Shown here: positions 1 to 64,000 of the stretch, piece by piece | Layout of the letters: every line of letters starts with the position of its first letter | Position numbering within the stretch: the stretch's first letter is position 1 | Assembly (NCBI GenBank): GCA_920105625.2 | Contig: OV050033.1 | Location: 56,794,280 to 56,858,279, forward strand | Direction of reading: 5' to 3' | Length of the DNA stretch: 64,000 bases | DNA from: Clusia tigrina | Taxonomy: Eukaryota; Arthropoda; Insecta; Diptera; Clusiidae | Notes under the pieces: model-generated | Database searches by the model: none | The model's input: the letters and a program-made list of their open reading frames with translations, nothing else | Told to the model about the DNA's origin: nothing | Made by a program: the position numbers and the translations under genes

Positions 1-1675
1 GCTATGCGCTCCCAGCTAGCTGAATTGAAAGCGTTTTTGACATCTAGGGTGACCACAAGGCAATACCTCTTGGTTCCACCCCTCCATCGTTTCCCCTGGA
101 TCGCTGTTTTAGGCGTCTAGACAAGTTCGTTGATGGCGGCCACGGTAGATCTCGCCTTCCGGAAACCATATTGCCGTTTTGAGAGCCCTCCAGATTTTGC
201 AATGGCCTTATCAATCCTGTCACAGATTATCCGCTCCAGAATTTTTCCCGCCGTATCTAACATGCAGAGCGGGCGGTACGCTGAAGGGTCCTCTGTTGGA
301 TTGTTGGCTTTCAGCACCAGGACCAATCGTTGCCTCTTCCATCTCTTGGGGAAAATGCCTTCTCTCAGGCAAGCGTCGTACATTTTCCTCAGTGGCTCTG
401 GGTTCAGTGCAGCTGCGGTCTTGAGCACTCGGTTGGGGATTCCATCTGGGCCGGGTGCTTTCTGGTCTCCAAACTTCCCAACCGCGCGCAACACCTCATC
501 TATAGTCACACTGGGTATTGATTCCTCCGTTTGCTCCAGAGGGAGCTCGTATGGGACATAGGAAAGAGCTGTGCCACTATGCGTCTGAGCAACATTGGAC
601 AGGTTGGGGCTGGCTGCCTATAACAGGGCAATTTTCGCATGACAAGTCTATATGCCATGCCCCATGGATCGTCCTCAACTTGTGCGCATAATTCAGCGAA
701 CCTGGTGCTCTTGCTCTTCTTAATTGCCTTCTTTAGAACATTTCTGGCTTCCTTGAAGGCCTGGTGCTTCTGCAGGGAATCCGGTTTCCGTATGGAAAGT
801 TGATACCTTCTCCTCGCAGCATGTCATGCTTTACGGAGCTCGCCTATTGCATCCGTCCACCAGTAGACAGGTTTATGCCTCCCACCATATGCTCTCCGGG
901 GCATTGCCGCGTCGCAGGCGTTTTCTACCTTCCTTGCCAGCTGATTCGCCATTTCTTCTGCACTGCCTTCCAGCACCAAACCTTCAAGCATCATTTCTAG
1001 GACGTCTTCGTCAAGGCTGTTTGTCCTCCAGCCTTTCAATGTCGGACCTATCCGCTGCCGATTCCGGGGCTTCTCCAGTTCGCAGATGATAGCTTGGTGG
1101 TAGCTGTGGGTGTATATGTCACTCACCAGCCATTTTGCACCCCTCACCAGCCTGCTACTTACGAAGGTTAGGTCTATCGCAGAACTGGCACCTCCTCTGG
1201 CAAAAGTCATCTCGCCGGTATTCAAGAGGATCACGTCAAGTGCTGCGAGTGCATCCATGAGGATATAACCCTTTGGCGTAGTTCGGCCGCAGCCCCATTC
1301 AGTTGTCCATGCGTTGAAATCGCCAGCAATTACTACAGGGTTCCTGCCGTGTGCATCTAGAACGAGTCTATCTACCGCCGACTCAAACTCATCTGTAGTT
1401 AGGCTTGGTGCCATGTAGCAACTGTAAACCGTGGTTCCTCTTATGGTTGCGCTGACGTAGTTTTCATCCCTCCTGACGTCCGCGAGTTGAGGTGGCTTGA
1501 CTCCACACACCCATATTGCAGCTCGGCAAGTATTGTCCTCGACCCAGACTCCTTGGTGCTTCCGACGATATGGTTCACTGAGCACAGCGGCGTCGATCTT
1601 GTGCTCTCTCACCGTCTGCTCAAGTAGGTCTTGTGCAGCTGCGCAGTGATTGAGGTTAAGCTGGAGTAACTTCAT
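1..1675 (-). pseudogene. R1-clade LINE ORF2, endonuclease plus reverse transcriptase, interrupted
   Basis: The start ATG at 1673-1675 overlaps the ORF1 stop. The first 283 codons encode an endonuclease/exonuclease/phosphatase-fold domain (LNLNHC near the start, SEPYR near residue 35, AGDFNAW near residue 115). An in-frame TGA at 824-826 then interrupts it, and the same frame stays readable beyond. A shift of frame lies between about 560 and 600. The reverse-transcriptase finger and palm motifs follow in the new frame to a TAG at 117-119. Another shift between about 60 and 117 brings in RT motif A (TLDVKNAFNSASW) at 1-59. At least two stops and two frameshifts mean no active protein. The rest of RT and the 3' UTR lie to the left of the window. 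Confidence 0.88.
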
Positions 1676-3273
1676 TCCATGCGTTTTGACTCCTTTACTG
1701 CTTGCTTATACGACGGGCATATTCTGCATCCTGTCGAGTGCTCCGTATCCTTGCGGCCTTTGGTCTTGCAGAGTGCACAGGTTGGGCTTTTGCTACACTC
1801 GCTGGCGTTGTGGCCTTCGGCGCCGCATCTGTAGCACCGATTCCGCCAGTCCTCCTTGCTACTGCACTTTTTGACAATATGCCCAAACTCCATGCACTTG
1901 TAGCAACGTGTGGGTACTACCTTTCCCCGCACCCGACAAGAGGTCCATCCGACTCTCAGTTTCCCTGCCAGTAGCGCTGCGGCTGCCAGAGGGGGCAAAC
2001 TGATGGTTGCTGTTTGCGTTCCACCGTACGCTTTCCGAAGGGACCTACTCGCGGACACGGGGAGCTTTTCGAAAGTGCTCAGCTGTTTGCACAGCGCTTC
2101 GTGAACTTCCTCTACCGTGGTGATCTCGTCAATATCCTTTATTTCCAGCAGAGTCTCCTGGGTGAGTTGTCGCACCTCCACACTAGTCCCCAGTGTATTT
2201 GCTACTGCTTCCCGCAGAGTGACCGTCTTCGGGTCCGCTGTCGTGGCTAATTCGAGTAGCAGCTCACCTTTCGCGGTTTTCCTTATTTTGTTCACTCTCT
2301 CGCCCAATTCCCCAAGCCCCGGCTCCGTCTTTATCCTCCGCAAGATCTCCGCATAGGTTGTCACTCCCGTTCCCTTGATGACAATTGCATCAGGTCTGGT
2401 CGGCTTCGCTTTAGCCAGTGTCTTCGGCTTTGCCCGGGGGCGAGCACGAACCATCGTCCACTCTGGCTTTTTCACCACTGCGTCGGGTTTACCCACTTCT
2501 GGCTTGGTGGTATTTTTAGCTGCGGCGGCCTTCGCCATGGCCGCCCTTGCCGCATCCGCCTTCTGCCTTTTGGGTACCGCTCGGCTCGTCGGGCTGGTTC
2601 CGTCGTCTTCTGCGTTTTCGCGGGGACGCTTCGGCATTGCAGCGGAAGCCGCGTAGCTCCTTGCCAGTGGCGATACGCTGGCTTGGACCTCCTTGTCCTC
2701 CTGCGCTTTGCAGGTTTGCATATTCTTGTCGGCTCGCTGCAGTAGTGGTGGTTGAACGGTGACGATGTCATCGGCATCCCGTTCTTGTGCCACTTCTAGG
2801 CACATGTCGCGGATCTTCGCCGCCTTTCGTTTAATGTCCGAATGGACATTATGTCGCTCCGCAATGTAGCTGATGAGTGCCTCGACATGCCACTCTAGCA
2901 CAGCCATTTTCCCCTTATCATTCACTTCCGGCGGCGGGTAGATTGCCATCTTCCCTAGCATGTCTGACTTACATGCCACCCGCATTTGCATCTCCCCCGG
3001 ATCACCCAGGGAGATTCTCCGCACCGTCAGTCGCTGGTCTTGCCCACCACTAGGTGGGGTCCGGCGCAGTATGGAGCTTCTATTAAAAGGATCCTGCTCC
3101 CTGCTTTTGTTTTTTGCTCCCTCGTTATTGTTGTTGTTGTTTTCTTTGTTATTTATTTTGTTCATGCGTATTGGGTCCCCGCTCAGAATCGTTATCGCTG
3201 CCCGTAGTACAGTCGCCTTCATGATCCCATGGTTGTATATGCCGGAGCAGGGAGGCCATGCAAGGGCTGACAC
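1672..3273 (-). CDS. R1-clade LINE ORF1, gag-like nucleic-acid-binding protein
   Basis: This is an intact 533-residue frame. The N-terminal part is low-complexity (an Asn run near residues 40-50), followed by charged, Ala/Lys-rich sequence. The C-terminus holds three cysteine knuckles: CYKCMEFGHIVKKC and CYRCGAEGHNASEC both fit CX2CX4HX4C, and a third, CALC...H...C, is looser. In this family ORF1 binds element RNA and forms the particle used for reverse transcription. The stop TGA (1672-1674) overlaps the ATG of ORF2 (1673-1675) as ATGA, the arrangement expected for termination-reinitiation coupling of the two frames. I used the most upstream ATG of the frame, so the true start could be further in. 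ORF1 is intact while ORF2 is broken. Confidence 0.88.
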   Translation of the reverse strand: MSALAWPPCSGIYNHGIMKATVLRAAITILSGDPIRMNKINNKENNNNNNEGAKNKSREQDPFNRSSILRRTPPSGGQDQRLTVRRISLGDPGEMQMRVACKSDMLGKMAIYPPPEVNDKGKMAVLEWHVEALISYIAERHNVHSDIKRKAAKIRDMCLEVAQERDADDIVTVQPPLLQRADKNMQTCKAQEDKEVQASVSPLARSYAASAAMPKRPRENAEDDGTSPTSRAVPKRQKADAARAAMAKAAAAKNTTKPEVGKPDAVVKKPEWTMVRARPRAKPKTLAKAKPTRPDAIVIKGTGVTTYAEILRRIKTEPGLGELGERVNKIRKTAKGELLLELATTADPKTVTLREAVANTLGTSVEVRQLTQETLLEIKDIDEITTVEEVHEALCKQLSTFEKLPVSASRSLRKAYGGTQTATISLPPLAAAALLAGKLRVGWTSCRVRGKVVPTRCYKCMEFGHIVKKCSSKEDWRNRCYRCGAEGHNASECSKSPTCALCKTKGRKDTEHSTGCRICPSYKQAVKESKRME

Positions 3274-3777
3274 AAGTCCTCATGGGAGCTTGCATACAGA
3301 GCCAGATCAGCGTTAGTCGGGAATGTTACATCCGAGCCTGTACCGCCAACTTAATGGGGTCGGACATCGAGCGTTCTCCGAGACCTGCCAAGGTTTTAAC
3401 GGGACGGAGGCAATTATGGCATTAAGCTGCCAGCCATTTCGATAAGATTTCACTCGTATGTACTAAAGTGACAGCATGCCACAATCGTCAGCCCATATCC
3501 ATAATTCCCAAAAAATGTCCGGTATCACAAACTTAAGGCCTTACCGGTCTCGACCTTAGTAGCGCTAAGCGCTTGTCGCACAGCTGCCCCAGGCATGTGG
3601 CAGCTGACCAAGGTGTTGGTGATCTGAATTCACTCTTGGATTTTTATGGTCCAACGATGATCCCACGAAGTCCCTCGGTGGTGAAACGATGCTCCGCGTC
3701 CGTCCCTCGATGGTCCATCGTTGTCCATCGGTGCCCCTTCAGCCACCCCTCCGGGGTCATCGCTGAAAGAGTCGTTG

Positions 3778-3886
3778 CTCACTTCGGCTAGCAACCAGCG
3801 GTTGCTGGTATACCATTGCCCGGGGCCGCCACGAGGAGGCAGTGAGTTTTCTTGGAAGAGTTCTCTGTAAGGATCGCCCTGGCCTC
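3778..3886 (-). ncRNA. Candidate HDV-like self-cleaving ribozyme at the 5' end of the R1-clade LINE
   Basis: Reading the minus strand, the segments fall in the order of the HDV double pseudoknot. P1 5' strand GAGGCC 3886-3881; a 34-nt J1/2; P2 5' CTCACT 3846-3841; P3 GCC 3840-3838; L3 TCCTCGT 3837-3831; P3 GGC 3830-3828; P1 3' GGCCCC 3827-3822; then GGGCAAT, whose GG can make P1.1 with CC of L3. P4 is AGCAACC-GCT-GGTTGCT, 3806-3790. J4/2 contains GCCGA, fitting the C-N-R-A rule with its catalytic cytosine. P2 closes with AGTGAG 3783-3778. All helices are Watson-Crick except one A/C mismatch in P1. Such ribozymes release the 5' end of R2 and several other LINE transcripts. Activity is not shown, and the P1 mismatch may have killed this copy. 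Confidence 0.6.
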
Positions 3887-3936
3887 TCGCTGGTGAGTGG
3901 CTATCAGAGTATTTACCTTAAGATTATCAACCCTGA

Positions 3937-4860
3937 CCCATCTGTTCTGGTCTATGTTTTGGAATCTGTTTCGGACTCTGTTTTGAACTCTGTTTTGGTC
4001 TCTGCTTAGGACTCTATTTTCCTTACTATTTTGCACTCTATTTTTTACTTTGTTTTGGTATCTTGTAAACTACATATGTTTTTTACTCTTTTTTGACGTT
4101 GTTTTAAACTCTGTTTTGGTCTCTGTTTTGGAATCTCTTTTGGACTCTGTTTTGAACTCTGTTTTGAACTCTGTTTTGATCTCTGTTTAGGACTCTATTT
4201 TGCGTATTCTTTTGGACTCTATTTTGGACTTTGTTTTGGTATCTTTTAATCTCTGTTTCGGTATGTGTTTAGGACTCTATTTTACATACTGTTTTGGACT
4301 CTATTTTGGACTTTGTTTTGGCATCCTTTAAATTCAGTTTTTTACTCTTTTTTGACGTTTCTGTCTGTTTTGGTCTCTGTTTTGGAATTTTTTTTGGACT
4401 CTCTTTTGCATATCTCTTTTGCACAATGTTTTGGAATCTGTTTTGGACTCTGTTTTGGTCTCTGTTTTGGAATCTCTTTTGGACTCTGTTTTGAACTCTG
4501 TTTTGGTCTCTGTTTAGGACTCTATTTTGCTCAATGTTTTGGACTCTATTTTTTACTTTGTTTTAGTATCTTTTAAACTCTGTTTCGGTCTCTGTTTAAG
4601 ACTCTATTTTGTATACTTTTTGGACTCTATTTTGGACTTTGTTTCGGTATCTTTTAAACTCTGTTTTTTACTCTTTTTTGACGTTGTTTTAAACTCTGTT
4701 TTGGTCTCTCTTTTGGAATCTGTTTCGGACTCTGTTTTGAACTCTCTTTTGGTCTCTGTTTAGGACTCTTATTTGCAAACTGTTTTGGTGGTCTATTTTG
4801 GACTTTGTTTTGGTATCTTTTAAACTCTGTTTTGGATTCGTTTTTGACTTTGTTTTGATG
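3937..4860. repeat. Minisatellite of a 12-bp unit (consensus near GGACTCTGTTTT)
   Basis: About 75 degenerate copies of a 12-bp unit run through this stretch. Variants are GGTCTCTGTTTT, GGAATCTGTTTT and GAACTCTGTTTT. There is a loose higher-order pattern: the motif TTTTTTGACGTT recurs at about 4095, 4354 and 4680. Because 12 is divisible by three, the array gives long open frames with a repeating Phe/Trp/Leu or Cys/Phe/Gly pattern. These are by-products of the period, not genes. The R1-clade element ends about 50 bp away. Confidence 0.9.
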
Positions 4861-7030
4861 GGAGATCTTTGTAAATAACGAAAAAAAATTAATCTTGGAA
4901 AATGTCATTTGGATTTATAGGAAAAATGTCGCTTTCGTCACCAGCAACGTGCACAGAATTTCCTTATCAATTTGCCGTGAAACTAACCACTTAAAACCAC
5001 GATCCCATCCGTTTGAAATTTACATTTTTATAATTTTTTTATTTTCGCAAGTCTCGTTCACTCATTGCAGCACGTCAATTTTTTTCCCACATCAATGGTA
5101 GTTTGTTTCGTGCCCCACCTCCAAGGCGCACTAGCGCCAAGCCCTCCCCTAACGCGGAGTCCAACACTTTCCTGTCTAACCTTGCCGGCTACATCTGCTC
5201 CGTCTGCCGCTGAGCCGTCGCGCCGTCTACGGTTGGTAAAATATGGAAATTGTTCAAACTGAAAATTCCCATCGTCCTGCTGTTAAGTTACGTTCAGTTG
5301 GCTGAGGTTAGGTTCCTTTCGTCGCGTTTTGCTGTGACTCAGTTCGTTTGGCTTCGGATTTGTAACGCTGCTCCATAATTTATGAACTTCCAGCACCGCT
5401 GGTATGGTAATTGTTAACGTGTTGGCTGGCATTCTGTCGCTGCAATATGACCCCACCCACTTGGCGCGGTTGTTGTGGGCGAGTGCGGTGGATGTGGGTG
5501 TAGGTGTGCTGGTCACTGTTTGCGGTTTGCGGCGTTTGGTTGGTTAGCTGCGCTTGGCAGCGGTGCTGATTGCTTTGGCTTAACTTTCAATCATGCCGCT
5601 TCGATTTGTTTTCAATGAATGACGGTGGTTCGAGTGGCCAATATACGAATTGGTTTGCATATTGTTGGATGGATTTTGTGCAAGAGTAGCTGTGCAGTTG
5701 TTCTATTCACTTGGATGTGGGCGCCATTGTCTGTGTTTGTTTATCTTTATGCAAGCGTGGTAAAAATAAAATAGATGCAATGCATTGATTTTCATTTAAT
5801 GGATGAGAGAGTATTTGTACGAAAATTAGTTTAGATTTTATAGGTCGATCAGGATTTGAGTGATTCAAACGAACTTGTTTGATAATTTAACTTTGATAAA
5901 ATTAGCTTAATTGACTGTCAATTCCTTTATATCTCCTTGCGCTCCGATGTATGCATATTCATTTTATTTATTTCGATTACTTTCGGTATCATTTCAATAT
6001 ATGCCAGTACTATAAGGAGTTATCTCAAAGATATAGTCTCATATATGTTCCTCGTGATTTATAACTAATATCCAACAACGCTACTGACTTTCCATTCATA
6101 ATTTTCAGCTTATTCATATTTAGTCATGCATACTAAAAGGCAGAGTATTCTAAGTCGACTTGAGACGAATTTTAGATACGTAAATATATAAATTATAAAT
6201 ATAGTTTGTGTCCTTTCCATTTCAGTAGGAAATAAATAAGTTTATTATAACTTGGGCTGTATAAGTAGGCACCATTTTCTCAGCCCAAAGAGCTGTTTCA
6301 TTAAGTGATGGCGGTTAGGCTTCTAAAAACCGTTGCATAAATCAACCACTATCACCAAACTGCAATTCAAAAATCCCATAAAATATTCGTATATTGTGAG
6401 GACTTCGTCCCTGTTCTGTTTCTGCATTAAATTCCAAAAGCAGGAGTATAAAATGCAAGAGCCCATCTGCCACTTCCTTGTACGACAAGTTGTAGTGCAG
6501 TTGTTATTGCATTGTATTGTAACAGCAGCCGAACTCTGCAAGTCTGACGAATGAAGCATATTCGGACAATAGACAAATTTATGAAAAATAAGTTTCTCCT
6601 TTAGCTCAGAGCATCTTTGGGCGACTTTATTAAATGTTGGAAATATTGCTGTCAATTGTCCCCTTCTGGTTGCTTCGAGCTATTCATGTTGCTTTTATTG
6701 TTTGAATAATTTAGTATGCAGCCTGTTGACAATATTAAAAGCGCGCAAGTAGAGAGTCATGAATGGTTCAAACCAAAAATAGTGGAAACCATGAATAGTT
6801 CAAGCCATGAATAGTTTAAAAGTCATCGTACTCTGGTGGCCAAAAAGGAACTTGTCTTGGTGATAATAAAGGTGAAGTGAAATACAATAAGTCATAAAAG
6901 TGAATATTTTACTTTCTTCCCTTTCCAAAAAAGGATTCAAAGAACACGTAAGCTACAGGGCTTCCTGGAAAGCTTTAATGTTTTGTTTATTTATTTTTTT
7001 AAAGGACATTTCTGCTCACCCATGTATTCG
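4861..7030. other. Gene-free stretch; GC-richer island at about 5090-5560
   Basis: No supported gene. Positions 5090-5560 are clearly richer in G+C than the flanks and lack long open frames in a recognisable family; this could be an untranslated exon or an old element. The rest is AT-rich. At 6755-6825 a short motif CATGAATAGTTCAAG recurs about three times. Confidence 0.5.
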
Positions 7031-7285
<255 letters not shown>

Positions 7286-7991
7286 ATGTAAATGTGTGTA
7301 TATATGGATATGTACATATCCATGTACTCGTATATAAACACTTGTATTATTTACTCATATTGCACCAGAAGAGAGATTGCTCTGCATGCTCCGAGGAATC
7401 TTGAGAATCACAGCATTTCTATGGGCCGACAGAGTCTTCCACGAAACAGAATTACAGAGCGTATATTCTCCCTGGTATATGTTCGGTAATTCTGCTTTCT
7501 GGAGGAAACTATAGTTTCATAGAAAGATTGTTTTGTGTGCTGTTGGTATGATCAATAAATAAAGAGGGCGTTGAATCATATAACATTGTTTCAATTAATC
7601 GGACAAATATTTGTATGGAATAATCTAGACTAGTCGATAATTGGCTTCCACTTCTAAATGAACTGTGATAGAATAATATCTTAATAAGTGAATCGTTTCT
7701 GGGGCGGAAGGGCGTATAAAGGAAACGAAACACTAACTGATTACCATAAAAGGGAAGCAGAACATTCCTTTATAGGTCCTTAACTTTTCTTTGTGCACAG
7801 TTGAAGTGACAATGAAAACTAACTGATGACAAATCTCTTTATACTGGAAAAATATTAAAACTTAGACAGTGCGATATCGTAACTATTTGCATGGTTCTCT
7901 TTAAAGAATGATCCCAAAGATCTCCCACAGAATATTAAAAATTTGATGTAAAATACCTAAAGCTGCTTCCATGTCATCGCCACCCAAACTA

Positions 7992-8188
7992 CAGTAATAT
8001 CTCGATGTACGCCACCTCAATTAACTGTTTCATACGTCCATTTACAATGATGACTTTCTCGATTCACGTTCCCCAAAATTCTTATATTTCTTTATTCCTT
8101 TAAATCTTGGAAATATTTATTTAATGCTTTGTTTATTCACAATTTAACTTATCTGGAATTAATTATAGCTTAAATCGAGGTGTTACTG
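7992..8188. mobile_element. Pogo/Tigger-like MITE, 197 bp, with TA target duplication
   Basis: The ends are inverted: left CAGTAATATCTCGATGTA, right (reverse complement) CAGTAACACCTCGATTTA. Each end is flanked by TA (7990-7991 and 8189-8190). Tc1/mariner-superfamily pogo elements begin with CAGT and duplicate TA, so this fits a non-autonomous pogo-type MITE. There is no coding capacity. The TIR match is about 15 of 18 bases, suggesting an old copy. Confidence 0.75.
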
Positions 8189-10394
8189 TACTGTAAACTA
8201 TTTCGAAGTACATTTCTACCAATTGAATGAATTATAAACCAGACTAATATAAATATGTAAATAATTTTTCTTATGTTTCTAATAAACTACGAGTAGAAGA
8301 ACCTAATTCCTAAATGCAGGTTGTGTTTGCTTTCAAAGTTTGGCTTTGTTTCTTTTCTTTTTTTTTTTGTTGTTTACCATTGACTTGCGAATAAAATCAA
8401 TTTTCAATTTTCATTGCTCTGTTTTTCCCCTTCTGTACGCATACAAATGAACTGCTGCCAATTAAAATGCAATGAAGGCAATTTAATTTATGCAATAAAT
8501 CACGTAGAATGCGGCAGTTATGATCACAACCAAAGCCACGCCCCTACGGATAAAACAACATAATTAAGCGAACTGTGAAAACGGTGAACTGCAAAAAGTA
8601 CTCTCACAAAAAACTTCATTTATAAATTCAATTTACTTTCTTCGTTTGAGGAGAGCCTCGGAAATTGTTTAACCATAGCAATTTAACCGACCGCCTCCAC
8701 CAGTTATCCAAGGAACTAAAATGGGAAATTTCCAAATATCTCCTTTAAAAGTTTTTCTTGCAGTAGATTAATTGATTTTTTGCATAAGAGTAAACATATT
8801 TCTAGAATTCACCTGTTGTCTGGAATAGGTAAAGGAGGGTGAGAAGGGTCCCAACCACCCTAATGAATAATATTGAATTTCTTTCAAAAGAGCTGCTCGA
8901 AAAATTGCTTACTTAATGCTAATTGTTGTATAATTGTTGTCATGAATTACTGTAAATATTTTGCATATCCAAGGTCCGTTTACAGGTGCGGATCCTTTCA
9001 CAGGAGGGAATCAAAATAATTTGAATAACGAAATTTGGTGGGGACAAAATCACCTCACTTATATATTTATTGACTCAAGAGGTTTATTCGTTGACTAATC
9101 TATACCACCCGAGGGCATAAATGGCAGTCGTTATTTTCACCTGTTTTGCTTGAAATAGAATAGTCTAAAAACATGTCCTTAAACTTAGTTTTGAGAACGA
9201 CATAGAATATAGAATATTTAGAAAATCAGCTTTTGTTTGAAGGACTATAAACCTTAAAGGTGCCCATCTGGGATTCTATTTATACTCATTAATAAGTGGG
9301 CGTTTTGCGTTGGTATACCGAAAGGTCCCTTCAAGTTATTTTCAGTCTCCAAGCATATTTTTATAACTTTTGTACGCCTAATAAAAAAATCGTATATAAA
9401 ACAAAACTTCAACAATTTCTTTATACTGCAATGCGACGCCACAATTGTGGGGCGGTATATTGTTACGAAAAGTAGTTCATGCGGATACTTCAGATCACTG
9501 AATAGTACCAAATAATACAAATTTGTGTAAAGACTTTACCCACTAGCTTCGAGACTACCAGCCTGTAGCAACTGTGCTGTCAACGAGTGACCACACTTCA
9601 ACATCTTTCATGATCACCTCGAGTCAGAATATACCTTTCTGTGTGGTCACATAGCCATCTTCCAAAAATCGGGCCTAAAAAAAGCTTCGTAAAATTGTTT
9701 ATACTGCAATGCGATGGAGAAATTGTAGGTCCATATATATTACGAAAATTAGTTCATGTTAATTTTTCGGAACACTGGACAGTTTCACAAAAATTTTCAT
9801 TTCACAAAATTGTTCACTATATTGTTCATTTCACAATTTATCTTTAATTAACATAGTTTTCTGGAAGAACAATTCACTTCAGCAATATTAATAAAATTTT
9901 ACAGATATTCTAATCCGTAATTCTGTAACATGAATTGACAGTTCCATATCTCAAACTTACTATACATACATCCTGAAATTAGGCAGTTAGTGTATATTTC
10001 TTGTGATATATAATTTCCTCATTCGTTTTATTCAACCCAAACTCCGTCCATACCCAATGACATGGTATTGGTGGGGGTTCAGAATTAGCTCCACATTCGT
10101 TCTAGAATACCTTTCAATGAGTACCTTCCTTGAGAAGTTACTAGAATACATTTTGTAACACAATTTTTTAACCAAACTATTTAATTATCCCGTGATAATC
10201 AAGCTCACAAGGTCATCTTCAATGGCATCTTCCAGTAAAGCTATGTAATGAATTCTTCAATATTTTAATTATCTATGATGTTCATAATTTCCTGCTCTTT
10301 TATACTGTACAAGAATACTCTACTCCCACACACGTGAGTAAACTGGCTAGTGTTAAATATCATAAATCAAACATATTTGCAAAGTCAATAAGTA
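8189..10394. other. Gene-free AT-rich stretch with one dispersed direct repeat
   Basis: No gene is supported. A segment of about 65 bp at 9419-9482, beginning TTTATACTGCAATGCGA, is repeated in the same orientation at 9698-9762 with many substitutions. The two are about 280 bp apart, so this may be a remnant of a longer repeat unit. Confidence 0.5.
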
Positions 10395-10395
10395 G

Positions 10396-10622
10396 AATGC
10401 ACCCAAACCCCACATACCCACACCCTGCATACCCAAACTACACATACCCAAACTACGCACACCCAAACCCCGTACAACCAAGCGTCACATAACCAAACCC
10501 CGCACACCCAAACCCCGTACAACCAAGCCTCACATAACTAAACCCCGCCCACACAAACCCCGCACACTCAAACCCCGCACAACCAAACGCCGTACACCCA
10601 ACCCCCACATACCCCTCCCCCT
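10396..10622. repeat. C-rich minisatellite, 15-bp unit with a 45-bp higher-order period
   Basis: Units resemble CGCACACCCAAACCC. The variant GTACAACCAAGC recurs at 10472 and 10517, exactly 45 bp (three units) apart. The plus strand is almost free of G, and the minus strand is rich in GGGGTTTGGGTG-like runs. Confidence 0.88.
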
Positions 10623-11159
10623 TGCATTTCATTAGTTATTATGTACACAGCTATATTATAGTGCAGATTGGCTTATTCAGATAAGGTTTAAATTAAAATG
10701 TACGCAGTGAAGCTTGAGAGATCCTCCAATATCTCCTACATTCCTTTTGTTTCGCTCTATTCAGTTGAAGTCTCATAAATATTAATATACGCCAAATTTT
10801 TTTTACTTTTAGCATATTTTCCCCACTCTTGATGCATTCATTTTATACTTTATTCATAGTTCATTTCTCATACACTGCAACCATAATAGCAGTAAACAAA
10901 CGCTCGTAAACTTTAGCAATATATCTTAATTAGCAACGATAACGGAGCTATTGTGACTAAAGCCAGGGTATCGGGACATTTTTCTATTATGTATTTTGAT
11001 TTAAGTGAATTCAGTTGAATATTAAACGACTCTTTCGAATATGATATTTGAGTCTAGTTTAAGGAATCTGAATGAATTCATAATTATTAACGAGAAGAGT
11101 AATTTGCAATGGAAAAATATTTTTGCATCTAATGACTAAGATCATTAAATACGCTTCGA

Positions 11160-11415
11160 ATGTGGTTTGCGGAGTCTCACTAACTTAATCAGTCAGTATC
11201 AGAATCGAATCACTTTCTTAAGCTAAGGTTATCAAAGCCGAACAACTTTCTGAAACTAAGGTGATTAAATACGCTTCAAATCTAGAATCTCACCAACTTA
11301 ATCAGTCAGTACTAGAACTGAACCACTTCCTTAAGCTACGGTTATCAAATGTATTTCGAATCTAGAATCTCACTATCTTAATCAGTCACTACCAAAGCTG
11401 AACCACATTGGCTTC
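11160..11415. repeat. Degenerate tandem repeat, about 80-113 bp unit, three copies
   Basis: The phrase ACTTAATCAGTCAGTA recurs at 11183 and 11296, and with changes at 11376. Each is followed by a diverged CTGAACCACTTCCTTAAGCT-like segment. The first interval is longer (113 against 80 bp) because a ~33-bp part is itself duplicated. Confidence 0.8.
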
Positions 11416-11745
11416 TTACTCCAACTATAATTAGATCTCCTTTAAGCTAGTTTGGTTTGTGTGCAGATTCTTCTAGTGATGGCAACCAACTCAGTGTGTC
11501 ATAACTGCCAATTCACAATCCTCAGACCATCATTTTAGGGTATTTATATACATCCTGCATGATATATTCAAAGTGGTTGCTTGCCTGCTTGATACTGACA
11601 TCATCCACAAAACTAATAGCGAGAACAGTATGTGGTACACCACTAGCAGCCAGAGTAGTGGCATATGCTTCTATGAGCACAGACATTCAATATTGTACTT
11701 CAGAGTAGTAGTTAATCAAGTGAAATTCACAAGGATCAAATAGTA

Positions 11746-11993
11746 TTATTATTATTTAATGGGCTAAAGGAGCACCGTGATCTGACAGATCTATTGTGCA
11801 GCCTCGTACCCAACTAAAGCAATTCTAGACTAATTATGCATCTCGTAACTGCTGTGGGCTTAATTTTGGTTTGTAGCTATGATCCCGCTACCTAGGTAGT
11901 AAAGTCTGCGCCTTGCCACCGCTGAGCAAGTGCATAGAACGTGTTCTGCTGTATCGTGCTCCTCTCGACAGAGTCGGCATGAATGGTTTTCTA
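11746..11993 (-). mobile_element. 5'-truncated I-like LINE stub with 11-bp target duplication
   Basis: On the minus strand the insert opens with codons for CRLCREEHDTAEHVLC. This is the cysteine/histidine motif found at the C-terminus of many LINE ORF2 proteins. After about 35 codons the frame degenerates into 3' UTR-like sequence and ends in a short (TAA)n tail at 11746-11757. The 11-mer ATCAAATAGTA flanks it on both sides (11735-11745 and 11994-12004). A TAA-repeat tail is typical of the I clade. This is a dead-on-arrival copy of about 248 bp. Confidence 0.8.
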
Positions 11994-12004
11994 ATCAAAT
12001 AGTA

Positions 12005-13267
12005 AAATTAGCGCGAATGGTTTCAAATGTTGCAATTCCTGCAAGGAAGACTTCAAGTAAGCAGCTACTCAGAGGTCTTTATAATCAATTAAAAGTGGGG
12101 TAACCGAAGATGGATGTATCCATTCACTCAAGCGTTGATGTCTATTGTACCACTAAGCAATTTGTTGGGGGCATCATTGCTATCCTCGGTTTCTCAAGTG
12201 TTGATGATATCGAAATCTATGCGCAGATATAATTTTTGGTCTCAGTCCCATATTTTAACACATGGAGTTACTTTAGTGGAGTTTCTATACTAAGAATACA
12301 CCTGGCAACTCAAAAATTGCAGGCGTATGCACCCCATTTTAATAAACATCAGGAAGGCAAAACTTGAAAATAAGAACAAACTTGTAAAGAGAAAGTACTG
12401 CACCGATTTGCATGATATACCCGCCTTTCCCTGTTAATATTTATTGAACAGAATAGTAATGAATATTTATGTGTAATAATTCTGCATACATAATTCATCA
12501 TGATTCTAGTCCAATGGTCATAAATCTAAAAGCACTCATGCACTGCCATCGTCTCCAAAATTTAACGAAAAACGAAAAAGCTCCTTTCAAAAATATATAA
12601 TAAAATTTTATGAGCATTTAGTCTGCTTAAATCCTTTTCGGTTTTAGCTGCTCCTTGGCGTATGCTCTTCATACGCGCACTTACAACTTTCCCAACTGAC
12701 CATTATCCTTTTAGTACTACACAAATAGCAATGAAATAAAAGAGAACACAAACGAATAAAATAAATTAATAACGATGTAAAAATTGGCGCCAGTACTTTT
12801 GGCTGTGCCGTGGTAGGCCATTCATAAAAATCAAAACCTGCTGCAGAGTATTTGCGAAACTTTGAACTTTGCTTACACAAGGAAATCAGTTTTGAGACAA
12901 CAACCAACTCCAGTCTTCTAAGTGTTTAACATGAAACTTATTCCGTACGTGTGTGTCTCTGGTTTTCTGCGCTCTGTCTGAAATTCCGAAAAAATCAGCT
13001 AGGAGAAATTTTTTAAGTACGAGTATTGTAAAAGTTGCAGACTTGGCGGCGTCCTGCAAATGTTGGATTGGCATTTTGTCAAAGACAAAGTTCACAGGAA
13101 ATTGCTGAAACGTTCATTGACTCCGTGTGCATTCCAAATTTAAATGGCCACAAAGTTTCCGATTTTTTTGTGGAAATGAAGATAAGTAATAATTGTGTAC
13201 TAAAATAACTGCAATGTAGCTGAACGTTTTACTATAATTTCACAATTTTATATAATTCTGAACGTTA
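12005..13267. other. Gene-free stretch
   Basis: No gene or clear element is supported. Short open frames on both strands have no family features. Confidence 0.5.
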
Positions 13268-13832
13268 ACCACTTCAGTTTGGGAAGGAGTTTCCAATGAG
13301 GCTATAAAGTAAATTGTGGATATATGAAAAATAAGTTTCGAATGTTTTCAGTACTATAAAAGAGGAGAATAAAAACGTTCGGATGTCTTTAGTACTAAAA
13401 TGGGGAGCCACATAAATTAAGTCAATCTTATAGCTGAAGATTGAACTACTTCTGTTTAGAAAAGACTTTCCAATGAGACTATAAAGTAAATTGAGGAATT
13501 GTGCATCAAAGCTGTAAGGAGAGGAAATTGAGGGCAATTTCCCCCCTCACAAATTGACTGTTACGCCTCTGTACGCTGCTCATATACATATAAATGTGTA
13601 CATATTTCTTCAAAGCATATACACATATGTATATGGGCAGCTAAATGCCGTACCTCCCCATGACGCCAGACCGCACTTTCCAACAGCAGCCAACCTGCCA
13701 CGTGGATACAGCGAAAACCGGTTTCTTGCTTGCAATCACACAACATTGCCGGCTTAGACACACACACGGAAAGTTGTGCTCGTATGCGTGCGCCTGGGAA
13801 CCTATAAAAGCGGCAACAGGGATCAAATCGAT

Positions 13833-13940
13833 CTCTTTTGACAAAAAGCTCTCATTGGATAAACAGCTCTCTTTTGACAGACAGCTCTCTTTGGATAAAC
13901 ATCTCTCTTTTGACAGACATCTCTCGTTGGACACACATCA
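13833..13940 (+). repeat. Alternating ~18-bp repeats inside the LTR
   Basis: Just downstream of the TATA box, blocks like CTCTCTTTTGACAGACA and CTCTCTTTGGATAAACA alternate about six times, giving a ~36-bp two-block period. The position is that of the LTR transcript leader. Confidence 0.8.
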
Positions 13941-14065
13941 GCGCTACGGAACAGAACTCTCGTCGTAGAAGACATCGCGGAGATCCACATACAACGGAAA
14001 TTAGAGAATGCTCAGGAATTCTGACTCAGAGGTAAGTGCTCAGACAAATCCGGTCAATAACGACT

Positions 14066-14188
14066 AAGCGAATCAATCATTCGCGCCGAACGAACCTGAG
14101 CGGGCCAACACCCCGCGCCGGACTTTTACTGACGATTTGAGCGAATCATTCGCGCCGGACGCACCTGAGCGGGCCAACACCCCGCGTT
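14066..14188 (+). repeat. Two copies of a 68-bp GC-rich repeat inside the LTR
   Basis: CATTCGCGCCGAACG at about 14079 and CATTCGCGCCGGACG at about 14147 each lead into CCTGAGCGGGCCAACACCCC. The spacing is 68 bp. Their GC content is high compared with everything nearby. Confidence 0.8.
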
Positions 14189-14710
14189 GACTGTCATTAC
14201 AGGACTCGCGACATCGAGCACGCCTTTGAAAGAAGTACAATTTACTTTTATTAATAGTTTGTAATAAAGATTATAAATAAATAAAAATAAATAATTTAAA
14301 CAACAGAGATATCTTAGCAACGAACGCTGGTAAGCCGCTGAGTATACCTCAGCCTTAGAATTGAAAAGACCCCGTGTCATTACAAAGCTTTCGAATGTTT
14401 TCAGTACTAAAAACGGAACAATAAAAACTTTCGAATGTCTTCAGTACTAAAAAGAACAGATATATATATAAATGAAGATTCTCATAGATGAGGTTTCAAC
14501 CACTTTGGTTCAAGAAGGAGTTTCCAATGAGGCTATAAAGTAAATTGTGGATATGAAAAATAAGTAAGTTCAATACTATAAAAGAGGAGAATAAAGACTT
14601 TCGAATATTTTCAGTACTAAAAACGCGACAATAAAGACTTCCTTATGCATCAAATCTTTCGAATGTTTGCAGTACTAAAAATGGGGAATAAAAAAAGATT
14701 GTGAAGATTC

Positions 14711-15470
14711 CCCACACTAACTCATCAACTGGGAATTTATGAGCACACAATAAATAAAGGGGTTTAGAAACCAACGATATTGTATCATCAAATTATCTCA
14801 CAGGGGATAATCTTTCTAAGAATATGATTAGTATTCTTTATATCGCAAATCAATATCTGCTCAGCCTTCAAATGTCCTCTTGGCGAAACTTACCAAATAA
14901 ATAATTGAATGATCAAATTAATTGCAACATTTGTTTGGGCATATCTAGCAAAAACAGCTTCTCTGAAAATGAGAGATCGAAGGCCTTCTGGAGGGGATTG
15001 GTGACTGCTTTTCAACTTCCTTCACATAGAAGTCAAGTTTAAGAGCGTGGACAAAGTTGTAGCATCTGACTCTCTGTAAGATCGGCGTTTTATTATATTA
15101 TTCTAAATGATTTCATCATTCTCTCATGTTATTACAGATCATCTCAACTCCACTAGTTCCATATCATATTGATTCGCTTCGAGTAGTGTGAATCATCATC
15201 AGAAATTTAAACACTGGTTACACTGACTCTTTCGGAAAACTTGACTTCCTTCAAGCTAGAGATTCTCTCTTCGTCTTTATTGGACTCTCAACGTCCAATC
15301 CTGCATCCAGGTCCAAATTTATTACATTGATTAATAGCAAATAGTTTTAGGTATCTAAAGCATTACAAATCGTAAGTAGCGGAAAGCCTTAGTAGCTATA
15401 GCTCTAAAAATAGAATAGCAATTTATTGATATTTTTCTAATAATAATTAAATAAATAAATTATTATACTT
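14711..15470. other. Gene-free stretch
   Basis: No gene or repeat is clearly supported. Composition is ordinary AT-rich intergenic DNA. Confidence 0.45.
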
Positions 15471-16172
15471 GAGTTCATTTTAATTTAATGTAATTATAGA
15501 AAATGTCGAAAGCATGTATAATTTAATTTTTACTTAATTTTAATTTAATTTTAATTTAATTTTAATTTTAATTTACTTTGATTTTAATTTAATTTTAATT
15601 TTATTTTAATTTAAGTTTTTAAGTTAATTTTAATTATATTTTAAATTATTTTTTAATTTTTAAATTATATTTAATTTTAAATTAAAATTTATTTTCTTAT
15701 TTGAATTTAATTCAAATTTTAATTTATTTAATTTTTAATTTTAGTTTAAATAGAATTTTAATTTAATACCACTATTTTTGTATAATTAATGTATTTATTT
15801 TAATTTTATTTTAATTTAAGTTTCATTTAATTTTAACTTAATTACATTTAGTTTTCTTATTTTAATTTAAATTTTATTTCATTTGAATTTAATTTGAATT
15901 TTATTAAAATTTATTTTTAATTTAAGTTTAATTTAGTTTTAATTTAATTTAAATTTAATTTTTATTTTAATTTAATTTTAATTTAATTCAATTTTAATTT
16001 AATTTGTATTTAAGTTTTTAAGTTAATTTTAATTATATTCTAATTTATTTTTTTAAATTTTTATTTTAATTTCAATTTAATTTTTATTTAATTTGAATTT
16101 AATTTCAATTCAATTTGAATTTAATAATTTGATTTTAATTTTACTTAATTTTAATTTAATTAAATTTTTATT
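15471..16172. repeat. Low-complexity TTTTAATTTAA-rich tract, about 700 bp
   Basis: The stretch is nearly all A and T, built from TTTTAATTTAA and TTTAATTTGAATT words, with almost no C or G. It looks like a strongly decayed 10-11-bp tandem repeat. Confidence 0.9.
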
Positions 16173-17179
16173 TATAGATTAAAACAAAATCTTTTGGCAT
16201 ATAACTAAACTTTGATGCTGTGATATATCATCTGAGGTGAAAAACTAATCTAGTAAAAGTACGGCAGGAGAAAACGGTGAACTATAAAATCTCAGCACTG
16301 GAGAATATATGGGGTGAGTTCACAGACCGTATAAAAAGGATATACCAAAGACCGCACATAACAAATAAAGGACATTCAGCACTTAGGGTAAAGCTTTACA
16401 GGATATTCCCCTGTTTGCGAAATGATATACACTGTTTGGTTTTACGGTCTTTGATTCAGTGTTGTACGAGTGGTGTAAAGCTAGAAGGAAAAACTCCTTG
16501 TATAACAGTTTACTTCAAATTGAGTGCTGTGCTGGTGAACTTCTACAGCTGCAATAACAACAGTTTTGGAAGTGCATGATTCTCAGTAATCTTCAAACGG
16601 GTAATTATATTTAAAAATCAGTATTATGATATATGGACACTGAAGAAGGGCCATTTTGCTACTTACTCTGATTTTGTTTAAAGATCTTTCAATAAAGGTG
16701 CCAAAATTGGATTGAAAACTTCAATCTAAATAAAGAAGAGAGACATTTTTGTATTAGTATTTCTAAATACAAACTTTGTCTAACTAAAATAACGAAGAAG
16801 AAGATACATATAAATTATTTTATATATCAGATCTGACAATAGTTATGGTATAGTATTAAGCAAAGAAAAACTTTCCAGACCGTAGATTACTGCAAAACAG
16901 TGCTGAGGGGAGAAAGAAAATGTTGTTAAATGGTCAAGATAAACAGGAATCTATTTAGGAACCGAAGTGACTGGAGTAAGTCTCCACACAAATCCTCAAG
17001 AAGCATACTTTTTATTTCCTAACTTGTGATATCACAATGGGCCTGTGTATGGATTAAATGTGTCTTCTAGCCGAGTCACTGTGCCTTTGACAATACTTAA
17101 ATCTAACTATCTACCGAAGAAAACGAGGTTCATTATATCAACATGAAGGCATGTTGACCAAAGAATCAAAAAATTATTT

Positions 17180-17650
17180 TACGATGAGAAAAATTTATAT
17201 TTCATCTGAAAAACATAAATAAATGTAAAAAATCCATGGATTTGTCTCCATGGAACAAATATTTGTTGTCAAACTTCAGTGGCTGTTTCGGTGGGTGTGG
17301 TGGTGTGTATTCTTATATTAGAGGTATACTCACAATATATACAAAAAAGAAAATCACATAATTCACGAAGAGAAAATAAGTTAACCAAAGCAACAATTCA
17401 CAAACACCCCTAAAAAGTCTGTAGATTTGCCACCATGGAATAATTGTTTATTGCCGAATTTCAGTGGGTGTTTCTGTTGAGGGTAAACTTATTGAGGAAT
17501 AAAATTGAAAATGAATTGATCATAATTCACGAAGAGAAAATATATATTTCATCGGAACAATACAAACACCCCTAAAAAATCTCTAGATTTGCCGACATGG
17601 AACAGATATTTGTTGCCAAATTTCAGTGGATGTTTCGTTGTTTACCACAT
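17180..17650. repeat. Tandem repeat, about 162-183 bp unit, three copies
   Basis: Each copy contains a line like AAACACCCCTAAAAA (17402, 17564; diverged near 17227), then ATTTGCC.CCATGGAA and TTTCAGTGG.TGTTTC. Between copies lies CATAATTCACGAAGAGAAAA. Distances between equivalent points are about 183 and 162 bp. No coding potential. Confidence 0.85.
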
Positions 17651-18930
17651 TTGTAAGCCTAACTACTCTGTCCTCGTAATTTGTTATTTTTATGGGTTTG
17701 GCTGATCATTCGACTTAAATCGTTTAATGGCTTCTAAACATCAGTGGACTTATCTAAGAGGTCACTAATGGATATTTTTAAGAGTTCGACTGATCATTCT
17801 ACTGAAATGGCTTAACGGCTTGATAACATCAGTGGATATTTTTTAACTATTGCGGAATAAATTTTAGGACAAATTTTGACTACAAACTTCTCTTTTTAAT
17901 ACAATTTGCATAACAAAAGAATACTTTTACGTGGCAAGTTGTTGAATCACGGAAGACATTGATATCTGCCATAAAAAGCTTTATCACCGACACATTAAAA
18001 TTAATTCTTTAAATTGTTTCTTTGAAAGTTTCAAAAATAAATGCGACAATTCTATATGAAATCATATTTTAGCTATGTACGTGTTAAAAGCTGCTGCCAT
18101 CAAACTCCTGTACGTAAATTGTTCTAAAGATTTCCATTAATTAGTCAGAGATTTAGTCTAAGCAGCATCTCAAACACAACTTTGGAGAAGGTACTCGTAA
18201 AACCATTTCCCCAATTAGCTGTTTATTTGATTTTATTCCTAAATTATCCTTCAACAATTTTTCTACGTTTTGTAAGGTTTTTTAAAAATAGTTTGCCTCC
18301 GACATGAGTCGCATAATCTTTGTTTAAGGTAAAACTTCCGATGCTAAATAAAAAGTTGATTTCTAAACTTTTGATTCTTTTGAATTTGTGCTTCCTGTCT
18401 GCTACAGCAGGCAACAGAAGCAGCGTCATATTTACTAAAACACATTTTCCACTTGCGTTATCACAAGAAGCAACAAACAAACACAACACCAAAGGAGTAA
18501 AAGTACATAAATATACATAAACTTCCTTCTATGAGTGTACAAAGTGAGACTTGCTTTGGCTGCAAAGAGGAGTTCTGGTAAGCAAAACTGCGCCTGATGC
18601 GCTTGACTGCAAATAAAAATTCATTGTCGTATGCAAGACGCACAGAAAGTTGCTTTATGGTCGTCGTTGCAATGAAATCAAAATTCTACCTAAGGCAATT
18701 TATATCGGGGCTGCCACTTTGTCTGGCAGGAAGTGAAGCGAAAGTTCGCATTTTCAAATAAAGCATTGTGAAAAACAGGATTTTCAGTCAACAACACACA
18801 CAAAGAGGCTTAAGAATAGTTTAAACCAGTCATTTGTGTGAGCTTAAACTTTGTTCAACTTTTAGGCAAGCACTGAGAAATTTACTCGAAGAGCACAATT
18901 TTTTCTTATATCAAACTGACTAATAATATG
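17651..18930. other. Gene-free stretch
   Basis: AT-rich intergenic DNA. Open frames on both strands at 18240-18640 overlap each other and resemble no known family. Confidence 0.45.
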
Positions 18931-19353
18931 AGAAGGGCGTGGTACACCGTATATACCTTATATCTCTTTGGGCTGCAATACCAATATCTTGACACGCACA
19001 TATATCTTTCCTGTGGGAGGTGAGTACAGAAGTAGGCGTGGCTTGCCTATATACTGTTTGTCATTTTAGGTATCAATACGAAGCATTTGATACCCATTTC
19101 AACGATTTAGTGGTGTGGGTATACCCTATAAAAACTGGCCGTTACCCATCCATAAATGCCAGGATAAGTATAACGGTGAATGGGCTTCACTCATGTATAC
19201 TCTGTATTATCCTAAGGACCAATACAAATCATTTCAAGGATGGAGACGATTGAACGACTTTTATATGTCCTACCAGAGTAGGCATGGCCCGCCCATTTAC
19301 AATCTATGCATCAATAATCTGGGCATCAATATGCAGAATTTGATACCCTTATA

Positions 19354-20284
19354 AAGGGTTTTTAAAAAAAAACGCTACAAAAGTAAATCGATAGTGACAG
19401 CAAACAACGCCATATTTTTTCCCACTCTTTTGACATTTCTCTTCAGTAAGGTTTGCCATTTCATCATGCAAAGAAATACGAGCCAACAACGATTCGAAAT
19501 TATTAAAATTTACTACCGAATTTCGGAGTCAGTCGCCTCAACTTTAAGAGCGCTACGTCCAATTTATGATGAGGCTCATTTCTGTCTGAATGGCTTCGTC
19601 AATAAGCAAAATATGCGTTATTGGTTAGACAGCAATCCACACGTACTCCATGAGTCATCATTACATCCCGAAAAAATTACGGTTTGGTGCGGTTTATGGG
19701 CCGGCGGCGTCATTGGGCCGTACTTCTTCCGTGATGATCAAGACCGGCACATTACTGTGAATGCGAATCGCTACCGTTCAATGATAACCGAATATTTTTG
19801 GCCCCAATTGGATAATATGGACTTGGAGGACATGTGGTTCCAACAGGACGGCGCCACAAGCCACACAGCGAATGGCACAATCAATTTACTGCAAACCAAG
19901 TTTGGTGAACGTGTTATCTCACGAAATGGCCCAGTTGATTGGCCGCCTCGGTCGTGCGATTTGACGCCGTTAGATTATTTCCTGTGGGGCTACGTCAAGT
20001 CTATGGTCTATGCCAACAAGCCAGCGACGATTGATGAACTTCGTACGAATATGGAACGTGAAATTGCATCAGTATCGGCCGATTTATGCTTGAAAACCGT
20101 TGAAAATTGGGTTCAGCGTCTGGACTTCTGCAAGCGTGCCCCTGCTGGCCATGCAAAAGAAATCGAGTTCCATACATAATGGCATCGAACGTACTTTCAC
20201 AGGAATAAAGAATTTCATTGATATCTAAAACCGGTTTTGTTTTATTTAAAAAAACTTTTGTAGCGCTCTTATTCAAAAACCCTA
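19354..20284 (+). mobile_element. rosa-type (DD41D) Tc1/mariner element, 931 bp, internally deleted
   Basis: Inverted ends: left AAGGGTTTTTAAAAAAAAAC followed by GCTACAAAAG, right (reverse complement) TAGGGTTTTTGAATAAGAGC followed by GCTACAAAAG. TA duplications lie at 19352-19353 and 20285-20286. The transposase inside has 41 residues between its second and third catalytic acids (D in QQDGA, D in PLDYF), the spacing that defines the DD41D rosa group. The element is shorter than the expected 1.2-1.3 kb because the coding region lacks an internal segment. Confidence 0.88.
19466..20179 (+). CDS. rosa-type DD41D transposase, in-frame internal deletion
   Basis: I start at the ATG at 19466 (MQRNTSQQRFEII), where family members begin their helix-turn-helix, giving 237 residues. 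An upstream in-frame ATG at 19394 would add 24 unrelated residues. The first 34 residues are the start of the DNA-binding helix-turn-helix. The sequence then jumps from ALRPIY straight to DEAHF, the first catalytic Asp (residue 35). The second is D in WFQQDGA, the third D in LTPLDYFLW. Intact relatives are about 340 residues, so roughly 100 are missing between the first helix-turn-helix and the catalytic core, yet the frame stays open. Without most of its DNA-binding part it should not transpose by itself. AATAAA follows shortly downstream near 20204. Confidence 0.85.
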   Translation: MQRNTSQQRFEIIKIYYRISESVASTLRALRPIYDEAHFCLNGFVNKQNMRYWLDSNPHVLHESSLHPEKITVWCGLWAGGVIGPYFFRDDQDRHITVNANRYRSMITEYFWPQLDNMDLEDMWFQQDGATSHTANGTINLLQTKFGERVISRNGPVDWPPRSCDLTPLDYFLWGYVKSMVYANKPATIDELRTNMEREIASVSADLCLKTVENWVQRLDFCKRAPAGHAKEIEFHT

Positions 20285-20730
20285 TAATTATTAGTGGTGC
20301 CTGTGTACCCCATAGTGGTGTCTGTATACCCCTTAGAAGGTAGGCGCGGCCCATCCATAAATGCCAGGATAAGTATAGCAGTGAACGCGATTCACTCATG
20401 GATATTCTGTATTACCCTAAGTATCAATATAAATTATTTCATATCTGGAGACGATTGAATGGCTCCTATATTTCCTTACGGAGGTGGTTCTGGTAGTAAG
20501 CCCATATATAGTATACGTTAATATCAGCACCAATCTAATTTGGTTGTTACCCATTTCATATAAGAAGAGAAGCCGTGGCAGTAGACATGGCCGACCTTAT
20601 TCACCCTATGTTGGTCTCCAAACCAATAGGATTTATTTGTTACCGTATTATTATAATCGGTGGAACGTTGTTTCTATCTCTCAGGAGAAGAAATGGTGGC
20701 AGTAGGCGTGCAATGTACTCGGCTCCTTAC

Positions 20731-22288
20731 TCTCTATTTTTTGTTTTCCCAAGGTATTTTACTATAATTTATCCTATTTTGATCCTGTCAATCAGATCAA
20801 ACCCAGTGATCAGGCGCTTAATAGTCATTCATAAGAAAAGCCACTAATACAACTCAACAAACTCTGGTGACTATTTTAACGATGGTCGACATTACAATAT
20901 ATTCACCCTCTATTCCACCCCTGGCATCGAAGTATGATCTACCCCACTTCTTGATCGAACAGACCTCTCTCTTCGAAAGACATTTTCATCATGTTGCCTT
21001 CCATCTATAATTAGTGATCCTAACCTTCATTCAAAGAGTTTAAGTATTTCCATCCTATTCAAACTTCTCCAGCAACTACTCTGGAGTTCTCCAACTAGCA
21101 GTTCTCTGGCGTTACTTCAGTTTTATTCATTACAAAATATTTAATCGTCGTAATCTATATAACTCCCTTTCTCTTCCCCGTAATATTCTTCTAATGTTGA
21201 TTTTGCTAATTACTGTGTCTAAATAACTGCAATTATCCGCCTTTTGCATCTTCCAGCCGAGTCGCAATTTATGGCAACCTTCCCGCTTTCACCTGTTGTT
21301 TCACACAGAGGTGTTCAGAACCTCGTCTCCCTCAACGGGGCCACTTGGCATAAGTACCCACTTACCTCAGGCATATACAAAATTGTTACAAAAAATGCTA
21401 GCCTACACACAGGCGCTCAACGTGAGCCAATTTCACATAATTAAATAAAAAACAGTGCCTTGTTTCTTCTTTTTATGCTCTTCCATCGCATTCAAGTTTG
21501 AGAATTGCTTAATTGTTACTTTCACACAATTAAAATTAATATATTTTTCTTCGTCTTCCGCTCTCTTCCAGCCACAACAATCTAACGCCTTCGCCATTAC
21601 GCCACATACCCGAGCTTCATTTTATCATGATTTATTTGCTTGATGAAGTTGCTGGCGCGCACAGTACACAGCAAGAAAAAATTTCAATATTCTCCTGCTT
21701 ATTCCTAACAATTTGCAGCAACGCACATTAAATTAAATTACTGCAAATGCGCCGCAAAATATGCTCCAAAGTAAAATGTACTTCGAGAAAAGCGTCTTAA
21801 TAGCATCAGGTAAATCTAATTGTCGGCTGTGAATTTTAGGAGTAAGCAAATTAGGTGACAATTCATATAAAAATATATAATTAGGAATAATTTGAGTGAA
21901 ATATTTTACAGCGTGAATTTTGGAGTTACGCAAGGATACGCAAGGATTCCATAATTATATCAAGAATTCTAAATATGGTGAGGTATGAATACTCCTTTAT
22001 AATGGAGTATTTTTTTATACGAAAGGATAATTAAATTCACTAAAACGAAATCAAGGATTACATTGTATCCTAAAAGTATACTACAAATAGATACGATTTG
22101 TTTAAGTTACAAATAACATTCCAAATGCTTGACAACATGACACAATTTAATTAATGGGCAAATCATCATACTCGGTGGAGCATTGTTTGTATTTATCTAT
22201 ATCTACCATGCTGCACCCTAGAAGTATGCTTCACTTGTTTGATATTTGTTCCGAGTGCTCCACATCACATATAATTAACCATCGATAT
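20731..22288. other. Gene-free stretch
   Basis: No gene is supported. AT-rich intergenic DNA with no open frame of recognisable type. Confidence 0.45.
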
Positions 22289-22311
22289 TTTATATATATT
22301 TTATATATTAT

Positions 22312-22492
22312 CCTTAGAAGTGCTATTTATCTGTCACCCTAGAAGTGTTGTTAACGCATCACTCCTAGAAGTATGCAACACTTTTATGTGTTATTGTATA
22401 TATTTTCCTTAGAAGCACTCCTTATCGATCACCCTAGAAGTATTGTTAACGCATCACTCCTAGAATTATGCAACACTTTTATCTGAGTGTCA
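22312..22492. repeat. 95-bp tandem duplication
   Basis: CCTTAGAAG starts at 22312 and again at 22407. Both copies continue with CACCCTAGAAGT.TTGTTAACGCATCACTCCTAGAA and GCAACACTTTTAT. A weaker related segment with CACCCTAGAAGTATGC lies at about 22214. Confidence 0.85.
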
Positions 22493-23443
22493 TCACCCAG
22501 AACTAACTTTATATTAAGAAGCACATTTGTAATCTGAGGGAGCGACGCTCCCATAAAAAATGTGGATGTCTTCAGTCCATTTATTATTTACATATTTGTA
22601 AAAAATTTGTCCCAACCTCTAAGATCCCAACTGAGTGTGGTCCTGGTCCCCGTCATTATGAACGTCATTTATTATTGCTGATTCTTTATCAACTGCGCGA
22701 AAACGCGAATCTACTTATAGACGTTGTCTATATTAATATTGGTATTGTATCCATGTTTGCTGAATTATTGATAGTATTAATATGAAAAATCGCATTATTC
22801 AGAATCGTCTTATCCAAACATTGGAATTTCGTTGGACTTAAAATTGTCCATAAAAATGCTCCCTGATCATATCCTTTTTTTATAATGTAGTACCCTTTTG
22901 TTTCCCTTAATGTTTCACCATAAGTCCTGAGTTGTCCTTTTTTCAGCTAGCCTTTTCCCGTTTTAGATCAGTCCTAGTACACCAAGTAACGCATTCCGTT
23001 CGTATGTATTTAAGAACTTTCCCATTGCTTGCAATAACATCATTATGAGATCTGGTCCTTTTATATACTTGCAGTTTTATTTTTTGATGAATCTTAGAAG
23101 ATTTTAGTTTTACTGGTAAGTGGGCCCTATTTACTATTATTAAATGAAAGAATTAACTTTCGTATTTTTCCGTAACTTTACTTCAGTAGCTTGTAGATTC
23201 ACAATCACGTTCTCTGTCTGGAAATTGGCACCTAGCATTATTATATTTTGTAAATCTAGTGTGTTGTTCCTTATTTGCATCGTGTTCTTTGGTTCTTCTT
23301 CATATCTTAAGGACCAAATTCTCCTGACCCTGTTTATGACAAGACCTTCTTTTCCCACACCATCTCAAACTGATAGTTTAATATGATTAAGTTTTCTTAC
23401 TTAAACTAACGCTGTTTATAAATATATAAAAATTTCTTTGGTT

Positions 23444-23625
23444 TCCAGTATCTGTCTTGTTATTATATGTTTCCGTCTTGTCTCCAGTATCCATCCTAAT
23501 ATTATATGTTTCCTTCTAGCCTCCATTATCCATCTTAATATTGTGTTTCCTTCTTGTCTTCAGTATCCATCCTAATAGTATATGTTTTCTGCTTCTCTTC
23601 AGTATCCATCTTGATATTATGTCAT
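23444..23625. repeat. Minisatellite, 38-39-bp unit, about 4.6 copies
   Basis: Units start at 23445, 23484, 23522, 23560 and 23599. They read like CCAGTATCCATCCTAATATT then ATATGTTTCCTTCTTGTCT. Confidence 0.9.
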
Positions 23626-25330
23626 TATGTCATTAGCATACGAGTACTAGCGGTGGGTATGTAAAAATTTAGTGTAATCTTGTCACGTCCCTTTTGCTCC
23701 TTATATGAATATTAAGGATTCATTACGTATTAGGCGTGTATTATTATTTTGCAATATTCGAACGAATCTTTCCTTTCCTTTATTGTCCTTACTAATTAAA
23801 AGTATATCATGTTATCTTAAATCCTTTTTGCTGCAACTTATGCAAATATTAGTTTCGGACTTTTTCAATTAAGACCATAATTTGGCTGCTTGAGAGTTTA
23901 AACCTCAAGTTAGAGCACTAAATTCTAAGCTTCACCTTTATTAAACCTTCAATTTTAATTTGATTAACAAATTGTTTGTGCCGAAACTCAAAGTATTTTT
24001 TGCCCCACCACAGTTTGCTGGCCACTTCTATTTCGGGGTATGAACCGGAAACTTTCGCAGCCGCTCTCGACGAAGTTGCAAACTTTTGACCTGACTCTGA
24101 CTGCTGCAAACAATGAGTTTATTAACTTAAATGGTCTGATGTTGAGGTACGGTAGCAACATTATATAGGAAAAAGCGGACGCATCCTGTTGGCAATAACC
24201 TTGTTTACTACACTGACTGAGTGAGTAACCGCACAAAGTCAGCAAGTTCATTTATCATAGCAGTTGCATTTCGTACATATTTGCGTGCAAGGAAATGCTA
24301 AAAATCCCATAAATTTCGCTATGCTGCTACGTTTATCCTTGGTGGGTGTTCTTAATGCTCATTAATTACATTAGTTAATTTAATTTATCTCAGGTCATTT
24401 GGGTGTAATATATTTCCGAACAGCGTAAAAGCCATTTTCAAGATGAAACCTCTAAACAGTTTATTTAAAGGAAATTTATGGGCAAAAACACACCCCCTTT
24501 CTTCTGCGGCAGCATACTAACTAACAAAGCTGTCAATTGTACAACTTTTGGTTATACATATTTTAGCTTAGCACGCTTGGCTTATTGTGTGCATGCAAAA
24601 GGTTGTGATAACATGGAAACAGCAGCTTGCAGCGTCCCAATGTGGAATGGTGAGGAATTTGAATATATTGGCTTTGGCAGCCACATTTCAATATCTTGTC
24701 ATGTTGACTGACTAGCAAGGCACACATGAACCCGGACTTGCCGGCACAGGCACTTTGAAAGCTTTCATATGCTCACAGCACGGAAGTCAGTCGCACAAAT
24801 TTAATTTCAAACAGAATTTGCCTTTTTGTGGAATATGTGAAGCGAATTTTCATACGCAATTTTCTTCGCTTACGAGCACAGTACCACAGCCCACTGGTGG
24901 GCGTTTTTATTTTTTTGACATTCTAAACAGGTTTAGATTTTTTATCTTCTTGTACACGTAAATATACATTATTAAAAATTTACACTAACAATAAGATTCA
25001 GCGTTTCATATGCTCCTAAAAGCATACCTCATAAAATATATCAACACTTTTGTACACAGCAGGCAGCATTCCGCATTGTCTCTGGAGTAGGTACGCACGA
25101 GTATATAAATAAAAATGCGTGAGTTGTGCACTTTTCATAACACCGCAGGAGTTCTGTGACAAAATTACAAAATGTGAATGTCGTCACAGGAAGGGAAGGA
25201 AGGGAGGGGGTTGTAAATTATGGCAAAATTACAGAGTGTGAAGTGAAAAATAAAGAGAGGTCCTGCTGCAAGGCAGGTAGAGTTTTCACTTTGAAAATAC
25301 TCAGTGTCTTGGTGGTTCGTAATAGAAATG
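23626..25330. other. Gene-free stretch
   Basis: No gene is supported. Open frames at 23918-24251 (minus) and 24478-24711 (plus) have no recognisable domains. Confidence 0.45.
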
Positions 25331-25600
25331 TAGCATAGAGATGTGAATTAAATAGTTTCCATAAATTTACAATTTCCTAAAAGTATGCAAAGAATTTTAT
25401 TCACGTTGATTTAACGAACTATGATCCATAAGGCGTGAAGTATTCAAGGAACAATTAGAGAAAATGTTATGTAGAGATGTGAATTAAATATTTCAGAAAT
25501 TTTCAATAGCCTAAAAGTATGCAAAGAATTTTATTCATGTTGATGTAATGAGCTATGATACATAAGGCGCGAAGGATTCAAGGAGGAGAGAAAATCAATG
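25331..25600. repeat. Tandem duplication of about 136 bp
   Basis: AGAGATGTGAATTAAATA occurs at 25337 and 25473. Both copies contain CCTAAAAGTATGCAAAGAAT and then a TGATCCATAAGGCGTGAAG-like segment. Identity is roughly 80 percent by eye. Confidence 0.85.
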
Positions 25601-27690
25601 TATTATTCAAGAAGTTCAGTGCAATATAATAATCCTTAAATAAACTTAAAGATTGTGACCCTTTCTTGACTTAGATGGCTGGAATCGTTTCCCCAAAATG
25701 GAAGAAGATTAAGGGCGCCAGATAGAATGTTCTCAGAGATCAATTGAAATCTACGAAACAAGAAACTGACCGAGCAATGAATTTGTTGTGCTATAAGTAA
25801 ATTAGTACACAAATTATGTCCTGCTACAAAAGTGCTTCATTTTCCAATATAAACCATAAGTAGTCTGTTATCAGGGACTTGTTTACGTGGTCAGTTGACC
25901 TACCACATTTTCGAAGAAATTCCTTCCAAAAACACCGACAGATCAGAAACCCCGCTACCAAACTGCATCTCATTTGAGGATGACGCCTTGTTCAATCATT
26001 GCTGTGGGATTTTCAGAGCTCCATTTGCAACAGTTCTGGTTGTTAACATGCCCAGTGAGGAGGTAATGTGCTTAATCGATGGTGTTGGAAAGTCTGAATG
26101 CGTTCCCGTGATTTGTAAGGCACCATCTGCGAATACACGACGCTCTTCTTGCTTACCTGGCTTCAACTCTTTTATGATCTGGTCTTGGTAGGATACAAGG
26201 AAGCAATAAAAATAAAATTTTTCCCATAACTCTATCCTGAATTTTTATTATTGATGTCACAATATGCAATTATAGTTAGCGTGCAATTGCTTCCGCTCCA
26301 AACTCCTGCTACAAATTGATTTAAATACAACCATTTTTAGATAAATCCGCAGTCATGTGCACGCTCTCTAGTTGCCTGCCTGAAGCTGCCAGGGCAACAT
26401 AATAAAACTATTATTATTTTATTATCCTGTTGCATGCTGCAAGGACAAAAGGAGGCGACAGCTCCGCCAGCAGAAATGCCGCTTTCATTGATATTGCTGC
26501 GGCAAACTGTCAAGGAGCCGTGCATGTCGCAGACGCAGGTCTTGTACCAATCGCACTCTCTATCCCGGTCCCTGCCGCACTCTTTGTTGCAGTCGCAGCC
26601 ATTGCAATTCGCATTTTGCTACTCATACTTCTCCCTGCGGCTCTCCGCTGCCTTATCACTTAGATACATCATTACATATGTTTCACCGCCATTTCTGCAG
26701 CACTTCTACGTTTGCACTGTAAATTAAAAAACTTTTTGCATTATTCCTTCAGCAGTTCGCTCTGAAATTAAATAAGTTTCCGATCAGTTTTTCCAGATAA
26801 GTGGCGTGGCAGCAGCGAAGAAAATTATTTTAAAATTTATTATTCTCTGCCACCTTTCAAAAGTTTATTAATACTATAAAACGTAGAAGAGATAAATAAA
26901 TTTTCCAAGGCAGATGCTTTATAGACTCACTCATATTGTATGTGTTGGTAAGTACGCTCTATATGGGAGAGTGTGTGTATATGTGTGTATACGAGTATGT
27001 ATGTTTTTGTGTGACCGCATTATATGGCTACGTGCAGAATCGAATTGTCACATCAATTTTAAATCAAACAATTTACTACTTCAATTATTTACACTTTTAA
27101 GCTCGCGAGACTGGTTGTCAGTATCTTCTCCTTCCTTTTTTACCAGCACTCAATGGAGAGGTCCTTTCTGGCTTACTCCTTTTTAGTTAAGTGCACCAAC
27201 GCTTTTTTTCGCAAGCTGCATTAGCAAATTAAGTGATTGAAGATATAAATAGAATTTTCCTTTGAAAGAGTAGAAAATTTACTACTGCGAGCAGAAGAAA
27301 ACAACGGAACAATAAACTTCAAGAGTAGAGGAAATGGAAAAGGACACTGCAATGAGTGAAAATGCATTTGAACGTTGTAAAGAGATGAAGAAGTAATTAC
27401 ATGAAGGCGTCTGATGAAAGCGCACCTCAAAATTAAAACAATTTAACAGAGCATCAGCAGCACTCGCTAATTGACCACGTCAGTTTATTTGCGGCAATTG
27501 ACCAATTCGATCCTTTGTAGCAGGACACTAGAGAAATATTTAAAGAAAACGATTTCTAGTGGAAAGCATTAATTCATCTTTAGTTAAGCTCTTTGAGTAT
27601 TGTTTATTCACAACAGAAATTTTGTAAGAAAAGAGTCGTTTGAATATTCCTGATTAAATATGAATAAACGTTTAATTGGCATTATGATAT
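25601..27690. other. Gene-free stretch
   Basis: A 98-codon open frame at 25895-26191 and a GC-rich patch at 26430-26660 stand out slightly. I cannot assign either, and neither shows splice context or domain motifs. Confidence 0.4.
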
Positions 27691-27694
27691 TTAC

Positions 27695-27945
27695 ATTCCC
27701 ACTTGGGGGGTCGTGGGATCAAAGCCTGTCCCGGGCATGGTCTCAAAAAACAGATTTCTCAGTCTGTCTCTTCGGATCGAGGCCTTAGTTGCTACCTATA
27801 TACATAGTTGCTATCTATATACATGGTTGCTATGTATATACATAGTTGCTATCTATATACATGGTGAAAAGACTACTTCATCACAGTCTGTTTTCCACTC
27901 CCCCTCACAAATTAAATTAATTAGTATTAATTTATCCCAAGTGAT
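27695..27945 (+). mobile_element. tRNA-derived SINE, copy 1 (5' part eroded)
   Basis: The block GGGGGGTCGTGGGATCAAAG then CCTGTCCCGGGCATGGTCTC aligns with three other copies at 33752, 51808 and 52692. The tRNA-like 5' A-box part is not recognisable here. A stretch equivalent to the SINE body has expanded into four 19-bp units (27788-27863). Confidence 0.7.
27788..27863. repeat. Four exact-length 19-bp tandem units inside the SINE
   Basis: GTTGCTATCTATATACATG-like units begin at 27788, 27807, 27826 and 27845. The single counterpart in the other SINE copies (for example near 33893) shows that the expansion occurred in this copy. Confidence 0.85.
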
Positions 27946-29015
27946 AATGAATTTAAGCAAGAGGCTGGCATGTGTGTTGGTGATTAATAGAATAACCCGG
28001 ATTATAAGATAAAACCCCCTGGGGAAACTACTTTAATCCCATGCTGGAAAGCAGAAAAACGTATCCGGTACTTTTTTAACCTGAATCAAGGTGAACAAAA
28101 ACAAAGCAATATTTACAGTAAAATGTTTACTTTAATAATTATTTCGCTCATGTATGCAAAAAGTGAGACAAATGGATTTTTATCCTTATCATCCATAGCT
28201 AAAACAACAGGACAACGCCAAAGGCCACCAACGTTTCAGCCCCACATGTAGTGAAATAAAAACATCCTTTTTATTTGCTTTATTTCGGACAAAGTGGAAC
28301 TATTTTTTAGTGTGTAACTTCAGCACTACATTCTAGACGGAAAAAAACGAAATAATCGCCTTTAAAAATCCACAAAAAGTGGGAAGGATTCGTCAGTATG
28401 TGTATTCTTTTCCTTTTTATTTACCGCATCATAAATCTATGCTACATAGCTGAAGGGCATGATGCAAAAAGATTAAAAAGCATGAAAAAATGCACTTGAT
28501 TGTTTAGACAGATAATGATACGGGCAGGCAATTAGAGGAAATACTCATATAAGAGCGTGGCGAATGTATAGCAAGGCTTCCCTTACAACCAAAAGGACCA
28601 ATTGTAGCAAAGCCCACAATCCTCACGCATATCGCAATATGTTCTTATATGGCTGAATAGTATCATAAAAAGCAAAAGAGGACAGAAAAATAGTTATAAA
28701 GGCTGAATAGAATAGTTTCTTTGGGGAAAACTGATTAGAATAGTTCCTTTAGGAAGAGGAATCAATAGTGAATTTTATAATACTTTTTGCATGTCAAAGA
28801 CCCAATGTACAACAATGAGGTAACAGCTTCGTCACATGTACTTTCAACTCCTTTATTTATCGTGTAATTTATTATACAAAAGCCTTTGTTGTAAATGTAG
28901 TTTACATTAAAATTCCCTAAAGAAATATTTTACAAATCCCCGACACAGCGTCGATAACAAAAATGTGTCCAATATGTAATAGAAAAGTGTCTATAAACTA
29001 TTCCTGGTGGGTTTA

Positions 29016-29130
29016 TCATCATCATCATCATCATCACCTTCTTCTTCTTCTTCGCCATCACCATTATCATATTCATCACCTTCTTCTGCTTCTTCTTCAC
29101 CATCACCATTATCATATTCATCATCATTTT
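29016..29130. repeat. CAT/CTT trinucleotide microsatellite with a 42-bp duplication
   Basis: (TCA)n is followed by (CTT)n, and the block CACCTTCTTC...CATATTCAT occurs twice (29035, 29077). Its frames code for His or acidic/Met runs, which is not evidence for a gene. Confidence 0.9.
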
Positions 29131-29229
29131 CGGACAACCATGTTAATCATTGCCATTGTTAATCATTATGTTATTAGCCTTCGACAATCGTATCTGCTAA
29201 GCGCACACAGTTCTTGAGCTTGGTCCTAC

Positions 29230-29735
29230 CATCTTAATGGTGGTCTTCATGTTCTGCGCCGCCAACTCGGTGCCATCGATTCAAATACTTTCATCCATTC
29301 GCATGACAAGACCTAGCCAACGCAGCCACTGTTTTTTACTTCGTTGCACTATGTTCATGGTGGCGTACATCTTATACTGCTCGTCGTTCCATTTGAATCG
29401 GTAGTTTCCGCAGAAGCATATAGGAGCATAGATCTTCCGAAGAACTTTTCTTTCGAAAATGTCCATTAACCTGGAAAAAACGAACAAGGACTCACGCTGT
29501 CGCTCAGTATGAAACGGATCTGACAGGTCGTTTCCGATCTTCACTGAACTGGTGTTGGTATTTAACTGGATTTTGCACAACCGGTTTAGCCTAGCAGGAA
29601 GGCCATATTCAGATATAGCAAAGTACAGCTGATTCCAAATTACAGCCACGTCTGTCCAAGGCGGCTTTGAAGTCGACAAAAAGATTGAGACGAAGTCGAC
29701 CAGAAATTATGGGTTACACCATTGATAGTGCACAC
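29230..29735 (-). pseudogene. Reverse-transcriptase fragment of a non-LTR retrotransposon
   Basis: On the minus strand a readable stretch begins near 29700 with FVDFKAALD, in the position of RT motif A. It continues with GLPARLNRLCK and then SSVKIGNDLSDPF. It jumps, without the YADD-type catalytic core, to FERKVLRKIYAPI and KKQWLRWLGLVMRM, the C-terminal end of LINE RTs common in insects. The catalytic region is deleted, and a 132-codon frame (29281-29679) remains open across the junction. The clade is uncertain (Jockey/CR1-like). Confidence 0.75.
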
Positions 29736-30410
29736 GATGGCTCCAAACTTACATATACTTCCTTGATCAGGACTCAAGCCAAATATGTTTGAACCCCGTA
29801 ACCCATTTCATTAAATCGCAATTAAAGTGTATTTTCAAGTTTCTCAAATAATATTCTTTGCAGACATATATTTCATCTAAGTTTCTTCTGAATATGTATA
29901 ATTCCATGGTCAGTTACTACATGACCAGCATATTCACATCCTCGAAGTCCTGCCACTTTGACGTCAAACAGGTATCATTAACCAAACATTTAGTTAAATG
30001 TAATTATAATTGATCATTACTCCTTGATTCTCATTCACCTGAATATTTTCATTTTAGCATACGTGGAATTCAAAAGCCAAGCATGTGTGCCGGCGGTGTA
30101 TCTTAGTAATTAGACCCTCATTAATCAAGTGACAAATTAATTATGTAACAAGATTTCCTTCTTAACCTTTTCTAACTTTTTCAATTTGCAGACCATTTTC
30201 CACCTGTCAGCTTCTATGAATAATTCCATGAGCAACAAGTTGGACACTATCCACTAATCATAATCTGCACCTTGCAGAATCCTATTTCTTCAGAATTTAC
30301 CGGACTGCAAAAATTTAATACAGCATTTCATAATTAAATTTTTTAAATGTATAATTAAATTTTAGTTTTTCTTATTTTTTTAAGTTTTTTTGCTACAAAA
30401 AACAGCGCAT
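29736..30410. other. Gene-free stretch downstream of RpS8
   Basis: Nothing is supported in this AT-rich DNA, which lies between the retrotransposon fragment and the RpS8 3' end. Confidence 0.45.
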
Positions 30411-30412
30411 TT

Positions 30413-30418
30413 TTTATT
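30413..30418 (-). promoter_or_regulatory. RpS8 polyadenylation signal
   Basis: AATAAA on the minus strand lies 46 bases after the RpS8 stop codon, so the 3' UTR would be very short, as usual for ribosomal-protein genes. Confidence 0.75.
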
Positions 30419-30463
30419 AACTTTTGTGGAAACTCAATTCATCTCAATTGAATCGCATTTAGT

Positions 30464-31970
30464 TTATTTCTTAGACTTGATTTTCTTAAGATAGAATTCC
30501 AATTCTTTGCCCTCCAAAATATAACCATCAGCGCGTCCGCATTGTCCAGGGCGGGATGAGATGCAAGCTGTAAATTTAATAAATATTATTAGAAAAGTCA
30601 AAAGAATTCAAAAAAAGAATAGTAAATATATTAAGGAAAAATCAGAGTAACTATGACAAGCAATATCATATCCAACAGGCTTGTGCCGCACTTAAAACAA
30701 GATTGGCACAATAATTTGTTGGTCGCTTTGAAATGAATTTATCGTCATCTTAGAAAGAATTTGTATCTCAATAATAATTCACCGCATTTAGACTCACCAA
30801 GAATACGACCAGAAACGAATTGATCCTCCACAGCTTGTTCAACCTTGGCGTGCTTTTGACGCTCCAAGTACTTCTTCATGACTTTATCACTGCGTTTTCT
30901 GGTTAAAACATCGTCTTCATCTTCTTTCTGTTGATGTTTGGGATTACGTTTGCGTCCCAAAGGTAGCACATAGTGGGATTCGTACCACTGACGGAATGGT
31001 GTAGCGTCAATGACAACAATGCTGTTCTTTACCAAAGTCTTGGTACGCACCAATTCATTGTTGGAGGCATTGTAGACTACGTCAGCTACACGAGTCTTGC
31101 GTGCAACACCCTCGGAGGCCCAGGAGAAATTTCCAGTATCCAAACGAAGGGCACGGTGTTTAGTGTTTCCACCGCGTGTGCGGACTTTGTGAACGCGAGA
31201 GGCGCCAAGCTACAAGACAGAAAGTTTTGTATTTATTATTTATAGACTAATTTCAATCTCACATTCATTATTATATCAAATATACCAATTCAGTAGTCCG
31301 AACATAAATTACGCTTATTCTTCAAAATGATTTTTAACCACACAAGGAGGCAAAATTTCAGTTGACACGCGTTATCATCAGAGGTACATACGCTGTGCTA
31401 CTGCCGGAGCAAATCACTCGAGTATGATGAACCAGAGGCGATAGTCTGCAATAATTTATTCAAGCAACCCGACATCAAGGGACGCCTAAGCTTCTCCAGA
31501 CACCACACTCAAGTGATTCCAACTCGATCAGATAACTATAAATTTGACTTACCTTGGTATTTGCAGCAGGACGTCCTAACTCGAACTTCCTCTTCTTGCG
31601 GAGAGGCTTGCGTTTGCCACCAGTGGAGCGGCGCTTATGAGAGCTATCGCGGCTAATACCTGTTAATCAAATTTTATCAACATCAGTACTGAGCACACCA
31701 AATAACAGATATTTTCAAGAAAATCTAAATTTTAACACAATAAGAGCCAGAGCCAGATGCCGCTTCATTGACAAAATCACTTTGTAATTGGTTGTTAAAA
31801 TTAGCAGCATTGACAAATCTTCCCGCTGAAATAACCTCCTGGATTTATTCATTGAGATAATTCTAGCTTTTTACGCACGATTTTATTAATGTAGTGTGTT
31901 TTTCCATTACGATGTTTTAAGATTTTCTTGAAAAATACTTGGCTTTTATGAAAAACCCGCACTCACCCAT
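30464..31970 (-). CDS. RpS8: Ribosomal protein S8 (eS8), complete, four coding exons
   Basis: Coding exons on the minus strand are 31970-31967, 31659-31553, 31209-30798 and 30567-30464. All have GT/AG junctions and keep frame: 4+107+412+104 = 627 nt, 208 aa plus TAA. The length equals that of Drosophila RpS8. The protein starts [19 protein letters not shown], very basic as expected. It is a component of the small ribosomal subunit in the cytoplasm. The first exon carries only ATGG, so the start codon sits right at the first splice donor. A pyrimidine-rich leader precedes it. Exon 3 contains [18 protein letters not shown], and the C-terminus is [11 protein letters not shown]. The three introns are 307, 343 and 230 bp, and two contain RNA-like structures. 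Confidence 0.98.
30672..30722 (-). ncRNA. 51-nt hairpin in RpS8 intron 3 (possible H/ACA hairpin)
   Basis: Two perfect helices are separated by an internal loop: CCAACA/TGTTGG (6 bp), then a 5 by 3 nt bulge, then TTGTGCC/GGCACAA (7 bp), with a 17-nt apical loop. On the transcript strand it is followed at once by ATATGA, which fits the H-box rule ANANNA. The distance between pocket and box is shorter than usual for a guide, and no ACA hairpin follows clearly. Confidence 0.35.
31281..31387 (-). ncRNA. Candidate C/D-box snoRNA in RpS8 intron 2
   Basis: On the minus strand: C box TGATGA (31380-31375), D' box CTGA (31361-31358), a C'-like TGAAGA, and D box CTGA (31293-31290). The two ends can pair through TACC / GGTA (31386-31383 with 31285-31282). 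The 13-nt gap between C and D' is a suitable guide length. Ribosomal-protein introns commonly host snoRNAs. I could not match a guide to rRNA from memory, so the target is unknown. Confidence 0.5.
31412..31518 (-). ncRNA. Structured segment with 12-bp closing stem in RpS8 intron 2
   Basis: AATCACTTGAGT (31518-31507) pairs with ACTCGAGTGATT (31423-31412), eleven Watson-Crick pairs and one G-U. Inside, TTAGGCG and CGCCT can pair again. It lies immediately 5' (in transcript direction) of the candidate C/D snoRNA. It may be a second small RNA or a structure that brings the snoRNA out of the intron. No class is assigned. Confidence 0.4.
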
Positions 31971-31974
31971 CTTG

Positions 31975-32012
31975 CGTAAAAACAGAGAAAGGAAAGGAAG
32001 CAAAAAAGAAAC
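31975..32012 (-). promoter_or_regulatory. RpS8 pyrimidine-rich (TOP-like) leader
   Basis: Upstream of the ATG on the minus strand runs TTTCTTTTTTGCTTCCTTTCC and on to CTTTCTCTG. Ribosomal-protein mRNAs in flies begin with such a terminal oligopyrimidine tract, which ties their translation to growth signalling. The exact transcription start is not determined. Confidence 0.55.
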
Positions 32013-32040
32013 GCAAGATCTCGTGTCAAAAATTTCCTAG

Positions 32041-33660
32041 TTATGAAAATTGTAATAGATTCCCTGCAGTGGTGGGATATTATACTGACAACAAACAGTA
32101 ATAGAATATTCCCAAATGTGGTTGCATAATTATTTTAGATTAAATTTTTTGAGATTTAAATTATAGTTGAATTCTATTCATATCGTTGAAACGGAAATCA
32201 AAATTAAATATATACAGGAAAGAAAATGAATACACATTAACAATATTTTAAAAATACTGAATTTGTCGAATTTTTTATTCTGGATGGTTCAATGTGTATA
32301 CTCGTATACAAGTCTAGGAATAAAATTAATATTTTTGCTCATATTGCAATTTTATATTCTTATGTAGTCATATAAATTATATATATGAAGATGGAACCAT
32401 TAACTAACTCGTTCATCTAAATTGCTGAGACCGAATGCACGATTAATATAAATTGTGAGGTTAGCTCAGAGAAAGTTTTCTTTTATATTTTCGCAATAAT
32501 GTATATGTATACAGTACAATCAGCAAATTGTATTTAACGGCACACCCCTTTTTTATTATCACCATAGTGTAATTACTTAGTAAAACAAATAGGGTAACCT
32601 TGGATTGATACGACTGCTCCCTATACGATTGATGTTACTAAGCATTTAACAAACCTTTCAAAAATATCGCTGAAATCGACAATTCAAAAACCAAATGATT
32701 GCAAAAAGTTTATCATTTATGGTTGGTTGTTCATGACTCGATACCTGCAATGTCTGATTTTCGACAAAGAGCCTAATTTTTATAGATTTATCCACAGCCA
32801 ATAAAAAATTAGAATTTCGTCCAGGTACCAAATATAATTTTTTTATATATATTAAATTTATTTTATTATTAAAATATCAAAATTTTTTATCAACATGGTT
32901 TACAAAAGTTAATTCAAGGCGTTTCAATAGCACTCAGCCAGATCAAAGCTTACTCACCCAGATATAACGTTCGCACCTGGTGAACTGTGTGACCCAACAT
33001 AATCCCTTTCATCATTATTTGTAATATTAAGCTGTAATAAAATTTATTTATGATTTGCAAACTGCACTTCATAGCAATGTAAACTAGATAATTCAATGAA
33101 CAGTTAAACTATCCATTTATTGGTTTGCCCATACAGAGAGGACATAAAAAAATAAAATTTTACGATTATTAAGATTATTTTTATGCGTTGCTTAGAAAAA
33201 ATAATAAAAATTATCGTATTAGGTTCTGACACATCCACAGTAAAGAAATGTTCGATCCTAATGCCGTTGTATAAAATCAAGATTCGATACATCAGACTTC
33301 CAAAATGAATTGCATAACGATACGAACTATTTGCTGATCACATTCACCAGTATATAATTTCATCATGCTTAAACTCCATTTTTAGGAAATTTCTGTTAAC
33401 AAGTTTTGACATTTTTCTTTAATACTATACTATTCAAGAAATGTCAATATCCGAGTCAGGGTTTACTACCAATGAATAAAACGCAGCAAAAGGGAGTGAA
33501 AACATAAAAGCTTTGAGAGAATCTGACTAAATAATCTTTAATGTAAAGTACGGGGGGATTGCAAATTGGTTTATCACAGGAATTCCAATTTGAATACTAT
33601 GATTGATTTTAGCTTAAAATAATTTTTGAAATTTTTGTTTTTTTTTTATTTTAATTTTTT
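32041..33660. other. Gene-free stretch upstream of RpS8
   Basis: AT-rich intergenic DNA. It should include the RpS8 promoter next to 32010, but no core element is distinctive enough to call. Confidence 0.45.
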
Positions 33661-33664
33661 ATTT

Positions 33665-33966
33665 TCGCCTACATGATCTAGTGGTAAATGTGCTAGTCTC
33701 ACAATCGTGGTGTCGCGGTCTCTTGTCGATTGGTTGATAATAAAATTTATAGTTGCCGCTCTCTGTGTTCTAGTGGTAAGCATCCTAGACTCGCACTCAA
33801 AGGGTCGCAAGTTCGAATCCTGTCCAGGGCTTGGTCTCAAATATGCTTCTTTCTAAAAACCCTTTTTCTTTTCGTAGTTGAAAGCCTCAGTAGCTAGCAC
33901 TCATTCCCGATCCCCTTGCAGTCATAATTAATTATGGTGTAGATAAAATAATAATAATAATAATTT
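33665..33966 (+). mobile_element. tRNA-derived SINE, copy 2, with a partial tandem copy in front
   Basis: From about 33752, GTTCTAGTGGTAAGCATCC and then GCAAGTTCGAATCCTGTCC resemble the A and B boxes of a pol III promoter. The body continues GGTCTCAAATATGCTTC, the same as at 51880, and ends in (AAT)n near 33945-33966. In front (33667-33735) a second tRNA-like block with GATCTAGTGGTAAATGTGC is present, so the element may be dimeric or inserted next to a relative. It cannot fold as a full tRNA. Confidence 0.75.
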
Positions 33967-34850
33967 ATAGTTTGTTATAGCGAAATAAACTTAACATAGT
34001 GTCTCGACTAACTATAATTCATGGCAATGTTCATGTCTTAACATCAAAATGTTAAGTGGAGACCCCATATGTTAAAGTCATACCAAAAAAAATTAAGCAT
34101 GTCAGGACAGCAGTGCTGCTAGCAACCCTGATATAAATTTGAATATTCAATCGATTTAAGCATTTGTCTATTTAAAAATGCCACAATTTTAAATTTAATA
34201 GAAGCGAAATAGATAATTCAATAAATATTGATCAAGAATTTGGGTGTTTGAGGAATTACAAACTCATCCATTTTTGATTGCAAATTTTTTAATCTCTTAA
34301 AGCATTCATTTCGAGAACGCATCTCTGTTGTTTACTGCCAAAGCCATTTTATAAAATGAAATGCTTTAACATAATTTGCCTACTTCATATTTTCACAGAA
34401 AGCCAACTTTTAAATTATGGATTTTTAGAATTAATTGAAAAAAATTCAAAGTAATCGTCAAATGTTGGTAAATATATGAACATATAGGAGCGGTAATATG
34501 GTGGCGAAAGACAATAACAATTTCATTAAATTAGATTGTCAGCTGATTTGTTAATTATGTAAGGGCAGCAAAATCGCAAAACGAACCTAAATAAAATTAA
34601 TGAACGCAAAATAAGAGCAAGAAGCAGAGTGAAATTCCATTGCGACCACCTAGTAAGTCCGCCTTGATATATATAATAAATAATTAAACATTGCACGAAT
34701 TGTCGAAAATTATTTCTAACATTGTTGTAACAACAACCACAGCGTAAAGTAGTTTTCTGACATTTCTCGTGCAACCATTTTATATTATTGAAAATTTCCT
34801 CTCAACATTGAAGGAAATTTTTACATACATAAAACCCTGCCAAGCGTTGG
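33967..34850. other. Gene-free stretch between SINE and Smg5
   Basis: No gene is seen. One small perfect hairpin, CTTAACAT-CAAA-ATGTTAAG, lies at 34037-34056. Confidence 0.45.
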
Positions 34851-34859
34851 GATTATTTC

Positions 34860-34955
34860 ACAGTTAATGCAAAAGTCAAACGAATAAGACGTAGTAAAGA
34901 CGGGAAAAGAACAACAAGATAAATCGCAAAAAGTTATTAACAAGCGCTTTGAAAA
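34860..34955 (+). other. Probable Smg5 5' untranslated exon 1
   Basis: The sequence ends GCTTTGAAAA before a good donor, GTAAGCATA (34956). It lacks an open frame. The start is a guess. The link to Smg5 rests on position and strand only. Confidence 0.4.
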
Positions 34956-36422
34956 GTAAGCATATTAAAAAGAAAAACTATAATTATTTATTCATGGAAA
35001 AAAAGTTCGAGCAAATGTGTATATTTAAAATGCAGGAAGAATTTCATAAAATGCAAAGAAAAATTGTGCAGTTTCCTAGAGGTGTTTTTTTTACGAATAA
35101 CTAACAAGAAAGTTCCTATTGATTATTCAATGCAACAAATAACGATGAATAACGACGAGTGCGACGGGACAGACGAACGAGCGCATACATTAAACCAATT
35201 TCAACGCAATTTGTTGAAATTTCGCAAAAGTCGCTTTTGCTTTCATTTCACAAGCATCATAAAAATTTAACATATTACTAAACTTTTTTGTGTGCTTCGA
35301 TAGGGAACAATTAAATGGAGGGGGGGAATAGACACGGAAACGTCAAAGATTTTGAAGGACATTTGGCAATTGAAAAAATTTCACAAGTGGTTTCGTTAAA
35401 TATGTGGTTTTTAATTGGGAGGAACTTTTCAAAGTAATGAAAGTGAATCAATACTGCAGCCGCTTGGGCTCTTAATCTACTTTTAACATCTGCACGTATG
35501 CCAACTACCATAATAGAGCTAAAAATAAAATTTATTGCATACCCACTGAGCCGAACAAAGGGCTTGAACACTGCATTTGCATATATGATGCGAATGAAGT
35601 TTTGTTGTTTTTCAATTAGTGACTGGTTATTGTTCATTTTCTTAATCATCTTATCATTAAGAGCAGTTAACGGTCCCCAGCTGTTTCTTGGAGGTTACTT
35701 ACCTACTACAAATTGAAAATCTCGTATGCAAACAATGACCATTGAAATAGAAGACTGGTGTGCATGCTTGTGTAGTGAGTGATTCAGGCGAATTCTTAAA
35801 ATAACTTGCGTGCGAATTTTGTAAGAAATATATACATATAAATTTTTTGATTTGCATCTCCCACTCGCTCAGCATTGTGTTTTAGTTATGTGCATGATTT
35901 CTTATATACAAGCACCGGTCAGCTCACAATTACAGCTACTTTCAGTAATGCTTATCTGCTTTTTTAATTACAAAATTAATTAATTCATGTTCCAACTAGG
36001 GATACGACTATCATTGATCATGTCTGCCCGTGGCACCTGAACAAATGTTTACAAGTTTTCAGTCGCACGCTTTAGAAAAATGTTAATGCTCGAGTTGCGC
36101 CCTAGCCTAGTCCCCCTCTCTTTTATTCATCAGTGCTCTTAACTGAATATAATACAGAAAACCTGGACACCTGTTTACTTTGTAGCATATCCTGAAGCCA
36201 GTGTAGTAGGCATTTTCTTTGTTCATTCACATATCTAATTTTTTTATTTAAATTGGAAACAATTATTTTATTTTTTGAAAATCTACATATATACATATAA
36301 AAAATAATTTTTTAATACGCGCAGCGACTTTGAAGTGCATAAATATTTAGTTACGCTTTCCTTGAAATGTTCGGTTTATAACTTGTGTGCTAAATTGCAT
36401 TTATTTTTCTAATTTTTTGCAG

Positions 36423-36479
36423 CTCTTTTTAGTTGTACCGTAATATAATTTTAATGCTAAATACGGATTGCTAAGTAAG
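36423..36479 (+). other. Probable Smg5 5' untranslated exon 2
   Basis: It is bounded by a pyrimidine-rich acceptor ending TTTTTTGCAG (36422) and the donor GTGAGTTG (36480). The next acceptor, GCAG at 36551 (or TTTCAG at 36563), leads into the exon with the Smg5 start codon. Confidence 0.5.
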
Positions 36480-36575
36480 GTGAGTTGTCATTATGAGCTG
36501 TGCCAATTCGAGCAATTATCTGATGCCTAAACTTTTTTGTGCTAATTGCAGCATATCTTTCAGTATATTTAGTTA

Positions 36576-39500
36576 ATGGCGCATTCAATTAGCTCGGGAG
36601 GCTCTGTGGTCTCCGGCGAAAGTATTGGAGCAGGGTCCGGCGTCAAGAACATTGTTGATGGACATCTTATTTTGTCCAACAATTTTGCCGGGAATGGGAG
36701 CAATGCCAATGGCCTAACAGCAGAAGTGAAGGAGTTGTATCGGTAAGTTTGAAAATATAAAAAACATCTGCTTTATATCAAAAACACGTGAGAGAAAACC
36801 TCGTTTTTAGTGGTGTTATTAACTAAATTCACTTGTATCTTTTTACGGTCAAAATATACGTTGAGCAGAAGGTGAAAAGGTGGCGCGTGTTTGCACAATT
36901 TGTGACGTCACAGACAACTTTTTTTTTTAATCAGTTTTGAAAGTTATTAAATAATTTTAAAAAAATTTGTACAAATATTTATCTGAATTTTATTTGTCTA
37001 AACGTATACTACGCAGTTAACTGCTCAATATTCATACAAATGGTTGGTGGTGGCGTTTATGAATAATTTATATAAATTTAGATTATGAGATTGTGGGTGG
37101 GTTAAATTCCCCAAGTATAAGGTATAGTATCAAAGACAACAATTAACAACAGCTTCAACTACACATCAATAGTAACTACGATTGCTAATAGTTTCCATTA
37201 AAATGCCCCATTTGCAGTTATTTCAGTATCATCATGATTTTTCCCCAAATTTCTTGAAATATATTCCAAGAATTTCTTTGTATAATATTAATTTAAAACA
37301 AAATTAGGAGAAATTGTGGGACATATCGGACACTAACATATGTTCAATGGCTTCATCAAAAGCTTCAATTGACTGGAAGGAATGGGACTTGTCTCATGCG
37401 GTGCAATAAAATATCAAATCAAATATATAGGTGTACCTTGTAGGCTCAACCTTTCTACCTACCTTAGGTAAAATGTATGTGTATATAACTGGATCAAGGG
37501 CTTAACAATTATTGTCTGCAAAAATAATTTCGCTTGGGTTATTCATAATATGGAATTAAACTATTATAACAATTCTCAAATATAGTATAAGAATCTTACA
37601 TCTGTTTGCAGTTTAAATTTAAAACCTGCGTCACAATTGACTCGTTAGATTACAATTTCTGACATATCAACCCAAAACATATGTTTTTATGACGTCAAAA
37701 GCTGCAATTCTCATTAGCAGACGTTTGCAATCGATATAAAAACGTCCGAGTCCCTTATTAAACACATTATGATCATCGCTTGGTTGAATTGTGGTCTGTG
37801 TAGTTTGGGGCCTTGTTAGCAGAGAGGCAGTTGCTATATGGAATATTCTTAGGGAATTGAACCTTCGACATTTGAAAGATTTCCAACAGGAAGTTTATTG
37901 GAATCCTATTAAAATTTGTGAGGAATAGTTCCAACGTATTTATATATATTTTTATTACTTGACTAGATTCTGCATCAGTTATTTAAGACATTCATTGTTT
38001 CGTGATTAATCACGTGTTTTTTTTAGTGTCGAAAGTTTCGGGATGTGACCTCGTAGTATTGATATACATATAATACTGTCATACATAGTTTTTTTATTTT
38101 TCTGGTATTGGGATCAACCTCCATAAGTATTTGCCTTGATATATTGTAATTCTCAATTGATATAAACCACATCTATATTGATATAAACCATATTGTTTTT
38201 ATTATTATCATATTTTTATATTCTGCAATTTTCGTAAATTATTATAAAAGAATATAATTAATGAATTAATATTATTTTATTGTCTCATGTCATTGTTTTT
38301 ATTGATCTCATTTAACTTTATAAGGTAGGAAATATGTCTTCCGTTTGCTTGGAAGGGAATGCATCTAATTCTGTTTTTACACGGTCTTTTTTTACACGGT
38401 TTTGATTTAACACGGTTTGAAAATAAACCAATTTTAAATTTTTTTACACGATTTTATTCCATTTAGCACGATTCAAAATCTTTTGGGCTTAAATTTTTTT
38501 TGGTTAAATTTAATTTTTGCGAAATATGTTCATATCACAAATTTAGGGGAATTCCCTTTTTGTGGATACAAGCAAATTTACTGGTCAGAGCAATTGTAAA
38601 TAGCACAAATTTTGGGGAATTCCTTTTTCATGCATACAATCAAATTTATTTGTGACAGCAACTAGAATGTGTTAATAGTTTCTGAACTATCCATGCAATC
38701 AGACGTAAAAACACATTATATATGTGATTTAATAAAATAAACCTGAATAGTTGTTCTTAAAAAATCCTTGTTTTTCACTAATTTCAATAGGTTTTAGAGA
38801 TAAGGAACCAATCACGGGTTTTCCTGGAACCAATTTCCGTGTAAAAACAGAATTAGGTGTACTTCGAATTTCCCCAACAGTTTTGTAATAAATCGTTATT
38901 AGTGGAAAGCAGGTAGCGGGAATTATAAACTAGTAATCATTATGGTGACCCTTTCTTGCAATTGTATATAATTTTGCCATGAGTGGAAAGTCATAAATAA
39001 CTGTTAAGGAGTCATAAATGATGTTGACCTTTTTCGCTAGACATTTTTTTAAATTTATTTACAACCCTATTCGGTCTTTAATAAATCATTCGGCACAAAA
39101 TATACCGAATAACATCAAATCAATTAGTTGCGTATTTGTAGATTTTTCCAGACAAACTGTCGTTCCTTTTGGATGCTTTTCTTTTCCTTATCGTTCTCAT
39201 TTTCATTGTGTTTATAATTATTCTGAACCTCCGTACAAATCACACTTGTGCGTCGATTTGTATTCATATATATATGTCCGTAAAGAGTGTATTGTCCTGC
39301 CCACATTTACATATTATTACTACTTATTCTTTACGCTTTTACAATTCTTATCATTTAAATTTGTTTATAGGAAAGATTCAATTCTTTCTTCATTGACTAT
39401 AAAAAAATACATTTTTTCACACTTGTACAATAAAATAAATAAATACGCACAATTGAGTGTTTAAAAATAGCATAGAAGGAAATTTTGTTTTTCTTTTTTT

Positions 39501-42500
39501 AGGAAAACAAAATAATTAAATCAGCGACACTGAACAACAAAGTAGCATTTTTTCAGTTTCCAAAAAAAATTCAACAATTTAATTACTTTAAAACTTTATT
39601 TATTTAGTTAAATTATGATTATTAATATTAAAGTTATTATATTTTAATTGCTGCTGTATTCATTCTATAACGATTCCATGAAGAGCAATATCGACTTTCT
39701 CACATTAATAGAATGAATTTCTCTCATTTGTAACCAATTAGATCCCTGATTGGTCTTTCTCAACCGTGAACAGAATAGAGCATTAATATCCCACACATTT
39801 TAACAGCGCTCTCCTATCTTGGTATATGTAACATTTCTGTTACAGAATGAATCAGTACATTTCTCAACTTGAAGTCGGTACGTTACAGCAATGCTGCTCA
39901 CTTCAGAATTTAACGATACTTCTTCTTTTAGCTCAATGCGAGTCTTTATGTTATTGCCATAGCGTAATTCAGATTAGAAGAGAGTGAAATTAAAGACAAT
40001 AATAACAGAAAATAAATTATTTGCAGAAAAACAACTTCGCTCTGAGCTTAGACCTCTGTTAGTAACATTATGGCCACTGATGCACGAGAGAGAAATAAAA
40101 AAGTACTCTCAAATTTAAAAAATGTTTAAAAAACACCAATTAAAATTATTATTTTCACAAAATTTTTTGCTGTAATAGTTTGAAAACAATGAAAAAGTAC
40201 TAGTACCAAAATAACGGTTCTTTTTATGCGTCATACAAAAAGGAACCCTAAATGGTACGAAAGTACGTAGTTGTGCAACAGTGATTATGTTTTACTCTCA
40301 TAGTGTATTCAATTACTCCACCAAGTGAAGCAAATAGAGAGGGAGCTGAATTGAAGAATAACAGCAAAGCATTTTTAACACCCTTTAATTTTTGAACACA
40401 TTTGATGATACCACAGTTTACAGATGCGCTGTGTCTCCCAGTAAATTTTTATAATATCCTTTTTAAAAATATTCCTCTGAAATTATTATTCACAATTTCG
40501 ATGAATCGTTATATGGATGGGGGTCGCTGGTTCAAGGTCCACTCAGTGAATGATTTCGATGTGCTTGTTTCTAAATTTTCCCTTCTAAGGCCTTAGTTAA
40601 TTGTAGTACTCACACCACCAGACCATTGAAGACATAATTCATTATTAATATATTATTAATATACATATTGAATATAGTCTACTATTCAAAACCTTTCCTT
40701 TTCTGCAGGTCTCTGTACACTATATCGAAACAATTGGATGATGAGAAAAAGAAAGTATCCAGTATATCAGATCTTTTTCAACATGAATTGGAGCAGAAGC
40801 GTGCTCAGCTGGTACAGCTCTGCAAGCAAATTATATTCAAGGATTATCAAGTGATTGGTAAAAGGGCGCGTGAGATAATGTGGCGTAAGGGGTACTATGA
40901 GTTCATAGCGTACGTCAAGAAAAATTGGAACAAAGAACTCAAGGATCCATCTCAACCGGGCGTGTATGAGAATTTGAAGAAGCTGGAACGCTTTCTCTGC
41001 GCCGGCATCGCCAACTATAAACGGATGGCCGCTAAAATGGAGGAAATTTACGATTTGGATTTAAAGTATTTGATCGACTTCACCATTATCAGCGATAGCT
41101 ATGTACGCGAATTGGAAGACAAATTAGATGGCGATCGCTTAGATGCGGGTACCTATGCTGTGGACAAGAGCTTGGAAGCCGTGTCTTTTGCTTTGGATAC
41201 CATACACTCCTCGCTGTTGAGTTTGGGTGATTTGCATCGTTATTTTTTAGATTTTCGTATCGATACGAATTTGAATATTACCAGACAAGAAGCGGCGAAA
41301 TTTTACTTTGAAGCTTTTAAACTAAATCCAGCGATTGGCATGACCCAAAATCAGCTGGGCACACTGCACTACGGCCAAAATTACGATTTGGATTCCATCT
41401 ATTATTATTTGTACTCACTCGTCAGCCTGGTGCCATTTGATCTCAGCGAGAATAACGTATGCAAATTGTTCGTAACGCACGCTGAATATTTGGAGCAGTT
41501 GAATCCAGACAAAATTGAATTCAGTCTACGGGATTTCTACTCGCGCTTCTACCTCATTGTAGACATACTATTCTTTGACAAAGAGGTACCCGACTTTAAT
41601 TCTCTGTGTCATTGCGTTTTGGTGGATCTGCGCAAAGTGCTCTGCTCTAAAGTGTTCAACGTCAGCGAATCATGCATTTTCAAGATCGTCTCGATTCTGT
41701 TCTTATGTCTGTCCAAATTGAAAATGATCAACTCGCAGAAGGTGTACTCGCTTAACGCATTTTTGGTAGCAGTATGCTCTGATTTGATGGACACTTGCAT
41801 TGTAAATCTAGAGCAGACTATACTGTCCAAATCGATGGAGAATGAGAAATTCCAAGCCATATATACGGAGAAATTCGAAGAATTCGACACAACAGTACGC
41901 AAGTCACGAAATGAGTATAAGAATTGGGTGGCCACCGTTGATGAAGCTGACAAGAAAGAGAAAAAGCTTCTTGCCAAATCGGTTAAAGATTTCTCATCCG
42001 ACTCTAGAGAAAGCCAGCGTTCGCATAACGAGTACATAATTAAATCAGTGGATAGCAACAAGCATGTCCGGGAAGGTGGCGATAATAATATTGATCCCAT
42101 TTCAACGCGTTCAAGTGATGAGGCCAAGGAGAGCGATCTTAAGACCCCACTGTCATGCAAAAGCAAAAAACGTGGCATGAAGTTGCGTCGCCGCAGACGG
42201 AAGATTGCTCAGTCTGATGACAGTTCTTGTTATGATACGGAAAGTGAAATGGATTCGGACTTCTCCACAGAGGATGAGGACTACACCGATTTGAGTTCGA
42301 ACTTCGACACTGACTTTAGTGATATAGAAGCGGAACCAATAGTTAATGGGCACGAGGAGCAGCAGGAAGGTGGTAAGTTGTAGCAAGAAATAAACTAAAC
42401 TGAAAGTTTATTTAATCTTTTACTTTTTCAGATCAATTCACAAAGAAAGTAAAAACAACGGAAAGTGATAAAAAACAGCCCCATATCAATAATCGAAAAC

Positions 42501-44714
42501 TTTCAGCAACCACTTCCAAGGACAGCCTTGCTTCCAATGAGGATGCTATTGGTCATAACTTTTCCGACAACGATGATATCGTTATCGAAGAAGAGAAAAT
42601 CATTTATCCTGATGGTCAGGAGAAGCATACTCAACGTTCAAATTCGCAAGAAGTCGATTCGGAGGAATTGTTGCGCAGTTTCGAGGTTTTGCAAATGAAC
42701 AGCAATAATGCATTGAATTTCAAGAACGTTGACGCCGATGACTTGCACGCCCACACACCTCGTGGTGTCAAACTTGGAGAGAATGCAAATACGGCACCGG
42801 GAGAGCCACCTAGCAAACTTGTCTACCGCAACAAGTATCTGAAAATCAATCCCAACATCATTGTTGAGTTTGCTAAGAATGAACCTACCATGCGCGCTTT
42901 GAAAATACTCTTCGATTGGCTGCGCATCAATCACGAAATTCTTATCGGGTGCTATCACTCCAATCCAGAGTTTGTGCATAAAATCATGAAATTGCTGAAC
43001 TACTGCAATATTGACATATTCACTCGTAAAGTGTACTTCGAGCGTGAGTTCCTGACCACGGACAATGTGCGTCAGACCCTGGACGACCTCTTCGACGTGC
43101 GCACAAATGTGCCGCTTTCCGAAGACTTTCTGTTCAAGAGTTTCGATCTATTCCAAAGCACACAAATCACTCTCGATTGGGAGACAACTATACGCGAGCG
43201 TGTCACTGCATCGGAGGAGTGTATACTGCGCATCTTCAAAATGGTTGATTTCGGTTTCTTTATATGTAAGCAGAAAAAGTTCAATTATCGTTTCTGTGTG
43301 AAGGCGCGTCGCTTTACTGAAACTGCCAAGAAAAAGCGAGAAGAAAAGAAATCTTCGTCACGTCGTCGCGAACGTCGCACTGCCAAGAACGCGGCTCGCA
43401 AGCGTGCAGAAGGTCGTACACGTCGATATTCGGATCGCAAGAATGGCGTTGTCCGGAAGAGTTACACCAGCAACGAGGAAAAGGACACGGTTGAAGAATG
43501 CAAGAAGTTGCCGCGCAAGGGTTATCTACGCAATCGTAACACTGAGAAGGCAGCCACGGGTACATCTGGAGCTAGTGGCGCTTCTGTCTCCACCACGACC
43601 ACGAACAGTGGTATTTGCGAGAAGTTGCTGTCCAGCAGTGGTGCCGATGAGGAGCGCTCCGAGGCCATGTCGAAGAAATGCGAAATTATGGGGAAACTAT
43701 GGCTGCAAAATGAAGTCGAAACTTTGGAGGAGGAAGTGAGTTATTTTGTTTTTAGTAACTAATAAGGGAATCTCTAAAGACCTTTTTATTTATCATTGCA
43801 GCTACGTAAAAATCCAGTGAATATAATTATGACCCCGTTCATTGTGGTTGACGCAAAGGCTTTAACTGAATACAATAGCATTGTAAAGAATTTAATCAAA
43901 AGCAAGAAGTTCATTGTCCTCATTCCAAATGCTGGTAGGTTTTTAATTTGGAATTATCTTTAGCTTCAATTGCATAAAATTCCCTCCCTCTCTTTCATAT
44001 TTTCCTATAGTGTTCAGTGAATTGGACGATTTAAAGAAGCGTAGTGATAATCGTAATATTATACGTAATGTAATTCGTTGGCTGGAGCAGGAATTCAAGC
44101 ATGGAAATCGTCATTTACGGGCCCAGAGGGATAACGAGAATTTGCCACTATCACTGCTGAAGATACCGCGAAAATTGGGTGAGTGTTTGTTTGGATGTAT
44201 AATTCACATTTTTATATGGTGCAAGGAGCCATTTAAGTTAAACTCCATTGTCTTGACAATAAGAACGCTTCCTAACTAGAAATCAATAGTTCAAACTATG
44301 TCTGTATTGCGGTCCAACTCAAATATAGTTGCCCATGATTTCTGTTGAAAATAATATTGTTTATGTACCCAAATTTCCGTTGAACTTAATTGTTACTACA
44401 CCATTAAAGCCCCCACTTTTACTTAACTTTCATGTATTTAATGTATTTTTAATTTTTTTTTCCCCCTTCCAGATCGCGATGCTACCGTCTTTCTACAAAT
44501 AGCCCAATTTTGTAATCATTTAGTTACCAATCACTCGGATCCCAACTCGACGGAGTTCCAAACAAATGTTGTTACTTATTTGTCGGGCGATTCGTTGTAC
44601 GAGAGGCAACGTCATTACACCAATTTCAGTTTCACTGGCATTTTGGACTCAATACCAGTGCGTTATGAACAAATTGCTAATTTCTACGCAAAATTCAAGG
44701 CTAACAAAAAATGA
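36576..44714 (+). CDS. Smg5: Smg5, nonsense-mediated mRNA decay factor, six coding exons, complete
   Basis: Coding exons are 36576-36742, 40709-42372, 42432-43735, 43802-43934, 44011-44178 and 44473-44714. All have GT/AG borders and one frame, 3678 nt, 1225 aa, close to Drosophila Smg5 (about 1180). Residues about 50-330 are the EST1/14-3-3-like helical domain (GKRAREIMWRKGYYEFI, then IGMTQNQLGTLHYGQNYDL). An acidic, Ser-rich middle and a Lys/Arg-rich segment follow. Residues about 1046-1225 form a PIN domain (FIVVDAKAL, FIVLIPNAVFSELDDLKK, WLEQEFKHGNRHLRAQ). The first PIN aspartate (D1062) is kept, but the acidic set needed for cutting in Smg6 is not evident, as known for Smg5. It acts in the cytoplasm with Smg7/Smg6 on phosphorylated Upf1. 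The Smg5 rather than Smg6 call rests on the GNRHLRAQ region and the degenerate PIN. Confidence 0.96.
36743..40708. other. Smg5 coding intron 1, about 4 kb
   Basis: The donor GTAAGTTTG and acceptor TTTTCTGCAG are strong. There are no exons inside that I can support. It contains a 14-bp palindrome CGTGATTAATCACG (38001), a 20-bp inverted repeat pair with TTTACACGG words (38365-38856), and a 67-bp direct duplication (38537 and 38604). Confidence 0.7.
38365..38856. mobile_element. Candidate MITE in Smg5 intron 1, 492 bp
   Basis: CTAATTCTGTTTTTACACGG (38365-38384) is found again, perfectly inverted, at 38837-38856. Just inside the left end the word TTTACACGG or close variants recurs four or five times. 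No target-site duplication is clear, so the superfamily is unknown. A chance 20-bp perfect inverted pair at this distance is very unlikely. Confidence 0.55.
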
Positions 44715-45286
44715 AGCGTAGACCGCCGCAGGATCAACGCTCGCCTGGAGAGCGTCTTGTGTGAAGTTCCAAATACAACAGCAAGTTATACTACATACAT
44801 GGTAAGACCAATGGGGCAACGGAAGTGAGAGAATAATTTCCAAAATTCAAATTACCACCAACAACAACAAAACATCAAAAATCTACCAACAAAAAAAAAG
44901 TAATTAACTTTACAAACAAAAAAAAAAAACAAAAAAGTTCAAAAAGAAAAAAAACAAAAATATTGAATCCTTAGTAAGAAGCATACGAAACAACAACAAG
45001 AACAACAAAAACAACAACAACAGCAGCAGCAAAAATATTAACAAATAGAACAGGAGGCCGCCGCAGAAGCAAAACGAAAACAACCTTGTGTATTGCTTTC
45101 ATACCCCTCTCAAAGCACGCACACACGCACCTGTGCGACCATTGCGCACAAGTGTAGAAAGGTGCGTGTGTTTATGCGTATATGTCTTCATTTAGGAATG
45201 CGTATGCGCGAGTGTTTCTTAAAAGTACGTATGTAAATACATATATAGATCGTTTATAAAGCGCTGTTGTGGGTGTGTATGTGTGT

Positions 45287-45345
45287 CTGTCTGTGCGTGT
45301 GTGTGTGTGTGCGTGTGTGTGAGTGCGTGCGCTCGTTAGTGTGTG
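45287..45345. repeat. TG-rich microsatellite in the Smg5 3' region
   Basis: A (TG)n run with CG and CTG interruptions, within the presumed Smg5 3' UTR. Confidence 0.85.
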
Positions 45346-45714
45346 TTCGCGCCTAGATTCGTTTCTTGCAAAATGGCGCACGCACCGCAAGACACCCGCA
45401 TCGCACCTCACACCACACATTTCGGATACAAAATTCAAATTTATATAAAAATTTGTTCATTTTGAAATGTATTTGGTAAGTTTGTAAGTTTGTTCTGGCG
45501 CGTTGCCAGTACATTCTCTCGCTCTCATCAACAAAACACGTTAAAACACAACAACCAACCAACCCAGCAAACAAACACATATTTTGGCAACGTGTACAAT
45601 TGTAAAGCCAACAACAGCAACAACAACTACAGTAATAAAACTCTTGAAAATATTTGCCAAAATATCCCCAATACTTATTTACAAAATTAGCATTGAGCAT
45701 TTTATTTTAAATGA

Positions 45715-45720
45715 AATAAA
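45715..45720 (+). promoter_or_regulatory. Probable Smg5 polyadenylation signal
   Basis: AATAAA about 1 kb after the stop. Another candidate AATAAA is near 45636. The 3' UTR between is A-rich, with CAA/CAG runs (44995-45040) and a TG repeat. Confidence 0.45.
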
Positions 45721-46164
45721 AACAAACAAAAAGAAAATTCACAAATTTCATCCTTTGCCTTTTCCTTCCTCCCCATAACTTTCCTATCAGTGCACGAATT
45801 CAGCGGCTTCAACGAAAGCCCGCCAAAGCTTTAAGTTGGTGCTTGAGCTTTTAGTTACACACAACTAGAGACAGTGAACGAACCGAACTGAACCGAATCG
45901 AACCGAACGCCCGGATAAAGATAGAAAGCAGAAGAAGCGCTCTCATTAAAGTTGCTCATTTATAGACGCTAGTAAAAAAAAGTGATATAAACATTTTTTT
46001 TGTTTAAATCTCTCTTCTGTAGTGAACAATTTGAAGTGTGCTTTTAACATTGCATATTATCAACCTCCGTTTCTATGTTCTTTTGGATTATTTTCATTTT
46101 TACATTTACTTTTATAATTTTTTATTCTCACAAGTCATTTTTTAAATATTGTAATTAACTCTTA

Positions 46165-46530
46165 ACTACCAAGGCCTTTGGGGGAATTCACTCCCGTGCA
46201 GTCATTCAATTTATTTTTTAAATTCACAGAAAAAGTTATTTTCAATCACATCGATCGATCCATAGACATTTTTTTGCAGTCATTTTCAAGTTTCTATAAA
46301 TTTATTTCTAAACTTAATTTGAATAGTTTTTGCAGAGCCAGGGGCATTCTACCTCTTTTCATTGAAATTTTTTCCAGCAATTTTCAACTTTCTTAAAATT
46401 ATTTTTTAAAATTAATTCCAATAATTTTTTCATAGCCAACGGGGATTCACTTCCTTTGCAGTCGTTCTTTTCAATTTTCTTTAAATAATTTTTCAAGTTC
46501 AATATTTTTTTCATAGCCGCCAGCCTATTG
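46165..46530. repeat. Degenerate tandem repeat of about 90-100 bp
   Basis: Segments like GGGGATTCACTTCCTTTGCA then GTC.TTTTCAATTTTCTTTAAA occur near 46171, 46341 (weak) and 46440. Each is preceded by CATAGCC or AGAGCC. Confidence 0.6.
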
Positions 46531-47518
46531 CAGGAGTGCCCCACGAAGTATTTGGCTCAAGTGGTTTTCTCCATAGAAACTTCATCAGCAGTATAACAAT
46601 TGACAAGCAAGCAATACCAAAGTTCACTCAGGAACTCGCAGGTGGATTATGGTCATTCTGATCTAAAGTTTCATTTTTTATTATATTTCCATCTTTTCCT
46701 CGACCGGTGTTCGTCTATTTTCAGCTTGAAAATTTCCAAGGGCATAGTTAAATGGTATTTTTTATATAAAGTTATTGATTGTCAGTCCTGGTTTAGGGAG
46801 GAATAGTATGCAGTCGACAAATTTATAGTAATTTCAGTTCAGTTTTCACATTGCGTTTTATAATCCTTGAGAAAAAATATTCATTTTGTTTCACTTTCAT
46901 CAAATTTCTTTAAACAAGATTGACCCGAAGATCATATTTTGCCTTCTATTATTAAATAATTATATTTTGTGTTAGTAAACAGTTTCATATTAAAATTTTC
47001 ACAGATATTTCCTAAAACATTGTTGAACTAATTCCAATTTGTAGTAGAAATATTTATAATCTATTCAAGTGGAACCCTTCAAAGAATGTGTATTTCAATG
47101 CGAAATACTCGTAGTTTTTTTACCATAGCGATTTTGGTTTAATCTAGTAGATTACCTGATCTACTCTCCTTGTTTGAACACATGGTTTCAACTTTCCTGC
47201 AACAAGATTATCTTATGGGCTTTTAAGTCGGAAACTTTATAATTCTTAACTATTCTGTTCAGTTAGAATTGGTCTGATAGAAGTTTATCATTGGTTTTCA
47301 GCTTTTATTCCGCTGTAATAATTTTCTTTCAATTGTAGATTTTTTCAATGTAATATTCATAAACATTTCTTCACAAATTGTAAAGCAGCAAACAGGCTTT
47401 AATTAATTTCAGTTTTTATTAATTTTTTATCTTATGACCACAATCCATAAACATATATTTTTTTCGCTATTCATTAAATTTTCTTTCATTTGCATTTAAT
47501 TATGTTCATAGGCATTAA
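46531..47518. other. Gene-free stretch
   Basis: No gene is seen; ordinary AT-rich intergenic DNA. Confidence 0.45.
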
Positions 47519-47528
47519 ACTAAAATAT

Positions 47529-47595
47529 TTTGTGAACTATTTAATTGTGAACTTTTCAATTGTGAACTATTAAATTGTGAACTTTTTAATTGAAA
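47529..47595. repeat. Short tandem repeat AATTGTGAACTATTT, four copies
   Basis: A 16-17-bp unit containing TTGTGAACT is repeated four times with small changes. Confidence 0.85.
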
Positions 47596-47818
47596 GACTT
47601 CAAGACCTTGCCTTTATACTATCTATGTTGACCAAAGAGAACGAGAGAGAAGAGCAGTTAGGGTCAGCCTTCACACCATATCTGAAGCTCAGAAGCTCTC
47701 TTATAAACTCCAATAGTTTTCTATGGTCTCCGTGCTGTTCGCTCTTCTAGCTTTAATTATCTTTGTATGAAGCTACAGCGTTGGTTCAAAACAAACACGG
47801 AAACAAAATTGTGGTTTT

Positions 47819-47914
47819 CAAGCTTGGCACAATTTGAAGATTTCAGTTTTCAAGCCTCGAACAATTTGAAGCTTTCAGCTTCCAAGCTTGGCATAATTTG
47901 AAGCTTTCAATCAA
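47819..47914. repeat. 32-bp tandem repeat, three copies
   Basis: Units beginning CAAGCTTGGCACAATTTGAAG start at 47819, 47851 and 47883. Confidence 0.88.
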
Positions 47915-50900
47915 AAGTTTACTTACAATAAAATTATTTGTTCTTTATCAAAGTATATAATGTTATTTTTATTTTATTTAAAAAACAAAATATAAGCATA
48001 TTTAATAAAAAACTTAAATAAAATGAAAAGCAAATTAAAAAATGTTCAATCGAATTTTATTAAAATAAATTTTCATAATATTAAATGTAAAATGAATTTA
48101 AAAAAAAAATATAAAAAAATGCTTGTCGAGTGTTTTGTTTGTTTGTAGCTAAAAGCAAGAAAATTTTTAAATAAAATCTGTTAAAAAATATTTATATTCT
48201 ATTGCAGTTAAATCATTGTTTGAGATAAGACAAAAAAAAAAAAAATTTACAAAGTAAAAGAAAAAAAATTATCTGTGTAATAATTTTTAAGAAAAACTTT
48301 TCCAATTTCAATTGAAACTGTAATTTTGCTTACAATTTTGGAGTGACGTCATCAAGCATAAATATATTCAAGTTTGTTTTTAGAAAAAAGAAAAAAACCT
48401 TTTGGGTAATAAATATATATTACAAAGTTTGTTATTAAAAAAAAAATCTTGTCAAACATAATTCATAATTATTTCAGTGTTTGTTATTAAACAAAAACCA
48501 AGAACAATATAAACAATTTACCAGCAATTCCTCTTTCAATTTGAGTCCTTTTGCCTTTTTCATTATAGTGAATTGGAAGTTTTTAATAAAAAACATGTAT
48601 TTTTGATCACAATTTGTAAGAAAAAGCTCCAATTTCAATTAAATTAATTTGTCTTAGAATTTAAAATGAACAAGTTCACATGTTTTATTTATGCAGAAAT
48701 CGAGAAAATCAATGAAATTTATCAAATGATCAAATTAAAATTGTTAAGAAAAGCAAAAAAGTAAAATTATGAAAGACAAATTAAACATTTTCATTTAGTT
48801 TTCATTGAATAAAATCAACATCACATGGATTTTTCTCGGTCCTGTGTAAAATGGAAAATGTGGACCTGTCTCTTTGTTGATGCCTTCAATTTTCTTTACC
48901 TTTTCCATATAAAAATTTGTTATTAATGCTTTTAGTGAAGCAACATTTATATAATTATTATATCAATAAAGCTCGACAGCAAACAAAAATCATCCTTGTT
49001 TTTATTGTGAGAAGGTTGTTCTTTGAATAAAGTCACGCAGTAAAATAGGCTGGGTTCACCCATTACTTTCGTATGGAAGCAGAGTTGCGGTTTCCATGGG
49101 CGGGACTTTTGATTGAGAAACACGAAATTGTGAGAGGGGAGCATGCTTCTGAGAAAGAAGTGCAATGAAAGATATGCTATTTTCCAAGTAGTAGAATGTT
49201 GCTATTCATAATATTTATTTTATTTCCAAAATCACTTGAGATTCGGTTCACCAATTGGAACCAAATGAGACTGAGAAGTCATCTTGGTCCTTCTTGCTGA
49301 ATTGGACGTCTCTTAGAGTAGAGGATCAGCTGATTTTACAAGCAAAAAACTTTACACCTCGTTGTGGTGAATTGGTTACGCTTTGTTCTTGTGATAGGTG
49401 ACGCAGAGTAAGTTCAAAAAGTTGTAACTACTTTAAAATTACGAAAAATTGACTTAAAGATAAAAACATACAATTATTTGATGATGCTACGTCGAAATAA
49501 GGATGTTAATAATTATATAAAATGATTGATACTCTAAAAATATTTTGGATGGCAACACTGCTCCGCAGAACTCCGAAGAAACAATGTAGCGGCGTTTGAA
49601 ATGATAAAAAATGTTGAGTAAAAATCCAATAGGGTCAATTTGCTGTGATTTTGTCATAAAACACACTACAATATTATTCACTCAGACGCAAGGTGACGTT
49701 ATCTTCCTCTGAAGTGGAAGGAAGCAGATGGATTTCTTCCCTAGTGAATATTCAACCACAAACAAATTGCAATAATGCAACTGATGTAAATAAAGGAAAT
49801 TCAGGGAAAGAGAGAAATGTGTAAGAGTGAATTAAAGTAGTGAACAATTTATATATAATATATTTTTCTGTATGCGATTGTTATTGTAAATTAGGCTAAG
49901 GTTTCCATCTGCGGGAGTTTTGTTTGGGAAGTGTCTGAGCAATCATTGCAAACACCTTTCCACTAAAGTCACCTCAGGTGTTTGCCCAGTAATGTTTTAA
50001 ACTTAAATGCAAGTGAACTTTTATAAAAAGAGTAGGATTCCAGGAGAATTTATTCTAAAGCAGAGACAATTTTTTCACCTGCTGAACTGGTAAACATTAA
50101 TTTGTACAAAAATGATATCAGAAGAAATAAGCAAACCAAATATGATATATAACCAAATATATATCGGACGAAATTAGAGATTTTGTATTTAATGCTAATG
50201 CATTTTTGATATTACAAAGATCTGCCTTCCTCTGAAATCGTTTATTTTGATCACTGTAATACCACTTTCTTAACTTTTGATTATTCACAAGAGGATATTA
50301 ACTTTAAATATATAAATTCACCTCGCTTCCACCTTCCTTCTGATTGAATAATATTGTAGTGTTTTATGTCAAAATCACAACAAATTCAAAGTGATATTTT
50401 GTAGATTTCGAATTGTAGGGCCACATTCTCTCGCAAGTTCGGAGAATTTCACATAAAAACCAAAAAATTGTTTCAACTAATGTGTGAAAGTACTCCAATG
50501 TAACGAATAAGATCCAAACCGATAATTACCAATTTATTTATTTACCTATCAAGTTCTTAAAATGACCACCACCAATATGAATAGTTTGAGAGGAACTGCT
50601 CATTGTAATAATCACTCAGCCAAAAATTATGCTGTGGTAGAAACATTTTAAAACCACCCAGTTCCATTTTTACCACCAACTGAAAAGTTACCATTTCCCA
50701 CCGGTTCCGTGGGTTTCATCAAATATTTAATCACGGACTCAAACCGAAGCTGATTAGTCGACAATACAGTGCCCGCGCTGCAAAAACTGCGGCAACACGT
50801 TATCGACTTGTTCTGTGGGAGTCGCATGCTTGCAAATCATGTTTGCCTGGTAGCTTGGTTCAAAAATCCGCTTATTTGCGTGTTCTGCTGCAATCCGACC

Positions 50901-51410
50901 GAAATTGAGGCGGAATGGCTTTGGAATTCCGATTCCAATCGGATTATGTGGTCCAACCGGATTCCACAGGTGCTTTTCAATGATATTGAAAATTATATCA
51001 AGTTTTTTATTTGGTTTAGTAGCTGCTTTAGTCGTGGTTATGTTTTATAAATATTTTTTTGCAAAAAAATAAGTAAAATGCAATAAAATGTACAATTTTT
51101 CTATAAGAATATTGTTAGATATGTAAATAATGTATTAAAATAAATGAAAATTAATCAAATGGATTATATTGTGGTAGAAATTGTGAGGAGGCAGTGAACT
51201 GGAACATTTGCAACACCACAGAAATCGTTTCGTCAACCAAACTCTATTCCAAATTTCGAACTTGAATTGGAAACCGGCGAATATGTGTACCAATGAATGC
51301 TTTCCTTGGCTTGTTTAGAGCAAAATTCTTTGAAGAAAAATAATGTTTGAAAATTAATGAATGAATTTTCGACTGAAGAGAAGAGTCTCTTCAAAAGAGA
51401 CAAAACTAAT
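47915..51410. other. Gene-free stretch
   Basis: Mostly AT-rich. A less AT-rich patch at 50760-50970 has a 93-codon frame (50769-51050) of no known family. A 9-bp inverted repeat CAAACACCT / AGGTGTTTG lies at 49949-49984. Confidence 0.45.
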
Positions 51411-51417
51411 AAACAAA

Positions 51418-51590
51418 TATTTATTTATTTATTTATTTATAAATTTTTCTCTCTTTTTTATTTTTATTTAATTTATTATTTATTTACTTTATTTACTTTA
51501 TTTTTTATTTTATTTTTTCATTTTATTATTTATTATTTATTATTTATTTATTATTTATTTGTATTTATTTTCTTATTTATTATATACCAA
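51418..51590. repeat. TTTA-rich low-complexity tract
   Basis: A run of TTTATTTA and close words. The open frame over it (51357-51626) is a low-complexity artefact. Confidence 0.9.
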
Positions 51591-51807
51591 AGCACTTTTT
51601 ATTATGTATTCCCCATGACCTTCTGATGACCTTTCGTAACATTCAAATACGATATATGTATGTAAATATATTGATTGTATTTGGTAAGATTGCAGAGAGC
51701 AACACCAGGGTTGCCATGTCTCAAAACATTTTTACTACGCATGTAATCAGATTTAGGTTTACTTCAAATAATATTAATTTTTTCTTTATTTTCATTATTA
51801 TTTATAT

Positions 51808-51998
51808 TGGTGGTCTAGTGGAAAACATGCTAGGCTGTCACTTAGGGGGTCGTGGTTTCGAATCCTGCCCCGGCCATGGTCTCAAAAATGCTTCGTTTGA
51901 AACCTTTTTCTCTCCGAGTCGAGGGCCGTCGTAACTAATACATACTCCCCCAAACCCTTGCAGACATAATTAATCATGGTGTAAGATAATAACAATAC
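51808..51998 (+). mobile_element. tRNA-derived SINE, copy 3 (best preserved)
   Basis: GGTGGTCTAGTGGAAAACATG and then GGTTTCGAATCCTGCCCCGG match the two internal promoter boxes of a tRNA gene, in tRNA-Glu-like style. The body reads GGTCTCAAAAATGCTTC, then CTCTCCGAGTCGAGGG, then CATAATTAATCATGGTGTAA, and ends in an AAT-type tail. These blocks are shared with copy 2. Confidence 0.8.
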
Positions 51999-52545
51999 AT
52001 TTGTTCAAAGGCTCCTTGGAACGAGATCACCGACTTCTGAGAGAATATTTACGTAGCATAACTGAAGAAAACTCCAAACTTCTGGATCCGAAGAGTAGTT
52101 CGAGATGCAGTAGAGATTTTCTCCGAAGTCATTTCTTTTGCTACCAATTTGCATCGGAGTAAGATAAGCAACAATGTGAGATGAATATTTTTATCTCAGA
52201 CAATAGTCTGGGTACAGAGGAATTAAACCTGTTACTTACTGTGGGTGGCGAGTTAGCCCATTTTCGCATCATGGCTTTTTACTGATTCAAAACTATATTC
52301 TACTAAATTTTAATTATTTTTTCCGACCTCGTAGACTAAAAAAAAACCACAATTAGAACCGAATTCGACTGATTTGAACAATTTTTAGTCCATAACTCTG
52401 GAAATCCTCACAGGAAACCAAAGTTTAAATGAAGATTTTACGATATTTATCAGAGTTTTTTTTATGGAAAGTTGTGCCACCGATTTTGATGAAAATAGTT
52501 ATAATGTTATTGCTATGAAAATTAGATATCTCAATTGAGTTGGTT
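51999..52545. other. Gene-free stretch between two SINE copies
   Basis: Nothing is supported. The two SINE copies on either side are in opposite orientation. Confidence 0.45.
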
Positions 52546-52549
52546 CACT

Positions 52550-52692
52550 GGATTGTGTCAACGCTTTCAACTTAAATAGAAAAAGGTTTAGAAAGAAGCA
52601 CTTATGCGACAAGGCCCGGGGCAGGATACGAAACCATGAACCCCCGAGTGTGAGTCTAGCATGCTTAAGGCGCTTTCTCATTATAGCCCTTC
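52550..52692 (-). mobile_element. tRNA-derived SINE, copy 4, inverted, 3'-truncated
   Basis: On the minus strand, GCATGCTAGACTCACACTCG then GGTTTCGTATCCTGCCCCGG and GTGCTTCTTTCTAAACC match copies 2 and 3. The 3' tail part is missing or unrecognisable. Confidence 0.72.
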
Positions 52693-53068
52693 CTTGAACT
52701 AAGTCAGAATTTGCAAAGAGATAGCATAACATTCTACTCTTGTTTGTGACTCTCTCTTTATTCCTGTTTGTTTGATTATTGATTTTTTAATGATTTTCAA
52801 TCACTCTCTTATCAATTCCATCAATATGAGTGGAACATTATTCTGATATACACCTGGATACAGAAACATTGCTTATAGTAAGACTACAGATGTTGGTTAA
52901 AGATCAGTCCCCCTTAGAGGAACGTTATTAGAGCCAGCTTCCGTTCACTTTTATAGTTGCTGCTTTCAATTCACAACTGAACTCCACACTTTCCTATTTA
53001 CTACATCTGCTGTCGAGGTCATTATTAGGACTTTTAGTGAAAAGGAGAATAGCTCCATTTATGACTCG

Positions 53069-53107
53069 TTGTTTGTGACTCCTAATTTAATTAGGAGTCA
53101 CAAACAA
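53069..53107. repeat. 39-bp near-perfect palindrome (18-bp arms, 3-nt loop)
   Basis: Left arm TTGTTTGTGACTCCTAAT (53069-53086), loop TTA, right arm ATTAGGAGTCACAAACAA (53090-53107). All 18 pairs are perfect. Confidence 0.95.
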
Positions 53108-53335
53108 TTTTATTTTAAGTGGCTGTGAAGGGCACGGATACTCGGCCAGAAGACACATTTAGGCCGTGCGCTTCTAATTGATTTTAACTAATTCGACTTC
53201 ATTAAAGAATTATCACTAGTGACTTTTTAATAGCATTTTAACGGTTATCCATGCTTAGTTGTGAACGAAAAAAAGGTGACTTCGTTCAAATATATTTTAA
53301 AAAATAATAGCTTAAATTTATATTCTGAAAAATTG

Positions 53336-53920
53336 TTTACATGTGTATTTCTATATTTTTTTTTTAATATTTTGCTATAATTTTATATTAAATATTTTTT
53401 ATATTTATAAATTTGAAAAAATAATAATTATATATAAAATAAAATAATTATCTATAGGAAATAAATATACAAAATATATAATATATAAATGAACTTATTT
53501 CATAAATATAAATTTATTATATTTTTATATTATTTTTATATTCGTAAATTAAAAAATTATATATGAGAAATAAATATTAAAAAAATATAATACATAAATA
53601 AATTTACTTTTTATATATAAAATCGTTATATTTTTATATTATTTATTTTTTATATTCATAAACTTAAAAAAATAATTATTTGTAAAATAAAAAAATATAT
53701 AAGAAAAAATATAAAAAAATATAATACATAAATAAATTTACTTTTTATGTATAAATTTCTTATGTTTTTATATTAATTATTTTTATATTCATAAAATAAA
53801 AAATAAATATATAGAAAATATAATAATTATATATAGGAAATAAATATAAAAAAATAAATAACGAAAAAAATATTTATTTATATATATTATATATTATATA
53901 TGTAATATAAAAAAATAGTT
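53336..53920. repeat. AT-only tandem repeat, about 108-137 bp unit, four copies
   Basis: The anchor AGGAAATAAATAT or a close variant recurs at 53456, 53564, 53700 and 53835. Each is followed by TACATAAATAAATTTACTTT-like words and TTTTATATTATTTTTATATT. C and G are almost absent. Confidence 0.75.
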
Positions 53921-55644
53921 TTGTTACCTTCATTTTGAATTTTTCAAATTTTATTCCTTTAATAAATAAAACAAATTTCACATTTCCATTTTGTCTTTAC
54001 GTATATTTTATTTAATGCAATTCTCTTTTCAGATGTTGTCCAATTTTATTGTTTTTATTTTATATTTGCTAACATTTCTTTATGCAATACATTTACACAT
54101 AATTAATATTTGTAATTTATAATAATTTTTTCGCATGCTTTTTTAAACATTTTTTGCAATCAAGAAAATAGTTTCAATTTGTGTTTTTTTTTTGTTGCTG
54201 TTTCACATATAATTTTAGGCATAATATATTTTTTTGTGTTCATAACTCCAAATAATGATTTTTTCAATTTATTTCATATTTATGCTTATGTAGATAGCAA
54301 TTTTATGTGTTTTTGTGTATGTTTATATATAAGATAAGCGTGTTGTAAAGATTATCGAGCGGGTTTAGTACTTTATTCTCTTTTCTTCCCTATTCTCAGT
54401 GTGGAAGAATTTTGAAACAATGCTTTCGAGACAAAAGTAATTATATTATATAAACAAGAGATTGATACTCATAAATTTATGTTTAATAGCAAGTTTATTC
54501 TTGGTCAGTGTTGATGTCAACGAAGCCTCAACGAACAGAGGGTTAGAGGGGAAGGGACTACTACGTGGTTTAACATATTTCTCATTTGGTCTGCTACGAA
54601 GTGTTCGCTCATTAAATAATTAGAAAAATTATTCTTAATTTTTGGTAGTTCTCATACATTTTATATTTGGAGTTTATATACGCATATTTTCATTATTAGC
54701 TTTTTCTTTTTTATGTATTTTTTAAGTTTTTCAGCTATTCAACGTAATATTAAATATTTAAATATATTATGTGTTTACGAATAGATTTAATAAGGTTCAT
54801 TGTAAACATAACTAAAAGAGTATATTACAAAAAATATTAATAAAAACACTCTAAAGCGTATTTTCGTCAAAAAAATAAGGAAAAAGCAGCGAGACGGCAT
54901 CACATTCATGTGCAAAATTTAAAAAATTTCGTTAATTACATACATAAAAAGAAAACAAAACATAAAAATGGATTATAAAACAAAAAATTAAAAAAAGTAA
55001 TTTAAATAGTAAAAAATAAAAATATTAAAAACAAAACAATACTTTTTGTGAGATTATTGAGTGTTAAACTGTGTACTTGCACAAGACGAAACGAACATTA
55101 TTTTCATATTAATTTTTTTTGGAAACCAAATAATTTTGGTTGTAAATAATATTAAAATATAATTTTTAACAATTAAACTTAATTTCCTTCTACATTTAAA
55201 CATAACCTTAAAATAAATATTTTTAATTTTGAGGTTAGCACGTGTTAAATAAATTGATTAATCCTTTTTTAATTATTTATTTTGTATCAAATTTTTTTCT
55301 TTAACATTAAACATTAAAAGTTAGCACAAACGCACACACACTGAGCTTTGTTTACAAGTAACGAGCTTAAAAGCTCATATTAAAAGTATTCTAACAAACG
55401 TTTTCTCTACACACACAAAAAAATTACACAGCGCAGAAACAAAAACAATACAAAAACAAAAAAGCAATTAAAACGCGGCACACTTAAGGAATTAATTAAA
55501 AAATAAAAACAATTTCTAATTAAACATAAAATTCGACTAAAATTTAGTCAAAACTGCATTAAAATTAGTTAAAGGTCCTTCTTAAACAAAAAGCTATTCT
55601 CTTTTACACGACAAAGGAGCTTCGATTTTAAATGTTCTCTCAAT
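53921..55644. other. Intergenic DNA and probable CenG1A 3' UTR
   Basis: No coding. The stretch next to 55644 is very A/T-rich, with many TTTATT words on the plus strand (possible AATAAA signals for the minus-strand CenG1A transcript). The 3' end cannot be chosen among them. Confidence 0.45.
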
Positions 55645-60383
<4,739 letters not shown>

Positions 60384-61988
60384 CTGAAAGAGAAGGGTGA
60401 ACAGATTATTACAAATTTTATCTAAAAGAGAAATTAGAAAGAAATTCTATCTGTACCATACCCGGACAGTTGCAAAGAAAAGGTTTGATAAATAACTATA
60501 ATTGAACTAATCTGGGTCACAACATTAAAAGATGGAAGAAAGTAAATTGTTTATATCACTCTATAAATCGGTCCACTTGTAATCTAGATGATCAGTCAAC
60601 TTTTAGTATTTGCATTCCTCAGTATTAGTATTTCAATTCTTCAGCTCTAAATTGTGCTCAGATTGTTAAAACACTCTTACGTGACCTCGTTTAGTAAGTG
60701 TCTGCTGTACAAAGGAATCATAAGGAAAGCTCTGAGTTGGTCTGTGATGACGTGGTCAAATAAAACCACACCTGCATCTCATTTTCTTTCAAGAAATCAT
60801 CTCTAAACTACCTGATTTGTATTTTAGTGTCGAAAAGAAACCATAAATAACATATGAGACTGGGGCTCATCGCAGTGAAGAGAGGAAATCAGCAATCCCT
60901 GATTACCTCGCAACAGCATGTCTCTAGGAAAACAATGGAAATGTATGTCTAAGATTGTTCCAGGATCTTTTTGTCGATATACTTGTACATACGAGTATAT
61001 AATGTAAATCCCTTTATTATATACATGCGTTATTTGGGATTTGTGACCTGATTTTCGATCCAGTTAGGAATAGTAATGGTACGAAATATGATGATCTATG
61101 ATCCGAGTCCTTCAAAAACACCTCCACTCCAAACTCACCTAATATACATGACTGCGACCAAGTCAAAATGAATAAACTTGGACAGTTCTAACTTGTTAAA
61201 GTAGCAGAGAAAAACAAGAAATGAAATTTGTTCCAAGGCAAACATATGTTCTGTTCGGTCTTTGAATAGTTCTCATAAACTCGGTTCTAGTTTAATCTCT
61301 CTAAAATATCTTATCATAGTTACAGACTAAACAATTTTATGTTGAATTTTTGGAGAAGTCCAAAAATGCGGGTTAGGAATTAGAATTATTTTCAAAACTT
61401 AGTAAACTAATTTTCTGACAGTTTGTTTAATATTTTAATATATTATAAAAATCCCGTTTCATTTCTGACATGCTCAATATATACGCTGGGAGTATTATTC
61501 ATCTGCGAAAAGTTCTAGTAAAATCACTTGATTTAGAGTATTTATTAAGGAGGGAATACACCCGGGACATTTTCTTATAAGGGAATATTTCAACTTTCAA
61601 GAAGGACAGAGATGACTGAAAATTAATAATTGGTGAAGTTATCAAACAAATCCATCAGTTGAAAATAACTGTGGTCTAAAATTTGATGAAATATTCCAGA
61701 TAATATGATTTTCTAAGGTACGAGTATCTTGAGCTTTGTTTCAGAATCTGCACCTCGTTTTTGTTTACTAGGACTGGTTTCTGGCAGAGAGTTTTCGTCT
61801 GTTACGGTGTTCAAACTTAAAAATCCTCGTTGATAGATGAAACATTAAATATGGGTGTAAAAACTCGCAAAATTAAACAAGGATATACAGGAAATAAAAA
61901 AAATAATAATTATTATTAATAATATTATTTATTTATGTTCAATTATTATTATAAATAATTAATAATAGCATTGTTCACACTCTCCATA
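60384..61988. other. CenG1A intron, part before the mariner
   Basis: The acceptor for exon 60383 is TTCTCTTTCAG on the minus strand. No upstream GTPase-domain exon (switch or P-loop sequence) can be found up to the window edge. The intron is therefore longer than 3.6 kb. Confidence 0.65.
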
Positions 61989-61990
61989 TA

Positions 61991-63034
61991 CGAGGGGTAC
62001 TATTTATATTTCGGGAACTGGTAACACCATAATAAAGTTTTACATTTTTTAGCATAAACGTACTCACAACGTGTTGATGTGCAAGTGCTATTTGTTTTGT
62101 TTACAGTGAGTTAAGAACATCAATTTGGCCAAAAAATGGAAATGTCAAGAGAAGGTTTTCGTTGGATTATTTTTCACAACTTTCGACGAGGATTATCTCA
62201 ACAAGAATGTGTCGATGAACTCAGTTCTTTGTATGGCGATAAAGCACCGTCAGAAACCAACAGTATATAGCTGGTATAGTGAAAACAATCGTGGTCGTAG
62301 TTCGGTCGCCGACGAACTCCGTGAAGATCGTCCAAAATCGGTTGTTGTGCCACGATTAAAAAGTTCGACCGTGGTGCTTCAAAAGACATGTATAAAATCG
62401 TGACGAATCATGGATATATGCGTATGAGCCGGAAATAAAACAACAATCGACCGTGTGGGTATGCCAAGACGAGCTAAATCCAACAATAGTTGTTCGTGGA
62501 AGAAGCACAGCGAAGCAACTTGTCGCCTGTTTCTTCGGCCGAATGGGTGTGGCCACTATTCCGCTTGAGCAACGTAGGACGGTCAATTGTGAATGGTACA
62601 CGACCATTTGTTTGCCGGATGTCTTCGGAAAAATTCGTAAAACCAACCGGCAAAAACGAATCATTCTCCATCATGCCAATGCGAGCTCTCACTCAACAAG
62701 TGAATTTTTGAGCAGCCAAAACATCGAATTGATGACTCATCCTCCGTACAGTCCTTATTTGGCACCCAATGACTTCTTCTTGTTCCCGAATATCAAAGGT
62801 AAACTGCGTGGTCAACGATTTACGAGCGCCGAAGACGCAGTTGAAGCGTTCAGTTCAAAAACCATGTTTTGAAAGTGTTTCAAGAGGAATGGAAGAACTG
62901 CCATGACAAATGGTTTGAACGAATGCAAAATTGTATTGATCATCAAGGGGAATATTTGAAAAACAATAAAGTAATTTTCATTTAAAAATTTTTGTTATTA
63001 TTTGCTATTCCCGAAATATAAATAGTTCCCCTCG
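61991..63034 (+). mobile_element. mariner element (DD34D type), 1044 bp, dead
   Basis: Inverted ends: CGAGGGGTACTATTTATATT then TCGGGAA on the left, CGAGGGGAACTATTTATATT then TCGGGAA on the right (reverse complement). TA duplications lie at 61989-61990 and 63035-63036. Full mariners are about 1.3 kb, so roughly 250 bp are missing. Ends are well kept (one difference in 27 bp), so it could still be moved by a transposase supplied elsewhere. It lies in the sense opposite to CenG1A. Confidence 0.92.
62142..62969 (+). pseudogene. mariner transposase, broken
   Basis: The N-terminus is the helix-turn-helix (FRWIIFHNFRRGLSQQECVD) from the ATG at 62142. A frameshift near 62255 leads to WYSENNRGRSSVADELREDR. 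About 80 residues are then missing before DESWIYAYEPE (first catalytic Asp). The second catalytic position reads HHANASSH, Ala instead of Asp. The third is NDFFLFP with Asp kept. Spacing from the second to the third site is 31 residues instead of 34, owing to a 9-bp loss. Another frameshift near 62870 separates the C-terminal WKNCHDKWFERMQNCID. The protein cannot be active. Confidence 0.9.
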
Positions 63035-63036
63035 TA

Positions 63037-64000
63037 CTTAGACTGAATTTTTAAAGGACGGTCAAAACTGAAACTTTGTACGCCAACACCTCTGTTATGA
63101 CACTAGAAACGGGGACTAAAGCTTATATGGAAAGTTTTTACTTAAGATACATCCTTCAATTCAATTCAAGTGAAAAATTGCGTACAGGAACTTTAGAGTG
63201 AAAAATTGTGCTAAGAAATTGTAGACTTGAATATTGTCTTCAGGTACTGAAAATGCAAATACTCTGGAAAACAAAAATTAAGACGTGTGATAAAAGAGAA
63301 TAAGATTGGAGATAAAAGTGTTCCTATGAAAATTGGTTGGCTACTTTGGCAGTATCGTTTCGATGAGAGAAATTGCCACTCAGACTGGAAGTTGTCTGTT
63401 TAAGGCAAACTTTATTTATAATTCGTGCAAATGTTTCTAGTTCTCATATTTATGAATGAAAATGATCCTAAAGGATTCGAATGAAATTAATGCTTTAGTC
63501 AGCTCAGGTGAGGTTCAATGAATTGAATCAATATTTCTTTCCCTGTTATACGTTTCTTCTTGAAGAAGTATAAAATCTTCAAATTGGTAGGTATCCTTAT
63601 ATTTGGAAGATTATTTAGTAATTTATTATTACACATTTCAACAAATACATTACACATAAATCAGATTACATATTTAATCAGAAATATTATATTATATATT
63701 TAAGATATATAATATATATTTAAACAGATATAATAGGTATAAAAATAATAATCCCTAAACATGTAATCAGGGATTGAATTGTACCGAAAGAGTGGTTCTT
63801 TGAAAGTATAGAAAATATTGAACTATACGCTCCAAGAGAAATGAGTTTTATAAGAGTGGTAACTATATCGCATCATATCATAAAATACTGTTCTTATATG
63901 AACAATTATTAAAGATATTACGTGTGTGAAGTATATAATTAATATAATTATACAATTAAGTGTGATAAATAATAATATATTAATTTTGAATATCCTAAAT
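63037..64000. other. CenG1A intron, part after the mariner
   Basis: No exon is seen. Positions 63640-63990 are very AT-rich, with TATAATATATATT words. Confidence 0.5.

Follow-up and report, generated by a model that had tools for sequence, protein, structure and literature searches.

Ribozymes of the HDV type are built as a double pseudoknot in which P2, P3, L3, P3', P1', J1/4, P4, J4/2 and P2' follow one another in that order. Such ribozymes have been described for the R2, R4/Dong, L1 (L1Tc) and RTE groups of LINEs (PMC3774820), while a second source, drawing on Ruminski 2011 and Weinberg 2019, cites them for R2, R4, R6, RTEs, SART, Baggins and L1Tc (PMC11620745), which agrees with the statement in a preliminary description of the locus analysed here that they occur on R2 and several other LINE clades. 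Cleavage is described at the 5' end of the element in R4, Dong, Baggins, L1Tc and Drosophila R2 (PMC3774820). In the R2 ribozymes P1 typically consists of 6-7 bp and, in about one-quarter of R2s, is mismatched at the top, the two P1 strands are separated by 23 to over 700 nt, J1/4 comprises 0-2 nt and the catalytic C is rigidly conserved; in one R2 species a mismatch in P1 may account for the missing cleavage (PMC3774820). The most conserved R2 sequence, CCUCCUCGUGG, is located at nt 135-145 in R2Dm and at nt 37-47 in the R2 of zebra finch (PMC5035012).

Here we analyse a 64-kb stretch of DNA from the fly Clusia tigrina (the window), in which a minus-strand segment close to the start of the stretch resembles these systems. 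The locus shares with the R2 ribozymes the order of the helices, an identical CCUCCUCGUGG, a J1/2 of the variable and often large kind, and a probable position near the 5' end of the element (PMC3774820, PMC5035012). It differs from R2 in its host, which is an R1-group element with an APE-type endonuclease and two ORFs, and in its flank, which is a minisatellite and not 28S rDNA. R6, SART and Baggins, likewise autonomous LINEs, have HDV-like ribozymes in their 5' UTRs (PMC11620745), a likeness drawn from their description.

Results

The core of the putative ribozyme

Between 3846 and 3778, read on the minus strand, the locus comprises CUCACU-GCC-UCCUCGU-GGC-GGCCCC-GGGCAA, the P4 hairpin, GCCGA and AGUGAG. 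The letters required for a nested P1-P2-P3-P1.1-P4 double pseudoknot are present in the fixed HDV order, as judged from the letters themselves. P2 is formed by CUCACU (3841-3846) and AGUGAG (3778-3783), which make six Watson-Crick pairs. A descriptor scan assigns the two P3 strands, GCC (3838-3840) and GGC (3828-3830), the putative active-site loop L3 (UCCUCGU, 3831-3837), whose CC would be able to form P1.1, and J4/2 (GCCGA, 3784-3788), in which the predicted catalytic C, by analogy with R2 (PMC3774820), is C3787 or C3786. The P1' strand, GGCCCC (3822-3827), is followed by J1/4 (GGGCAA, 3816-3821), which includes the GG of P1.1 and falls inside the Rfam HDV alignments described below, and by the P4 hairpin (3789-3815), where a check of the pairing revealed 11 pairs, one bulged base and two G-U pairs. 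The preliminary description had listed P2, P3, L3, GGGCAA, P4 and J4/2 in HDV order on this strand, and the letters bear this out; its view that the helices are perfect holds for P2 but not for P4. The conserved letters of L3 (UCCUCGU) and the C of J4/2 (GCCGAA) are both present. P3 and L3 together contain CCUCCUCGUGG, identical letter for letter to the word found in R2 ribozymes, which would represent nt 101-111 of the element if its 5' end is at 3939.

Rarity of the motif and covariance-model searches

The descriptor that included P1 allowed one mismatch in this helix and a J1/2 of up to 60 nt, and was run at three stringencies for L3. It should be emphasized that it was designed with the motif already known, and that the chance figures given here therefore flatter the motif. 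On both strands of the 64 kb, and at all three L3 stringencies, the ribozyme site was the single match; it was again the sole match when P1 was omitted from the descriptor. When order-1 random sequence was scanned (40 Mb resembling the window and 20 Mb resembling the LINE), the version with P1 produced no matches with strict L3, 7 + 11 with medium L3 and 104 + 100 with loose L3, while the version without P1, scanned over 120 Mb, returned 0, 124 (38 + 86) and 857 (295 + 562), respectively. The loosest descriptor without P1 is thus expected 0.6-1.2 times per 64-kb window, and 0.004-0.007 times on one strand of a 5' UTR of 740 nt.

As a control, the core words were sought in viral contigs, where they occurred at 23 loci; P3 was present at 8 of these, P2 together with J4/2 at two and all of these at only one (L023), indicating that the core words alone do not bring the remaining elements with them. 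The complete locus, at 253-277 of the plus strand of its contig, displays CCTCCTCGTGG followed by GGGCAA, with P3, the P2 partners GAATTC/GAATTT and CTGA. It lacks an Rfam match at the gathering score, and both an HDV-like ribozyme and a chance arrangement are possible.

The preliminary description had pointed to the Rfam HDV-like families, and here the outcome was divided. At the gathering score, a search of the whole window returned no match at the ribozyme, its only match being a snoRNA elsewhere; at E<=10, however, a search of 3600-4000 listed just two of 4227 families, both of them HDV ribozymes, overlapping each other on the correct strand and in the correct place. These were RF02682 (HDV-F-prausnitzii; 15.1 bits against a gathering score of 44, E 2.4) and RF01787 (drz-Agam-1; 13.7 bits against 37, E 5.1), and when the interval was extended to 3200-4000 RF02682 alone was listed at E<=10. 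Both models align over the CCUCCUCGUGG stretch, score far below their gathering thresholds and leave P1 unmatched. To our knowledge the HDV models of Rfam represent narrow families, which do not include the R2 ribozymes with a long J1/2. The resemblance of the core words to an HDV-type core, which had been noted from the letters, is nevertheless well founded, given the identity of CCUCCUCGUGG with the R2 word and the fact that the only two Rfam candidates are HDV ribozymes. The snoRNA match is the C/D-box snoRNA snoR442 (30640-30685, minus strand), which lies beside an ORF matching ribosomal protein S8e (30745-31209, minus strand) and is perhaps an intronic snoRNA of RpS8.

Conventional folding did not single out the locus. 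Compared with shuffled sequences, neither 3886-3778 (z -0.53) nor 3939-3778 (z -1.25) is unusually stable. The nested minimum-energy fold retains P2 and P4, while GCC 3840-3838 pairs with GGC 3827-3825 of P1' instead of P3', and GGC 3820-3818 of J1/4 pairs with GCC 3788-3786 of J4/2. This competing fold would block formation of the ribozyme; as the folding program does not handle pseudoknots, it cannot tell which of the two structures would prevail.

The P1 helix and the start of the element

Starts from 4300 to 3851 were examined for partners of P1' (5-mers had to pair throughout, whereas 6- and 7-mers could contain a single mismatch), which gave six rows distributed over three sites. The first site appears in two registers, TGGGTC at 3940 (-7.3 kcal/mol, with its first base unpaired) and GGGTC at 3939 (-6.5 kcal/mol, fully paired); the second comprises AGGGTT at 3934 (-6.0 kcal/mol), GGGTT at 3933 (-5.0 kcal/mol) and CAGGGTT at 3935 (-4.5 kcal/mol). 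The third is GAGGCC at 3886 (-5.6 kcal/mol), which by energy is fourth of the six rows and, by best row, last of the three sites. At least five contiguous pairs with P1' are available at only two of the 449 starts, 3939 and 3933.

GGGUC/GGCCC is therefore the strongest fully paired P1 (-6.5 kcal/mol), and its start coincides with the edge of a minisatellite array (3939/3940), a coincidence observed in one copy. The simulated chance of a pairing like that at 3939 is 0.7% for a fixed start and 2.3% for any one of four starts, figures obtained after the coincidence had been seen. In the model that we prefer, GGGUC (3935-3939, minus strand) is the proposed 5' strand of P1 and GGCCC 3827-3823 its partner, with the putative cleavage site, and with it the 5' end of the element, just before G3939. 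The resulting helix has 5 bp, one of them U-G, and J1/4 gains one C; compared with R2, J1/4 lies within the described range and P1 is on the short side (PMC3774820). Between P1 and P2 is a J1/2 of 88 nt (3847-3934), which is predicted to be a self-contained hairpin domain; its minimum free energy (-21.7, z -1.28) is not significant, as 24 of 200 shuffled sequences fold as well.

The preliminary description had proposed a different helix, GAGGCC/GGCCCC with an A.C mismatch at the second pair, and had placed the 5' end of transcript and element at 3886. This helix exists as letters (3881-3886, minus strand), but P1' has better partners at two other sites, and GAGGCC is probably part of J1/2. The end at 3886 is probably wrong, in view of the fact that the best fully paired P1 and the stop of the minisatellite both fall at 3939, and it is on these two grounds that the 5' end of the LINE is probably 3939 rather than 3886.

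The downstream LINE

The putative ribozyme heads a 5' UTR of 717 nt, which is followed by ORF1 and ORF2, all on the minus strand. Domain and homology searches identified ORF1 in an open frame (1672-3279), with its first in-frame ATG at 3222 and CCHC zinc knuckles. ORF2 begins with an APE-type endonuclease (824-1705, from homology and profile searches), whose ATG at 1675 overlaps the ORF1 stop and which has an in-frame stop at the end of the domain. The start of the reverse transcriptase (117-617) is in a shifted frame and interrupted by a stop, matches Pfam RVT_1 at 25.0 bits, below the cut-off of 29.6, and its homology continues to the edge of the window. Judged by the in-frame stops and frame change in ORF2, this copy is dead.

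The relatives of ORF1 number 18, and the six that carry species names are all from flies (Eurosta, Anastrepha, Rhagoletis, Glossina, Lucilia and Drosophila), so that among the protein data it is ORF1 that points to a fly host; the 29 relatives of the endonuclease are broader, extending from flies to Halyomorpha, Neodiprion and Temnothorax. A profile built from 20 endonuclease sequences (the query and 19 of its 29 relatives) gave seven hits, including TRAS1 (1.4e-19) and R1Bm (2.7e-12), against 0.0016 for 2v0s ('LR1'), an L1-type protein. On protein homology, that is an APE-type endonuclease nearest to R1-clade proteins and a CCHC-containing ORF1, the element is an R1-group LINE. Since none of the seven profile hits is a LOA-clade entry, the comparison does not separate the R1 clade proper from LOA, a clade that carries RNase H, and protein names did not distinguish the two either, as no clade is given among the best 120 of 323.

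The endonuclease was also sought more widely. In viral contigs one search yielded 119 pattern matches and no relative, and another gave no match; in bacterial and archaeal genomes there were 456 pattern matches and one relative (L024, in a bacterium), with 30% identity over about one-third of the query. Within the 64-kb window no second copy of the endonuclease was found. Elsewhere the window contains two adjoining ORFs at 40638-43762 (plus strand), of which the first has EST1 and EST1 DNA/RNA-binding domains, and is presumably SMG5/6/7-like, and the second weakly matches the latter domain; a 520-residue ORF at 58630-60192 (minus strand) with PH domain matches; and an ORF at 62396-62872 (plus strand) that weakly matches the DDE_3 transposase domain, at a score short of the Pfam cut-off.

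The adjacent minisatellite

Directly upstream of the LINE, Tandem Repeats Finder identified a 12-bp minisatellite (TCTGTTTTGGAC) with 77.8 copies at 3941-4857. Across 3939 the match to the repeat unit drops from 9/12 to 6/12. With one copy of the element to hand, the minisatellite could be a target of insertion or could itself belong to the 5' region of the element. The stretch 3940-3887 includes CTTAAGG, a motif that we take to resemble the 28S R2 site; this likeness was dropped, the motif being too short and Rfam finding no rRNA in the window.

Discussion

The data presented here argue that the LINE described above very probably has an HDV-like ribozyme fold at its head, with cleavage as a prediction from that fold. 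The preliminary description had put such a fold before an R1-group LINE, and the rarity of the descriptor, the identity of the Rfam candidates and the LINE proteins all support this. We favour a more specific reading, which we regard as reasonably probable: the minus-strand segment 3939-3778 (162 nt) forms the 5' end of the element and is an HDV-like ribozyme that would cut before G3939. The element would be transcribed within a longer host RNA that enters through the adjacent minisatellite. The RNA would then fold with GGGUC/GGCCC as P1 at its extreme 5' end, followed by the 88-nt J1/2, P2, P3, L3, P1.1, P4 and J4/2, and a cut just before G3939 would give the LINE RNA an exact 5' end for translation and reverse transcription, the putative role of the ribozyme in retrotransposition. 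With a P1 of only 5 bp, the ribozyme of this particular copy may be weak.

It could be argued that the resemblance arose by chance in a GC-rich 5' UTR, and that the family has no ribozyme. The ordinary fold energy, the competing nested fold, the failure to reach an Rfam gathering score and the frequency with which the loosest descriptor without P1 occurs in a window of this size would all fit such an explanation. It does not, however, sit easily with the strict form, which was absent from 120 Mb of random sequence, with the correct strand and place of the motif at the head of a LINE, or with the very low expectation for even the loosest form within a 5' UTR, and we consider chance quite unlikely. 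If the ribozyme is genuine, P1 could still be GAGGCC/GGCCCC, with the cut before G3886, the element starting at that base and the 54 nt of 3940-3887 representing flanking DNA. Such a model uses all six nucleotides of P1', places GGGCAA directly after it and has a short J1/2 (34 nt), and in about one-quarter of R2 ribozymes the top of P1 is described as containing 1-2 mismatches (PMC3774820). Against this, the A.C at the second pair isolates the first, better partners exist at two other sites, and the 54 nt between array and element are left unexplained. Moreover, such a P1 is easily obtained: of random core hits, 28-53% also have a helix with one mismatch within 60 nt. This range is the quotient of the rates with and without P1, and the scan without P1 also accepted a P1' of 5 nt. 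We consider a start at 3886 unlikely.

Template switching might also have transferred the ribozyme from an R2-type element, which would make it foreign to the LINE family. In Drosophila, R2/R1 hybrid SIDEs likewise join an HDV-like ribozyme, that of R2, to R1 sequence downstream (PMC3414825), and the core word of the Clusia locus is the same as in R2 (PMC5035012). Active-site likeness is, however, reported to have been reached by convergence (PMC3774820), and a shared CCUCCUCGUGG is thus no proof of common descent. Whereas the SIDEs are non-autonomous and contain only the 3' end of R1 (PMC3414825), the ribozyme described here is followed by a 717-nt 5' UTR, ORF1 and ORF2, and rRNA was absent from the Rfam matches in the window. 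A chimeric origin is, in our view, very unlikely.

Returning to a native ribozyme predicted to cut before G3939, its position at the junction of array and element admits a further, decidedly improbable extension, in which a dipteran R1-group LINE targets the 12-bp minisatellite and depends on read-through of the array, with the HDV-like P1 at the junction and cleavage resetting the 5' end in each round. If true, this would be an R2-like life cycle conducted on a satellite in place of rDNA.

SART and R6 are R1-clade elements. HDV-like ribozymes have already been cited for both (PMC11620745), so the novelty for the R1 clade that the preliminary description implied is weak, and the Clusia LINE instead adds a member to a known group. 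Among the publications listed from part of the literature, none was recognised as a report of this fly LINE. The likely 5' end of the element is shifted by 53 nt, and a construct beginning near 3886 would miss the better P1. This study thus extends the carriers of HDV-like ribozymes by a probable R1-group LINE of a fly. Provided that the ribozyme is genuine, it also illustrates that scores far below the Rfam thresholds are possible for a ribozyme of this type.
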